Shown here piece after piece: positions 1-55,379 of a stretch of DNA of 55,379 nucleotides (its first letter is position 1; each line of letters opens with the position of its first letter). The stretch comes from SAR202 cluster bacterium (GTDB lineage: Bacteria; Chloroflexota; Dehalococcoidia; Lucifugimonadales; GCA-2712585). The DNA lies in contig VGZZ01000013.1 of NCBI GenBank assembly GCA_016872285.1, positions 1-55,379 on the forward strand, in the 5' to 3' direction. The notes below the pieces were generated by a model. The model ran no database searches. It had not been told where the DNA came from and saw nothing but the letters and a program-made list of their open reading frames with translations. A program made the translations under genes and the position numbers.

Positions 1-1
1 G

Positions 2-781
2 GCAGGCACTTGGGGCACCCTCATCGGCGCGGGCGGCGGCTTCATCATCGTCCCCCTGCTCCTCTTCCGCGACTCCACCCTGGAAGCGGCCACCGTCACC
101 GCCGTCTCCCTCATCGCCGTCCTCGCCAACGGCATCTCCGGCACCCTCGCCTACCTGCGACAGATGCGCATCGACTACAAAAGCGGCGTCGCTTTCCTAC
201 TGGCGACCCTCCCCGGCGGCGTCATCGGCGCCATCATCGTCGACTACATCGACCGGGTCCCCTTCCAGGCTACCTTCGGCGTCCTCCTGGGCCTGGTCGC
301 CCTCTATATCCTTTATCGCAGCGTCCGTGGCATCGCCAAAGCCAGGGCCGCCCAGCGCGGCGAGCCTCGACGCCTGGTGGACAGCGGCGGGAATATTTAC
401 GAGTACATCGTGAACATCAGACTGGGCGTCGCCATCTGTTTCTTCATCGGCTTCCTCTCCAGCATGTTGGGCGTCGGCGGCGGCATCTTCTCCGTCCCCG
501 CCTTCACCCTTATCCTCGGCATACCCATCCAGGTCGCCGCCGCCACGTCGCAGTTTATGTTAATCGGCACCGCCTCCGTCGCCAACATCACCAACATCTC
601 CCAGGGCGACCTCAACGGCTTCTGGCTGAATGCCCTGGCCCTGTCCATCGGCGCCATCGCCGGCGCCCAGCTAGGCGCGCGGCTGGCAAAACGCATCGGC
701 TCCGTCTGGACCTCCCGCGCCCTGGCCCTGGGCCTGCTGGTCGTCGGCGTCAGGTTGGCGATAGCGGGGTTTTCAGAATAG
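2..781 (+). CDS. TauE/SafE family sulfite/anion exporter, 5' end outside the window
   Basis: Integral membrane permease of the TauE/SafE family, which exports sulfite, sulfoacetate or related organosulfur anions. The reading frame is open from base 2, so the N-terminus lies upstream of the window; an internal ATG at 164 is not the start. Two copies of the family glycine motif are visible, GAGGGF near the start and GVGGGIF in the second half, each followed by a proline-containing hydrophobic segment, as expected for the duplicated fold. About six hydrophobic segments remain. Substrate cannot be told from sequence. The next gene starts about 100 bases downstream and is compositionally different, so an operon is unlikely. 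Confidence 0.85.
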   Translation, partial: AGTWGTLIGAGGGFIIVPLLLFRDSTLEAATVTAVSLIAVLANGISGTLAYLRQMRIDYKSGVAFLLATLPGGVIGAIIVDYIDRVPFQATFGVLLGLVALYILYRSVRGIAKARAAQRGEPRRLVDSGGNIYEYIVNIRLGVAICFFIGFLSSMLGVGGGIFSVPAFTLILGIPIQVAAATSQFMLIGTASVANITNISQGDLNGFWLNALALSIGAIAGAQLGARLAKRIGSVWTSRALALGLLVVGVRLAIAGFSE

Positions 782-879
782 TCCGGATGTGGCAGGAAGA
801 CCGAAGCTGGTGAAATAACGCGGCCCTATTACCCCCAGCTTTGTACTATCATGTGATGAAGATGTGAGGGGGCCTTTTT

Positions 880-2073
880 ATGAAGGCGGTTGTGGTGTTA
901 ATTTTCTTATTGGCCCTCAGCGCTGCCTGCGGAGTCACGGAGATAAGCACGCCCACAACCCCTCCGCGAGGCATGGCATCACCTACTGATACTCCTGTGC
1001 CAACCGCCGCGAGCACAGCCTGCTCCAACTCAGCAACCCACGCGCCAACTCCTACACCAACGGCATTAGGGGACATCACAAATCTTGATCCCCGCGCAGC
1101 GAACCTAGTGCTCCAAGTGGGCGCTGGGCACGTTAAGCTGAGTGATGAAAAGATCACCTTCGGGTTTGGGGTCATAAACCCCGACTACTCATTCTTGGGC
1201 CCTCTCCATTCGCCGCACAAAACTATATTTTACGATCTTAAGGTTTTCACAGAGGACGGCACCCTGTTCTGGTGGTTATCCAAGTATAGCTCCGCTGAAA
1301 TAAGTCTTGATGAGCTTAAAGTCAATGAGATGTCACACAGGTATTTTGGGCATGAGTGGGATATGAGAAGCAACTGCCCTTTTGGAGCCATAGAAGGGTG
1401 TCCTTCGGGGGTCTGCCCGGGGGAATTAATCAAAGCTGGCCTGTATAGGGTGGTTGGGTCGGTGGGCTACTATCCAGACCCAGATAATGCAAGTAGCAGG
1501 GTCATCGTTGAATCAATACCCCGTGTCTTTTACATCCCTCCAACGCCTGATCTCTTGGCAGATGTGCTAAAGGTCCAGGTTGAAGTAAGACACGATGTTT
1601 GGAAAGAGGGAAGCATCTCATACCCAACAGCTCGCAGACCCTATCAACCTGCCCCCTATCCCACGCCATCCTCAGGTGATCCAGCTATCACCTTTACCAT
1701 CAGGATAAAAAACACGTCTAATTCACATCTTCAACTAACGCTCTTAGGGGAACTTTATGACGTAAAAGTCGTCTCTGAGGACGGGACTGTATTCTGGTGG
1801 TTGTCTAGGAGCCGCATTGTAGTAGGAAGGTTTAACGGTACTACATTTTCCCCTGGCGAAGAAAAGTCTTACGAGCAGCAGTGGGACCTGCGAAGCAACT
1901 GCCCCTTTGGGACAATCGACGAACGTTTCTTCTTTGATTGCCCAAAGGTGTTGGCCAAATCTGGCATGCATATGGCCATAGGCTTAGCAGGCTATTACCC
2001 CGATCCAAATGGCGATCCAGGATATCAAGATTCCATTGAATCAGAACCTGTAACCTTTGAAATAGCCCCTTAG
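880..2073 (+). CDS. Lipoprotein with two BsuPI-like domains
   Basis: Predicted exported lipoprotein of 397 residues. Residues 1-17 form a short signal peptide ending in the lipobox LSAAC, with Cys17 as the lipidation site. A Thr/Pro-rich linker follows to about residue 62. The rest contains two copies of one domain. Each has a D(L/V)KV..EDGT.FWWLS strand, a W-D-(M/L)-R-S-N-C-P-F-G motif and a G.(V/A)GYYPDP motif. This matches the pattern of the BsuPI-type domain (intracellular proteinase inhibitor family; Y-D-x-x-V...G, then P-G-E and W-D). Each repeat has a conserved Cys in NCPFG and at least one more nearby, which could form a disulfide. GAGGGGG precedes the ATG. Base composition is clearly more AT-rich than its neighbours, which suggests transfer or weak selection. 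The function is unknown; the BsuPI assignment is by motif only. Confidence 0.7.
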   Translation: MKAVVVLIFLLALSAACGVTEISTPTTPPRGMASPTDTPVPTAASTACSNSATHAPTPTPTALGDITNLDPRAANLVLQVGAGHVKLSDEKITFGFGVINPDYSFLGPLHSPHKTIFYDLKVFTEDGTLFWWLSKYSSAEISLDELKVNEMSHRYFGHEWDMRSNCPFGAIEGCPSGVCPGELIKAGLYRVVGSVGYYPDPDNASSRVIVESIPRVFYIPPTPDLLADVLKVQVEVRHDVWKEGSISYPTARRPYQPAPYPTPSSGDPAITFTIRIKNTSNSHLQLTLLGELYDVKVVSEDGTVFWWLSRSRIVVGRFNGTTFSPGEEKSYEQQWDLRSNCPFGTIDERFFFDCPKVLAKSGMHMAIGLAGYYPDPNGDPGYQDSIESEPVTFEIAP

Positions 2074-2187
2074 GATGTAGTGCACAACGCAGCCACCGTC
2101 AATGGCCTCTCCCTCCGTACCTCCCCTCATTGACGCCCTCGCCACCGCCGCCCTATATTCCCCTCACCCGCTCCCCAGGAGGCCCCC

Positions 2188-3168
2188 ATGCCCAATCCCA
2201 AAGTCGTCCTCTTCTCCTCCCTCGACGCCGAGACCACCGCCCAGGTCACCTCCCAGGCCCCCGCCAGCCTCGACGTCGCCGTCCACCCTGACTCGACGCC
2301 CGAGGACGAAAAAATTCGCCTCGTGAGAGAGGCCGACTTTGTGATTATCTTCGTGGGCCGCCTCACCGACCGCGTTTTGGAGGCCTGCAAGAACGTCAAG
2401 CTTATCCAGCAGCTGGGCTCCGGCACCGGCGGGATGAATTTCAAGCTGCTCCAGTCCATGAACGTCCCCGTCGCCAACAACGGCTTCGCCAACGCCGTCT
2501 CCGCCGCCGAGCAGACCATTGTCCTCACCCTGGCCGTCCTGCGGCGCATCTACCCCTACGCCCACGCCGTCAAAAGCGGCCAGTGGCCTCGAAACGTCAT
2601 CATCCACCCTGACACTCACACCCTGGACGGCAAGACCGTCGGCGTCATCGGCCTGGAGGAGTTTGGGCGGCCCCTGGTCAAGCGACTCAAGGGCTTCGGC
2701 GTCCGAATCCTCGGCTTCGAGCCTTATTTCACCGTCACCGAAGGCCAGGCCGACGACATGGGCGCGCGCCTTGTCTCCCTCAATCACCTGCTAAAAGAGT
2801 CCGATGTCGTCACCATCGACACGTATCTCAGCAAAAAGACGCGGCACCTCATCGGCGAGCGCGAGTTTCGACTGATGAAGCCCTCCGCCATCATCGTCAA
2901 CGTCTCCAGCGGCGGCCTCATCGACCACGCCGCCCTCTACGCCGCCCTCAAAGAAAGGCGCCTCGCTGGCGCGGGCCTGGACACCGCCTCCAAGGAACCC
3001 CCCGACCCCAAAGACCCCCTGTTGCAGCTAGACAACGTCATCGTCACGCCCCACATTGCCGGCCCTACCTGGGAGACCTTCGCCCTTCGAGGCCGCAACG
3101 CCTTCATGAACATACAGCGCGTCATACAGGGCAAGCCGCCCCTCTGGACCCTTCAGCCTGACGACTAA
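2188..3168 (+). CDS. D-2-hydroxyacid dehydrogenase-like protein with altered active site
   Basis: 326-residue member of the D-isomer-specific 2-hydroxyacid dehydrogenase fold (NAD-dependent reduction of 2-keto acids in active members). The order is canonical: N-terminal catalytic half, NAD-binding Rossmann core from about residue 145, then the C-terminal return. The TPHIAG histidine motif and a KEP motif holding the catalytic Glu are present. Two expected features are missing. The dinucleotide motif GxGxxG reads GLEEFG, so the second glycine is Glu. The N-x-(A/S)-R-G-G segment reads NVSSGG, so the substrate-binding Arg is Ser. The start is set by AGGAGG six bases upstream. It may be a pseudoenzyme or act on another substrate. 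The fold call is secure; the activity is doubtful. Confidence 0.85.
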   Translation: MPNPKVVLFSSLDAETTAQVTSQAPASLDVAVHPDSTPEDEKIRLVREADFVIIFVGRLTDRVLEACKNVKLIQQLGSGTGGMNFKLLQSMNVPVANNGFANAVSAAEQTIVLTLAVLRRIYPYAHAVKSGQWPRNVIIHPDTHTLDGKTVGVIGLEEFGRPLVKRLKGFGVRILGFEPYFTVTEGQADDMGARLVSLNHLLKESDVVTIDTYLSKKTRHLIGEREFRLMKPSAIIVNVSSGGLIDHAALYAALKERRLAGAGLDTASKEPPDPKDPLLQLDNVIVTPHIAGPTWETFALRGRNAFMNIQRVIQGKPPLWTLQPDD

Positions 3169-3230
3169 CCGCTTTCTTGGTTCCCTAAGAGTGAGTAGAC
3201 TATGGGCACGCAAAACCAAAGGAGCGGATT

Positions 3231-3641
3231 ATGTCTGAGCAAAATATAGCCATAGCCAGGCGGTTCCTTGAAGGCCAGGACAAGCAAAAGGGGCCGCCTC
3301 CGCCCGAGTTGGCCGCGCCAAACTATACCGCCCACATCGGCGGCATGCCGGTCATGAACCTGGAAGCTCACAAACAGTTGGCTGTCGCCTTTTACACCGC
3401 TTTCCCAGATCTGAAGCACAACTTCGACGAGTTCCTGGCTCAGGATAACCGGGTCGCCGTCCGATTCCATCTCACCGGCACCCATAAAGCCGACCTCATG
3501 GGTATCCCGGCCAGTAATAAACCCATCTCGGTCAAGTTCATTGGGATTATGCACATCTCTAAAGGCAAAGTCGTGGAGCTATTCGAGACCTTTGACCAGA
3601 TGGAGCTGTTACAGCAAATCGGCGCCGCGCCCGGCCATTAG
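3231..3641 (+). CDS. SnoaL-like polyketide cyclase/ester cyclase family protein
   Basis: Small (136 aa) NTF2-like alpha+beta barrel protein of the SnoaL-like group, often annotated ester cyclase. Family signs are the N-terminal helix with a YTAH strand near residue 40, the F-P-D-L segment near 61-65, V-A-V-R-F-H-L-T-G-T-H near 77-87, G-I-P-A-S-N-K near 94-100, and a closing strand with a W/F-E-x-F-D-Q type motif (ETFDQMELLQQIG). AAAGGAG lies just upstream of the ATG. Members range from true cyclases to binding proteins, so no substrate is assigned. It follows the hydroxyacid dehydrogenase-like gene on the same strand after 62 bases. Confidence 0.8.
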   Translation: MSEQNIAIARRFLEGQDKQKGPPPPELAAPNYTAHIGGMPVMNLEAHKQLAVAFYTAFPDLKHNFDEFLAQDNRVAVRFHLTGTHKADLMGIPASNKPISVKFIGIMHISKGKVVELFETFDQMELLQQIGAAPGH

Positions 3642-3715
3642 TCCGCCTTGGCAGGCGCTGGCGGGACCGGCGTCTATCGCCCCAGTGGCAAGTCTGCTGT
3701 CAAGGCGGCAGCTCC

Positions 3716-4090
3716 TCAGTCAGCCTCAGCCATCTCCGCCATCTTGCGGCATGAAGTGGCGCAGGCCCTGCAAGCGTTGGCGCACTCCACCATCTGGGCG
3801 TCGTCCTGGCCAAAGCTCTCGCAGCTTGTGGCGCACTGCTCGCAGATGTCGGCGCAAATTTTGCACAGCGCCATGCTCATCTCCGATTCCCTGAGCATAA
3901 AATTAGCGCTGGTCCTGCATATCTCCACGCAGTCTATCATCAGGCGCAGGTGGGCCTCGCCCACATGCTTGCCTCCCTGCTCCAGGCAATAGGAGATGGT
4001 CTTCAAACACTCGTCGGCGCAGTTGTTGCAGGCCTCAATACATTGCGCCAGTTCCTCTTTCATCTCTTGCTTCATTGTGGTTTGTCGCAT
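3716..4090 (-). CDS. Cys-rich four-helix-bundle copper-binding protein (DUF326/Csp-like)
   Basis: 124-residue protein with about 16 cysteines, nearly all in C-x-x-C, C-x3-C or C-x-x-x-C helical spacing (for example EACNNCADEC, CKICADICEQC, ECANACRACATSC). This is the pattern of the DUF326/Csp copper-storage bundle, where inward-facing cysteines bind many Cu(I) ions. No signal peptide is visible, so a cytosolic form is likely. The chosen ATG has GGAGGGGAG just upstream; a longer reading would add 22 non-family residues. The gene is divergent from the BNR propeller gene and convergent with the SnoaL-like gene. The fold and metal class are well supported; copper is inferred from the family. Confidence 0.85.
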   Translation of the reverse strand: MRQTTMKQEMKEELAQCIEACNNCADECLKTISYCLEQGGKHVGEAHLRLMIDCVEICRTSANFMLRESEMSMALCKICADICEQCATSCESFGQDDAQMVECANACRACATSCRKMAEMAEAD

Positions 4091-4256
4091 GGCTCCACTC
4101 CCCTCCGGGTTGGTACTGGGACTGACCCATGCCCCTTGCCGGGAAAGGCCAGTCACGTTCCAGTATCCGGCAGGCCCCGCCCATCATCATGCCCCAATCG
4201 CATTAATCGCAGGCAAAAGCGTTTCCGATTAACACTTCTTGCCCCTGCCTTCCCCT

Positions 4257-4285
4257 TTGACTACAATACCACCGTACCTTAAAAC
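4257..4285 (+). promoter_or_regulatory. Predicted sigma70-type promoter for the BNR propeller gene
   Basis: TTGACT at 4257-4262 and TAAAAC at 4280-4285 are separated by 17 bases and lie about 25 bases before the start codon. The -35 is a near match to consensus and the -10 is moderate. The position between divergent genes fits. Not experimentally testable here. Confidence 0.45.
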
Positions 4286-4309
4286 GACTTCGTGCTGGGA
4301 GGTGTCGCC

Positions 4310-5296
4310 ATGGCAGGGAAGATGACCATTCTGTTAGCCACCAACGGCCAGGGCACTTTCAGAAGCGCCGACTCCGGAAAGTCCTGGACCCGCTCCAACA
4401 CCGACCACGGCATGCACTCCGACGCCGTGGTCCGCGCCCTCCTTACCGATCCCCACAAGCCCAGCGTCGTCCTAGCCGGCACCGACCAGGGCCTCTATCG
4501 CAGTGACGACGCCGGCATCCACTGGAAGCACCTGGACACGCCGCTGACGCCCTACTCCGTCTGGAACCTGGCCCAGAACCCCAAAGACCCCAAGATTATC
4601 TACGCCGGCACCGGTACTCCCTCCAAGACGGCCATCTTCCGCTCCGACGACGGCGGCAAGTCCTGGAAGAAACTCCCCGTCGCCGTCCCCGACACCTGCC
4701 CCAACGTCGGCATACCGCGATTTACCGGCCTGGCCGTGGACCCTGTCGACCCGAATCAAATCTGGGCCGGCATCGAGGTCGATGGCGTCCGCTACTCCAA
4801 GGACGGCGGCGAAAGCTGGCAGAAGATTAACGGCGTCATTACCAACCCGGACGTCCACAGCGTCGCCGTGGTGCCCGGCCCGCCTAAGACCATTGTCATC
4901 GTGGTCAATAATGGCATCTTCACCAGCATCAACGAAGGCAAAACATGGAAAGGCGCCCTGGCCAAAGAGGCCTTCCCCATGAACTACCCGAGATGCATCG
5001 CCACCCAGCCCGGCCACTCCAAGACCGTCTTCATCGGCCTGGGCGACTACACCCCGGGCAGCACCGGCACCATAATTCGCTCTAAGGATGCGGGCAAGAC
5101 CTGGGAAAACTTGACCCTATCGCAAAAACCCAACACCGCCATCTGGGCCATCGGCATGCACGAGGACAACCCCAAAATCATTTTCGCCGCCAGCCGCTAC
5201 GGCGACCTCTATCGCAGCGACGACGGCGGCGACTCCTGGGCCAAAGAGTGGCGCGAGTTCAGCGAGGCCACCGCCGTCACCTGGGTGCCGGTTTAG
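4310..5296 (+). CDS. BNR/Ycf48-like beta-propeller protein
   Basis: 328-residue repeat protein built from Asp-box/BNR blades: S-x-D-(G/S/A)-G-x-(S/T/H)-W occurs six times or more (SADSGKSW, SDDAGIHW, SDDGGKSW, SKDGGESW, SKDAGKTW, SDDGGDSW). The pattern fits a sialidase-type or Ycf48/VPS10-type propeller. No signal peptide or lipobox is seen, so the protein is probably cytosolic. The ATG has GGAGG at 4298-4302; a GTG 18 bases earlier is less likely because it would overlap that site. No catalytic sialidase residues are recognised, so it is more likely a binding or scaffold protein than an enzyme. Confidence 0.8.
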   Translation: MAGKMTILLATNGQGTFRSADSGKSWTRSNTDHGMHSDAVVRALLTDPHKPSVVLAGTDQGLYRSDDAGIHWKHLDTPLTPYSVWNLAQNPKDPKIIYAGTGTPSKTAIFRSDDGGKSWKKLPVAVPDTCPNVGIPRFTGLAVDPVDPNQIWAGIEVDGVRYSKDGGESWQKINGVITNPDVHSVAVVPGPPKTIVIVVNNGIFTSINEGKTWKGALAKEAFPMNYPRCIATQPGHSKTVFIGLGDYTPGSTGTIIRSKDAGKTWENLTLSQKPNTAIWAIGMHEDNPKIIFAASRYGDLYRSDDGGDSWAKEWREFSEATAVTWVPV

Positions 5297-5359
5297 TTGA
5301 CAGATTGGCCTAATAGCTATAAACATTAGTAATCAAATTTTCTAACAAGGAGAAGATGA

Positions 5360-5896
5360 ATGGGCATCTACCACATGTACACCGGCTCGGACGGCCAGAC
5401 CCACCTCCGGGAGATTAACCTTTTGACCAACCCCGAGCTTGGTGACCTATACATGAAGGCGCAGAAGGCTGAAGGCGTCTTCTTCCGCGAGTGGCGGCCC
5501 GGCCATAAAATCGGCTTCCACACCGCTCCGCGACGCCAGTTCGTCATCGGCATCGCCGGCCAGATTCAAATCGGCCTCGGCGACGGCTCCTTCCACGTCT
5601 TCGGCCCCGGCGACGCTCGCCTGGTGGAAGATGTCACAGGCAAGGGCCATACCACCGCTGTCCTGGGCGACAAGCCCGCCGTCACCGCCGTGGTGCCCCT
5701 CCCCGCCGCGCGAAAGACCGCCGGCAGGGCCGCGCCCAAGCGCGCCGCCGCCAATCGTTCCCCCGCCCGCGCTTCCACCGCCAGAAGCGGCAAAGCCTCC
5801 TCCAAACGCGCTGGCAAGGCCGCTCCAAAACGCGCCGCCGCTAAGAAGGCCCCCTCCCGCTCCAGGGCCAAGCCCGCCGCCAAGCGCCGCCGCTAG
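5360..5896 (+). CDS. Cupin-like domain with Lys/Ala/Arg-rich histone H1-like tail
   Basis: 178-residue fusion. Residues 1-115 look like a single cupin barrel: F-H-T-A-P-R-R-Q-F-V-I (first motif), G-x-G-D-G-S-F-H-V-F-G-P-G-D-A (middle) and G-K-G-H-T-T (second motif). Residues from about 118 to the end are a low-complexity basic tail of A-A-P-K-R-A-A-A, S-K-R and A-K-K-type repeats, like histone H1 or AlgP/HU-tail proteins. AAGGAGAAG precedes the ATG. The tail is expected to be disordered and to bind nucleic acid; the cupin metal site has His but its completeness is unclear. Function of the fusion is unknown. Confidence 0.75.
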   Translation: MGIYHMYTGSDGQTHLREINLLTNPELGDLYMKAQKAEGVFFREWRPGHKIGFHTAPRRQFVIGIAGQIQIGLGDGSFHVFGPGDARLVEDVTGKGHTTAVLGDKPAVTAVVPLPAARKTAGRAAPKRAAANRSPARASTARSGKASSKRAGKAAPKRAAAKKAPSRSRAKPAAKRRR

Positions 5897-5921
5897 GCCC
5901 TTCTGAATCCCTCGCAAAATT

Positions 5922-5953
5922 ACTCAGCGCCCCGATGAATCGGGGCGCTGAGT
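5922..5953. terminator. Bidirectional hairpin terminator between convergent genes
   Basis: A perfect 13-bp stem (ACTCAGCGCCCCG at 5922-5934 with its complement at 5941-5953) and a 6-base loop. It lies between the cupin/H1-like gene (+) and the GYD gene (-), directly abutting the latter's stop codon. No long T-run follows, so termination strength is uncertain. Confidence 0.65.
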
Positions 5954-6307
5954 CTATGTGTCGCCGCGGGCCTTTGACGTTTCGTACCTGTGGACTGGAG
6001 TCCTGTGGGCCACGTTCATTCGCACTGCCTCGTCCACCTCTTCAGGCGTCACTAAAACGCTGGTCTTGATTCGGACTAGGCCGCTGCTTGCTACCGCCAG
6101 CGCCAGCGCCGTCGCCGACACGTTGTCCGGCAGGTCCGCGATAACATAGGCGTCGGCGTCGCCGAAGGCGAAATAAAAGGCCTCCACGTGCCCGCCAGCC
6201 TTTCGTATCGACTCCTCCACCGCCTCCCGCCGCTTGGTCCCCCCGAAATCCACCAGACCCCTTTTCCCTTCGGTGGTGTACGTCGCTTCCAGCAGGTACT
6301 TCGGCAT
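5954..6307 (-). CDS. GYD domain protein
   Basis: 117-residue protein of the GYD family. Visible family features are the N-terminal M-P-K-Y-L-x-x-A-x-Y-T-x-E-G strand, a K-R-x-x-x-E-x-S-x-x-x-A-G-G helix/turn, and F-Y-F-A-F-G-D-x-D-A-Y, the equivalent of the G-x-Y-D signature. The fold is a small ferredoxin-like domain. The biochemical role is not established for the family. It appears to be a monocistronic gene: the upstream amidase gene ends 91 bases away on the same strand. Confidence 0.85.
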   Translation of the reverse strand: MPKYLLEATYTTEGKRGLVDFGGTKRREAVEESIRKAGGHVEAFYFAFGDADAYVIADLPDNVSATALALAVASSGLVRIKTSVLVTPEEVDEAVRMNVAHRTPVHRYETSKARGDT

Positions 6308-6398
6308 CGGCTCCTCCTAGATAAGCCTTGGCTTGCCCTTCCAGGGACGGACCCGACACTATCCTGTCTCCATTCTATCCCTGAAAAGACCCGGCATG

Positions 6399-7820
6399 TT
6401 ACGACACAGGAGGCCGCCGGTTATGCCAGTCCGTGGCCTGCTGGTACGCGTGGCCCGCCCTCAGCACCGTCGCCTCCTCGAAAGGACGGCCCAAAAGCTG
6501 AAGGCCTATCGGCAGCTTGTCCTGGGAAAAGCCGCAGGGCACCGAAAGGGCCGGCGCGCCGACGGTGTTGCCCAGCGATGTCAGCGTCCGGCTGCCGTAC
6601 GTCATCTCTTTCTTGAACGCCTCTTTATTTCCAAGGCCGTGCTTGGTCAGGACCAGCGGGGCCGGCGTGGCCGCCGTCGGGTACACTAGCACGTCCACCG
6701 TCTCCATCAGTTCCAGATACTGCGCTCTAAGCAGCTGGCGCAGTCTCTCAGCCTTGTAATAGGTCTGGGCTGGAATGAGATTGCCCATCTTAAGGTTTAT
6801 CTGCATGTTGCGGTCGTAGTCATGGAGGCGTTCGCGCGTGTTCTTGTAGTGGACGTGGGAGGCTTGCGTGTACATGATGGGAGTAGATATCGACCGGTCG
6901 TAGCGGGATAAGGGGAGGGAGACCTCCCGCACGTCGGCCCCCAGTTCGCCCAGCACGCTGGCGGCCTTCAGCACCGCGGCCCTGACCTCATCCTGCACGT
7001 TGTCCGTATGCGTCTGCTCTTCCAGGATTCCCACCCGCAACCCCTTAATCCCGCCCTTCAGCAACGCCACGTAGTCCGGCGCGGGCTGGTCCCAGGTGTA
7101 CGGGTCCTTGGGGTCGTGGCCCGCGATGACCTGGAGCGTCATCGCGCAGTCCTCCACCGTCCTGGACATCGGCCCGACTGTGTCCATGGACCAGCACATC
7201 CCCAGCGCGCCGTAGCGGCTCACCCGGCCCTGGCTGGGCCGCAAGCCGACGATGCCGCAGTACGTCGCCGGCCCTCGAATCGACCCGCCGGTGTCCTCGC
7301 CCAGGGCCGTCGAGCACAGATAGGCCGCCAGGGCGGAGCCTGACCCCGCGCTGGAGCCGCCGGGCATGTGCTTCACGTTCCACGGGTTGGTCGGCACGCC
7401 GTAGGGGTATCGCACGTTGTACCCCATGGCGAACTCGGTGAGGTTGGTCTTGCCGATCATGATGCCCCCGGCCTCTTTAAGCCTGACCTGCACCGTAGCG
7501 TCCTCCTTCGGCACAAAGTCTTTCAGGATTACGGAGCCTGCCGTTGTGCGCACGCCCTTGGTCCACCACTGGTCCTTGCACGCCACCGGAATCCCGTGCA
7601 TCGCCCCGCGATAGTCCCCCCGCATTATCTCCCGCTCCGCCTCCCGCGCCGCCTTCAACGCGTCATCCTCACAGACCGTAATATAGGCGTTAAGCTTGTC
7701 GTTAAACTTTTCGATGCGTTCCAGGTACGCCTTCACCGCCTCCACCGGCGACACCTTCTTCGACTTGATCTGCCGGGAGAGTTCCGTGGCCGTCAGGAAG
7801 GGCAGCTCTGTCTTGCTCAT
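6399..7820 (-). CDS. Amidase signature family hydrolase (GatA-like)
   Basis: 473-residue amidase-signature enzyme that hydrolyses amide bonds. The Ser-cisSer-Lys triad is visible: Lys82 in GIPVACKDQ, Ser157 in PGGSSAGSG and Ser180 in GEDTGGSIRGPA. The length and the full C-terminal half fit the family. There is no GatB or GatC nearby, and the sequence after GGSIR (GPATYCG rather than PA.FCG) fits a stand-alone amidase better than the tRNA amidotransferase subunit. Substrate unknown. Confidence 0.9.
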   Translation of the reverse strand: MSKTELPFLTATELSRQIKSKKVSPVEAVKAYLERIEKFNDKLNAYITVCEDDALKAAREAEREIMRGDYRGAMHGIPVACKDQWWTKGVRTTAGSVILKDFVPKEDATVQVRLKEAGGIMIGKTNLTEFAMGYNVRYPYGVPTNPWNVKHMPGGSSAGSGSALAAYLCSTALGEDTGGSIRGPATYCGIVGLRPSQGRVSRYGALGMCWSMDTVGPMSRTVEDCAMTLQVIAGHDPKDPYTWDQPAPDYVALLKGGIKGLRVGILEEQTHTDNVQDEVRAAVLKAASVLGELGADVREVSLPLSRYDRSISTPIMYTQASHVHYKNTRERLHDYDRNMQINLKMGNLIPAQTYYKAERLRQLLRAQYLELMETVDVLVYPTAATPAPLVLTKHGLGNKEAFKKEMTYGSRTLTSLGNTVGAPALSVPCGFSQDKLPIGLQLLGRPFEEATVLRAGHAYQQATDWHNRRPPVS

Positions 7821-7996
7821 AATTACCCCGCGTTTTACCTGTTATTCCTATGCCGTGCGGCCACTTTGCCACCTCGCCCATCAAAGGTCAAGCTAGCGCC
7901 CGCAAATTAGCCGCTCTGCTCTTAATACCAAACCTGGATATACTAAAAGGATAGGCAATCCGCCGGGAAATACCAAATCAATCGAGAGGTAACGCC

Positions 7997-8764
7997 GTGG
8001 ACTGGATTTCAAACCCTGATATCTGGATCGCCCTCCTTACCCTGACCGCCCTGGAAGTCGTCCTTGACATCGACAACCTGGTATTCATCTCAATCCTCTC
8101 CTCCAAGCTGCCTCAGGAAAGCCAGGCGAAGGCAAGAAACCTTGGCCTGGGCCTGGCCATGTTTATGCGCACCGCCCTCCTCTTCTCGATAACCTGGATC
8201 ATCGGACTGACAGCGCCCCTTTTTGAGGTCTTCGGCGAAGAGATTTCAGGCCGGGACATTATCCTGGTCCTGGGCGGGCTCTTCCTCCTGGGCAAAAGCA
8301 CCTTTGAAATCCACGAACGCTTAGAGGGGGAACAAGGTCACGGAACTACCCGAGTAGCTGCTTCCTTCGCCTCAGTTATCGTTCAGATAATGCTGCTGGA
8401 CATGGTTTTTTCCCTGGACTCCGTCATCACCGCTGTCGGCGTTGCGGATGAGCTGGGTGTCATGATCGCGGCGGTAGTGATATCGATAGCAATAATGCTC
8501 TTGTCCATGGGGTTCATCAGCGGCTTTGTGAACAAGCACCCCACGGTGAAAATGCTGGCCCTTAGCTTCTTACTGCTCATCGGCATGACCCTGGTGGCCG
8601 AAGGCTTCGATGTCCATATCCCCAAAGGCTACATCTACTTCGCCATGGGCTTCTCTATCCTGGTAGAAGCCCTGAACCTCCGGGTCCGAGGCCGCAAATC
8701 GGAACCCGTCCAGCTTCACCAGCCCTACGTCAAGGAGCCTGAGCCCCCTGCCCCCCACCGTTGA
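7997..8764 (+). CDS. TerC family integral membrane protein
   Basis: 255-residue membrane protein with about seven hydrophobic segments. Acidic membrane motifs typical of TerC are present: E-V-V-L-D-I-D-N-L-V-F near 20 and D-M-V-F-S-L-D-S-V near 135. TerC proteins are linked to metal export and co-translocational metalation, or to tellurite resistance. The start is GTG with GAGAGGT just upstream; no ATG fits better. The 5' leader is too short and lacks the expected structure for a yybP-ykoY riboswitch. The C-terminal tail is polar. Confidence 0.9.
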   Translation: MDWISNPDIWIALLTLTALEVVLDIDNLVFISILSSKLPQESQAKARNLGLGLAMFMRTALLFSITWIIGLTAPLFEVFGEEISGRDIILVLGGLFLLGKSTFEIHERLEGEQGHGTTRVAASFASVIVQIMLLDMVFSLDSVITAVGVADELGVMIAAVVISIAIMLLSMGFISGFVNKHPTVKMLALSFLLLIGMTLVAEGFDVHIPKGYIYFAMGFSILVEALNLRVRGRKSEPVQLHQPYVKEPEPPAPHR

Positions 8765-8826
8765 TTTTTAAATCCCTCGGGAGTAGCATTTCCTCAATAG
8801 CCAGCTTTACTTGATGGAGGAATCGC

Positions 8827-10041
8827 ATGGAGTTGAAATACGGCCTCATTAGCTGCGACAGCCATGCCCAGGAGCGCAAGACCGCCTTCCTGGACCGTAT
8901 GTCTAAGAAGAAGTGGGGAGACCGCATTCCCCACGTCACCGAGACCACCGACAAGGCCGCCATGATCGCCCCCCAGGACAAGGCCGTCGAGCGCTGGTTT
9001 ATCGACGGCAAGGTCGCCGAAAAGCGCGGCACCGTCAACTGCCCCACCGCCATGGGCGACCCCCTCCGCAAGACCTACCCCCAGCGATGGGACGAGGTCC
9101 CCGTCTTTGTCTACGACCCCAAGGCCCGCATCAAGGCCCAGGAGAAGGATGGCATCGACGGCGAAATCCTCTTCCCCAACGTCACCGGCCAGTCGGGCGA
9201 GAACTTCGTCAACTACGACGCCGATTTTGAACTTGCCCTCTGCCAGGCCTACAACGACCTCCTCACCGAGGAGTGGACCATCGACGACCGGTACGTCGGC
9301 CTGGCCTACATCCCCTACAAGAAGGGCATCGACGCCACCGTCAAGGAGATCTATCGCGCCGTCAAGAACGGCCACCGCGGCATCGTTATGCTGTCCGAGC
9401 CCAGCCAGGCCGCCGACGGCCTCCCCCACCTCAACGACGCCTACTGGCACCCCGTCTGGGCCGCCTGCCAGGAGCTGGACGCCCCCGTCCACTTCCACGC
9501 CTCCGGCGGCATGAAGAAGCTGAACATGGACCACTGGACTGGCTACACCCGCAACCAGGTCCAGGCCATGGGTCCCTCCGCCTCTTTCGGCCTTCAGGCC
9601 CAGTCCATCCCCAACCTCCTCCTCTCCGGCATCCTCGATAAGTTCCCCAACACCAAGTTCGTCTGTGCCGAGACCGGCCTCGGCTGGCTCAACTACATCC
9701 TGGAAGCCTGCGATCACGTCTGGGAGCAACGCCACCTCTGGACCGAAGGCCTGCCCACCCGACCCAGCGACCTGTTCAAGCGCCAGGTCTTCGTGGACTT
9801 CTGGTACGAGTACGCCGGCATCGAGCAGCGCCACGCCATCGGCCTGGAAAACATCATGTGGGAGTCTGACTTCCCCCACTCCACCTCCACCTGGCCGGAG
9901 TCCTGGACCTTCATCGATCGCACCCTCAAAGACGTACCGGATGACGAGAAACACATGCTCATGGCCGGCAACGCCATCCGTGTCTACAAAATGAACGCTA
10001 AGCCCGCCAAGACTAAGGCCAAAAACGGCTCCAAAAAGTAG
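8827..10041 (+). CDS. Amidohydrolase 2 family metal-dependent hydrolase
   Basis: 404-residue TIM-barrel hydrolase of the amidohydrolase-2 (aminocarboxymuconate decarboxylase-like) group. Near the N-terminus, CDSHAQE sits at the usual H-x-H metal-site position in the D-x-H-x-x-E form. F-H-A-S-G-G near 220 supplies a barrel His, and W-E-S-D-F-P-H contains the family Asp at about 348. The C-terminus is Lys-rich (from about 392). GGAGG precedes the ATG. It shares the M-E-L-K-Y-G start, the K-K-W-G-x-x-I-P segment and the E-P-Q-R-W / S-T-W-P landmarks with the next gene, so the two are tandem paralogues. The substrate is unknown. Confidence 0.9.
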   Translation: MELKYGLISCDSHAQERKTAFLDRMSKKKWGDRIPHVTETTDKAAMIAPQDKAVERWFIDGKVAEKRGTVNCPTAMGDPLRKTYPQRWDEVPVFVYDPKARIKAQEKDGIDGEILFPNVTGQSGENFVNYDADFELALCQAYNDLLTEEWTIDDRYVGLAYIPYKKGIDATVKEIYRAVKNGHRGIVMLSEPSQAADGLPHLNDAYWHPVWAACQELDAPVHFHASGGMKKLNMDHWTGYTRNQVQAMGPSASFGLQAQSIPNLLLSGILDKFPNTKFVCAETGLGWLNYILEACDHVWEQRHLWTEGLPTRPSDLFKRQVFVDFWYEYAGIEQRHAIGLENIMWESDFPHSTSTWPESWTFIDRTLKDVPDDEKHMLMAGNAIRVYKMNAKPAKTKAKNGSKK

Positions 10042-10065
10042 AATCAGCGAGAACTTTGAATCCTT

Positions 10066-10093
10066 AAAAAGGGGCCTGACCAGGCCCCTTTTT
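10066..10093 (+). terminator. Rho-independent terminator after the first amidohydrolase
   Basis: The inverted repeat AAAAAGGGGCCTG / CAGGCCCCTTTTT forms a GC-rich stem with a very short apex and a run of T on the + strand (A on the opposite strand). It starts 24 bases after the stop codon. Confidence 0.8.
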
Positions 10094-10189
10094 ATCGTAG
10101 GAAGGTTAACTTTGCAGACGGAATCGGTAATTGAGCAGTTGTCGGATTCAAGAACTGCATGCTACTTGATATCTTCAGGCCTTCCCTTC

Positions 10190-10242
10190 AGATTTCCTCT
10201 CCCTCGATGGGAGAGGATTAAGGTGAGGGTGAAGCCCTGTGG
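10190..10242. repeat. Short palindromic repeat, single-hairpin form
   Basis: CCTCTCCC / GGGAGAGG stem around TCGAT, then GATTAAGGTGAGGGTGAA. The same string recurs almost unchanged at 47395-47445 and, interrupted, at 47966-48058. Confidence 0.75.
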
Positions 10243-10282
10243 ACTCGATTCGTGTAATAGGTGGACATTCCACTAGTCTTTT

Positions 10283-10312
10283 TTGCCTCTTCTCTCCCAG
10301 AGGATTTATACT
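10283..10312 (+). promoter_or_regulatory. Predicted promoter for the second amidohydrolase
   Basis: TTGCCT and TATACT with 18 bases between them, 49 bases upstream of the start codon. The -10 is a near match; the -35 is moderate. Confidence 0.4.
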
Positions 10313-10360
10313 CCGCCTGTTAGATTAAGAAGCAGCTTTTCTAATTGAGGGACAATCAGG

Positions 10361-11530
10361 ATGGAACTCAAATACGGATTTATAAGCGCCGACGACCACG
10401 TCCAGGAAACTCCCGACCTGTGGACATCCCGCCTCTCCAAAAGAAAATGGGGCGGCAGCATCCCCCAGCTAAAACGCCAGGCCAAAAACGAGTCCTGGAC
10501 CATCGACGGCCAGCCCGTCCCCCTCCGAGGCACCGCCCGCGCCGCTGCCCTCATGCCCGACCGCAACCACGAACCCCAGCGATGGGCCGACGTCCCCGCC
10601 ACCGCCTACAGCTTCACCGAGCGCCTTCGCGCCATGGACTCCGACGGCGTCGATTGCCAGGTCCTCTACCCCACCGTCTGCGGCGGCTCAGGCGAGTTCC
10701 TTGCCCGCATCAAGGACGCCGAACTCGAAAATGCCTGCGTCCAGGCTTACAACGACTGGATTATCGACGAGTGGGCCGCGGCCAGCCCTCGGTTCATCCC
10801 CCAGGCCCTCATCCCCATCTCCTCCGGCGAGGCCGCCGCTCAGGAAGCCCGCCGCGCCATCAAGCGAGGTCACAAGGGCGTCATCGTCCCGCCATCACCT
10901 TGGAATCTGAAAGACGGCGTCCCCCACATCAACGACCCCTCCTGGGACGCCCTGTGGAACGTCTGCTCCGATGCCGGCATTCCCATCTCCCTCCATTCCG
11001 GCGCCAGCGAGAAGGTGCGACTCAAGGCTTGGGAGGGCTTCAGCCCTGTCCTCGCCGCCGCCATGGACGACATCACCGGCCCCGTCAGCACCGTCTCCAT
11101 CATGGCCAACATCCTCTTCGCCCCCATCTTCAACCGCGTCCCCAAGCTAAAAATCGTCTTCGCCGAGACCACCCTTGCCTGGGTGGCCTACGAGTTGGAG
11201 ACCGCCGACCACCAGTTCGAGCGTCAGCGCCTCCATAAGGAAGGCTACACCCGCAAGCCGACGGAAGTCTTCCATGAGCATTGCTTCGTCACCGGCTGGT
11301 TCGACCGCGCCGGCCTGGACATCCGCGACTTCCTGGGCGTCAAAAACATACTGTGGGAGTCCAACTTCCCCCAGGCCAACTCTACCTGGCCCAACAGCCG
11401 CGACTTCATCCTCCGCAGCTTCACCGGCGTCCCCGCTCGGGACAAGCAGCGCATCCTGGTGAACAACGCCGCCAGGCTTTACAAGATAGATGTCTCTTCA
11501 AAAGAGCCTGTAAGTGCTAAAAGGGCGTAG
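10361..11530 (+). CDS. Amidohydrolase 2 family paralogue with altered catalytic motif
   Basis: 389-residue tandem paralogue of the preceding hydrolase. Shared landmarks include the M-E-L-K-Y-G start, D-D-H-V-Q-E (metal-site position), L-H-S-G-A-S near 210, and W-E-S-x-F-P near 332-337. Here the family motif S-D-F-P-H reads S-N-F-P-Q, so the conserved Asp is Asn335 and the following His is Gln. That Asp normally contributes to the metal site or catalysis, so activity may be lost or changed. A separate promoter-like site lies upstream. The following PadR gene is convergent. Confidence 0.9.
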   Translation: MELKYGFISADDHVQETPDLWTSRLSKRKWGGSIPQLKRQAKNESWTIDGQPVPLRGTARAAALMPDRNHEPQRWADVPATAYSFTERLRAMDSDGVDCQVLYPTVCGGSGEFLARIKDAELENACVQAYNDWIIDEWAAASPRFIPQALIPISSGEAAAQEARRAIKRGHKGVIVPPSPWNLKDGVPHINDPSWDALWNVCSDAGIPISLHSGASEKVRLKAWEGFSPVLAAAMDDITGPVSTVSIMANILFAPIFNRVPKLKIVFAETTLAWVAYELETADHQFERQRLHKEGYTRKPTEVFHEHCFVTGWFDRAGLDIRDFLGVKNILWESNFPQANSTWPNSRDFILRSFTGVPARDKQRILVNNAARLYKIDVSSKEPVSAKRA

Positions 11531-11585
11531 CGAAGATTCAAGTGTTACGTGGTATAGCTGTGACTTGGCGGCCTCGGGGGGTGCT

Positions 11586-11720
11586 CCTTCTGGTTCCCCT
11601 TCTTCTCCTTCGAAGGAGAAGAAGGGGTTAGGGGATGATGAGGTGCCTTACCTTTCTTTCCCTCTTCTCCCGACTACGGGAGAAGAGGGACCAAGGGTGA
11701 TGAGGGCGCCACGATTAAGT
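11586..11720. repeat. Two-hairpin composite intergenic repeat
   Basis: Starts with CTTCTGGTTC and contains two palindromes. The first is CCCCTTCTTCTCC / GGAGAAGAAGGGG, with a TTCGAA tip. The second is CCCTCTTCTCCC / GGGAGAAGAGGG. It ends in ACGATTAAG. This is one of the simplest copies of the family, with no extra sequence at either tip. Confidence 0.8.
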
Positions 11721-11746
11721 CCAAAGCCGGCTTCTAGCGCAAACCC

Positions 11747-12145
11747 CTACCGCGCCACCTGCACCCTCTCATGCTTACAAACCTCGCGAGAGCACTCGGC
11801 CTCGCCGCCCTCCCCCGCCCTCCCGGGCTCCATCACCTGCCCTAGCGCCTGCCAAAACCGCCTCCATTCCACCTTCTGCGTCGCCAAAACCCCCGCCCCC
11901 GCGGCTGTAATCTCATAACATCGCCGCGACATCCAGTTAGGCATCATGTCCCACCGGCTCTGCACCAGCCCCTCCCTCTCCAAACGATGCAGCGCCTGGT
12001 AAACCGTTCCATCCTTTACCCGGAAGTATCCGTCGCTCCGCGCCTCTATCTCCTTCACAAGCCTGTAACCATGCATAGGCGCCTCAGCCAGCAAGGACAG
12101 CACCAGGGTCTCCGTGTTCCCCTTGAGCAGCTCGCGTTTGTACAT
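11747..12145 (-). CDS. PadR family transcriptional regulator
   Basis: 132-residue winged-helix regulator of the PadR type. Residues 1-80 give the family pattern: L-L-K-G-N-x-E-x-L-V-L-S-L-L, then M-H-G-Y-R-L-V-K-E-I, V-K-D-G-T-V-Y-Q-A-L-H-R-L-E-R-E-G-L-V and R-R-C-Y-E-I-T-A-A-G. The C-terminal part is a short dimerisation helix. AGGAAGG precedes the ATG. It is divergent from the methyltransferase gene across a 345-base gap; the regulated target is unknown. Confidence 0.9.
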   Translation of the reverse strand: MYKRELLKGNTETLVLSLLAEAPMHGYRLVKEIEARSDGYFRVKDGTVYQALHRLEREGLVQSRWDMMPNWMSRRCYEITAAGAGVLATQKVEWRRFWQALGQVMEPGRAGEGGEAECSREVCKHERVQVAR

Positions 12146-12490
12146 AGCCTTCCTGCTTGTGTTGTTGCCTTATATACGCCTGCCAAGCATTCAAAGTTTT
12201 ATACTCATCAGTCCAGCCGTCCCCAAAAGCCTTCTTCTGACGGAGAGGTGGCGTGACTTTGGAGACCCCGTTTAGCCAGGTGTAATACTTACCTCTGCAC
12301 TTTCGGACTAACCCCCTCATGCATTCGCATCAGGCAGCAAGCCTTGCGCTCCGATACTTTGATGTACGGACAGTCTCAGAACGTCCGGGACGCCCATAGG
12401 CCCGGCCTGCAGCAGTGTATCGCCTCAGAAGAACTCCTCGTGTTCTCTTTTATGAATATGAATATGCGGCGCTTCTCAAGGAGTCGAAGC
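12146..12490. other. Intergenic region between padR-type regulator and methyltransferase
   Basis: Contains no supportable gene. The TATATAAG-type string at about 12170 could serve as a -10 for the regulator on the - strand. No repeat of the families described elsewhere is seen here. Confidence 0.4.
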
Positions 12491-13270
12491 ATGCACCAGC
12501 AGCTTATGCGGCGCGATTGGGATAAACGTGCCCAGCACAACTTCATGTATTGGACCGACAACATTTATGGCGAGGACTTCCGCTCTATTGAGGATTTCTA
12601 CAATGACGGACGCGCCAGAGGGCTTGACCCCCTATCTCCCATTTTTGAAAAATTAACCTTTGACCCCCAGGGCAAATGTATCCTTGAAATTGGTTGTGGC
12701 GCTGGCAGGCTCTTTCCCGCCTTCACCTCCGCTGGTTTTCGGGATGTCGTCGGAGTTGATATTTCCCCGGAAATGACCGAACGCGCGCGCCGGCATTGCC
12801 CGGTGCGCCATGCGCAATTCCTGTTGGGCAACGGTGTGGACCTGGCAGGACTGGAAGACAGCCGTTTTGACTATTGCTTCTCATACAACGTTTTGCAGCA
12901 TATGCCTGATAAGAAAATCCTGTGGAGCTACTTTCAAGAGCTGCGCCGAGTGCTGGCTCCGGGCGGAGGCTTCCAACTCCACCTCCGATCCGGCTACCCC
13001 TTGAAACGCCGCATCCTCCACCTATTCCCCAAAAGCGCCCAGCCCGCCGCCCAGACCCTCTTCCGCCTCGCCACCTTTCGCTGGGCGCTGGGCCAGCCCG
13101 TAGGGTCAGACATCGTCGGCAGCGAAACAACTTGGGACATGGGGGAAGCAGTGCCGCCGCGGCAGGCGTTAAGCGCCCTTTCCGACTTGGGATTTAAGGA
13201 CATCCAAACTGTTCTGGACCCCAGATACGAGACCATGGACCGCTACTGGGTTATCTGGCGCAAGCCCTAA
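12491..13270 (+). CDS. Class I SAM-dependent methyltransferase
   Basis: About 259-residue Rossmann-fold methyltransferase. Motif I is I-L-E-I-G-C-G-A-G-R-L; the following acidic loop is V-G-V-D-I-S-P-E-M; a later motif reads Y-N-V-L-Q-H-M-P-D, and the C-terminus is a W-R-x-P type tail. The start was chosen at ATG 12491 because AAGGAG lies seven bases upstream; earlier in-frame ATGs give a non-family extension. The first half is more AT-rich than the second. Substrate unknown. Confidence 0.85.
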   Translation: MHQQLMRRDWDKRAQHNFMYWTDNIYGEDFRSIEDFYNDGRARGLDPLSPIFEKLTFDPQGKCILEIGCGAGRLFPAFTSAGFRDVVGVDISPEMTERARRHCPVRHAQFLLGNGVDLAGLEDSRFDYCFSYNVLQHMPDKKILWSYFQELRRVLAPGGGFQLHLRSGYPLKRRILHLFPKSAQPAAQTLFRLATFRWALGQPVGSDIVGSETTWDMGEAVPPRQALSALSDLGFKDIQTVLDPRYETMDRYWVIWRKP

Positions 13271-13367
13271 GCCGCCCCTTCCTCCGTGTCCTGGCCGCAG
13301 CGCCGCCGGGTTGTGACGCCCCATACCCTGATGTATCATGGCCCCACACCAGCCTCGGAGGTGCCCC

Positions 13368-15002
13368 ATGGCCAGAATGACCGGCGGCCGCGCCGTTGTC
13401 GAAAGCCTCAAAGCCCACGGCGTCGACACCGTCTTCGGCATCATCTCCACCCACACCATGCACATCTACGACGCCCTTTATCACGAAAAGGCCGTCCGGT
13501 TCATCGGCGGAAGGCACGAGCACGCCCTGGGCTTCATGGCCGACGGCTACTCCCGCGCCACCGGCAGGCCCGGTGTCTTCCTCACCAGCGGCGGCCCGGG
13601 CGCCGCCAACTCCATAGGCCCCATGGGCGAGGCCTACGCCGCCTCCTCCTCCGTCCTCCAGATTACCGCCAACGTCGAATCCTATCTCCTCAATACCAGC
13701 AAAGGCGGCCTCCACGAAATCAAGGACCAGCCCGGCATGTTCCGCTCCGTCACCGGCTGGAACGCCCAGGTCGACAACGTTGAGGCCTTCCCCGACCACA
13801 TCCATGACGCCTTCCAGCGATTCAAGACCAGCCGCCCGCGCCCCATTGCCCTGGAGATGCCCACCGACCTCTTTGGCCAGGAGGCCGACGTCGAAATCTT
13901 TGGCCCCCGCAAAGTCGCCCCCAAACAGCCGGACCCCTTGAAAATTGAGCAGGCCGCCGCCGCCATCAAAAAGTCCAAGCGGCCTGTCATCTGGCTCGGC
14001 AGCGGAGTCACCTCCGCCAATGCCACTAAAGAGGTGCGCGAACTGGCAGAACGTCTGGGCGCCGCCGTCACCGGCCTCCCCACCGGCAAGGGCGCCTTCC
14101 CTGAAGACCATCCCCTTTCCCTCGGCGTCGCCGAATTCGGCGGCCACCGAGGCTCCAATCCCGTCGCTGATTTCATCGCCTCCTCCGATCTGGTCATCAT
14201 CGTCGGCTGCTCCATGCCCTACTCCCGCACCGTCACCAACGGCCTCAAACTGCCTGCCAACGTTATTCAGATCGACATCGACCCCGCCGAAATCGGTAAG
14301 AACTACCATGCGGCCGTCGGCGTCGTTGGAGACGCTAAAGCCGCCCTTCAGCAGATCCTCACCCAGCTAGGCAACGGCAGCATCGCCACGTCCAAGACCT
14401 ACGCCGGCGAGGTCGCCCAGGCCAAAAAGGACATCTATCAAAGCGTCGCCCAGCAGTTCCCCAACGAGCTCAAGACCCACGAGGCCCTCCGCGCCGTCCT
14501 TCCTCGCGACGCCATCTTTGTCGGCGACACCACCGTTCCCGTCTATCGCGCCCACCGATGCTTCCAGGCCTACGAACCCCGCACTTACTTCGGCTCCTTT
14601 GCTTGGGCCGGCCTGGGCTTCGCCTTCCCTGCCAGCCTCGGCGCCAAGGTCGGCATGCCCAACCGAAAGGTCGTCGCTATGACCGGCGACGGCGGTTTCC
14701 AGTACAACATCCAGGAGCTGGCCACCGCCGGCCAGTACGGCATCGCCCCCATCGTCATTGTCTGGAACGACAGCGCTTGGGGTGTCCTCAAGTGGATCCA
14801 GGACAACCAGTTCAACGGCCGCCACATGGCCACCGACCTCAAAAACCCCGACTTCGTCAAAGTGGCCGAGGCCTACGGCGCCGCCGCCACCCGCGTCCAC
14901 AACCGAAAGGACCTCGCCAAGGCCGTGGAAGGCGCCCTGGACTCCAAGACCCTCCACCTCATAGAAGTCGTCATGCCCAAAGGCTTCTCAGCATTTAACT
15001 AA
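13368..15002 (+). CDS. Thiamine diphosphate-dependent enzyme, acetolactate-synthase-like
   Basis: 544-residue ThDP enzyme with the three canonical domains: PYR (about 1-165), central Rossmann-type domain (about 185-325), and PP (about 380-535). The PYR domain has the conserved Glu in R-H-E-H-A-L-G-F-M-A-D-G-Y-S-R. The ThDP/Mg motif appears as G-D-G-G-F-Q-Y-N in the PP domain. GGAGG lies just upstream of the selected ATG. No regulatory small subunit is adjacent, so a decarboxylase or other ThDP lyase is as likely as acetolactate synthase. The reaction is not assigned. Confidence 0.88.
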   Translation: MARMTGGRAVVESLKAHGVDTVFGIISTHTMHIYDALYHEKAVRFIGGRHEHALGFMADGYSRATGRPGVFLTSGGPGAANSIGPMGEAYAASSSVLQITANVESYLLNTSKGGLHEIKDQPGMFRSVTGWNAQVDNVEAFPDHIHDAFQRFKTSRPRPIALEMPTDLFGQEADVEIFGPRKVAPKQPDPLKIEQAAAAIKKSKRPVIWLGSGVTSANATKEVRELAERLGAAVTGLPTGKGAFPEDHPLSLGVAEFGGHRGSNPVADFIASSDLVIIVGCSMPYSRTVTNGLKLPANVIQIDIDPAEIGKNYHAAVGVVGDAKAALQQILTQLGNGSIATSKTYAGEVAQAKKDIYQSVAQQFPNELKTHEALRAVLPRDAIFVGDTTVPVYRAHRCFQAYEPRTYFGSFAWAGLGFAFPASLGAKVGMPNRKVVAMTGDGGFQYNIQELATAGQYGIAPIVIVWNDSAWGVLKWIQDNQFNGRHMATDLKNPDFVKVAEAYGAAATRVHNRKDLAKAVEGALDSKTLHLIEVVMPKGFSAFN

Positions 15003-15029
15003 GACACACCTACGCTTAACATGACAAAT

Positions 15030-15120
15030 CCCTTCCCCGCTCGGTGGGGAAAGGTTAGGTAGGGGAGCTACTTCTGGTCTCTTCCCCCCTTGAGGGGGAA
15101 GATTAAGATGGGGGGTCGGT
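15030..15120. repeat. Palindromic intergenic repeat copy
   Basis: Contains two palindromes: CTTCCCC/GGGGAAAGG with a CGCTCGGT apex, and CTTCCCCCC/GGGGGGAAG with TTGA at the tip. A GATTAAGATGGGGGG tail follows. It is related to the copies around 46315 and 11586. Confidence 0.65.
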
Positions 15121-15220
15121 GGGATGGCGGGCAGGGAGTCTGCCCTGAGGCTGTCGAAAGACATTCAAACGGACGCCGAAATCCAGTCCTTGGTTCAGAA
15201 CTCAACGAAAAGAGGTCTCC

Positions 15221-16225
15221 ATGAGCGTCACCCTCGGCACGGGCCGCTGGACCTACGAGCCGGTCCATCCTTGGCCTCCTAAAGACTCCTTCCCCTTCTT
15301 CGGCGAGCCCGCCGATGTCGCCGTCGACGCCCAGGACCGCGTGTTCTTGCTGATGAAAAGCGGCCACCAGTTCCCAAACGCCGACCCCAACGCCATAGAT
15401 CCTCCCGTCATCATCTACGGCGCCGACGGCAAGCATCTCGGCTCCTGGGACTTTAAGGCCGATGTCGGCAGGCATGGTATTTCCGTCGGACCCGACGGCT
15501 CCGTCTACTGCACCGGCGCCGCCACCCACGACGTGAAAAAGTTCACCCCCGACGGCGGCTTGCTCCTCTCCATCGCTCTACCCTCGCCTCAATTCAGCGG
15601 CAAGCCCTTCAGCCGCCCCACCCAGGCAGCCGTATCCCCCAGGTCCGGCGACCTCTTCGTCAGCGACGGCTACGCCAATGGGCGCGTCCATCGGTTCAGC
15701 CCGGAAGGCAAGCTAATCTACTCCTGGGGTGAGCCTGGCACCGCCCATGGCCAGTTCGTCGTGCCTCACGCCGTCGTCATCGACAAGGACGAGAACATCT
15801 ACATCGCTGACCGGGAGAACCACCGCATCCAGGTTTTCACTGAGAAGGGCAAGCTGCTGGCAGTCTGGCCGGGTATTTATAGAGCGGCAGGCCTGGTCCT
15901 GGATAAGGAAGGCTTTGTGTTCGTCGCTCAGATGCCGCCCTACCTCTACATCGCCGACGCCCCCGGCGTGGGCCATGAGGTACGCGTCTACGACAAAAGC
16001 GGCAAGCTGCAGGCAAGAATTGGCGACCCGAACCCCGGCTTCGCACCAGGCCAGTTCACCGCGCCCCACGGCATCGCCATAGATTCTCGCGGCGGCCTCT
16101 ACATCGCCGAGATGCCCAGGTCCATCTTGGGCGACGAGTGGACGCGGCAGGCCTTGGCGCCCCAGGCGGGCAAGCCCGCTCACCCCTACAGGTCGGTAAT
16201 TAAGCTAAGCCGTCATCGAAAATAA
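15221..16225 (+). CDS. NHL-repeat beta-propeller protein
   Basis: 334-residue protein with repeated NHL blades: P-x-D-V-A-V-D, G-R-H-G-I-S-V-G-P-D-G-S-V, F-V-V-P-H-A-V-V-I-D-K-D-E-N-I-Y-I-A-D-R-E-N-H-R-I-Q-V-F and F-T-A-P-H-G-I-A-I-D. This places it near the 6-bladed peptidyl-alpha-hydroxyglycine-lyase-like propellers, but the enzyme's metal-site residues cannot be confirmed. No signal peptide is seen. AAAGAGGT lies upstream. A second NHL protein occurs at 22209-23036. Confidence 0.85.
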   Translation: MSVTLGTGRWTYEPVHPWPPKDSFPFFGEPADVAVDAQDRVFLLMKSGHQFPNADPNAIDPPVIIYGADGKHLGSWDFKADVGRHGISVGPDGSVYCTGAATHDVKKFTPDGGLLLSIALPSPQFSGKPFSRPTQAAVSPRSGDLFVSDGYANGRVHRFSPEGKLIYSWGEPGTAHGQFVVPHAVVIDKDENIYIADRENHRIQVFTEKGKLLAVWPGIYRAAGLVLDKEGFVFVAQMPPYLYIADAPGVGHEVRVYDKSGKLQARIGDPNPGFAPGQFTAPHGIAIDSRGGLYIAEMPRSILGDEWTRQALAPQAGKPAHPYRSVIKLSRHRK

Positions 16226-16293
16226 ATTAAGCTGTCGATTTGCTGCGTCTTAATTGCAGCCGTTTCTGCATGCCTTCCTACGCAGTATCCGTA

Positions 16294-16322
16294 TTGACTA
16301 CAAACAGGGCTTTCATTACCAT
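16294..16322 (+). promoter_or_regulatory. Predicted promoter for the solute-binding lipoprotein
   Basis: TTGACT and TACCAT separated by 17 bases, 60 bases before the start. Good -35, moderate -10. Confidence 0.45.
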
Positions 16323-16381
16323 GCGAAGGTTGAGGGTGTTACACGCGCCCTTAAAACTAACAACATGACCAGGAGGCAGTG

Positions 16382-18220
16382 ATGGAATTCCCTACCCGTT
16401 CTCGTAGGCTGCGGCCCTTGGCGTCTTATCTTTCGGTCGCACTCCTGCTCGTTTTCATTCTCTTAGTAGCGGCCTGCGGCGACGACGAGACCCCCACCGC
16501 GACTCGCCAGGCAGGCGCAACCTCGACCCCTACCGCCACTGTTGCCGCCCAGCCAACCCCTACCCCGACGACGGCGGCACCTAAGCAAATCGTAACGTCT
16601 AAACTTCGGGTTTCCGTTCCACTCCCCAATGCCCAGAACACCATGACGCATATGCTACAGTCCAACGAGTCCTTGTTCTTGCCCGAATACGAGCGGCTCA
16701 TTGGCCACCACCATCAGACCGGCGTCGAAACGCCCCAGCTTGCCGAGTCCTGGTCCGTAGGAACAACCGGTAAGGATTGGACGTGGAAACTTCGCAAGAA
16801 CGTCCCCTTCTACAAAGCCGGAAAGCCTACCGGCACTACCTTCACTGCCAAGGACCTCCTCCTAAGCTGGCAGTTGAGAATAGGCGACAAGACCATTGTC
16901 GCCACGCCTCACCAGCAGTCGGGCCAGTGGACCGGCAGGTTGGGCACTCCAGAGAGCTGGAAGATCGTCAACGACTACGAAGTCGCCATGACCACGCCCA
17001 ACATTAACCTTGACCTGCCCCTCCACCTGTCCGATGAGTTGGCCGCTGGAATAGTCAGCAAGGACCACTTCGACAAGGTGGGCGGCGAAAAGGGTTACTT
17101 TGACGACCCCGTCGGCACCGGTCCCTTCACCTTAAAAAAGTTCACCATCAACGAGGGCATTCTCCACGACAGAGTGGAAAACCACTGGCGCCAGACGCCG
17201 GATTTCCCCCAACTAGAATGGGTCTACGCCAAAGAGGACGCCACCAGGCTAGCCATGCTCAAAGCCGGCGAAGCCCACATCGTTTCCATCCCCAGACTCC
17301 TTCGTAACGAAGCTACCAGCTCTGGAATGCGCATTTCCAAGAGTACCCTTCCTGGGTTCCACACAGGTATACACTTCCCCTACTACCGTGGAGAGAACTA
17401 TATAGACCCCAAGACCGGCCAGGCCCCTGCCGGAGGTCGGCCCGCGGGCGTCCCCAAGGGCTATGACGCCAACGACCCCATGCGCAACAAGCTGGTGCGC
17501 CAGGCCATCAACCACGCCATAAATCGGGACGAGATTAACCGGATTTACTTCTTCGGCGAAGGCTTCCCCGCGGTGAGCTACTTCCCCCAGTGGCGCGACG
17601 ACTTTAAGGACTCCTGGGCTCCCGTCGCCGGACCCCAGGGCAAGACCGGCAAAGAGGGCGGCTGGCCTTATAACTACGACCCTGCCAAGGCCAAGCAGCT
17701 CCTGACCGAGGCCGGCTACCCCAACGGCCTTGACACCACCTTCGTGGCCTTCCCCGGCCCCGCTATGCCGGAAGCGCCGGACATGGCCGAGCAGATGGTT
17801 ACTTACCTCGCCGCCGTCGGAATTAGGGCAAAGCTGGAGATTGTGGAGAACAGCGGCGCCATCTACGGCAGGGCGCGGGAGGCCACCCACTCCAACTTCA
17901 TGTGGCTCTTCTCGGAATCCCTTGACCCGGCCTGCACCTTCCCTGAGTTCTCCTGGTACGAGTCGGGCAGAGGCCGGTACGAATGGAAAGAGATGTCCGA
18001 CTTCAAACTGGCCTGCAACGTCACCGCCGATCCCGCGGCGCGCCGCACCCTGGCCAGCGATTTCGGAACCTGGTGGCTGGGCAACGCCGTCAACGCCCCG
18101 CTTCTCTGGATATTCGGCGAGGCCGCCTACAACCCCGCCTACGTGTCCGAATTCAAGATCAACATGCTTCACGTCGGCCCCATCCGGTACCCTGAATACA
18201 CCAAGGCAGTCACCAAGTAG
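16382..18220 (+). CDS. ABC transporter substrate-binding lipoprotein, family 5 (oligopeptide-type)
   Basis: 612-residue extracytoplasmic solute-binding protein. Residues 1-34 form a signal peptide whose lipobox is L-V-A-A-C, followed by a Thr/Pro-rich linker. The rest has the SBP_bac_5 pattern: A-E-S-W-S-V-G, T-F-T-A-K-D-L-L-L-S-W, G-T-G-P-F-T-L-K-K-F and a N-K-L-V-R-Q-A-I-N-H-A-I-N-R-D-E-I segment. The ATG has AGGAGG five bases upstream; a GTG three bases earlier is too close to that site. No permease or ATPase gene lies in the window, so it is an orphan binding protein here. Ligand unknown. Confidence 0.9.
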   Translation: MEFPTRSRRLRPLASYLSVALLLVFILLVAACGDDETPTATRQAGATSTPTATVAAQPTPTPTTAAPKQIVTSKLRVSVPLPNAQNTMTHMLQSNESLFLPEYERLIGHHHQTGVETPQLAESWSVGTTGKDWTWKLRKNVPFYKAGKPTGTTFTAKDLLLSWQLRIGDKTIVATPHQQSGQWTGRLGTPESWKIVNDYEVAMTTPNINLDLPLHLSDELAAGIVSKDHFDKVGGEKGYFDDPVGTGPFTLKKFTINEGILHDRVENHWRQTPDFPQLEWVYAKEDATRLAMLKAGEAHIVSIPRLLRNEATSSGMRISKSTLPGFHTGIHFPYYRGENYIDPKTGQAPAGGRPAGVPKGYDANDPMRNKLVRQAINHAINRDEINRIYFFGEGFPAVSYFPQWRDDFKDSWAPVAGPQGKTGKEGGWPYNYDPAKAKQLLTEAGYPNGLDTTFVAFPGPAMPEAPDMAEQMVTYLAAVGIRAKLEIVENSGAIYGRAREATHSNFMWLFSESLDPACTFPEFSWYESGRGRYEWKEMSDFKLACNVTADPAARRTLASDFGTWWLGNAVNAPLLWIFGEAAYNPAYVSEFKINMLHVGPIRYPEYTKAVTK

Positions 18221-18224
18221 CATA

Positions 18225-18270
18225 ATGGGCGCTCTCCACGCTTAAGTCATTTCGCGTGGAGAGCGCCCAT
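18225..18270 (+). terminator. Strong hairpin terminator after the solute-binding gene
   Basis: A perfect 17-bp stem (18225-18241 with 18254-18270) and a 12-base loop, starting a few bases after the stop. No long T-run follows, so it may instead act as an mRNA-stabilising hairpin. Confidence 0.65.
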
Positions 18271-18281
18271 CTGTTCAACTT

Positions 18282-18299
18282 TACATTCAACAGAATGTA
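18282..18299. promoter_or_regulatory. Inverted repeat upstream of the RdhA-like gene, possible operator
   Basis: TACATTC, four bases (AACA), then GAATGTA: a perfect 7-bp inverted repeat about 70 bases before the start codon. Spacing and symmetry resemble a dimeric regulator site. No -10/-35 pair was assigned with confidence. Confidence 0.3.
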
Positions 18300-18367
18300 G
18301 GTGTACGCTGACTAAAGTCGGTAACTAGACCTGTGCTCTAGGCCAACAAATCACGTCTGGAGAAAAA

Positions 18368-19648
18368 ATGGCAGTCAAAAAAATAGGTCGCATAGTCCGC
18401 CGCCCCGGCCTCAAGTTGGGTGACCCTGACATAGAAGTCCGCGTAGCGGAAGACCTGTTATCCCAGCCCGGAGTCCCCACCAATAATACCGACGTGGATT
18501 TTTATTCTCGAAGCTATCCCCTGGAAAGCCACTCTATAACGTTCAGCGCCGACCGCGAGTGGGTGGCGGACAACTTCGAGCCGGAAGAATCGGCCCTGCG
18601 GCAGGAGCATGAAGGCCTGCTGGAACCCCTGGTCAAGGCCGCCCGCGCCTCCGGCGAAATCGAGCCTCAGACCAAACCCGCCCCCAATAAAAACGTCACC
18701 GCGGATATTCGACGCCGCGCCAAAGAGCTGGGCTTCGGCGAGATCGGGTTCACCAAGTTCGACCGCCGCTACATCTACCTGTCGAAGAAAAAGTGGGCCA
18801 AGTACGACCACGCCGTCTGCATCGCCTTCGAGCAGGACTACGAGCGCACCCAGGCCACGCCCAGCACCTTCGCTGAATTCGCCCACGTCGGCACCTACCG
18901 CACCATGAGCCTGGCCTGCCTCATTCTCGCCGACTACATCCGCGGCCTCGGCTACCACGCCCAGGTCCACAGCCCCACCGACAACAGCGGCGCCTACATA
19001 CCAATGTTTGTCGAGGCCGGCCTCGGCCAGCTTGGCGCCAACGGCCAGCTTCTTTCGCCCCACTTCGGCTCCCGCGCCCGCCTCATGATCATCAGCACCG
19101 ACGCTATTGTCACCTACGACCAGCCCGTCGACTACGGCATGCACAAGCTCTGCCAGCAGTGCCAGGTGTGCATCAACCGCTGCCCCGGCCGCGCCATCTC
19201 GCGAGAGAAGGTCTGGTGGCGGGGCGTCCTCAAGAACAAGCTCACCTACGAGCGCTGCCGCCCTGTCATGGGCCACTACACCGGATGCGGCGTCTGCATG
19301 AAAGTCTGCCCGGTCCAGAAGTACGGCATGAAGCCCGTCCTGGAACATTACATCGAGACCGGCGAAGTGCTGGGCAAGGGCACCCATGAGCTGGAAGGCT
19401 TCAACGTCGCCGGCAAGGGCTACTTCGGCCCCGGCGAGCTCCCCCACTTCGACAACGAGTTCTTCAACATACCTCACACCACCATAGAGGACCACCTCTT
19501 TGTCCAGCTTAAGGAGAAAGTCGCCAGCGGCAAGATGCCTGACGGTGAAGCAGGCGTTTTGGCTATGATGGAGTTTAAAGAGAAGCTCGAGAAAGCCATT
19601 ACCAAGAGCAAGCAGAACCTGAAGCAAGGTAAGCCCGACGAGGGCTAA
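18368..19648 (+). CDS. Cytosolic reductive-dehalogenase-like cobalamin/[4Fe-4S] protein
   Basis: 426-residue protein related to RdhA/QueG-type corrinoid reductases. It has two iron-sulfur motifs: C262-x2-C265-x2-C268-x3-C272-P, and C297 with C307-x2-C310-x3-C314-P, as in RdhA. The segment before them (E-A-G-L-G-Q-L-G-A-N-G at about 216-226) matches the QueG/RdhA cobalamin-domain motif. There is no twin-arginine signal and no membrane anchor gene next to it, so a respiratory role is unlikely; a catabolic or cofactor-salvage reductase is possible. GGAGAAAAA precedes the ATG. The C-terminus (from about 345) extends beyond the second cluster. Substrate and activity are not known. Confidence 0.8.
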   Translation: MAVKKIGRIVRRPGLKLGDPDIEVRVAEDLLSQPGVPTNNTDVDFYSRSYPLESHSITFSADREWVADNFEPEESALRQEHEGLLEPLVKAARASGEIEPQTKPAPNKNVTADIRRRAKELGFGEIGFTKFDRRYIYLSKKKWAKYDHAVCIAFEQDYERTQATPSTFAEFAHVGTYRTMSLACLILADYIRGLGYHAQVHSPTDNSGAYIPMFVEAGLGQLGANGQLLSPHFGSRARLMIISTDAIVTYDQPVDYGMHKLCQQCQVCINRCPGRAISREKVWWRGVLKNKLTYERCRPVMGHYTGCGVCMKVCPVQKYGMKPVLEHYIETGEVLGKGTHELEGFNVAGKGYFGPGELPHFDNEFFNIPHTTIEDHLFVQLKEKVASGKMPDGEAGVLAMMEFKEKLEKAITKSKQNLKQGKPDEG

Positions 19649-19680
19649 GTTCTAACGGCAAATCGGTCCCTGCGTTTAGC

Positions 19681-19715
19681 AATTGAGGTCACTACGTATA
19701 GTGACCTCAATTTTG
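19681..19715. terminator. Terminator between convergent genes
   Basis: AATTGAGGTCACTA / TAGTGACCTCAATT, a perfect 14-bp stem with a CGTA loop, followed by TTTT. It serves the RdhA-like gene (+); the convergent monooxygenase gene ends just downstream. Confidence 0.85.
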
Positions 19716-19724
19716 TGTCCGCTT

Positions 19725-20912
19725 CTATCCCTCCCCCGTCGCTGCCTGCGCCTTCTTAGCGAACGCCGGCATCACTTCCTTCGCCAGCCGCTCCAACTGC
19801 TCCATCCACATCTTCTGCGGCGAGCTCACCGGCAGCCCCATGCTCACCCTATCCAGCCCCGGGTACGCCTCCTCGATCCCCTTCAGCTTCTCGATAATCG
19901 ACTCCGGCGGCCCGCACAGCACCGCCCCCGCCTTCACCGCGTCCTCCATCGTCGGCAGGCCCGCGTATGGCGCCTTCTTCGGGTCCGCCATGTCCGCGAT
20001 CTGCTGCTCCGTCATAGACCTCACCAGCCGCAGCGGCCCGAAGACCTTCAGGTTCTCCTCATAATATGCCGACGCTTCTTTTATCGCCGTCTTCTGGCTG
20101 TCCGCGATGTAGAAGTGGAAGCCGATGCTCAGATTCTCCCCCAGCTTCACGTCATGCCCCGCCCGCCCCTGCGCGTCCCGCCACGCCTCCACAACCCTGC
20201 GCAGCGCGCCGCCCTCCGCCACGCCCCCGCCGATGACCCCCTTGATGCCGTGCTTGACCATGAAATCGAGGCCTCGAGGTGTCGCGCTCTGGATGGGCTG
20301 CCAGCACTCAAAAGGCCGGTACAGCGGCCTCGGCACCAGCGTCAGTTCTTTGAGCGTGTAATCGCGATATGGCACCGCCGGCGGCAGGTTGTAATACTTC
20401 CCGTGGTGTGAAAACGGTCTCTCCTTTATCGCCTTGTGTACCACGTCCACCTGCTCCTCGAAAAGCTCTCGATTCGCCTGCTGGTCCAGCAGCGGCGCGC
20501 CGAAGGTCTCCACCTCCCGCGTGTGGCACCCCCGCCCGACGCCAAACCTCAGCCTACCCTTGGTCAATATGTCCGCCATGGCGTAGTCCTCGGCCAGCCT
20601 CAGCGGGTGCCACATGGGCGTGATGTTGAAGCCGCAGCCAAAGTTCAGCCGCCTGGTCAGGTGCGCCAGGTGGACCGCCAGAATCATTATGTTAGGTATG
20701 CACTCGTAGCCCTCGGGCTGGAAATGGTGTTCCGCCAGCCACAGCGTGTCGTAGCCCGTGCGGTCCATCAGCCTGGCGATGGCCTCCGCCTTGTCGAAGG
20801 CCGTGGCCAGGTACTCGTCCGAGTACGACCTGTCGTTCACCGGCGTGCCGCCGTACCCCACGTCCTCCAGGTCCACGTACCCCGCAAAAAGCGTGTCGAA
20901 ATACTGGATCAT
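19725..20912 (-). CDS. LLM class flavin-dependent oxidoreductase (luciferase-like)
   Basis: 395-residue TIM-barrel flavin enzyme of the bacterial luciferase/LLM family, which usually uses FMNH2 or F420. Family landmarks include W-L-A-E-H-H-F near 60, E-D-Y-A-M-A-D-I-L-T-x-G-R-L-R-F-G-V-G-R-G near 105-125, and the C-terminal G-P-P-E-x-I-I-E-K-L segment. GGAGG precedes the ATG. The gene is convergent with the RdhA-like gene. No partner reductase is adjacent; the flavin reductase at 34082 is a candidate only. Confidence 0.88.
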   Translation of the reverse strand: MIQYFDTLFAGYVDLEDVGYGGTPVNDRSYSDEYLATAFDKAEAIARLMDRTGYDTLWLAEHHFQPEGYECIPNIMILAVHLAHLTRRLNFGCGFNITPMWHPLRLAEDYAMADILTKGRLRFGVGRGCHTREVETFGAPLLDQQANRELFEEQVDVVHKAIKERPFSHHGKYYNLPPAVPYRDYTLKELTLVPRPLYRPFECWQPIQSATPRGLDFMVKHGIKGVIGGGVAEGGALRRVVEAWRDAQGRAGHDVKLGENLSIGFHFYIADSQKTAIKEASAYYEENLKVFGPLRLVRSMTEQQIADMADPKKAPYAGLPTMEDAVKAGAVLCGPPESIIEKLKGIEEAYPGLDRVSMGLPVSSPQKMWMEQLERLAKEVMPAFAKKAQAATGEG

Positions 20913-20983
20913 CCCAACCTCCAGAGCTGCCGCCGTTTCCCCTACTCTACATCAAGTCTCGCTCAGTTGGAAAATCATCTTAA

Positions 20984-21016
20984 AAAAGAAGCCGTCCGCC
21001 TAAGGCGGACGGCTTC
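20984..21016 (-). terminator. Rho-independent terminator for the interrupted protease gene
   Basis: Stem GAAGCCGTCCGCC with its complement (20988-21000 and 21004-21016), a TAA/TTA loop, and a run of T on the - strand just beyond. It lies 24 bases after the - strand stop codon. Confidence 0.85.
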
Positions 21017-21039
21017 AAAGACGCTTTGTAAGTTCTTGT

Positions 21040-22077
21040 CTAGCAGCTGTAGCCTGCGGCGCAGTTGCTTAGCGCTCCCATCTCACCCGTCCTCTGCACG
21101 TTGACCATGGGGCTGAAAACAAAAGTCGTGTTGTCGCTGATGCCTCCCCACAATATCCCCGCCAGTTCCACATCGTTCCCATCGACTATCTTAAACACCG
21201 GCGACCCGCTGTCTCCGCCGATAACCGTGGCCTGGACCCAGTCCTGGCACAGCATCACAAACTTGGTGCCGTACACACCGGTGTGTACGCAGCTCCTCGT
21301 CACCGACCCCTGAGACCAGCCTGATGTCCTGCCCACCTTGTTCAGTGTGTCTCCTACTGCTGCGTTCCCCGCCGCCTCACCGACGATGCGTAAACTGCCC
21401 GCAATGGTCAGCGATCCGTTGTTTACTCCATCGGTCTGTTCAACATACCCTATGTCGGCGGCTACGCCCGGGGCCAGGGTGGCGAAGGCGGTGTCGCTGT
21501 AACGGCACTGCTTGCCCCTGGGACAAACGCCGCCGGTGAAGAAGCTGGGGTCCGCCGTTTCTGTTCCTGCCAGATTGCTGGACGATATGGTCGGCTGGTA
21601 GTGCTTGGTGCCATCCAGAGCGCCCTGCTTGGAGGTGCAGTGCGAGTTGGTGACATAGCCCTGCACCCCTCCACGCACTGCGTTAAAGCCCAGCGTGCAC
21701 GCGTAGACAAAGGCTTTGGACTGAAAAGTGATCTGTAGGCCGCCCTGCAGGGGCCTCACATTGTCTCGCAGCGTCGCCATGTTAATCATCGCCGGCGACT
21801 CCACCACCTCCATCGAGTCGTCGGGAATGCCCAAGGCCTTGGCTTTGGCGCGCACCTTCCCAGATCGCCCTCTGCTCTCCACACCCACTACCACCTTTCC
21901 CGACGCCTCGTCGGCATCCGTAAAAACCACACCATCGATTTCAAATAGTCCCAGCGACTTGTCGTGCCAGTCCTTTAGATTCCCCTTACCCTGGCCGCCC
22001 CCGTTGTCCGGCCCCGCGCCGTAAATAGGCTAAGCTGCCAGGATCAGAAGAGCCACCAACACCGCCAGAACCGACAT
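21040..22077 (-). pseudogene. Secreted trypsin-like (S1) serine protease interrupted by in-frame TAG
   Basis: The open part (ending at 21040) encodes a mature S1 protease: catalytic His in V-T-N-S-H-C, a likely Asp in Y-S-D-T-A-F, and Ser in G-G-D-S-G-S-P-V-F. Reading back through the only in-frame stop gives a coherent N-terminus: ATG at 22077, a hydrophobic signal peptide (15 codons, M-S-V-L-A-V-L-V-A-L-L...), then TAG at 22030-22032, then P-I-Y-G-A-G-P-D-N-G-G-G and the prodomain. The signal peptide and prodomain are in one frame, so a single point change (for example CAG to TAG) explains the break. A downstream GTG at 21930 would give a protein without export signal. Sequencing error cannot be excluded. 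Confidence 0.8.
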
Positions 22078-22208
22078 CAGCTTAGCCGTAGTCTTCCCTT
22101 TTTACTGGTCCTTGTGAGAAATCATCCTACCGTCAAGCCAACGAGTCAAGGGCCGCCTATTGCCCTTAAGAGTATCTGACCGGATTACGCGGGGCGCGGC
22201 GGGGCTTG

Positions 22209-23036
22209 TCACACCTTCTTATACTTCGTCACCCCGGCCTCGTTTCCGCCTGTATACATGTTCCCTCGACGGTCCAGCCATATCCCGTGCGGGTTCGCTG
22301 CCGTCTTCCCCCGGCTGATCAACTTCCCGCTGGAATCCAAAACCGATATCCGAGGTATCTGGTCGCTGACAAAAAACCGCCCCTGCGCGTCCATGAAAAT
22401 ATCCATAGGGTGGAAAAAATCCCCCCACTCGCTCACGTAGTCGCCTTCGAGGCTGAAAATCTGCACTCGATTGTTCTCGCGGTCGCACACGTACACCCGC
22501 TCCCGACCGTCCACCCACACACCGTGGGGCGTGGTGAACTGCCCTGCCTTGGCCCCGGGCGCGCCCCACGTTTTTATATGCTTCCCGTCGCCGCTGAAGC
22601 GGTGCACGTTCGAGTTGCCGTACCCATCGACGATATACAGGTCGCCGTTGGGCGCCACCGCGATATCGCACGGATGGTTGAAGGGCGCCTGGAAGGCGGG
22701 CCGCTCCCGTCTCCCCAGCCGCATCTGCACCTTGCCGTCCTTGTTGAACTTCAATACCTCGTGGTAGTCGCGATCGATTAAATAGATGTCGTCTTGCGCG
22801 GTGATAAAGATGCCGTGGGCGTCGTACAGGACACCGGTGCCCCAGCCCGTGATAAAGTTCCCCTCGCTGTCCAGCACCACCACCGGCGGGTCCTTGCGCT
22901 GGAACACGTACACGTTGTCCTTCGAGTCCGTGGCCACGTGGCTCACGTTGCCGTACGTCCACCCTCGCGGCAGCCTGCCGAAGGGGTGTATCACCTCCCA
23001 CGCCGTATCCCCCGTCCCAACAATTAATTTAGCCAC
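22209..23036 (-). CDS. NHL-repeat beta-propeller protein
   Basis: 275-residue protein with NHL blades: V-S-H-V-A-T-D-S-K-D-N-V-Y-V-F, L-Y-D-A-H-G-I-F-I-T, N-H-P-C-D-I-A-V-A-P-N-G-D-L-Y-I-V-D-G-Y-G-N-S-N-V-H, and F-T-T-P-H-G-V-W-V-D. The start is GTG, supported by AGGAGG just upstream. It is similar in type to the NHL protein at 15221, but in a different neighbourhood. No signal peptide is visible. Function unknown; possibly a peptidylglycine-lyase-like or SMP-30-like scaffold. Confidence 0.82.
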   Translation of the reverse strand: MAKLIVGTGDTAWEVIHPFGRLPRGWTYGNVSHVATDSKDNVYVFQRKDPPVVVLDSEGNFITGWGTGVLYDAHGIFITAQDDIYLIDRDYHEVLKFNKDGKVQMRLGRRERPAFQAPFNHPCDIAVAPNGDLYIVDGYGNSNVHRFSGDGKHIKTWGAPGAKAGQFTTPHGVWVDGRERVYVCDRENNRVQIFSLEGDYVSEWGDFFHPMDIFMDAQGRFFVSDQIPRISVLDSSGKLISRGKTAANPHGIWLDRRGNMYTGGNEAGVTKYKKV

Positions 23037-23053
23037 AACATCCTCCTGTTTTT

Positions 23054-23097
23054 GTCATTCTGAGCGAAGTCCGTACTCGGACGCAGTCGAAGAATCT
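23054..23097. repeat. GTCATTCTGAG...CGAAGAATCT repeat with an inserted tip
   Basis: Same outer arms as the repeats at 40750-40786 and 38991-39027, but the tip between them is CGAAGTCCGTACTCGGACGC rather than TCCGCCGTAGGCGGA. Located between the NHL gene and the next - strand gene. Confidence 0.7.
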
Positions 23098-23171
23098 GTC
23101 ATGACGTTGGCTGCACTCGCATAACAAAATTCCTACTCATTTTTTAATTACCGACAAGGAGATCTTCATCA

Positions 23172-23588
23172 TTAATCCTTTTTGTTACCAGTCGAGTCAA
23201 ATCCACACTTTTTACATCTGGGGGAGTCCTCTAGGACCATGGAATTACAGTTAAAACAGTGCGAAAGTTTAGCAGCTGGCGGAGGAGTGTTACCAGGTTG
23301 GTTGATTGCCTCGTATATCTTTTCTATAGTCAGATCGTCACTATCTGGGTTGAAGACAGCTTTGACTAGTAATACACCCCCCAATCCCAAAAACACCAAA
23401 CACCCAGTGTAAGTCTCGCCTGGAACCCCTGCAGCATAAACCGTTACAGTAGCTATCAAACCTATGGCAAGTAACACCAATCCCAGCGTCACTTTACCCA
23501 GGCGCGACACTGGGTGCATACTCGGTAGATCGCAAGCCACAGAGAATCCATAATTGTCCCCCTTGGCTAGCCTCCGGTTATGTGCCAC
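23172..23588 (-). CDS. Small membrane protein with C-terminal zinc ribbon
   Basis: Up to 138 residues. Two hydrophobic segments lie at about 32-52 and 63-78, and the C-terminal region has C-F-N-C and C-K-K-C pairs (residues about 111-131), a classic zinc-ribbon layout. The start is uncertain: GTG 23588 has no clear ribosome site, and ATG 23519 (residue 24) is an alternative. Base composition is more AT-rich than its neighbours. No homologue family recognised. Confidence 0.6.
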   Translation of the reverse strand: MAHNRRLAKGDNYGFSVACDLPSMHPVSRLGKVTLGLVLLAIGLIATVTVYAAGVPGETYTGCLVFLGLGGVLLVKAVFNPDSDDLTIEKIYEAINQPGNTPPPAAKLSHCFNCNSMVLEDSPRCKKCGFDSTGNKKD

Positions 23589-23661
23589 TCATCTGTGGCT
23601 TTGAAATGGGTATCCTTTTGGTGTATTAAGCTTAACAAGCACCACTTGCTCGGACTCTCCC

Positions 23662-25176
23662 CTACACCCCATCCACCCTCGGCCCGCGGGGCGCGTAGGC
23701 GGTCTTGTCCGGGTTCCGAGGCTCAAACTTGGCCTTCCCCTGCTTCCCCACCACCTTCCCATCCTCTATCACCACCTGGCCCCGCACCATCGTCATCACC
23801 GGCATCCCCAATAGATTCATTCCCTCGAAGGTGTTCAGGTCGCTGACGCCGTGCTCCGGCCCCGCCGTGTGCATCCGCGTCTGGTCCCATATCACCACGT
23901 CCGCGTCCGACCCCACTTGCAGCGACCCCTTCTTGGGCCAAATGCCGAAGATCTTCGCCGGGTTCTCGCAGAATAACTGCACAAACCGAGGCAGCGTTAT
24001 CTTGCCCGTGTTCACGCCATGCGTCCACACCACCGGCATCATGTACTCCAGGGTGCTCAGCCCTGCCGCCACCGAGAATATGTTTATCGACTTCGGGTCC
24101 GGCTCCTTGGCGTCGCCCTTCACCGTGCCCGACAGGCTCCCCGTTATTTTCAAATTGTTGGTGTAACCCGTGAAGTCGCTGCCTATGGTATTCAGGCTGC
24201 CGCTGGCGACACCCTTCCACATCGCCGCTACGTCCTCACTCTCCCGAAGCGGCGGCGCGACTTTGTACTTGTAGCCGTGCTTCAGCATCATGTCGTTGGT
24301 CAGGGTCAGGTAGTGGGGGCACGTCTCGCCGTACAGCGCCAGCCCCTTATCCTTGTAGTGGTCCAGCACCGGCACCGTCTCCTGCGCGCTCAGGTGCACC
24401 GGGTACAGCGGCGACCCCGCCACCATCGCCATGGTCGCCGCGCGGTTCACCGCCTCGGCTTCGATAATCGCTGGCGCGGCGGGCTCGTAGTACTCCGGCG
24501 ACGTCTTCTTCTCGTGCTTGAACTTGTCCTCCAGGTACGCCTTGCACGTGCCGTTCTCGGCGTGCACCATCACCATGCCGCCGTTGTGGGCCGCGTGGTG
24601 CATCACCATCATTACCTGGTCGTCGGGCAACGCCATGAGGTTCGAGTAGTTCTTTTCCGACGGCAGCACAAAGGGGTTCCAGGTCATGAACAGCTTGTAG
24701 GACGTGACCCCCAGCTTCACCAGGTCGGGGATGACCTTGTGCAGGTCGTCCTTGTCGCGCATGGTTATGAGCCCGTGGGCCGTGAAGTCGGTGTACGACT
24801 CCTGCTCCGCGAAGTCGATAAACCCCTTGACGATGTCCGGGTTGTACTTCCGCACGCCCCACTTGTTGCCGAAGTGTTCGTGCCGGTGCGTCTCCGACCC
24901 GATGAACGCCGCCACTGTGGTCACGCCGCCGAAGGCCGCGCACATCGAATACGTGTCAATCTTGTCGCCGAATATCGGGTGGGCGTGGCTGTCGATGCCC
25001 CCCGGCAGCACGTACTTCCCCGCCGCATCGATGACCTTCTTGGCCTGCCGCTTGGACAGGTCCGGCCCCACCTCCTTGACCTTCCCGTCCTCCACCAGTA
25101 TGTCGGAACGCGTTATCCCGCTCCCCGACACCAGCAGTCCGCCCTTGATTAAAACGTCAGCCTTTTTCGTCGTCAT
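23662..25176 (-). CDS. Dihydropyrimidinase/hydantoinase family amidohydrolase
   Basis: 504-residue cyclic-amidohydrolase of the D-hydantoinase/dihydropyrimidinase type, opening cyclic ureides such as hydantoins or dihydropyrimidines. The binuclear metal set is intact: H64 and H66 in G-I-D-S-H-A-H-P, the carboxylated Lys161 in T-S-Y-K-L-F-M, H205 in V-H-A-E-N-G, H261 in Y-P-V-H-L-S-A, and Asp334 in I-G-S-D-F-T. GGAGG lies upstream of the ATG. No hydantoin racemase or carbamoylase gene is nearby. Substrate uncertain. Confidence 0.92.
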   Translation of the reverse strand: MTTKKADVLIKGGLLVSGSGITRSDILVEDGKVKEVGPDLSKRQAKKVIDAAGKYVLPGGIDSHAHPIFGDKIDTYSMCAAFGGVTTVAAFIGSETHRHEHFGNKWGVRKYNPDIVKGFIDFAEQESYTDFTAHGLITMRDKDDLHKVIPDLVKLGVTSYKLFMTWNPFVLPSEKNYSNLMALPDDQVMMVMHHAAHNGGMVMVHAENGTCKAYLEDKFKHEKKTSPEYYEPAAPAIIEAEAVNRAATMAMVAGSPLYPVHLSAQETVPVLDHYKDKGLALYGETCPHYLTLTNDMMLKHGYKYKVAPPLRESEDVAAMWKGVASGSLNTIGSDFTGYTNNLKITGSLSGTVKGDAKEPDPKSINIFSVAAGLSTLEYMMPVVWTHGVNTGKITLPRFVQLFCENPAKIFGIWPKKGSLQVGSDADVVIWDQTRMHTAGPEHGVSDLNTFEGMNLLGMPVMTMVRGQVVIEDGKVVGKQGKAKFEPRNPDKTAYAPRGPRVDGV

Positions 25177-25256
25177 GGCCCGCCTCCGGCCCTAGATTAT
25201 GTGTTGGTGGCCGTATGCTAGCACGGGGCCAAAGGCAGGGGCAAGAGCGATTGTCC

Positions 25257-25882
25257 CTAATGTGCCTCTTGAGTTTCAAACTTAGCATGATCTATGAGCA
25301 GGCCAAGTGTAAAAAAGGAGAAGGCTTGTACAAGACACAGCAAGGTCAGCAAAAACATCGCTAGCGAATATAAGATGCCACCAGCCATACTGAAGAAAAG
25401 AAAGGATTTGTAAGTTGAGTACCCTAGAATCGGAAGAACAGCGATACTAATCAGGATCGTGGATACAAAATGGGGTTAATAGCGGTAATTTGGGATCTAA
25501 CATTTTTTCCTTTTAACTTCAACTTAATAATTGGAGGAACAACCAGAGATAAAACGTATAGTGATTCCCACTTGAGTATCGGGTTCCCCTTGTTCATAGC
25601 TTGAATCTCGTACTCTATGTTTCTAGCACGTGTAGCCAACGACATGATGAGATGTGTTTGCGCAATGGTTAAAAATAGGATAACGAATACGAAGATAGGA
25701 ATAATCGTGTAAATAACATCGTACTTAGGATTTTCAAACGCAAAAGCTAGCGCAGAGAGGACAAACACAGCAAATATGCTAAAACGGGGAGAGTATTGCT
25801 CGACATACATCCTAATTTCCGCCCTGACAAATCTGTATTCCTCCACCAATAAGTCAATTACTTTGTCCTCAGAGAGAGCCAT
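25257..25882 (-). pseudogene. Predicted four-segment membrane protein, probably frameshifted
   Basis: The 5' part (ATG 25882 to TGA 25451, 143 aa) is a membrane protein of unknown family. It has two hydrophobic segments, an E-I-Q-A-M-N-K-G-N-P-I loop and a third hydrophobic stretch. Its frame ends at the odd tail I-L-Y-P-R-S. In the -1 frame from a CCCC run (25472-25475 on the + strand as GGGG), 71 further residues follow (P-H-F-V-S-T-I-L-I-S-I-A-V-L-P-I...) with two more hydrophobic segments, stopping at TAG 25257-25259. Adding one C joins A-I-N-P to H-F-V-S-T. GGGAGGGGAA precedes the ATG, so the 5' start is strong. The region is AT-rich (unlike its neighbours). Either a frameshift mutation, a homopolymer sequencing error, or a -1 slip. 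Confidence 0.65.
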
Positions 25883-26039
25883 TTCCCCTCCCTTGAAAAT
25901 ACTACTACCGATTTGGAGTGGCATTATACCAAGGAACCTACATCACCATATCATTCTCAAATTCTTCCAAAGGCCTGAACTGCCGCGATAGGGATTGAAG
26001 CTGAGGTGACCGATTGCATAATCTCACAATGTGCTAAGA

Positions 26040-28181
26040 CTAATGTCTCCTCCCCAACCACCCCGGCGCCCACCAGTTCCACCTGTCCATTATCCGCATC
26101 AGCGCCGGCACCAGAAACGCCCGCACCACCGTCGCGTCCAGGAACACCGCTATCGCCGTCCCCACTCCCAGCGCCTTCACGATGATCACATCCGCCGTCG
26201 CGAAGGCCAGCGCCACCAATACCAGCACCAGCGCCGCGCTGGTTATCACCGGCCCCGTCGCTTCCAGTCCCTCCGCCACGCTCCGCGTGTTGTCCCCCGT
26301 GGCGTCGTACCGCTCCTTCACCCTCGACAGCAAGAATATCTCGTAGTCCATGCTCACACCGAAGAGTATGGCGAACAGTATGATGGGCACCGATGCCTCG
26401 ATGCTCCCCTCCGACGCGAACCCCAGCAGCCCCTCCAAATGCCCCTCCTGGAAGATAAACACCAGCGCCCCGTAGCTGGAGAAGATGCTCATCATGTTCA
26501 TAATCGTCGCCTTCAGCGGCAGGAACACCGACCGGAATAAGACCAGCAGCGCCACGTAGATGGTCACCAGCACAAAGGCCACCGCCATGGGAAAGTCCGC
26601 GTACATCACGTCGATCGAGTCCATCAGGTCCGCCGTCGCCCCGCTTACCAGCAGCGTCGCCCCCGGCCCGGGGTCGATGGCCCGTATGTCCGAGACCAGG
26701 TCCTTCGCCTCCTCCTCCACCGGCGAGTGTCGAAGGTATGCCCGCACGATGGCTGTGTCGCTTCGAGCGAACTGCCGCAGCAGCGTCAGGTCCGGCGTCC
26801 CGCCCGTCGACGACAGGGCGTCCAGCGGGCTCTCCACCCTCGCCACCCTGGGGTCCCGCTCCAGCCTCTCCACCAGCTCTTGCATCCGGCCCAGCAGCTC
26901 CGGCCCCACCGCATCCCCCGAAAACTGCGCTACGATGATCACCGGCGACAGCTCCCCCGACCCTAGCTCCTCCTCCACCACCTCCCACCCCTGCCTCGAC
27001 GGCGACTCCTCCGGCAGCACCGACGCCCACGGCGACCCCAGCTTGACCCCCAGGAACGGTATCCCCAGCGCCACCAGCAGCGCCAGCAGCGGTATCGCCA
27101 CCAGCAAGGGCCGGCGCATCACCCCCAGCGCCAGCGTCCGCCAGTAGCTCCGCCCCTGCTTCCTCGACGCCAGCACCGGCAGCGCGTTGACCCTCGTTCC
27201 CACCACTGCCAGTATCGACGGCAGCAGCGTCAGCGCCGCCAGCATGGACACGGCGATTACCAGCATCCCGCCCACCCCCAGCGACCGCAGCATCATGAAG
27301 TCGAACAGCAGCAGCGACGCCAGCCCCAGTATCGACGTCACCGCCGAGAACACTATCGTCTTTCCCGATGTCGCCACTGCCACTTCTACCGCCTCATCCT
27401 TGGAACGACTCGCCAGCTCCTCTCGAAAACGACTCACCGTCAGCAGCGAGTAGTCCACCGCCAGTCCCAGCCCCAGGAACGACGCAATGTTCAGCGCGAA
27501 AATGGACATGTCGAAGCCCTGGGCCACGAAATACAGCAGCGCCAGCGCCGCCGATACTCCCACCGCGCCCACCACCACCGGTATCACCGCCGCCACTACC
27601 CCTCGAAACACAAACACCAGCGCCACCAGCACCAGCGGCACCGCCAGCATCTCCCCCCGCCGCAGGTCCTCCTCCGACGTGTCGTTTATTTCGGAAAAGA
27701 TGGGTATGCCGCCCGTGGTCCAGACCTTAAGCTCAGTTTCACCCAGCGAATCTTTAAGCCCGGAGATGCGGTCTATGGCCTCGTCAATATCCAGCTCCAG
27801 CCGCACCAGCGCGTAGGTCGTCCGCCCGTCTGCCGATACCATGGAAGGCGTGCCGCCGTCGTAGTAGGTGAGCACGTCCTCAACTTCGCGTCTGTCCCGC
27901 AGCGGCGACAGCGCCTTCTCTACCTCTTCTCTGTACCGCGCATCCGTCGCCGGAAGGCTGTCGCTCTGGAACACCACCGTAAAGCCCGCCTCGGTAGAGT
28001 CGAAGCGGTCCGCTATGATCTGCAGCGCCCGGCGCGACTCCGTGTCCACCTCGCCAAAGCCGCTCTTTAGCGGCTCCGTCACCCGCGCCAGCAGCGGCAG
28101 CGACACCACGAAAGCCGCCACCCACGCGGCGATAATCGCCCATCGATAGCGTACTGTGAATCGCCCCAGTCGTAGAAACAT
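26040..28181 (-). CDS. MMPL family RND-type exporter
   Basis: 713-residue membrane transporter with the MMPL architecture: an N-terminal transmembrane helix, a large extracytoplasmic loop (about 45-195), five or six helices, then a second repeat of loop plus helices. A L-G-L-A-V-D-Y-S-L-L-T-V-S-R motif and its counterpart near the C-terminal (F-G-V-S-M-D-Y-E-I-F-L-L-S-R) occupy the usual TM4/TM10 Asp positions. The start at ATG 28181 has AGGA five bases upstream. An earlier in-frame reading would run through the repeat at 28291-28475 and add non-family residues. Substrate unknown; lipid or drug export by analogy. Confidence 0.88.
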   Translation of the reverse strand: MFLRLGRFTVRYRWAIIAAWVAAFVVSLPLLARVTEPLKSGFGEVDTESRRALQIIADRFDSTEAGFTVVFQSDSLPATDARYREEVEKALSPLRDRREVEDVLTYYDGGTPSMVSADGRTTYALVRLELDIDEAIDRISGLKDSLGETELKVWTTGGIPIFSEINDTSEEDLRRGEMLAVPLVLVALVFVFRGVVAAVIPVVVGAVGVSAALALLYFVAQGFDMSIFALNIASFLGLGLAVDYSLLTVSRFREELASRSKDEAVEVAVATSGKTIVFSAVTSILGLASLLLFDFMMLRSLGVGGMLVIAVSMLAALTLLPSILAVVGTRVNALPVLASRKQGRSYWRTLALGVMRRPLLVAIPLLALLVALGIPFLGVKLGSPWASVLPEESPSRQGWEVVEEELGSGELSPVIIVAQFSGDAVGPELLGRMQELVERLERDPRVARVESPLDALSSTGGTPDLTLLRQFARSDTAIVRAYLRHSPVEEEAKDLVSDIRAIDPGPGATLLVSGATADLMDSIDVMYADFPMAVAFVLVTIYVALLVLFRSVFLPLKATIMNMMSIFSSYGALVFIFQEGHLEGLLGFASEGSIEASVPIILFAILFGVSMDYEIFLLSRVKERYDATGDNTRSVAEGLEATGPVITSAALVLVLVALAFATADVIIVKALGVGTAIAVFLDATVVRAFLVPALMRIMDRWNWWAPGWLGRRH

Positions 28182-28609
28182 AAACGTCCTGCCTATGATA
28201 CCCCCTCCCATCACTCTCGTCGAAATTTGTAATCTAAGTTTGTTCGGTCGCACCACTGTTGTATTAGTAGCCAGGCCACTCTTCATTGCTCCTTCTGGTT
28301 CTCCCCCTTCGGCCTGGAAGGCGAAGGGGGAGTTAGACGCCGTCCTGAGCCTGGTCGAAGGAGGGGGTTGTGGTATTTCTTTTTTCTTTCCCCTTCTTCC
28401 AGCGTGAGGCGCCGTCCCGAGTATCCCCCGAGGGAAAGAAGGGGACAAAGGGGATGAAGGTATCTCGACTGAGAACAGGAATGTGATGTGGATCACACGT
28501 CTTGAGGAGGAGTGGTTCGGGATGGGAATGATGAGGCCCCATAGCCACCGTTCTTCCTGCCCCCACACCCTAATGCTATACTTCCACCAGCCTCATCAGG
28601 AGCCGAATA
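28182..28609. other. Divergent intergenic region holding a composite repeat
   Basis: No supportable gene. It contains the two-hairpin repeat at 28291-28475; the rest is the shared upstream region of the MMPL gene (-) and the CoA-ester lyase gene (+). Confidence 0.6.
28291..28475. repeat. Two-hairpin composite repeat with inserted tips
   Basis: Starts CCTTCTGGTTC. The first hairpin is CTCCCCCTTCG / CGAAGGGGGAG. GTTAGACGCCGTCCTGAGCC continues into TGGTCGAAGGAGGGGGTTGTGG. The second hairpin, CCCCTTCTT / AAGAAGGGG, has an inserted tip ending in CCCGAGTATCCCCCGAGGGA. The tail is TCTCGACTGAGAAC. Confidence 0.8.
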
Positions 28610-29488
28610 GTGGAACTTCTCCGCAGCCTCCAGTTCATCCCCGGCAACCGCCGCGACATGCTCGAAAAAGGGCGCGCCTTTGCCGCAGACGCCCTCATCG
28701 CCGACCTCGAAGACTCGGTCCCCCCAGCCGAAAAAACCGCCGCCCGCGACCTCGTGAAATCCACCGTCCCTGGCCTCTGGACTCAAGGCCAAAAAGTCAT
28801 CGTTCGAGTCAACTCTCTGGACACGGGCCTTACCTGGGAGGAGCTCCAAGCTGTTGTCGGCCCTTACCTCTGGGGCATAAGCCTCGGAAAAGTCACTTCG
28901 CCCTGGCACGTCCAGGAGTGCGGCCGAATGCTGGAGGCCCTGGAACGCCGCGCCGGCATGGAGGCTGGCAAGGTCAAAATCATCCCTTGGGTGGAAAGCG
29001 CCCGCGCCGTCCTCAACGCCCTTGCCATCGCCGAAGCCTCCCCGCGAGTTGCCGCCCTGGCCTTCGGCGCCGAGGACTTCACCAACGACATGGGCATCGT
29101 CCGCACCGACGAGGGCCAGGAGGTGCAGCAAGCCCGCGGCTTCGTCGCCATGGCCGCCCGCGCCGCCGGCATTCCCGCCCTCGACTCCCCCTACGTCAAG
29201 TTCCGCGACCCCGAGGGCCTCCGCCGAGAATCTGAAACCGCCGCCAAAATGGGATTCAAGGGCAAGTTCTCCATCCATCCCGCCCAGATCGATGTCATCA
29301 ACCAGGTCTTCTCCCCCAAGCAAGAGGACATCGATTACGCCCGCCGCGTCGTCAAAGCCTGGGAGGAGTCGGAAGCCCAGGGCCGCGGCTCCCTATCCCT
29401 CGATGGCAAGATGGTGGACGTGCCCGTAGTCAAACGCGCCCGCAACCTCCTCACCCTGGTTGAACAAATGGAAAAGCTGAAGCGGTAG
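28610..29488 (+). CDS. HpcH/HpaI-type CoA-ester lyase (citrate/malyl-CoA lyase beta-like)
   Basis: 292-residue TIM-barrel C-C lyase of the citrate lyase beta/malyl-CoA lyase type. Landmarks are R-S-L-Q-F-I-P-G-N-R at the N-terminus, A-L-I-A-D-L-E-D-S-V-P near 28-38 with its acidic metal-site residues, V-E-S-A-R-A-V near 127, A-L-A-F-G-A-E-D-F near 147-155, and the S-I-H-P-A-Q-I near 222. The start is GTG with AGGAG seven bases upstream. No CoA transferase or dehydratase is adjacent, so the substrate (citryl-, malyl- or methylmalyl-CoA) is unknown. Confidence 0.88.
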   Translation: MELLRSLQFIPGNRRDMLEKGRAFAADALIADLEDSVPPAEKTAARDLVKSTVPGLWTQGQKVIVRVNSLDTGLTWEELQAVVGPYLWGISLGKVTSPWHVQECGRMLEALERRAGMEAGKVKIIPWVESARAVLNALAIAEASPRVAALAFGAEDFTNDMGIVRTDEGQEVQQARGFVAMAARAAGIPALDSPYVKFRDPEGLRRESETAAKMGFKGKFSIHPAQIDVINQVFSPKQEDIDYARRVVKAWEESEAQGRGSLSLDGKMVDVPVVKRARNLLTLVEQMEKLKR

Positions 29489-29550
29489 ACATCTTAATGT
29501 TGACCCCAGCTTCATACTCCGCGCTAGAATCCAGGGGAACTTGGGGCTAT

Positions 29551-29713
29551 TCTTCTGGTTCTCCCTCTTCTCCTATTGTCCAAGGAGAAGAGGGAGTTAG
29601 ACGCCGTCCTGAGCCTGGTCGAAGGAGGGTGATGAGGTGAGCCTTATTTCTCTTCCCCTTCCAGCAGGCTGTACTCAGTCCCGATGCAGTCGGGAAAGGG
29701 GCCAGGGGATGGT
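29551..29713. repeat. Two-hairpin composite repeat, copy with inserted tips
   Basis: First hairpin CTCCCTCTTCTCC / GGAGAAGAGGGAG, then GTTAGACGCCGTCCTGAGCC and TGGTCGAAGGAGGG. The second hairpin CTTCCCCTTCC / GGAAAGGGGCC carries an inserted tip containing GTACTCAGTCCCGA and TCGGGA. Lies between the CoA-lyase gene and folB. Confidence 0.8.
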
Positions 29714-29760
29714 GTCCCGCATAGAATTACGCTTGTTGTCTATAGCCTAGGGAGGAACTA

Positions 29761-30159
29761 ATGCCCCTCTCCAAACAGCCCGACCATATCCTCCTGGAAG
29801 GCATGCAATTCTACGCCTACCACGGCCGCAACCAGGAGGAGCGCACCCTCGGCCAGCCCTTTGTTGTCGACCTCGAGGCCGAAATGGACCTCCGCCGCGC
29901 CGGTGACTCCGATGACATCAAGGACACCGTCAACTACACCAACCTCTACCACATGGTCCGCGAAGTCCTGGAAGGCCCGCCACGCAATCTCCTCGAGTCC
30001 CTCGCCGAAGCCATAGCCCAGGCGGTGCTGGAACTCCACCCCGTCGCCGCCGTCCGGGTGCGCATCAAAAAGACCAAGCCCCCCATTAAAGGCGCCATCC
30101 TCGCCTCCGCCGGCGTCGAGGTCTATCGAGCCCGCTCATCCCGCGAGCCTCGCCGCTAG
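29761..30159 (+). CDS. folB: Dihydroneopterin aldolase
   Basis: 132-residue aldolase that converts 7,8-dihydroneopterin to 6-hydroxymethyl-7,8-dihydropterin in folate synthesis. The family pattern is visible: I-L-L-E-G-M-Q-F-Y-A-Y-H-G near 10-22, the E-E-R pair with G-Q-P-F-V-V-D-L-E near 26-39, V-N-Y-T-N-L-Y near 59, and the basic K-K-T-K-P-P-I loop near 100-108. The length is normal (family about 120). The neighbouring chrA begins five bases downstream, so the two may be cotranscribed, but there is no folate-gene partner here. Confidence 0.9.
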   Translation: MPLSKQPDHILLEGMQFYAYHGRNQEERTLGQPFVVDLEAEMDLRRAGDSDDIKDTVNYTNLYHMVREVLEGPPRNLLESLAEAIAQAVLELHPVAAVRVRIKKTKPPIKGAILASAGVEVYRARSSREPRR

Positions 30160-30164
30160 TAGGC

Positions 30165-31364
30165 ATGGCTTCGATCGATTCAACGGGCGACTCCCCTGAT
30201 GCAAAACCCAAAAGCAGTCCCATAGCAGAGGTCTTTCGCCTCTTCCTAAAGCTCGGCCTCATCGGTTTCGGCGGCCCCGCCGCCCACATCGCTATGATGC
30301 GCGACGAGGTGGTCCAACGGCGCCGCTGGCTCAACGACCAGGAGTTCCTGGACATGGTCGGCGCCACCAACGTCATCCCCGGCCCCAACTCCACCGAAAT
30401 GGCTATCCATCTTGGTCACCGGCGCGCTGGATGGCGGGGCCTCATCGTCGGCGGCGCCTGCTTCATCATCCCAGCCATGCTCATCGTCCTCGCCATCGCC
30501 ATCCTCTACGTCGAGTACGGCGAGACCGTCAAGGCCGACTGGCTCCTCTACGGCATTAAGCCTGTAATCATCGCTGTAATTCTCCAAGCGTTGCTAGCCC
30601 TCGGCCGGCGGGCGATTAAAGGGCCTGTCCTCGCCGTCATCGTCGCCGCCGTCATCGCCCTCTACCTCATCGGCATTAACGAACTGCTGCTGCTCTTCGC
30701 GGGAGCGGCCCTGTATCTGTTGATAAAACAAGGTTTCAAAGTCTGGAAAGAGCGCACCAACGGAATTGCCCTGCTCCCCCTCATCGCCTCCGTGCCCCCC
30801 GCCTTCGGCGCCGCCACCGTCCCCGGCTTCAGCATGACCACCCTTTTCCTCACCTTCCTCAAAATCGGCGCCGTCCTCTACGGCAGCGGCTATGTCCTCC
30901 TCGCCTTCCTCCACGGCGATTTCGTCGACCGGTTAGGCTGGCTCACCGAGCAGCAACTCCTCGACGCCATCGCCGTCGGCCAGTTCACCCCCGGCCCCGT
31001 CTTCACCACCGCTACTTTTGTCGGATACCTCGTCGGTGGCTGGCCCGCCGCCCTGGTGGCCACCGTCGCAATCTTCCTGCCGGCCTTCGTCTTCGTCTTC
31101 TTCCTCAGCCGAATCCTCCCCATCGTCCGGCGCTCCCCCACCGCCGGCCTCCTCCTAGACGGCATCAACGCCACCTCGCTAGCCATCATGGCCGGCGTCA
31201 CCTGGCAACTAGGCCGCGCCTCCGTCATCGACTGGTTTACCATCCTTCTCGGCCTCGCCAGCCTCCTCGCCGTCTTCCGGCTCAAAGTCAACTCAGCCTG
31301 GATAGTCCTCGGCGGCGGCCTCGCCGGCCTGGCTTACAAAGGCGTAACTCAAGGGTTTAACTAA
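30165..31364 (+). CDS. chrA: Chromate transporter, long-chain (two CHR domains)
   Basis: 399-residue CHR transporter that expels chromate. Two homologous halves are seen, each with G-F-G-G-P or equivalent followed by a long amphipathic helix: the first near 33-60 (G-F-G-G-P-A-A-H-I), V-I-P-G-P-N-S-T-E near 70; the second near 225-280 with T-P-G-P-V-F-T-T. About ten hydrophobic segments. It starts five bases after folB. The gene gives no resistance phenotype on its own evidence; the transported anion is inferred from family. Confidence 0.9.
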   Translation: MASIDSTGDSPDAKPKSSPIAEVFRLFLKLGLIGFGGPAAHIAMMRDEVVQRRRWLNDQEFLDMVGATNVIPGPNSTEMAIHLGHRRAGWRGLIVGGACFIIPAMLIVLAIAILYVEYGETVKADWLLYGIKPVIIAVILQALLALGRRAIKGPVLAVIVAAVIALYLIGINELLLLFAGAALYLLIKQGFKVWKERTNGIALLPLIASVPPAFGAATVPGFSMTTLFLTFLKIGAVLYGSGYVLLAFLHGDFVDRLGWLTEQQLLDAIAVGQFTPGPVFTTATFVGYLVGGWPAALVATVAIFLPAFVFVFFLSRILPIVRRSPTAGLLLDGINATSLAIMAGVTWQLGRASVIDWFTILLGLASLLAVFRLKVNSAWIVLGGGLAGLAYKGVTQGFN

Positions 31365-31475
31365 GCATAGTGGACTCCAAAGCCAATAGCATACCTATGG
31401 CGTTCTCCCTTCTCAGGAGAGTCCAGAGAGGGCGAAGTCCTCTTTGGCGGGGGAACTGGGGGTGCCCCCCAGCAA

Positions 31476-31516
31476 TTTCTTCCCCTTCCAGAAAAGGAAG
31501 GGGATAAAGGGGATGG
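31476..31516. repeat. Palindromic repeat fragment
   Basis: TTCCCCTTCC / GGAAGGGGATAAAGGGGATGG. This is the second hairpin only of the composite family, as seen at 51549-51660. Confidence 0.7.
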
Positions 31517-31585
31517 CTCGTTGGTCTGTGGAATCGACAGGCTAATAGAGAACGACTTTTGCTTGAAACCAATTAGGAGAAACCC

Positions 31586-31945
31586 ATGATCTACGGCATC
31601 ATCGGCATAACCCTCTGGACCGATAACCTCCACCGCCTCAAGGCCTTCTATAAAGACACCCTCCGTCTCCCCCTCCACTCCGACCACGGTGACTTCGTCG
31701 TCTTCAGATGGGGCGACATGCGCCTCAACCTCGGTCTTCACAGTCGAGTCCACGGCCCTTCCAAAGACCCCTACCGCACCATGGTCCACTTCGGCGTCAA
31801 AGATATCCACTCGGAATACGAGCGCCTAAAAGCCGCCGGTGTAGAGTTCATTCGAGTGCCGGAGCGTGAGGACTGGGGCGGCTGGGTCGCCACGTTTAAG
31901 GACCCAGACGGCAACGTGTTGCAGATGTTGGAGCTGCCTAAGTAG
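31586..31945 (+). CDS. VOC (glyoxalase/bleomycin-resistance-like) family protein
   Basis: 119-residue VOC-fold protein. Both halves of the paired beta-alpha-beta-beta-beta unit are visible: G-I-I-G-I-T-L-W-T-D-N near the start, then H-F-G-V-K-D-I near 68, and the C-terminal F-K-D-P-D-G-N-V-L-Q-M-L-E. AGGAGAAA precedes the ATG. The metal-binding Glu of the C-terminal half is plausible in L-Q-M-L-E. Activity unknown. The degraded antitoxin remnant starts immediately downstream on the other strand. Confidence 0.85.
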   Translation: MIYGIIGITLWTDNLHRLKAFYKDTLRLPLHSDHGDFVVFRWGDMRLNLGLHSRVHGPSKDPYRTMVHFGVKDIHSEYERLKAAGVEFIRVPEREDWGGWVATFKDPDGNVLQMLELPK

Positions 31946-32125
31946 CCCGACCCTGATCTTTTCCTTGAGAGTCTGAGCCGTACATAGACTCCTCTATCTC
32001 CGTGGCCTGCTCCTCTAGCATCTCCTGTTTCAGCTCTTCCCAATCACCACCTAGGTCAATGTTTGCATTTATATCCGATTTGCAGCTTCAATCCGCTTTT
32101 TCCTGTCACGCAATGTATCTTCCAT
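31938..32125 (-). pseudogene. Degraded antitoxin relic, frameshifted
   Basis: On the - strand, a stretch reads M-E-D-T-L-R-D-R-K-K-R-I-E-A-A-N-R-I and then shifts by one base to continue N-A-N-I-D-L-G-G-D-W-E-E-L-K-Q-E-M-L-E-E...I-E-E-S-M-Y, ending at TAG 31938-31940. The last part closely follows the C-terminus of the intact antitoxin at 32615 (I-D-F-G-G-D-W-D-V-V-K-K-Q-I-I-E-E...I-E-E-S-L-E). The N-terminal DNA-binding half is absent. It looks like the remains of a second antitoxin of the same family, left downstream of the toxin gene. Confidence 0.6.
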
Positions 32126-32164
32126 GTTTAGACTCTACGTTTGTGATCTCATTAGAATAGTAAT

Positions 32165-32182
32165 ATCCTGCAAACGCAGGAT
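32165..32182. other. Short hairpin between toxin gene and antitoxin relic
   Basis: ATCCTGC, four bases (AAAC), then GCAGGAT. Perfect 7-bp stem; no T-run. Possible weak terminator for the toxin gene. Confidence 0.35.
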
Positions 32183-32198
32183 CTGCTAGCTCAGAAAT

Positions 32199-32618
32199 CT
32201 ACAACGACGACGCCACTTCCAGTGGGTTGAAACGCCTTAATCCTTCGATGCCATCAAAAGCCTTGTCCGCGCTAATGATGCCGTCCATGCCATTAACAAT
32301 CGCCACTGCGGCATGAATGGCATCTCGAGATTGTAGACGAGGATATCTCTCAAAAAGGTGTATCGCTAACGATACCTCGCTTGTGGTAACAGGTACTACA
32401 GACCCAAACATTCCAAGAAGCTTTTCAGCTATCTCAATTCCAAATTTCTTCTGATGGCGGTAGTCAAATACATATAAGATTTCCTGTATTGTCTCTGCAT
32501 CTATTGCGTAACCGTCCGTATTTTCTAGCGAATGCTCGATTATCTTTAGGCTTGGCTCTCTTAAGGGATGATCTAGGCCTACCGCGTAGATCACCATATT
32601 GGCATCAATGAGTTTCAT
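32199..32618 (-). CDS. PIN-domain ribonuclease toxin (VapC-like)
   Basis: 139-residue PIN-domain protein. Acidic active-site positions are visible: Asp near residue 5 (L-I-D-A-N-M-V-I-Y), Glu near 45 (E-T-I-Q-E-I-L), Asp in Q-S-R-D-A-I-H-A near 99, and Asp in I-S-A-D-K-A-F-D near 117. PIN toxins cleave RNA when their antitoxin is lost. The start overlaps the antitoxin's stop by 4 bases (ATGA), so the pair is translationally coupled. Confidence 0.85.
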   Translation of the reverse strand: MKLIDANMVIYAVGLDHPLREPSLKIIEHSLENTDGYAIDAETIQEILYVFDYRHQKKFGIEIAEKLLGMFGSVVPVTTSEVSLAIHLFERYPRLQSRDAIHAAVAIVNGMDGIISADKAFDGIEGLRRFNPLEVASSL

Positions 32619-32893
32619 TTATTGTAATTCTCCAGCGACTCCTCAATCTGCCTAACTCGTTCCTCAATGATTTGCTTCTTAACCACATCCCAATCCCCGC
32701 CAAAGTCAATTTTCTGGCTTGCCAACCACTTCACCGCCTCCCGCCTTTTCTCCAAGTCCGCCTCCAGGTACGTCTTCTCCACCGCCTCCCGGATCAGCTT
32801 CCCCACCGAAGTCTTCCGCCGGCGCGCTATCTCTTCGAGATATGAGAATTTAGATGGTTCAAATAGCACTTCCACCCGTTTTTTCAAAGCCAT
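32615..32893 (-). CDS. VapB-like ribbon-helix-helix antitoxin
   Basis: 92-residue antitoxin partner of the PIN toxin. The N-terminal about 45 residues give a ribbon-helix-helix pattern (R-V-E-V-L-F-E strand, then L-E-E-I-A-R-R-R-K-T-S-V-G-K-L-I-R-E-A-V). The acidic, charged C-terminus (from about 60) is the toxin-binding part. GGAGA precedes the ATG. A perfect inverted repeat overlaps the presumed transcription start, as expected for autoregulation. Base composition is AT-rich against neighbours. Confidence 0.82.
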   Translation of the reverse strand: MALKKRVEVLFEPSKFSYLEEIARRRKTSVGKLIREAVEKTYLEADLEKRREAVKWLASQKIDFGGDWDVVKKQIIEERVRQIEESLENYNK

Positions 32894-32901
32894 GTTGCTC
32901 T

Positions 32902-32928
32902 CCGTATAACGTATATACGGTGATTATA
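32902..32928 (-). promoter_or_regulatory. Toxin-antitoxin promoter with inverted-repeat operator
   Basis: On the - strand, TATAAT (32923-32928), a consensus -10, is followed a few bases later by the inverted repeat CCGTATA-5 bases-TATACGG (32902-32920). The start codon at 32893 is just beyond. A symmetric operator over the start site fits autorepression by the antitoxin. The -35 is weak. Confidence 0.7.
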
Positions 32929-32951
32929 GTACACCTGCCAAACCCCAACCC

Positions 32952-33980
32952 TCACACCACCACCATCCCGTCCCCAAAACTGTAAAACCTGTAACCCTCC
33001 CGTATCGCCTCCTCATACGCCCCCTTCAGCCGCTCCCACCCCGCCAACGCCGACGTCAGCATTAGCGGCGTGCTGCGAGGCAGATGGAAGTTGGTCACAA
33101 ATACATCCACCATCCTGAACCGATGCCCCGGCAGTATCAGCAGCCTCGCCCGACCCGCCGTCGCCGCCAGCCCCGACTCGCCCCGCTCTTCCGACCACAA
33201 TGCCGCCTGCTCCAGGCTCCGCACGCTGGTAGTCCCCACCGCCACTACTCGACTGCCCTCCCGCCTCGCCGAATTCACCGCCTCCGCTGTGGCTGCGGTT
33301 ATCTGAAAGAACTCCGTATGTATCTTGTGCTGTCGAGGGTCCTCCACCTCCACCGGCCTGAAGGTGTCCAGCCCAACGTGCAGCGTCACGTAGGCCACCC
33401 TTACCCCCTGGCCCTTCAGTTCCCCCAATAACCGATTCGTAAAATGAAGCCCCGCCGTTGGCGCGGCGGCGCTCCCCGACTCACGAGCGTATACCGTCTG
33501 GTACCGCTCTCGATTTTCCAGCGGCGCGTGGATGTACGGCGGCAGCGGGACCTGCCCCCACTTCTCCATCCCCTCCTCCATCGAAAGCCGCACCACCCGC
33601 AGTCCGTCCTCGCTCCGCTCCCGCACCTCCACCTCCACGTCCGCCCCCTCTACCACAAACCGCGCGCCCGGCTGTAACCGGCGTCCCGGCTGCCCAATGG
33701 CCTTCCACACCCCCGGCGACAGCCTCTCCAGCAGTAGAAACTCGGCACCGCCGCCGCTTCCGACCCGCTTGGCGCGAATACGCGCGGGTATCACTCGGCT
33801 GTCATTCAGCACCAGCAGATCGCCGACCCGCAGCCACCGACCAATCTCGTGAAACCGGGCGTGCTCAATATCACCAGTCTCTCGATGCAATACCAGGAGT
33901 CGTGAAGAGTCACGGGGTTCCACGGGATGCTGGGCTATAAGATCAGGAGGCAGGTGGTAATCAAAATCACTGGTCTTCAT
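32952..33980 (-). CDS. queA: tRNA preQ1(34) S-adenosylmethionine ribosyltransferase-isomerase
   Basis: 342-residue QueA. It transfers and isomerises the ribose of SAM onto 7-aminomethyl-7-deazaguanine at tRNA position 34, giving epoxyqueuosine. The family N-terminus is clear (M-K-T-S-D-F-D-Y-H-L-P-P-D-L-I-A-Q-H-P), and the later P-T-A-G-L-H-F-T motif and V-T-L-H-V-G-L-D-T-F segment are present. The start is set at M-K-T-S-D-F; a GTG five codons earlier is less likely. Its product is the substrate of QueG/QueH. The RdhA-like protein at 18368 is a QueG relative but differs in length, so no link is claimed. Confidence 0.95.
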   Translation of the reverse strand: MKTSDFDYHLPPDLIAQHPVEPRDSSRLLVLHRETGDIEHARFHEIGRWLRVGDLLVLNDSRVIPARIRAKRVGSGGGAEFLLLERLSPGVWKAIGQPGRRLQPGARFVVEGADVEVEVRERSEDGLRVVRLSMEEGMEKWGQVPLPPYIHAPLENRERYQTVYARESGSAAAPTAGLHFTNRLLGELKGQGVRVAYVTLHVGLDTFRPVEVEDPRQHKIHTEFFQITAATAEAVNSARREGSRVVAVGTTSVRSLEQAALWSEERGESGLAATAGRARLLILPGHRFRMVDVFVTNFHLPRSTPLMLTSALAGWERLKGAYEEAIREGYRFYSFGDGMVVV

Positions 33981-34081
33981 AGAACGCCTGACCACTAAGT
34001 ATAAGCAATGGGCTAAAGTCGCGTGTTGAGGGCGGCATTTCGAATGTTATAATTAGCCCAGCTACTCACGAGGCTTGAAGT

Positions 34082-34567
34082 TTGGTTACAAAAGACACGT
34101 TTCGACAGAGCATGGCCCGTTTCGCCACCGGCGTTACCGTGGTCACCACCCTTAGCGGCCAGGGCAAAATCCACGGCATGACCGCCAACTCCTTCACGTC
34201 CGTCTGCCTGGACCCTCCCCTTGTCCTGGTATGCGTGGACTTCCGCACCAGCACCCACGGCTATATCGAAGCTACCAAAGCCATGGGCGTCAACGTCTTG
34301 AGCGAAAAACAGCAGGACGTAGGCAGGTACTTCGCCAGGAAACCCGCCGACCGCGTTGGTCCCGAGCCTTACAAGTACGCCCTCGGCCAGAGCAAGCTGC
34401 CTATCATCGAAGGCGCCCTGGCCTTCTTCGGGTGCCGCGTCATCGACACCCATGTCCACGGCGACCACTCCATCTACATCGGCCAGGTCGAGGAAGTAGT
34501 CCTCGGCAACTCCGACAAGCCCCTGCTCTTCTACGAAAGCAAGTTTACCCAGCTAAACCCGCAGTAG
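34082..34567 (+). CDS. Flavin reductase-like (DIM6/NTAB family) protein
   Basis: 161-residue FMN-binding reductase of the flavin reductase-like family, which supplies reduced flavin to partner monooxygenases. The sequence shows the F-A-T-G-V-T-V-V-T-T motif near residue 14-23, the M-T-A-N-S-F-T-S-V-C-L-D-P-P-L-V-L-V-C segment near 33-51, and a C-terminal H-S-I-Y-I-G-Q-V-E strand. The start is TTG; GAGG lies eight or nine bases upstream. Seven bases separate its stop from the convergent gyrA stop. A partner is not adjacent. Confidence 0.85.
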   Translation: MVTKDTFRQSMARFATGVTVVTTLSGQGKIHGMTANSFTSVCLDPPLVLVCVDFRTSTHGYIEATKAMGVNVLSEKQQDVGRYFARKPADRVGPEPYKYALGQSKLPIIEGALAFFGCRVIDTHVHGDHSIYIGQVEEVVLGNSDKPLLFYESKFTQLNPQ

Positions 34568-34575
34568 GTCTGGCC

Positions 34576-37044
<2,469 letters not shown>

Positions 37045-37148
37045 TATTCACTCCAACTCTCTTTCTTATCTTCTAATTCTGTCTTATGGTAACCTGCGCC
37101 TTCAATTCCTAAACCAGCGCATTTCCACCAATTTGCCACATATCGGCG

Positions 37149-37823
37149 TTAAAACCGTCCCTCGGACACCCGTTCCGTCGCGAACAACCTGGCCCGCTCC
37201 ACAAAGGCCTGCATCACGTTGCCGAACACCCTGGGCGCCTCCCCCTCCCGCTCAATGGTCGCCTGGAAGCCGATAACCCAGCTATGCTCTACGCTCTCCA
37301 GCCCCTCTATCACCCCATCCTCCACCGCGTACGCCGACGCCATAAGCCTCGGCGACCTCTGAGGCTCCTTCAAGCCCTCCGTATGGCGGCTGGTAATCTT
37401 GAAAAACCCTCCCACACCCAGAATCGCCGCCGACTTGCTCCCCGGCGATAGATAGATAGTATGTGTTGCGGCAGCGCCATTGTTCCCATCATTCGCCGCA
37501 TGTCCCTTCACGGGAATCGATGGCTTTCCCCCAAAGGCCTGGTTGAGAAGACCCAGTCCCATTCCCGTAGCTAAAATCGGCACATCCCTCTCCAATGCCC
37601 GTCGAAGGAGTGACACGTCTTCTTCCAGCCACACATTCTTCGTGACCGGCGAGATAGAAGCAGCGTCTCCGGTCACGTACAAGCCACTCATCCCATCCAG
37701 GCCGGGGCCTTGCCCTAAGTGAAGCTCATTGGACCTGACCGGCTTCACATTATACTTCGCGAGAACTCCAAAATCTGAGGAGGCTTCTCTATCGGATTTC
37801 GGAGTGAGGCTAACAATAATCAA
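37149..37823 (-). CDS. Class I glutamine amidotransferase-like protein lacking the catalytic triad
   Basis: 224-residue protein that follows the PuuD/peptidase C26-like class I amidotransferase fold (V-P-I-L-A-T-G-M-G-L-G-L-L-N-Q-A-F-G-G-K; later G-V-I-E-G-L...W-V-I-G-F-Q-A-T-I-E). The nucleophile elbow normally has G-x-C-x-G; here Cys is Gly. The catalytic W-H-P-E reads A-T-I-E, so the catalytic His is also lost, while Glu remains. Start is TTG with AAGG just upstream. It is likely a pseudoenzyme or a binding protein. Divergent from the GreA fusion. Confidence 0.7.
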   Translation of the reverse strand: MIIVSLTPKSDREASSDFGVLAKYNVKPVRSNELHLGQGPGLDGMSGLYVTGDAASISPVTKNVWLEEDVSLLRRALERDVPILATGMGLGLLNQAFGGKPSIPVKGHAANDGNNGAAATHTIYLSPGSKSAAILGVGGFFKITSRHTEGLKEPQRSPRLMASAYAVEDGVIEGLESVEHSWVIGFQATIEREGEAPRVFGNVMQAFVERARLFATERVSEGRF

Positions 37824-37915
37824 CTTGCCTTAATTATACCTGAAATTGGACAGAATTTGAAATCAATGTCACAATATACTGAGCCTTGAAAACTAGTTCT
37901 CACAGATAGCGCCCC

Positions 37916-37945
37916 TTGGCTAAAAATACTAGGGATTGCTATCCT
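37916..37945 (+). promoter_or_regulatory. Predicted promoter for the GreA fusion gene
   Basis: TTGGCT and TATCCT with 18 bases between, 34 bases before the start. Moderate matches only. Confidence 0.4.
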
Positions 37946-37979
37946 GGTGAGACATTTCACACAATAAGGAGACTGGGAC

Positions 37980-38789
37980 TTGCAGCAAAAAGTTGACCTT
38001 TCACTGTATGACGCTTACACAGCTTACGTAAACGGTGTTAAGGGCACTAACGATGCCTCCGGATTCCAGGATGTCAACCGATTTGTACAGTGGTGCGGCA
38101 AGACCAGCAGCATCTCTCAGCTTAATCCTCAAATAGTCGCCTCCTACGCCGAATGGATAGGCGCCCGCGCCGGCGACGCCTCCAAGCCCCTGGAACCCGT
38201 CAAGTCCTTTCTCACCTTCCTCAAAAAGAAGGAATATATCGAAGCCAGCCTCGCCTCCCATATCCGCATACCCAAGAGCAGGTCCAAAGCCCACGCCTCC
38301 AATGGCAGTCACGCCCCGGAACGCGCCGAGCTTTCCACCCAGGGCTATCAAGACCTGGTTAACCGCCTCGAGGCCTTGAAAGTAGAGCGAGTCAAAATCA
38401 CCGGCGATATTGGCCGCGCTATGGCCGACAAGGACTTCCGGGAGAACGCCCCCTTGGACGCCGCCAAAGAGCGCCAGGGCATGGTCGAATCCATGATCCG
38501 AGACCTGGAAGCCGCCTTAAGTACCGCCGTCGTTACCGGCGCCGGATCTTCCCATGAGACCATGCGAATCTCCCTCGGCAAGAAAGTAGTCCTTAAAGAC
38601 GCCGTCAGCGGCCGCCAGCTATCCTACACCGTCGTCCACCCGCGAGAGGCCAACCCAGCCACCGGCAAACTTTCCAGCGAGTCCCCCGTCGGCAAGGCCA
38701 TCATGAACCGCCGCCAGGGCGAAAAAGTGGAAATCACCACCCCCCGCGGCGCCATCTCCTACACCATCGAAAAAGTCCACGGCAAGTAG
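37980..38789 (+). CDS. Integrase core-binding-like domain fused to GreA/GreB factor
   Basis: 269-residue fusion. Residues about 5-100 fit a SAM-like, tyrosine-recombinase core-binding domain: F-Q-D-V-N-R-F-V-Q-W, I-S-Q-L-N-P-Q-I-V-A-S-Y, K-S-F-L-T-F-L-K-K-K-E-Y-I-E-A-S-L. No recombinase catalytic domain follows. Residues about 117-190 form the GreA coiled coil with the acidic tip (D-K-D-F-R-E-N), and 195-269 form the FKBP-like C-terminus (V-V-H-P-R-E-A...S-P-V-G-K-A-I-M). Start is TTG with AAGGAG seven bases upstream. GreA-type factors stimulate transcript cleavage in stalled RNA polymerase; the N-terminal domain may add DNA contact. Confidence 0.85.
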   Translation: MQQKVDLSLYDAYTAYVNGVKGTNDASGFQDVNRFVQWCGKTSSISQLNPQIVASYAEWIGARAGDASKPLEPVKSFLTFLKKKEYIEASLASHIRIPKSRSKAHASNGSHAPERAELSTQGYQDLVNRLEALKVERVKITGDIGRAMADKDFRENAPLDAAKERQGMVESMIRDLEAALSTAVVTGAGSSHETMRISLGKKVVLKDAVSGRQLSYTVVHPREANPATGKLSSESPVGKAIMNRRQGEKVEITTPRGAISYTIEKVHGK

Positions 38790-38856
38790 CTCGCTGGCGT
38801 CATACCAGCGAAGGCAGGGCCAGCTCCCTCTCTTAGCGATGGGTGCCAGGGGGCAC

Positions 38857-38892
38857 GTCATTTCGAGTCCGCCGTGGCGGATCGAGAAACCT
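38857..38892. repeat. GTCATTTCGAG...TCGAGAAACCT repeat, variant arms
   Basis: Outer arms GTCATTTCGAG and ATCGAGAAACCT with the tip TCCGCCGTGGCGGA, the same tip as in the copies at 38991 and 40750. Confidence 0.65.
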
Positions 38893-38990
38893 CAACAGCA
38901 CGCCTGCCAGCATAACCCTTCATGTGACTGTCAACGACTTGCTCCAAGCGGCAGATAAGCACTCCCGAGGTATGTAATAAAAAGAGTCCT

Positions 38991-39027
38991 GTCATCCTGA
39001 GTCTGCCGTAGGCGGATCGAAGGATCT
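38991..39027. repeat. GTCATCCTGAG...CGAAGGATCT repeat
   Basis: GTCATCCTGAG, tip TCTGCCGTAGGCGGA, then TCGAAGGATCT. Same layout as the copy at 40750-40786, with matching arm changes. Confidence 0.7.
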
Positions 39028-39078
39028 AATCGCCGTGACTGTTGCCACGCCCGAATGACCCCGCTTCTCCCTCCTACC

Positions 39079-40734
39079 CTACCTCCCCAAGCCCCGCACC
39101 ACCTCCTCCACCACCTCCCCTGGCACATCCCGTCGGGACACCGCCCTCCCCACCCCTTCCAGCAGCACCCACCGGATGGCCCCGCCCTCCGTCTTCTTGT
39201 CCAGCGCCATCGCCTTAAACAACCCCTCCGAGTCCACTGCCTCCACCTTGGTAGGCAGGTTGAACCGCCGCAGCAGCCGCTCCTGCCGATTTATCACATC
39301 GTCGCCAATCATCCCCATGCGATGGCTTATCCGCGCCGCCCCCATCATCCCCACCGACACCCCCTCGCCGTGCAGGTACTTCCCGTACGACGTCGTCGCC
39401 TCCAGCGCATGGCCCATTGTGTGCCCGTAGTTCAGCAATATGCGACGCCCCAGCGTCTCCCGCTCGTCCTCCGACACAATCTGCGCCTTGATAGCCATGC
39501 TCCGGCGTATAACCTGCGTCGATATATCCCGTTCCAGCGCCATCAGCGCCTCGGCGTGCTCCTCGAACACATCCACCAGCCCGGCGTCGAGGATGAAGCC
39601 GTGTTTGATAGCCTCGCACCAGCCCTCCGCCAGCTCCCGTTTCCCCAGGGTGGTCAGCGCCTGCGGGTCCGCCAGCACCATCTGCGGCTGATAAAACGCC
39701 CCCACCAGGTTCTTGGCCTGCGGCATGTTCACCGCTACCTTCCCTCCTATGGAGGCGTCCACCATCGCCGCCATGCTCGTCGGGACCTGGACAAAGGGCA
39801 TCCCGCGCAGGTACGTCGACGCCACGAACCCCGCCAGGTCCCCCACCACACCGCCGCCCACCGCTAAAATGGCGTGCCGGCGCTCCGCCCGCCGCGACGC
39901 CAGCCATTCGTAAATGTTCTGCGCCATAGCCAGGCTCTTGTTCTCCTCGCCCGCCGGTATCACAAACGCGTGCGCGACAATCCCCGCCTTCTGCAGCGAC
40001 CGCTGCGCCTGCCGCCCGTACAGCGGGAACACGTTGCTGTCGCTGATGATATAGACCGGCCCCTTTATCCCAATCCCCAGCAGCCGCTCCCCCAGCCTCT
40101 CCAGCAGCCCCCAGCCCACAACGATGGGGTAGCTCCCCGTCGAATGCGTCACTACCGCCGCTACCTCACTGTCCGACGACGCGCCTCCCATCATCCTCCC
40201 ACCCACCGTTTGCCACGCCCGCGCCACCTCCGCCGCCGCCTGCGCCTCCGTCAAATAGTCCGTCGACACCGTCCAATGCGCCATCGAATAATACGGCTGT
40301 CGCTGGGCCTTCAGCTCCCGTATACGCTTTAACGGCTCTCGCGATGCCAGCATGGGCCGCTCCTCAGGGTTCCGTCCTCCCCCCTGCGCCGACAGCCTCT
40401 TGTAAATCGTCTCCGGGCTCGCCTCCAACCCTACCACCAGCCCGCTCCCAAAGCACACCTCCCGGTTCCCCTCATCCATCAGCGCGCCGCCGCCCGTCGC
40501 AATGACCCGTCGTGTGCCCCCGCAGGCCCGCCGCACCTCCTCCCCCTCCATCCTCCGGAACACCACCTCCCCCTCCTGCGCGAATATCTTCGTCACCGAC
40601 TTCCCCGCCCGTTTCACAATCTCCGCGTCGGTGTCGACAAACTCCCACCCCAGGGTTCGGGCCGCCAGCGCCCCCACGGCGCTCTTCCCCGTCCCCGAGA
40701 ATCCAGTCAGGATTATGTTCTCTTTAGCCGCCAT
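39079..40734 (-). CDS. aroKB: Bifunctional shikimate kinase/3-dehydroquinate synthase
   Basis: 551-residue fusion. Residues 1-170 are shikimate kinase: Walker A G11-F-S-G-T-G-K-S, D-T-D-A-E-I near 34-39 and A-T-G-G-G-A-L near 79-85. Residues about 190-551 are 3-dehydroquinate synthase: G-G-G-V-V-G-D-L-A-G-F near 299-309, V-P-T-S-M-A-A-M-V-D-A-S-I-G-G-K-V-A-V-N near 323-340, and N-Y-G-H-T-M-G-H-A-L-E near 452. It catalyses the second and fifth steps of the shikimate pathway. aroC and aroE are on the same strand further upstream, so the chromosome region supplies four of seven pathway steps. Confidence 0.95.
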   Translation of the reverse strand: MAAKENIILTGFSGTGKSAVGALAARTLGWEFVDTDAEIVKRAGKSVTKIFAQEGEVVFRRMEGEEVRRACGGTRRVIATGGGALMDEGNREVCFGSGLVVGLEASPETIYKRLSAQGGGRNPEERPMLASREPLKRIRELKAQRQPYYSMAHWTVSTDYLTEAQAAAEVARAWQTVGGRMMGGASSDSEVAAVVTHSTGSYPIVVGWGLLERLGERLLGIGIKGPVYIISDSNVFPLYGRQAQRSLQKAGIVAHAFVIPAGEENKSLAMAQNIYEWLASRRAERRHAILAVGGGVVGDLAGFVASTYLRGMPFVQVPTSMAAMVDASIGGKVAVNMPQAKNLVGAFYQPQMVLADPQALTTLGKRELAEGWCEAIKHGFILDAGLVDVFEEHAEALMALERDISTQVIRRSMAIKAQIVSEDERETLGRRILLNYGHTMGHALEATTSYGKYLHGEGVSVGMMGAARISHRMGMIGDDVINRQERLLRRFNLPTKVEAVDSEGLFKAMALDKKTEGGAIRWVLLEGVGRAVSRRDVPGEVVEEVVRGLGR

Positions 40735-40749
40735 AAATCGCCAACGTTT

Positions 40750-40786
40750 GTCATTCTGAGTCCGCCGTAGGCGGATCGAAGAATCT
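40750..40786. repeat. GTCATTCTGAG...CGAAGAATCT repeat
   Basis: GTCATTCTGAG, perfect tip TCCGCCGTAGGCGGA, then TCGAAGAATCT. Located directly after the aroKB start region on the - strand upstream side. Confidence 0.75.
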
Positions 40787-40971
40787 GATCACCACGCTAG
40801 CTTGTTCACGCCGAATTATAAAGCAAAGCGATTCACAAGCCTCTCTTCTTAATTCCTCTCCTCAGCACAAAGGCCGAGCCTTCGCCGAGAACCGACATTT
40901 TAGCATGGGTAGACGTGACAATGACAAATAAAACCGGTCAAAATAGCAGAGCGCCCGTCCCTTCAAATCCC

Positions 40972-41349
40972 CTAATCGCGCACAGCAATCTCAATCGCCG
41001 ACTTGAGGTCCTCTTCCTTCACAGGTTTTGTGATAACCCTAATCATTCCCACCGGGAGGGCTTCCAGGGCTCGGTAACTGTTTGCGTCGTCTCCATGAGC
41101 CGTAATGAATATTACCGGGATTGGACGGGCCCGCTGAATACGCTCCGCAGCCTCTATTCCATCAGCCCTTCCACCCAGCACAATGTCCATAAGCACCAGG
41201 TCCGGCTTGAATTTGGCAGCCTTCTCTACGGCCTCCGGTCCTGAGGTAGCCACATCCACGTCGGTGTAACCCCAGCCCCTGGGCATCCTTCTCAAGTCCA
41301 GGGCCACCACCCGTTCGTCCTCGACAATTAATATACGAGCCTTTTCCAC
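40972..41349 (-). CDS. Response regulator (receiver-only)
   Basis: 125-residue stand-alone receiver domain. Acidic pocket E-D-E near residue 10, phospho-acceptor Asp in L-V-L-M-D-I-V-L-G-G near 54, Thr in F-I-T-A-H-G near 82 and Lys in I-T-K-P-V-K near 108. It starts inside the 3' end of the kinase gene (22-base overlap), so the two are almost certainly cotranscribed and act together. No output domain is present; it probably signals through protein contact. Confidence 0.92.
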   Translation of the reverse strand: MEKARILIVEDERVVALDLRRMPRGWGYTDVDVATSGPEAVEKAAKFKPDLVLMDIVLGGRADGIEAAERIQRARPIPVIFITAHGDDANSYRALEALPVGMIRVITKPVKEEDLKSAIEIAVRD

Positions 41350-43736
41350 GCTACATCATCCCCCCCGACCTGGGTAAACCTGATCCGGAAGGCTGTCCCG
41401 ATATTTCCGTTCAATGCGTCCTGTTCCAGTTCAATCGTACCACGCAGCTGATGGGTTAGTTCGTTGGCTAGCTGTAATCCTAAACTCTCCGTCTTGCGAA
41501 AGTCCAACCCCGCCGGCAGGCCCACACCGTCGTCCGCCACCCTCAGGCTGAAGCGCCCCGGCTCCTCCTCTCGAAACTCGATCCGAATACTCCCTTTCCT
41601 GCCGCCTGGAAAGGCATATTTAATCGCGTTGGTCATCAGCTCGTTGAGTATCAGCCCGCAAAGCACCGCCGTATCAAGCTCCAGAGACCCTTTGTCTGCA
41701 TCCAGCGTGACCTTTACCCGCTCAGGCTCCACGTTGTATGAATGCAGCAGGCTGTCAGCTAGATTCCGAATGTAACCGGCCATGTCTATCCCGGCCAGGT
41801 CTTTGGACTGAAATAGCTTGTCGTGAATCAGCGCTATAGATCGGATGCGCTCCTGGCTCTCTTGAAACTTTGCCCTGGCCTGGGGGTCCCTAATCTCGTC
41901 CGCCTGCATACTGAGCAGACTCAAAGTGATTTGTAGATTATTCTTCACACGATGGTGGATCTCTTTTAGAAGAACGTCCTTCTCTCGCAGCGAGGCTTTG
42001 ATCTGCTCCTCCGCGCGCTTCCGCTCCGTGATATCACGGGCTATCTTTGACGCGCCAATAATCTTGCCCGCGCTGTCTCTAAGCGGAGATATCGTCAGAG
42101 AGATGGGTAATCTCTGGCCGTCCTTACTAATACGCACAGTATCATAATGCTCTATTCGTTCACCACGGCGAATGCGACCCATATTCATCTGCTCTTCGTC
42201 TATGCGGTCAGGCGGTATGATAAAGGTGATAGAACGACCAATAGCTTCCTCCGCGGTGTAACCGAAGATTCGTTCCGCTCCCTTGTTCCAACTCGTAATG
42301 GTCCCATTCAAGTCCTTGCTGACTATCGCATCCGATGTGGATTCAACTATAGCAGCAAGGCGCGCACGTTCTCCCTCCGCCCGCTTCCGCTCCGTGATGT
42401 CTTGGAATACAACTATCAGACCAACAATCGAGCCCTGCTGGTCCCGCAACGGCGACGACGAGTAGGAGACTGGGAAAAAACTTCTGTCCTTGCTAATAAA
42501 GATATCTTCAAAATCCTTCAGCACTTTGCCTTCATGTGCCACCTTAAAACCTGCGCACTCTTCGATAGGGAACGGCGTGCCGTCAGGGCGCTTGTAATGA
42601 GTCACATCATGCATCCTGCGGCCAATTAATTCTTCAGATGTCCATCCAAATAACCTTTCCGACTCAGGATTCATGTACGTGACTAGGCCATGAGTATCCA
42701 CGGTGTACATTCCTTCACCCATGTTGGCCGTAGTTGTCTGGTTAAGTTCCAGTAACCGGCGGGCCTCGGCCTCGCTCCTACGTAGCGACTCCTCCGCCTG
42801 CTTACGCTCGGTGATGTCGCGAGTGAAGCAACGGGTATGAATAAATCGGTCTCCTTGCCAATAAACATTGGAATCGATAAGGACGTACTTTATCGAGCCG
42901 TCCTTGCACCGCAGTCGCGCCTCATAACTGTGCAGTTCTTCTCTATTGCTGAGACGCCGTAGGAAGTCCTCAATCACGGCCTGGTCTGCGTGGAACTCCG
43001 AGATGTGATGGCCTATATACTCCTCGCGGGTATAGCCCAGGAGGTCTACCTCCGCCTGGTTTACCCAGATCACACGGCCATCAGGCCCCACCCAGTGCAG
43101 GCCAATGGTAGCGTTTTCAACAAAATCGGTCAGCTCCTGTTCCTTACGCCACAGCGCTTCTTCTGCCCGCCTGCGCTCCGAGATGTCCACCAGCATGTTG
43201 ATGCCGCCGGTAATTCTGCCTTCGGCATCGCGCAACGGTGTCGGATAATGGGCGAACCAGATGCGCTTCCCGTCCGGCCTCTCCGCAATGGCCTCAGCGC
43301 CACGGACAGTTCTCCCCTCCTTTAGCGCAATAGCCATGGGGCACTCGTCGTGGGGCATCGGTCTGCCGTCCGGATAGTAGAGCTTCCAGCTAATACACCA
43401 CTTATCGCTGCCTAGCTCCGGCACGCGGCCGGAAAATTCCACGGCTGCCGGGCTGAAGTAAGTAAGGCGGCCCTCCGCGTCCGTCGTGTAGATTGCCGCT
43501 GGCAGCACATCGAACATCTGGCTAAAGCTGTGCTCGCCTCCAATCAGCGTTTCTTCGACCCCTCTGCGCCCGTTGGTCTTACCCGCCCCATTGCTCCCAC
43601 GAGCGCCCTTGCCGTCTTTGCTCCGACCGTTGCTGGAATTACGAGGCCCACGGCCCGAAGTTCCAGGGGTGGAAATGGGGGTTGCGTCTACTGAGGACTG
43701 TGGGGAATTTTGCGGCAGCTTCTTCGCCCTTGACAT
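41328..43736 (-). CDS. PAS-rich sensor histidine kinase (HisKA_2 type)
   Basis: 802-residue, apparently soluble sensor kinase. A Ser/Gly/Asn-rich N-terminus (about 1-65) is followed by four PAS domains, each closed by a D-I-T-E-R-(K/R)-(R/Q)-A-E type PAC tail (about 70-190, 200-320, 325-455, 460-590). The phosphotransfer domain (about 600-675) is HisKA_2, with the acceptor His in L-K-E-I-H-H-R-V-K-N-N-L-Q. HATPase_c (about 690-795) shows N-E-L-M-T-N-A-I-K-Y, A-D-D-G-V-G-L-P and the S-L-G-L-Q-L-A-N boxes. GGGGGTCGAG precedes the ATG. The cognate response regulator overlaps its end. Signal unknown, but PAS modules often sense redox, light or small molecules. Confidence 0.92.
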   Translation of the reverse strand: MSRAKKLPQNSPQSSVDATPISTPGTSGRGPRNSSNGRSKDGKGARGSNGAGKTNGRRGVEETLIGGEHSFSQMFDVLPAAIYTTDAEGRLTYFSPAAVEFSGRVPELGSDKWCISWKLYYPDGRPMPHDECPMAIALKEGRTVRGAEAIAERPDGKRIWFAHYPTPLRDAEGRITGGINMLVDISERRRAEEALWRKEQELTDFVENATIGLHWVGPDGRVIWVNQAEVDLLGYTREEYIGHHISEFHADQAVIEDFLRRLSNREELHSYEARLRCKDGSIKYVLIDSNVYWQGDRFIHTRCFTRDITERKQAEESLRRSEAEARRLLELNQTTTANMGEGMYTVDTHGLVTYMNPESERLFGWTSEELIGRRMHDVTHYKRPDGTPFPIEECAGFKVAHEGKVLKDFEDIFISKDRSFFPVSYSSSPLRDQQGSIVGLIVVFQDITERKRAEGERARLAAIVESTSDAIVSKDLNGTITSWNKGAERIFGYTAEEAIGRSITFIIPPDRIDEEQMNMGRIRRGERIEHYDTVRISKDGQRLPISLTISPLRDSAGKIIGASKIARDITERKRAEEQIKASLREKDVLLKEIHHRVKNNLQITLSLLSMQADEIRDPQARAKFQESQERIRSIALIHDKLFQSKDLAGIDMAGYIRNLADSLLHSYNVEPERVKVTLDADKGSLELDTAVLCGLILNELMTNAIKYAFPGGRKGSIRIEFREEEPGRFSLRVADDGVGLPAGLDFRKTESLGLQLANELTHQLRGTIELEQDALNGNIGTAFRIRFTQVGGDDVAWKRLVY

Positions 43737-43845
43737 TGACTCGACCCCCTAAGCCAATGCCAACTGGCAGCGACAGTAATACTTACACCATCCTCGGCTA
43801 ATTGGATTACGGTGTCAAGGCGGCCCCTCCGCCGTCCAGCAGCCC

Positions 43846-44727
43846 TCAGTAATGCCTCGGCGCCTGTATCAGCCGACTCACGTGCTCCCCCTCCATCCTC
43901 GCCACAATGTTCAGCGCCATCTGCTTCACGTAGTACTCCAGCACTCGCCGCAGGTGCGTGTTCTTGCGGTAGTCCGCCTCCGCTATCTCGTCCACCCGCT
44001 TGGCGTCCCGCAGCGACATGCAGTTCTCGAAAGCGTTCTTGCTGTCCGGATCGTACACCGCCACCGCCTTCCCCCCCAGGCTGGTCACCACCGCAAAACA
44101 CGGCACGTCTGTCGGCCCATCGCCGATGTACATCATGTTGCTGAACGGCACCCGCTTCTCGTCCTCCGGCAGGTGGTCGTTCACGTCCAGATGGAAGTCC
44201 ATGTACTCGACTCCCTTGTTTATGCGAAACAAGTACTGCGTCTTGGACGTGTGGCTGACGATGCGCTTGGGCCAGCACACCCGCCCGTCCTTGTCCTCGT
44301 CCAGCTCGCATCCAAAGATACGGTCCACGTTCCGCTTCAGGCCGCTGCCATCCAGAATCGCTTGCAGTCCCGACGTTACGACATAGTGCTCCAGCTTGAT
44401 GCCGTGCTGCTGGAACCTCTCCTCGTTCAGCGTCAGGCTCAGCTCCCGAAACACCTCCGGCACGCCCCGATAAAAATGCAGCTCCTTGCCCAACGCCGAC
44501 AAGTCCTTGTTGGACATCCGTCGAAACTCCGGTATCTCCAGCAGCAGCCGCATCCACGCCAGCTCCCCCTCATAGGCTTTGGACGCGATCATGTCCGCCG
44601 CCTTCCCCCAGAAATCGTTCCTCGCGACGCCCAGCCGCGCGAACAAAACGTCGTCCTGCATCGAAAACGGACTCAGCGTGCGGTCATAGTCATAAACAAT
44701 GGCGATAACGTTTTGCTGCTGAGGCAT
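43846..44727 (-). CDS. HAD-superfamily hydrolase
   Basis: 293-residue HAD-like phosphatase. Motif I is Y-D-Y-D-R-T-L-S near residue 12 (nucleophile and acid/base Asp). Motif II is V-V-T-S-G near 112-120. Motif IV is Y-I-G-D-G-P-T-D-V-P-C-F near 198-208. A cap lies between. GAGAGG precedes the ATG. The substrate cannot be assigned. It sits between the kinase and aroC in the same strand direction. Confidence 0.88.
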   Translation of the reverse strand: MPQQQNVIAIVYDYDRTLSPFSMQDDVLFARLGVARNDFWGKAADMIASKAYEGELAWMRLLLEIPEFRRMSNKDLSALGKELHFYRGVPEVFRELSLTLNEERFQQHGIKLEHYVVTSGLQAILDGSGLKRNVDRIFGCELDEDKDGRVCWPKRIVSHTSKTQYLFRINKGVEYMDFHLDVNDHLPEDEKRVPFSNMMYIGDGPTDVPCFAVVTSLGGKAVAVYDPDSKNAFENCMSLRDAKRVDEIAEADYRKNTHLRRVLEYYVKQMALNIVARMEGEHVSRLIQAPRHY

Positions 44728-45039
44728 CGCTGCCGCCTCTCTAGTGCCTGGCGCTAATTGAGATTTGAGGCGCCGAAAAGTGCTGTTCAGCGCCCAGGAA
44801 CTTCCTTCTCCCCTGGAGCCTGCCCTGAGCGTAGTCGAAGGGGGAGAAGGCGCAGGTCGAAGACTCGCCGTGGCGAGATGAGGGGTGAAACCCTACCGCC
44901 ACAATCGATATGGGGGCTTCGAGTTCACTGGCCTCGTCTGGTCCTCTCCCCCCTTGAGGCCTGTCCTGAGCCTGGTTGAAGGAGGGAGACTTAGAGAGGG
45001 GGGTTGGGGCGGGGCCCCTGGGGGCTCTGCTACCCATCC
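44728..45039. other. Intergenic region with palindromic repeat material
   Basis: No supportable gene. Contains the repeat cluster at 44805-45012. Confidence 0.6.
44805..45012. repeat. Palindromic repeat cluster with inserted tips
   Basis: Two neighbouring units. The first has CCTTCTCCC / GGGGGAGAAGG with CCTGAGCGTAGTCGAAGG in the tip. Next is CTCGCCGTGGCGAG, then a TGAGGGGTGAAACCCT tail. The second has CCTCTCCCCCC with CCTGTCCTGAGCCTGGTTGAA in the tip. Confidence 0.7.
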
Positions 45040-46224
45040 CTACGCCCCTTTCGCCGTGACCTTCCTCGGCCCCACCGTCTTCATATACCCCTCATAATTC
45101 CGACGCGTCTCCCTCAGGCTGTCCCCCCCGAACTTCTCCAGAAAAGCGTCCGCCACCACCAGCGCCACCATCGCCTCCCCTATCACCCCAGCCGGCGGCA
45201 CCTGGCACACGTCCGACCGCTCATAATGCGCCTGCACCATCTCCCCGCTGTCCAGGTCCACCGACGGCAGCGGGTTCTTCAGCGTCGATATCGGCTTGAT
45301 AGCGAACCGCGCCACCAGCGGAGTCCCGCTGGTCATCCCGCCCTCCGTCCCGCCGCCACGATTTGTCTTTCGCTGCCACGGCCTCGACGGGTCCGTCACC
45401 GGCTCGATAACATCATGCACCTGCGACCCCTTCATGTTCACCGACTCCCACCCGTCGCCAATCGACACCGCCTTACAGGCGTGTATCGACATCAGCGCCT
45501 GAGCTATCCGCCCGTCCAGCTTCCTATCCCACTGCACGTGCGACCCTAGCCCAATAGGCAAATTCTCGCACACCACCTCCACTACTCCCCCCACCGTGTC
45601 TCCCGCCTCCTTGGCCTCATCGATGACCTTCATCATCTTGGCCTCCACCGACTCATCGGCGCACCGCACCGGCGACGCCTCCGTCTTGGCCCAATCGATG
45701 TTCTGCGGCGCCTTCGCCCATACCCCGCCAATGGATAGCGAGTGGCTGTTTATCGATATATCGAACTGCTCCAGCAGCGCCCTCGCCACCGACCCCGCCG
45801 CCACCCGCGCCGCCGTCTCTCGCGCGCTGGCCCGCTCCAGCACGTCGCGAACGTCGTCATAGCCATACTTCATCGTCCCCGCCAGGTCGGCGTGGCCGGG
45901 CCGCAGCCGCGTCACCCGCTTAATCTCCTCCTCCACCGCCGACACGCTCATAATCTTGGTCCAGTTGACCCAGTCCTTGTTCTCAATAGTCATGGCGATG
46001 GGGCTGCCCAGGGTCTTCCCGTGACGCACGCCGCTTATCACGTGCGCCCAGTCCTTCTCAATCTGCATCCGCCCGCCCCGGCCATACCCCTTCTGCCGAC
46101 GCGCCATCTGCGCACCGATGTAGTCCTCCGTCAGCGGCACGCCCGCCGGCATTCCATCAACAATCACCGCCAGCCCCTGGCCGTGGGACTCGCCCGCTGT
46201 CATAAACCTAATCTTGCTCAGCAT
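45040..46224 (-). CDS. aroC: Chorismate synthase
   Basis: 394-residue enzyme of the last shikimate step, EPSP to chorismate, with reduced FMN. Family blocks visible: F-M-T-A-G-E-S-H-G-Q-G-L near the N-terminus, R-R-Q-K-G-Y-G-R-G-G-R-M near 42-53, the central R-P-G-H-A-D-L-A-G block near 108, and R-F-A-I-K-P-I-S-T-L-K near 310. Length is normal. The same strand holds aroE upstream and aroKB downstream. Confidence 0.96.
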   Translation of the reverse strand: MLSKIRFMTAGESHGQGLAVIVDGMPAGVPLTEDYIGAQMARRQKGYGRGGRMQIEKDWAHVISGVRHGKTLGSPIAMTIENKDWVNWTKIMSVSAVEEEIKRVTRLRPGHADLAGTMKYGYDDVRDVLERASARETAARVAAGSVARALLEQFDISINSHSLSIGGVWAKAPQNIDWAKTEASPVRCADESVEAKMMKVIDEAKEAGDTVGGVVEVVCENLPIGLGSHVQWDRKLDGRIAQALMSIHACKAVSIGDGWESVNMKGSQVHDVIEPVTDPSRPWQRKTNRGGGTEGGMTSGTPLVARFAIKPISTLKNPLPSVDLDSGEMVQAHYERSDVCQVPPAGVIGEAMVALVVADAFLEKFGGDSLRETRRNYEGYMKTVGPRKVTAKGA

Positions 46225-46314
46225 CGTCCTACTTTGTTTCGTTGATTTTGTTCATGGTACTCTTCGGACGGTTGTTGCTAGTTGAGATGCCGCCTATCAG
46301 GCTAAGCCTTCCTT

Positions 46315-46446
46315 TTCTCCCTTCTCCCCCTTGATGGGGGAGAACAGAAGAGAGGGTGAAACACTAGCTCCACAATCCTTTATCACTGCCACCTGCCATC
46401 ATTTCTCCTCTTCTCCCCCCTTGAGGGGGAGAACTAAAGAGGGGGG
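46315..46446. repeat. Two-unit palindromic repeat between aroC and aroE
   Basis: First CTTCTCCCCC / GGGGGAGAA with a TTGAT tip and a GAGAGGGTGAAACAC tail. Then TCTTCTCCCCCC / GGGGGAGAA with TTGA and a TAAAGAGGGGGG tail. Both belong to the family at 15030 and 47395. Confidence 0.7.
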
Positions 46447-46465
46447 TCAACCTCAGCACCTTCGC

Positions 46466-47332
46466 CTAACTCGTCCTTTCCATCAGCGCCTTTCGCGCCG
46501 CCTTGAACATCACGTCTACCGGCGCAGGCTTGCCCGTCCACAGCTCAAAGGCCACCGCGCCCTGGTAGATCAGCATCGACAGGCCCCCCAGCACTCGCGC
46601 CCCCGACTTCGACGCCTCCTGCATCAGCGGCGTCACGGGTGGATTATACACTAGCTCATATACCACAGCCCCAGACGGTATCTGCTCTCGACTCAGTGCC
46701 GACTCCCGCTCCGCTCCCCCGTGCAGCATCCCCATGGTCGTGCACTGCACGATTAAGTCCGCCTGCGACGCCTCCTCCTCCATCTCCTCCCCCGACAGCC
46801 CAATAGCCCTCGCCTCTCCCTTCCACCCCTGCTTCAAGTCCTTGACCAGCCGCTTGGCCCTGTCCACCGTCCGATTCGCAATCGCCACCGACGCCATCCC
46901 CTCCGACGCCAGCGCCATCACCACCCCTCGCGCCGCGCCGCCCGCCCCCAGAATCAGCACCCGCTTTCCAGCGGCGCTAAACCCCGCCTCCTCCTTCAGC
47001 GCGCGGACGAACCCCAGCCCATCGGTGTTGTGCCCGAAAAGCCTCCCGTCCCGCTTCATAATCGTGTTCACCGCCTGCGCCCGCTTGGCCTCCGGTGACA
47101 GCTCGTCCACATACTCCATCACCATCTCTTTGTGCGGCACCGTCACGTTAAACCCCAGTATGTTGGACTGTTCCGTCCTCACCTCCGCCACAAACTCCCT
47201 CACCCCCGTCATCGGCACTTCCCACGCCTCATACGTCATGTCCAGCCCGTGATGCCGTATCGCCGCATTCTGAAACGCCGGCGACATGGAGTGTTTTATC
47301 GGATACCCGATTATTCCCAAGCGTTTTGTCAT
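46466..47332 (-). CDS. aroE: Shikimate dehydrogenase
   Basis: 288-residue NADP-dependent reductase converting 3-dehydroshikimate to shikimate. Substrate motif S-M-S-P-A-F-Q-N near 15-22, catalytic Lys in V-T-V-P-H-K-E near 64-70, N-T-I near 92, and the nucleotide loop G-A-G-G-A-A-R-G near 130. The C-terminal Y-N-P-P-V-T-P-L block is present. Length is normal. It is followed at some distance by aroC. Confidence 0.95.
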   Translation of the reverse strand: MTKRLGIIGYPIKHSMSPAFQNAAIRHHGLDMTYEAWEVPMTGVREFVAEVRTEQSNILGFNVTVPHKEMVMEYVDELSPEAKRAQAVNTIMKRDGRLFGHNTDGLGFVRALKEEAGFSAAGKRVLILGAGGAARGVVMALASEGMASVAIANRTVDRAKRLVKDLKQGWKGEARAIGLSGEEMEEEASQADLIVQCTTMGMLHGGAERESALSREQIPSGAVVYELVYNPPVTPLMQEASKSGARVLGGLSMLIYQGAVAFELWTGKPAPVDVMFKAARKALMERTS

Positions 47333-47394
47333 AGTATGTTTTGATGCTAGGATTAAAGCCGTGAGTTGTCAGCACTAGATACACCCTCTTTCTT

Positions 47395-47445
47395 CTTTCC
47401 TCTCCCTTGATGGGAGAGGATTAAGGTGAGGGTGAAACCCTGCTG
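47395..47445. repeat. Short palindromic repeat, single-hairpin form
   Basis: CCTCTCCC, TTGAT, GGGAGAGG, followed by ATTAAGGTGAGGGTGAAACC. Nearly identical to 10190-10242. Confidence 0.75.
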
Positions 47446-47476
47446 ACCAGGCCTCATCTTTGCAACCAACTTTACC

Positions 47477-47947
47477 TCAGCCTTTTCTCCTCTTATCCAG
47501 CCACCCCTGCAAAATCACCGCCGCCGCCGCCGCGTCCGACGCCCCCTTCTCCCTCGACGGCTTCCTCCCAATCTCCCTCATGAACCCCTCCGCCTCCAAC
47601 GTCGAAAACCTTTCATCCCACGTCTCCACCGCCACCGGCGATGCCCCCTCTAGCACCTCCACCAGCACCTGCACCCGCCTCCCCTGCTCCCCCACCTCCC
47701 CCCTCGAATCCAAAGGCATACCCACCACAATCCGCTCCGCCTTCAACTCCCTAGCCTTGCTAATAATAATCTCCACATCCCGCTCCAACCCCCTCCGAGT
47801 TATAAACCCCGCCGGCGACGCTATCAGTCCCGTCGGATCGCTGACCGCCATCCCAATGCGCCGGTCCCCCACATCCAGCGCCATCACCCGCCCCGGCCCC
47901 CTTTGGCTCTGAGCCGTTTCCACAGGCATGGATAATATGAACGCCAC
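47477..47947 (-). CDS. ruvX: Putative pre-16S rRNA nuclease / Holliday junction resolvase RuvX (YqgF)
   Basis: 156-residue RNase H-fold protein. Core motifs: A-L-D-V-G-D-R-R-I-G near 23-32, V-V-G-M-P-L-D-S-R-G-E-V-G near 73-85, and the W-D-E-R-F-S-T near 110, with D-A-A-A-A-A-V-I-L-Q near 138. The exact start is uncertain: GTG 47947 or ATG 47929, with neither showing a clean ribosome site. It is next to alaS, as in many bacteria. Confidence 0.9.
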   Translation of the reverse strand: MAFILSMPVETAQSQRGPGRVMALDVGDRRIGMAVSDPTGLIASPAGFITRRGLERDVEIIISKARELKAERIVVGMPLDSRGEVGEQGRRVQVLVEVLEGASPVAVETWDERFSTLEAEGFMREIGRKPSREKGASDAAAAAVILQGWLDKRRKG

Positions 47948-47965
47948 GTTGAAACTCTCTCTTCT

Positions 47966-48058
47966 TTCCTCTCCCTTGATGGGAGAGGATTATTGAACAC
48001 CTTACTGCATATATGATTGAAATCCCGATGACCATCGGGAAGGTGAGGGTGAAACCCT
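47966..48058. repeat. Palindromic repeat interrupted by a small insertion
   Basis: The CCTCTCCC/GGGAGAGG hairpin is as at 47395, but between GATTA and AGGTGAGGGTGAAACC lies an extra segment of about 45 bases. That segment ends in the palindrome TCCCGATGACCATCGGGA. Confidence 0.75.
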
Positions 48059-48154
48059 GGCTCCACGATACTTTATCAAGGGAAACCTGCCGCACTGCGA
48101 ACTATTCTTTCCTCTGCCGGCATCCCTGTATATGACCTCCAAAGCTGCCAACAA

Positions 48155-48200
48155 AGCCTATGCCGCACCCTTCAGGGTGCGGTAGGGTACCAACTTATCA
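48155..48200. repeat. Hairpin repeat flanking alaS (3' side)
   Basis: GCCTATG then the stem CCGCACCC (48163-48170), loop TTCA, GGGTGCGG (48175-48182), then TAGGGTACCAAC. A related copy with compensating stem changes is at 51395-51445. Confidence 0.75.
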
Positions 48201-48276
48201 TCAAACTACGATACGTATGACCACATTCAGTCCTCAGACATCATTAGCATGCTGAATATTTGCCCACCTTGCACCC

Positions 48277-51200
48277 TCAGGGCCTCACCTCCCGCCTCAC
48301 CAGCTCCGCCACCCCTGCCAGCGCCTCGTTCAGCTTATCCATCCGCTTTCCCCCCGCCTGCGCCGTGTCCGGCCTGCCGCCGCCTCCGCCTCCCACCACT
48401 TTCGCAGTCTCCCGCACGATATTCCCCGCGTGCAAGCCTCGCTTGATCAAATCCGGCGTCACCATCGACACCAGCAACGGGCTGCCGTTCTGCGACATCG
48501 CCAGCACCAGCACCGCGCTGCTTAGCTTGGCCTTCAGCCAGTCCCCCATCTCCCGCAGCGCCTCCACGCTGTTGGCCGACGTCTTTGCCGCCAGCACGTT
48601 CACCCCCTCCACCTGCTGCACCTTCCCCAATAGCTCCTGCGCCTCCGACTTCAGGCTCCGCCGCTCCAACTCCGCCACCCGCTTCCGCAACGACGACATC
48701 TCGTCCATGAACGATTGCAGCCGCCCCTCTACATCCGCTACCGGCGTCTCCAATCGTTTCGCGACGTTATACAAAATGTCCGTCCGCTCCACAAATAACG
48801 ACTCCGCCGACCTCCCCGTTACCGCCTCCACTCGACGCAGCCCGCCGCCTACACTGGCCTCGCCTAGAATAAATATCGGCCCCACCTCGCCCGTCGCGTG
48901 AACGTGGGTGCCACCGCACAGCTCCAGGCTGAAGGGCTTGTGCTCTCGGCGCTCCCCCATCGATACCACCCGCACCCTGTCGCCATACTTATCGCCGAAG
49001 AACGCCAGCGCGCCCTCCTGCACCGCCTGGGCATATGTGGTCTCCCTGGTCTTCACATCCAAATTGCCCCGCACCTTGCTGTTCACCAGGTCTTGAATGT
49101 CCCGCAATTCCTCCCGTGCCAAAGGACTCACGTGGGTGTAGTCGAATCGAAGCCGCTCCGGCGCCACCAGCGACCCCGCTTGCCGCACGTGCGACCCCAA
49201 AATCTGGCGAAGCGCCGCGTGTAATAGATGCGTCCCGCTGTGGTTCCGCGCCGTGTCCGCCCGCCTCGTCCCGTCCACCGACGCCTCTACCTTATCCCCC
49301 AGCGACACGTTCCCCTCCAGCACCACACCCTTGTGCACAATCAGTCCCGCGACGGGGCTCTGCGTATCCTTGACCTCCACCTTCCCTTTCGCCCCGACGA
49401 TATACCCCGCGTCGCCCACCTGCCCGCCGCCCTCGGCATAGAAAGGCGTCTCCTTCAGCACAACCTCCACCGTCTGCCCCTGCCCGGCGTGGCCCACCAG
49501 CCTCCCCTCCACCAGCAGCGCGATAACGCTGGTGTGCTTATGCAAATGTTGGTATCCAACAAACTCTGACTTCTCCACCCCCAAATTCTCATAGGCGGCG
49601 TGGACCTCCATACCCCCAGTCACCACATGCGCCGTCCGTGATTCCTGACGATGAATTTCCTGTGCCCTTTCGAAAGCCTCAAAATCTATTTCCAGCCCGT
49701 TCTCTCGTGCTATTTCTGCTGTTAGCTCCACAGGGAAGCCATAAGTGGATGCGAGCTGGAACACAATGTCGCCAGGCAGTTTGGTTGATATCTCTTCAAG
49801 TGAAGCCAAAACACTCCTTATTGAGCCTTTGTTAATTTCTGGAGTGGTGTCCCATCCTCCCTCGCCTGCTGCCCTATAGAGCCTCGTTAGCAGTTCTATC
49901 AGATTGGAAATGGCCCTGAAATAGCTTTCTGCGCTAACAGAAAAATTCAGGTCAACGCTATCTCTTCCCTTATCGAGCTTCTCCTTAACTGACCAAACTG
50001 TTTCAGTAGCTTGTGAGACCTGGAAACCCACACCACCACGTTTCGCCCTCTCGGTTAATAATGGCGTAAGGGCAGCCTTAATATTTCCTAAATCAGCTTT
50101 CGATAGGGTTTTAATTCCCCTTATGTACCCCTCAAGATGGTCACTTCCCTTACGTACTGTCTCGTTAAACCGCTCCTCCTCCAGGTTCACAACGCGCAAT
50201 ATGAAATCTCGATTTGTCCCCAAATCCGGGTACGCCCCCGAGAACCGGCGTATCGCCGCCTCCACCACCTCGCCCAGGAAGGCCCCCTCCAACCCCAAAC
50301 GACGCCCGTATCGAATGGCGCGCCGCAACACCCGGCGCAGCACGTAGCCCCGTCCCTCGTTGCTGGGCGCGACGCCGTCGCTGATAACAAAAGCCGCCGC
50401 CCGGCTGTGCTCCGCCACCACCCGCAGCGCGTAGTCCGTCTCCTTGTCCCGTCCGTACGCCTTCCCCGACAACTGCAACACCTTCTCGATGAGCGGCTTC
50501 AGCAAGTCCGTTTCATATACATTCGCCGCGTTCTGCACCACCGCTGCCGCCCTCTCCAGCCCCATCCCTGTATCAACACTCGGCGCAGGAAGCGGCGTCC
50601 GCTTCCCCTCCTCGTCCTGGTAGTACTGCATAAACACCAGGTTCCAGAGTTCGACAAATCGCTCGCACTCGTGATTGGGGTGGCACCCCGGCCCGTTAAT
50701 ATCTGACCCATCCCGAATAGGCTGCCCGCACCCCCGTTCGGCGCCGAAGTCATAATGCAGCTCGCTGCACGGCCCCGTCGGCCCCGTACGGCCTGCCGGG
50801 CCCCACCAGTTGGCCTCGTTGCCGTAACGATGTATACGCTTCGGGTCGACTCCCACCTCGTCCCGCCAGATGCCGTAAGCCTCCTCGTCGTCCAGATAAA
50901 CCGTGGCGTAGAACCGCTCCGGCTCCAGCCCATACCCCTCCGCCTTCGATGTCACAAACTCCCACGCCCATTTAATAGCGTCCCGCTTGAAATAGTCGCC
51001 GATGCTGAAGTTCCCCAGCATCTCGAAGAACGTTAGGTGCTTATGGTCGCCCACTTCGTCGATGTCCGTCGTCCTGAACGACTTCTGGCACGACGTCAGT
51101 CTTTTCGATGGCGGCGTCTGCTGGGCCGTGAAATACGGCTTCAGCGGCACCATCCCCGCGCTGGTGAACAGCAGCGTCGGGTCCCCCGCCGGCACCAGCG

Positions 51201-51279
51201 ACGCACTGGGCAGCGCGCTGTGTCCTCGCTTCTCAAAGAAAGCGCGAAATCTGTCTCGTATCTGGTCGCCTGTTAGCAT
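48277..51279 (-). CDS. alaS: Alanyl-tRNA synthetase with AT-rich insertion
   Basis: 1000-residue AlaRS; the family norm is about 870-900. The catalytic domain is complete (start M-L-T-G-D-Q-I-R-D-R-F; motif P-S-V-D-T-G-M-G-L-E-R). The editing site H-S-G-T-H and the C-G-G-T-H block are present, as is the C-terminal G-G-G-G-R-P-D-x-A-Q-A-G-G domain. About 115 extra residues (about 382-498) lie between the tRNA-recognition part and the L-P-G-D-I-V-F-Q-L-A-S-T-Y-G-F-P block. Over the insert (about 49785-50135) the DNA is visibly AT-richer than the rest. The reading frame is intact, so the enzyme is probably active. Hairpin repeats flank the gene. Confidence 0.96.
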   Translation of the reverse strand: MLTGDQIRDRFRAFFEKRGHSALPSASLVPAGDPTLLFTSAGMVPLKPYFTAQQTPPSKRLTSCQKSFRTTDIDEVGDHKHLTFFEMLGNFSIGDYFKRDAIKWAWEFVTSKAEGYGLEPERFYATVYLDDEEAYGIWRDEVGVDPKRIHRYGNEANWWGPAGRTGPTGPCSELHYDFGAERGCGQPIRDGSDINGPGCHPNHECERFVELWNLVFMQYYQDEEGKRTPLPAPSVDTGMGLERAAAVVQNAANVYETDLLKPLIEKVLQLSGKAYGRDKETDYALRVVAEHSRAAAFVISDGVAPSNEGRGYVLRRVLRRAIRYGRRLGLEGAFLGEVVEAAIRRFSGAYPDLGTNRDFILRVVNLEEERFNETVRKGSDHLEGYIRGIKTLSKADLGNIKAALTPLLTERAKRGGVGFQVSQATETVWSVKEKLDKGRDSVDLNFSVSAESYFRAISNLIELLTRLYRAAGEGGWDTTPEINKGSIRSVLASLEEISTKLPGDIVFQLASTYGFPVELTAEIARENGLEIDFEAFERAQEIHRQESRTAHVVTGGMEVHAAYENLGVEKSEFVGYQHLHKHTSVIALLVEGRLVGHAGQGQTVEVVLKETPFYAEGGGQVGDAGYIVGAKGKVEVKDTQSPVAGLIVHKGVVLEGNVSLGDKVEASVDGTRRADTARNHSGTHLLHAALRQILGSHVRQAGSLVAPERLRFDYTHVSPLAREELRDIQDLVNSKVRGNLDVKTRETTYAQAVQEGALAFFGDKYGDRVRVVSMGERREHKPFSLELCGGTHVHATGEVGPIFILGEASVGGGLRRVEAVTGRSAESLFVERTDILYNVAKRLETPVADVEGRLQSFMDEMSSLRKRVAELERRSLKSEAQELLGKVQQVEGVNVLAAKTSANSVEALREMGDWLKAKLSSAVLVLAMSQNGSPLLVSMVTPDLIKRGLHAGNIVRETAKVVGGGGGGRPDTAQAGGKRMDKLNEALAGVAELVRREVRP

Positions 51280-51394
51280 CTTACATCTAGTGTACAGGTG
51301 GCGGCGATTCTAGGGCAAGAATCAGGCATGGTCAAACTGAGTACCTTGATACCAAATACCAGTCTCCACTGAGTGTGCAACATGGCTACCGACG

Positions 51395-51445
51395 AGGCCT
51401 ATGCCGCACACTGAAGTGTGCGGTACAGTACCTACCTACCATTAA
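51395..51445. repeat. Hairpin repeat flanking alaS (5' side)
   Basis: GCCTATG, stem CCGCACAC (51405-51412), loop TGAA, GTGTGCGG (51417-51424), then TACAGTACC. It matches the copy at 48155 but both stem arms have changed together. Confidence 0.75.
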
Positions 51446-51548
51446 ATCCGCTGGTGTATTACCTCGTTAAGTTAGCTTTGCACGAAAACTCGGTGTACCC
51501 CTAGTCCGGAAGCGAATATGGGGCGCAACATCTCGGCGGGGGCCTTCT

Positions 51549-51660
51549 CCCATCAGGTTCTCCCCCTTCGGCCTGAAAGGCGAAGGGGGAGTTAGAGGGG
51601 GTTGTGGTTCCTTATTTCTCTTCCCCTTCCTCTTCGGGAAGGGGATAAAGGGGATGGTGG
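51549..51660. repeat. Two-hairpin composite repeat, compact copy
   Basis: CATCAGGTTCTCCCCCTTCGGCC... with CTCCCCCTTCG / CGAAGGGGGAG, then TTAGAGGGGGTTGTGG, then CTTCCCCTTCC / GGAAGGGGATAAAGGGGATGG. No tip insertions. Confidence 0.8.
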
Positions 51661-51724
51661 TTCCGAAGGAGACCAACACTCCACTTTCCGTGCAAAGCCA
51701 GTTAAGTTGTTAATCATCATCAGT

Positions 51725-51780
51725 GTGCCGTAGGGAACTACAACTCATCATCAAATCCGGCGTGGATTGCCTCATTCAGA
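51725..51780. repeat. Partial copy of the alaS-flanking repeat
   Basis: AGTGTGCCGTAGGGAAC...CAACTCATCATCAAATCCG. It resembles the right half of the 48155 and 51395 copies, but lacks the left stem. Confidence 0.5.
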
Positions 51781-51890
51781 TCATTGTCGGGAAAATCCGC
51801 TTTTATGTAAATCACGCACGAAAACGTCCAAAATCATCCGCTAAAAACCCCTTCCTCTTACCCTCTCATTCTCTGTAAAATCCCCCACTC

Positions 51891-52625
51891 ATGCCAGCTC
51901 AGCAGTGCTCCATCCAGTACAACGGCGCCGCCATTCGCTACCTCCTTATCAGGAGCAAACGCCGCCGAAAAACCCTCCACATCACATTCCATCCCCGCCA
52001 CGGCGTCATCGTCGCCGCCCCTCAAAACGAGTCCTTCAGCCACATAGAAAGCTTCGTCCTCCGCCACGCCAAATGGATCCTTAAAAACTACGGCCGCCAC
52101 GCCTACGCCCCCTCTCCCATCGCCTTCGCCGCCGGCGACACCCTCCCCTACCTGGGCCGCTCCTTCCCTCTGACCGTCAACCCGCCCAAGGGGCTTCGTC
52201 GTCCCCAAATCTCCTTCGACGACTGCGCCTTCACCCTCGACGCCCCAGACTACCCCGACCCAGACTCCCGCCGCGCGGCCATCGCCCGCGCCTTCGAGAC
52301 ATGGTATCGGCGCCATGCCCTGGAATACCTGGGCCAGCGCGTCACCCCATGGAGCGCCGCCATGGGCCTCAAGCCCGCGGAAGTCATCGTCCGCGAGCAG
52401 CGCCATCGATGGGGCAGCTGCACCGCCAAAGGCGTCCTGCGATTTAACTGGCGTCTAATCCAGCTCGACCCCGAAATCATCGACTACGTCGTCGTCCATG
52501 AGCTGGCCCACCTCGCCGTCCTCAACCACTCCCCCCGCTTCTGGCAGCGCGTCGAGCGCTCCATGCCGGACTACCGGGACCGCCTCAAACGCCTCCGCTC
52601 CAGCCTCGCCAACGTCGCCCTCTAG
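51891..52625 (+). CDS. YgjP/SprT-like zinc metallopeptidase family protein
   Basis: 244-residue protein of the YgjP-type metallopeptidase group. The zinc site H-E-L-A-H-L and the third His in N-H-S-P-R-F-W (about 205-217) are clear, preceded by R-W-G-S-C-T and Y-V-V-V-H. The N-terminal half matches the family's beta-rich domain. No ribosome site is obvious; the ATG is the first in frame. Predicted cytosolic. Protease activity is not proven for the family. Confidence 0.85.
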   Translation: MPAQQCSIQYNGAAIRYLLIRSKRRRKTLHITFHPRHGVIVAAPQNESFSHIESFVLRHAKWILKNYGRHAYAPSPIAFAAGDTLPYLGRSFPLTVNPPKGLRRPQISFDDCAFTLDAPDYPDPDSRRAAIARAFETWYRRHALEYLGQRVTPWSAAMGLKPAEVIVREQRHRWGSCTAKGVLRFNWRLIQLDPEIIDYVVVHELAHLAVLNHSPRFWQRVERSMPDYRDRLKRLRSSLANVAL

Positions 52626-52690
52626 TCGTACCGTCAAAGCGACCCAATGCATTGAGCCGTAGCTCGTCGAGTACCTTCCTTTCTCCTCCC

Positions 52691-52905
52691 ATCAGGTTCT
52701 CCCCCTTCGGCCTGGAAGAGCCTGTCCAGAGTACCCCCCGAGGGACGAAGGGGGAGTTAGACGCCGTCCTGAGTCCGCCTTTGGCGGATCGAAGGAGGGG
52801 GTTGTGGTATTTCTTTATTCTTTCCCTCTTCTCAGAAAGGAGAAGAGGGCTGCAAGCTCGCCGTGGCGAGATTAAGGGTGATGAGGTCGCCTCGATTAAG
52901 AACAA
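52691..52905. repeat. Two-hairpin composite repeat with several inserted tips
   Basis: The first hairpin has GAGCCTGTCCAGAGTACC and CCCCGAGGGA inserted in its tip. Next comes GTTAGACGCCGTCCTGAG with a TCCGCCTTTGGCGGA tip, then TCGAAGGAGG. The second hairpin CCCTCTTCTC / GAGAAGAGGG is followed by CTCGCCGTGGCGAG, and the end is TCGATTAAGAAC. Confidence 0.8.
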
Positions 52906-52999
52906 GGTCTGTTGTGCCAAACCAAGATAATGACCATTCCCATTGATTCCTTCTAGTAGTTCCCTTAATATTCAAATTACCACCACCCAAGGAGTAGGA

Positions 53000-53230
53000 A
53001 TGCAGTCCAGCGTTATCGGCAAGATCGAAAAAGCCAGACGTTACTCCGAGGAAAAAGACCGCGTTAAGTTCACCTCTCTCACAGCCACCCTGCGGGGCGA
53101 CCACACTGACCACCAGGTCATATATAACAACGGCTTCTGGTCCTGCGACTGCCACTATTTCCGCGTCAGCGCCACCTGCAGCCACACCATGGCCCTCCAG
53201 CGAATCCTAGACCCCATGGTCGCCATCTAA
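53000..53230 (+). CDS. Small SWIM-type zinc-finger protein
   Basis: 76-residue protein with a SWIM zinc-finger motif: C-D-C near residues 48-50, then C-S-H near 60-62 (C-x-C-xn-C-x-H). The N-terminus is a charged helix (I-G-K-I-E-K-A-R-R-Y). AAGGAG lies just upstream of the chosen ATG; an earlier in-frame ATG would add 19 residues. SWIM domains usually accompany larger ATPases or transposases, but this protein is essentially only the finger. Function unknown. Confidence 0.8.
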   Translation: MQSSVIGKIEKARRYSEEKDRVKFTSLTATLRGDHTDHQVIYNNGFWSCDCHYFRVSATCSHTMALQRILDPMVAI

Positions 53231-53660
53231 CGCGCATATCCTCGTCCGTTGGATGACGCCGCGTCGTCCACAGTATCGCTGCGCCTCATTCTTTTTGCTT
53301 GTGTGTCTTGCTAGGCAGGCCGCATAACCGGTTGTCCTGCCCATCTGGCCTCTCTCACGTGAACTCGTAATGCACATTAAGGGCTAGGATTATAAAACCA
53401 CGAGCCTAAGAACAAACGGAGGCGAAGGCCTTCCCCTTCTGGTCCCCCTTCTTCTCCTATTGAAAAGGAGAAGAAGGGGTTAGGGGATGATGATGAGGTG
53501 ATCTTGTTCTTCTTTCCCCTTCTTCCGGCATGAAGAAGGGGACAAAGAGGATGAAGGTATCCCGATTAAGAACGAGACCTCTTTTTCAGATTACGCGTCT
53601 TGACTGACAGAGCTAAGCGGTAGGAAACCTTGGCGAGGCGGGACTCGCTGCCAACTGCCT
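53231..53660. other. Intergenic region with a composite repeat
   Basis: No supportable gene. The composite repeat at 53436-53577 occupies its second half; the first half (53231-53435) holds nothing recognisable. Confidence 0.55.
53436..53577. repeat. Two-hairpin composite repeat
   Basis: CTTCTGGTCC start. First hairpin CCCCCTTCTTCTCC / GGAGAAGAAGGGG with ATTGAAAA tip, then TTAGGGGATGATGATGAGG. Second hairpin CCCCTTCTTC / GAAGAAGGGG, then CCCGATTAAGAAC. Confidence 0.8.
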
Positions 53661-54374
53661 CTACAACGGACCTCCGGTATCCCTCTCGCTCACCATCGCC
53701 GACACATGGGGCCGCAGCCCGTTCGTCACCCCACGCCTCCCCACCATCTCCAACCCCTCATATACGGCCTGTCTGCTCCTCTCCCCGAAAAATATAAGCC
53801 AGCTTGTGATCCCCAGAAACTTCGTTCCGTCCTCCCACCAATCGTGGTCAGGCATCTGTATAACGTGAGTGTCCAGGAAGGAGGAAATCGCGAAGAGACC
53901 AAAGGCCAGCAAGAGAAACGCCGCCGGGCCGGCCAGGATGTTCTTCCGAAAGACCGCCAGATAGACAAGGCCGATTAAGAGATAGACCGCCACCACTCCC
54001 TTCTGCGGTATCTCTAGGTAGTATGGGATAACGTGCTCGTGTGCTAGGAATAAATCGTCCAGCAGCAGCGCGCAAGACGCCAGGCCGGAAGCCAGAAGGA
54101 ACAGGCTAACTCCCTTGAGATAAGGCTGGCCCCTCACCAGCCAGGCGAACAGGCACGCGGCGGCCGCGAAAGACCACAACACAATTCCCAGGCTGGAGAC
54201 GGCCCCAATGTAAAAAGGCGAGTCGGTGACAGTGGACGGGTCTTGCATCAGCTCAAAGGAGCTAGCCCTGTCCTGGGCCTTAATAACCGCCAGCAGCGCC
54301 AGGCTAGGTATAAGGCCCAGAAGAAGGACGGGCCTCATCAGCAGCCGTCTAATCATGAATTGAGGCTGCTTCAA
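53661..54374 (-). CDS. Predicted multi-pass membrane protein of unknown function
   Basis: 237 residues with about six hydrophobic segments, at roughly 14-29, 55-78, 84-106, 120-140, 148-168 and 180-195. A conserved-looking L-L-L-D-D-L-F-L-A-H-E-H motif near 104-114 could bind a metal or cofactor in the membrane. The start is TTG 54374 with GGAG upstream, inside the 3' end of the broken amidohydrolase (26-base overlap). An internal ATG (codon 7) is an alternative start. No family name assigned. Confidence 0.7.
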   Translation of the reverse strand: MKQPQFMIRRLLMRPVLLLGLIPSLALLAVIKAQDRASSFELMQDPSTVTDSPFYIGAVSSLGIVLWSFAAAACLFAWLVRGQPYLKGVSLFLLASGLASCALLLDDLFLAHEHVIPYYLEIPQKGVVAVYLLIGLVYLAVFRKNILAGPAAFLLLAFGLFAISSFLDTHVIQMPDHDWWEDGTKFLGITSWLIFFGERSRQAVYEGLEMVGRRGVTNGLRPHVSAMVSERDTGGPL

Positions 54375-55371
54375 GGGCCTCTCCGCCTGCTGCCCCTTGT
54401 TTCAGAGACTTAGGCAGGTCATAGAGCCGGCGGCAGTTGTCCCAGAGGATCTTTCGTTTCGACTCTAGGCTCAGCGCGTCCGTAGACAGAAAGGTGTCGA
54501 CGGCATGAGGGTATGCGCTGTCGTGGTGTGGGAAATCCGTCGAAAACACAATGTTGCTGTCGCCAAGCTCGCCGACCACGTGCTTTACCAACTCCTCGTC
54601 GGGGTCTACCGATATGTAGCACTGACTCAGGAAATACTCGGACGGCCTCATATCCAGTTCCAGGCCCTCCCCGGGGCCAAACTTCTCCCACTGGTCGTCC
54701 AGACGGTACAGCCACTACGGCAGCCACGAACAGTTCCCCTCCAGGAACGCCACGCGCAGGCGGGGGAATCGATGCAGCACCCCGCCCAGGATCATGCTGC
54801 CCGCCGCCAGCATCAGCTCTAGTGCAAAGGTGGAGGCGTGCGACAGCGTCCTAAAGGCCGGATGGCCCGCTAGACGCGCGCTGATGTAGTCCTTGGACAA
54901 GCCTCCGGAGGTTCCGTGAAAACACGCGGGGACGTTAAGCCCCTCCAGCTCCGCCCATAAAACGTCGAACTCCTGGTCATGCACGTGTTTTCCCGCTATG
55001 GGCATGGGAAGCATGGCTATGCCCACCATACCCAGCTCCTCCACGGCCCGTCTCGCCTCCCGCGCGGCCTCAGCCGCGTTGTGCTGGGCCACTATTCCTG
55101 TGCCCTTGAACCTGGCCGGATCGGTCTTGCAGAAGTCCGACGCCCAGTCGTTGAACCCCCGCGCCATGGCCGCGGCGAACTCCGGCTCCGACTCATCATC
55201 GGACACATACATGCCTCCCAGGGTCCGGAACATCACCGCCACGTCAATCCCCCGCATGACATTAAAAATATGGTTACCGAAATAAAGTGATTGTCTCAAA
55301 ACTACGGTTACCGAAATCCCAGGGAGGTAGCCGTGAACCGGGAGAGCATTGGCGAGTACGCTCAGCGTCAA
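54349..55371 (-). pseudogene. Amidohydrolase 2 family gene broken by TAG and altered at its 5' end
   Basis: One frame of 341 codons. Codons up to 54718 encode a family-like amidohydrolase (G-I-D-V-A-V-M-F near 41-48, C-F-H-G-T-S-G-G, H-R-F-P-R-L-R-V-A-F-L-E-G-N-C-S-W-L-P). A TAG at 54715-54717 then stands where homologues continue, and the same frame resumes W-L-Y-R-L-D-D-Q-W-E-K-F, ending with F-S-T-D-F-P-H (the intact catalytic motif) and L-Y-D-L-P. The normal metal-site N-terminus (D-x-H) is missing: the first about 38 residues are not family-like and overlap the direct repeat at 55272-55317. Probably a pseudogene; a sequencing error at the TAG is possible. Confidence 0.7.
55272..55317. 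repeat. 12-bp direct repeat near the window end
   Basis: GGTTACCGAAAT occurs at 55272-55283 and 55306-55317, 34 bases apart. It lies within the atypical 5' segment of the broken amidohydrolase. Confidence 0.5.
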
Positions 55372-55379
55372 AGGGAAAG

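Follow-up and report, generated by a model that had tools for sequence, protein, structure and literature searches.

Unrelated inserted domains at one fixed site of alanyl-tRNA synthetase in a SAR202 cluster bacterium and its relatives

Alanyl-tRNA synthetase (AlaRS) is usually held to have a single, conserved architecture, and its gene alaS is regarded as a housekeeping gene that is passed on vertically. In other synthetases, the insertion domains INS of ProRS and CP1 of LeuRS are homologous, conserved and functional across phyla. Rickettsia palindromic elements are AT-rich, in-frame insertions in housekeeping genes and are repeated across one genome. An intein needs a Cys, Ser or Ala nucleophile at its N-terminus, a C-terminal His-Asn followed by Cys, Ser or Thr, and a Hint domain. 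Segmentally variable genes, as described by Zheng, Roberts and Kasif (2004, PMC387263), are conserved genes in which a stretch of at least 70 aa varies, and this stretch is proposed to form a binding surface that changes adaptively; the aminoacyl-tRNA synthetases are discussed there as a family, with passages on the insertion of ProRS. The active-site domain of AlaRS is stated to be free of insertion peptides (PMC10036535), and a 4-aa indel in AlaRS serves as a phylum signature (PMC1586193).

Comparison of the alaS insert with these systems showed that the segmentally variable gene is the closest known kind, with a segment of 63-149 aa (140 aa in the window, that is the whole stretch of 55,379 nucleotides that was analysed) and flanks that are 50-90% identical. 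The difference is that in alaS the whole segment is exchanged for another, inside single genera and in more than one phylum. Like INS and CP1, the AlaRS insert is an extra domain in a loop of the synthetase core, but it is non-homologous between close relatives. Like the Rickettsia palindromic elements it is AT-rich, in frame and located in a housekeeping gene, whereas it is confined to alaS. The 4-aa signature is also an AlaRS indel, but it is short and inherited, and is neither a domain nor exchanged. No report of a swapped domain at this AlaRS site, and no paper joining the term segmentally variable gene with alanyl-tRNA synthetase, was found in searches of an open-access library.

The features of the window are, in the direction of the gene:

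48277..51279, minus strand: alaS, alanyl-tRNA synthetase, 1000 aa (NCBIfam TIGR00344, 874 bits; Pfam tRNA-synt_2c, tRNA_SAD and DHHA1)
50359..50361, minus strand: codon of N307, aligned with E. coli Asn303 and retained (alignment to 3hxu)
50122..50181, minus strand: conserved EEERF helix running into the insert, aa 367-386 (GC3 0.55; synonymous sites AT-shifted in insert-bearing genes)
49783..50121, minus strand: variable inserted domain, aa 387-499, about 113 aa (length comparison with 138 other AlaRS, GC3 and AlphaFold2 model)
49747..49749, minus strand: codon of S511, aligned with E. coli Asp400 (alignment to 3hxu and column count)
49639..49782, minus strand: conserved LPGDIV...TYGFP block and next helix, aa 500-547 (AT-shifted; GC3 0.57, then 0.33)

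The alaS gene of the window is a single open frame of 1000 codons, intact as the original prediction had stated, and it encodes all the parts of a bacterial AlaRS, namely the class II catalytic core and the tRNA-recognition, editing (CGGTH) and DHHA1 domains. The AlphaFold2 model of this enzyme is confident in its core and gave a Foldseek TM of about 0.88 by target against AlaRS crystal structures, which are catalytic fragments. We compared it with a set assembled from the genes of relatives, a scan of public genomes and fetched regions, which amounted to 139 distinct rows with the window included. In the window, 140 aa separate EEERF (aa 367) from FQLASTYGFP (aa 507); since relatives that have no insert span 30-41 aa there, about 113 residues are extra, at aa 387-499, and the approximately 115 extra residues (about aa 382-498) and the positions 49640-50160 first proposed were right to within a few residues. 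Lengths at this site were bimodal, with a standard deviation of 42.5 versus 10.8 at the next most variable site of alaS; this bimodality sets the insert apart from any known variable loop of ordinary length.

A domain of 63-149 aa was present at the site in 40 of the 62 Dehalococcoidia, while the other 22 had a linker of 30-41 aa. The Clostridia, Actinomycetota and Deltaproteobacteria sampled had 30-38 aa at the site, as had nearly all the other sampled phyla, and inserts of 78-146 aa were found at the same position in Verrucomicrobiota, Ignavibacteriota and one Lysobacterales MAG. The reading of the segment as a domain was supported, but the pattern is wider than the one first proposed, with inserts that come and go within genera and occur in several phyla. 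The Verrucomicrobiota carriers include the isolates Roseibacillus ishigakijimensis (L048) and Rubritalea marina (L056); an assembly artefact was rejected in view of the inserts in these cultured isolates and in single-contig genomes.

The results of an all-against-all comparison of the inserts with shuffled controls (z scores) showed a few insert families and many singletons, and the similarity of two inserts was unrelated to the identity of their flanks. The closest relative of the window (G006) carries a different insert, which is AT-rich as well, rather than the same segment with a normal composition; the flanks of the two genes are 74/73% identical while their inserts gave a z of -1.3. Inserts of the same-genus pairs L026/L115 (G018/G053) and L006/L009 (G063/G034) gave z scores of -0.7 and 1.9 when the flanks were 88/88% and 86/81% identical, respectively. 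In genus g10, L005 has 137 aa at the site and L112 has 116 aa (a type B insert), while L125 and L135 are without insert: the lengths are 137 aa versus 37 aa in the pair L005/L125 (G070/G049), for which the sum of the end branches is 0.09, and 116 aa versus 35 aa in the pair L112/L135 (G012/G463). In the Verrucomicrobiota L046 and L063, whose flanks are 89/82% identical, the inserts are unrelated and measure 111 and 78 aa. Same-genus pairs with flanks 81-91% identical had inserts that were unrelated, or absent in one partner.

Conversely, related inserts were found in different families. The type B insert occurs in L008, L112, L113, L028, L165, L167 and L168 and, in all, in at least seven families, and its core motif RNPGxEN...LExYGFV is kept across families. 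The window type occurs in L001, L003 and L010, of which L003 and L010 belong to another family; its likeness is modest (27% identity to L003; z of 11 with L003 and of 7 with L010). The insert type of L115 is common to L148, again of a different family. In trees of alaS from which the inserts had been removed, the window grouped with its own GTDB family, so a transfer of the whole gene was ruled out as the source of the mosaic for the window. AU tests on the same insert-free alaS rejected monophyly of the window type (p 1.5e-83) and of type B (p 2.8e-109), the groups being taken from the inserts themselves via a chosen score threshold. Identity of type B inserts was 0.36-0.49 versus 0.48-0.55 in the C flank; as these inserts are only slightly less conserved than their flanks, gradual drift is unlikely to have made inserts unrelated in genes whose flanks are still 88% identical, and the loss of all similarity there points to replacement. 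The inserts of L001/L003 and of L009/L118 diverge faster than their own flanks, and rapid evolution may thus also apply to some inserts. Identity regains a level typical of the gene within a few dozen residues of the insert, and the boundaries are sharp at the protein level. The insert site is a fixed hot spot of AlaRS, where one domain takes the place of another, unrelated one, in the same genus as well as in several phyla.

The insert of the window has a GC content of 0.45, versus 0.63 in the remainder of alaS, and a GC3 of about 0.41 (0.38-0.42) versus about 0.79. The AT-richness first noticed was thus borne out, including that of the flank to about position 49640, as GC3 is 0.33 for aa 521-547 and 0.64 for aa 548-580. 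A control on 219 genes of at least 266 codons, taken from 20 stretches of the same genome plus the window (455 kb in total), showed that alaS has the largest intragenic drop of GC3 (-0.38), when the largest drop per gene has a mean of -0.09 and a standard deviation of 0.05. The low GC3 of the insert is not due to chance. An open frame of 113 codons has a probability of 0.0007 at the base composition of the insert, and in the relatives with an insert the alaS frame runs on across it. An AT-shift at synonymous sites was seen in 48 of 53 inserts (p 1e-9), insert GC3 tracks that of the host with a slope of 0.52, and the intergenic GC near alaS is 0.48-0.52.

Comparison of insert-bearing and insert-free genes showed that the EEERF helix is AT-shifted in the former, with p = 3e-4 in the class and p = 0.04 in other phyla, and the first block of 20 codons downstream of the insert is AT-shifted across the class (p = 0.018). 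In GC-rich hosts the shift extends over the adjoining conserved helix and over about 20 codons on the downstream side, in insert-bearing genes only. Since insert-free genes have the EEERF helix as well, the AT bias belongs to a tract of DNA and not solely to the inserted protein; the LPGDIV...TYGFP block and the helix after it (aa 500-547) probably belong to this tract. Two readings of the tract remain: co-import from an AT-richer pool, or the local absence of a GC-raising process for want of a recombining homologue.

GC3-poor segments were also seen in two other genes. In mutL of the same genome (L177:9989-12079, minus strand), a variable segment from about codon 247, probably the linker, is GC3-poor (0.53 versus 0.79), which is a milder case than that of alaS. 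In an ORF for an MMPL-family transporter (window 26043-28568, minus strand), the N-terminal region (codons 28-144 or so) is GC3-poor (0.51 versus 0.86), possibly because the start is misassigned or because extra sequence has been joined to the N-terminus.

The insert of the window was predicted by AlphaFold2 to be all-helical, with helices at aa 397-412, 421-440, 450-474 and 484-499, at moderate to low confidence; a pLDDT of about 49-77 makes its helical nature likely and its packing uncertain. In the model of the AlaRS of an Ignavibacteriota genome (L044), the site is occupied by strands and one short helix (alpha/beta, pLDDT of about 70-82). Judging from these models, the site seems to hold domains of different kinds.

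Asn303 and Asp400 of E. coli AlaRS read the G3:U70 pair of tRNA-Ala, and a Tupanvirus AlaRS is without the equivalents of both, which makes the pair typical rather than defining (PMC10036535). The insert falls between the residues aligned with Asn303 (N307) and Asp400 (position 511), in the loop joining the two parts of the tRNA-recognition domain that hold these residues. The numbering of the 3hxu chain was taken as offset by one, because N303 and D400 then both fit. The pair is incomplete in the window, where N307 is kept and position 511 is a Ser. An Asp is found in this column in 132 of 138 AlaRS, and all six that are without it, that of the window among them, carry an insert of at least 48 aa; the association of Asp loss with an enlarged insert gave a Fisher p of 0.003 (at least 48 aa) or 0.034 (60 aa cut-off), values that ignore relatedness and concern an association noticed in the data. 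The Asp is kept by 49 of 55 insert-bearing enzymes. The two tRNA-Ala genes found in the genome of the window keep G3:U70, and a changed tRNA identity was rejected on this ground.

We also searched for a mobile, RNA or known-family origin of the insert. No copy was found outside alaS in its own genome, where alaS is the sole place that holds it, so that it is not a dispersed in-frame repeat, and none was found outside alaS in 393 genomes of the class, two weak matches to other genes (E 0.002-0.007) being judged due to chance. Viral contigs gave no match to the insert of the window or to profiles of two insert types, phages none to the type B insert and plasmids none to the insert of the window, and a phage or plasmid source was rejected; no donor sequence was found in the class genomes or in the viral, phage and plasmid searches. 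The insert of the window contains no Cys and no His and matches no Hint or homing domain, and the intein or homing-endonuclease motifs that it had been thought worthwhile to look for are absent. No Rfam match was above threshold, the fold z was -0.32, and the frame is open in carriers. An intein, a homing element, an intron (group I or II) and bypass were rejected on the absence of motifs, RNA structure and stop codons. Matches to known families were weak at most in Pfam (NCH3, E 0.12) and PHROGs (phrog_28043, E 0.018). Repeats at the flanks were short and imperfect (13-28 nt) and were judged due to chance, and a repeat-flanked insertion was discarded.

These searches gave no support to the remnant of a mobile insertion that the original prediction had offered as one origin. 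A selfish in-frame element in alaS, such as a Rickettsia palindromic element, a mini-intein, or a segment that is spliced out or bypassed, would account for a single fixed site, for AT-richness and for presence and absence among close relatives; it is nevertheless very improbable, given the lack of copies outside alaS in its own genome and in the 393 genomes of the class, of Hint and homing domains and of an RNA fold, the open frame of carriers, and the occurrence at one site of unrelated sequences, which are unlike copies of a single element. An effect of the insert on recognition of tRNA-Ala, by which it would compensate for, or permit, the loss of the Asp that reads G3:U70, agrees with its position between both recognition residues, with the Ser of the window and with the six Asp-less enzymes that all carry an insert. 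We consider it improbable, though less so than a selfish element, as most insert-bearing enzymes retain the Asp, the tRNA-Ala of this genome retains G3:U70, the association has the limits given above, and the constant replacement of inserts would be left unexplained.

Vertical descent of an ancestral, weakly constrained domain that evolves very fast, is often lost and has become AT-rich by drift to mutational equilibrium is a more serious alternative, and still an unlikely one. The GC of nearby intergenic DNA, the GC3-poor linker of MutL, the dependence of insert GC3 on the host and the divergence of type B inserts roughly in step with their flanks all favour it, but inserts that evolve at about the speed of their flanks should stay recognisable in genes that are 88% identical, and they do not. 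The codons of the adjoining conserved helix are AT-shifted only when an insert is present, and the core motif of type B is conserved across families, which also argue against drift. We regard it as probable that the insert is a cassette-like, translated accessory domain at the AlaRS hot spot, which is block-replaced or differentially lost. Homologous recombination across the conserved flanks would exchange whole alleles of such a cassette; alternatively, old alleles would have been kept through speciation and lost differently. Both recombinational replacement and differential loss fit the data. The AT-shift would then mark a tract from elsewhere, or one left unhomogenised for lack of a counterpart in other strains. 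Exchange is what we infer from mosaics at the species level, mostly among MAGs, and acquisition of the segment by recombination, as was suggested at the outset, is supported by the unrelated inserts at the same site in close relatives.

As to why the cassettes vary, diversifying selection may tentatively be proposed, at a surface that would touch an antagonist (a phage or competitor protein, or a natural inhibitor) or a changing partner, the charging of tRNA-Ala being normal. More specifically, the insert might be a shield or a decoy that lineages exchange and that guards AlaRS from a phage protein, a competitor toxin or a natural product, independently in several phyla; this form of the proposal is rather unlikely. 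Exchange of whole domains within genera would imply strong and recurrent selection on a core enzyme of translation, and if an antagonist were the cause, there would be a natural route of attack on AlaRS that is new to knowledge. In practice, alignments and indels of alaS in these groups mix histories.

Other observations concerned AlaRS genes of relatives. The alaS of L026 (genome G018) has a second, small variable insertion after the position of aa 333 of the window; across the class this insertion measures about 30 aa at most. In the MAG G089 (L148/L151), alaS is split over two frames, perhaps by an assembly error. A separate protein (L002, G000:C3:47601-48233) resembles the AlaRS editing domain, with 29% identity over aa 599-817, and is probably an AlaX-type editing factor; proteins like it occur in several relatives.
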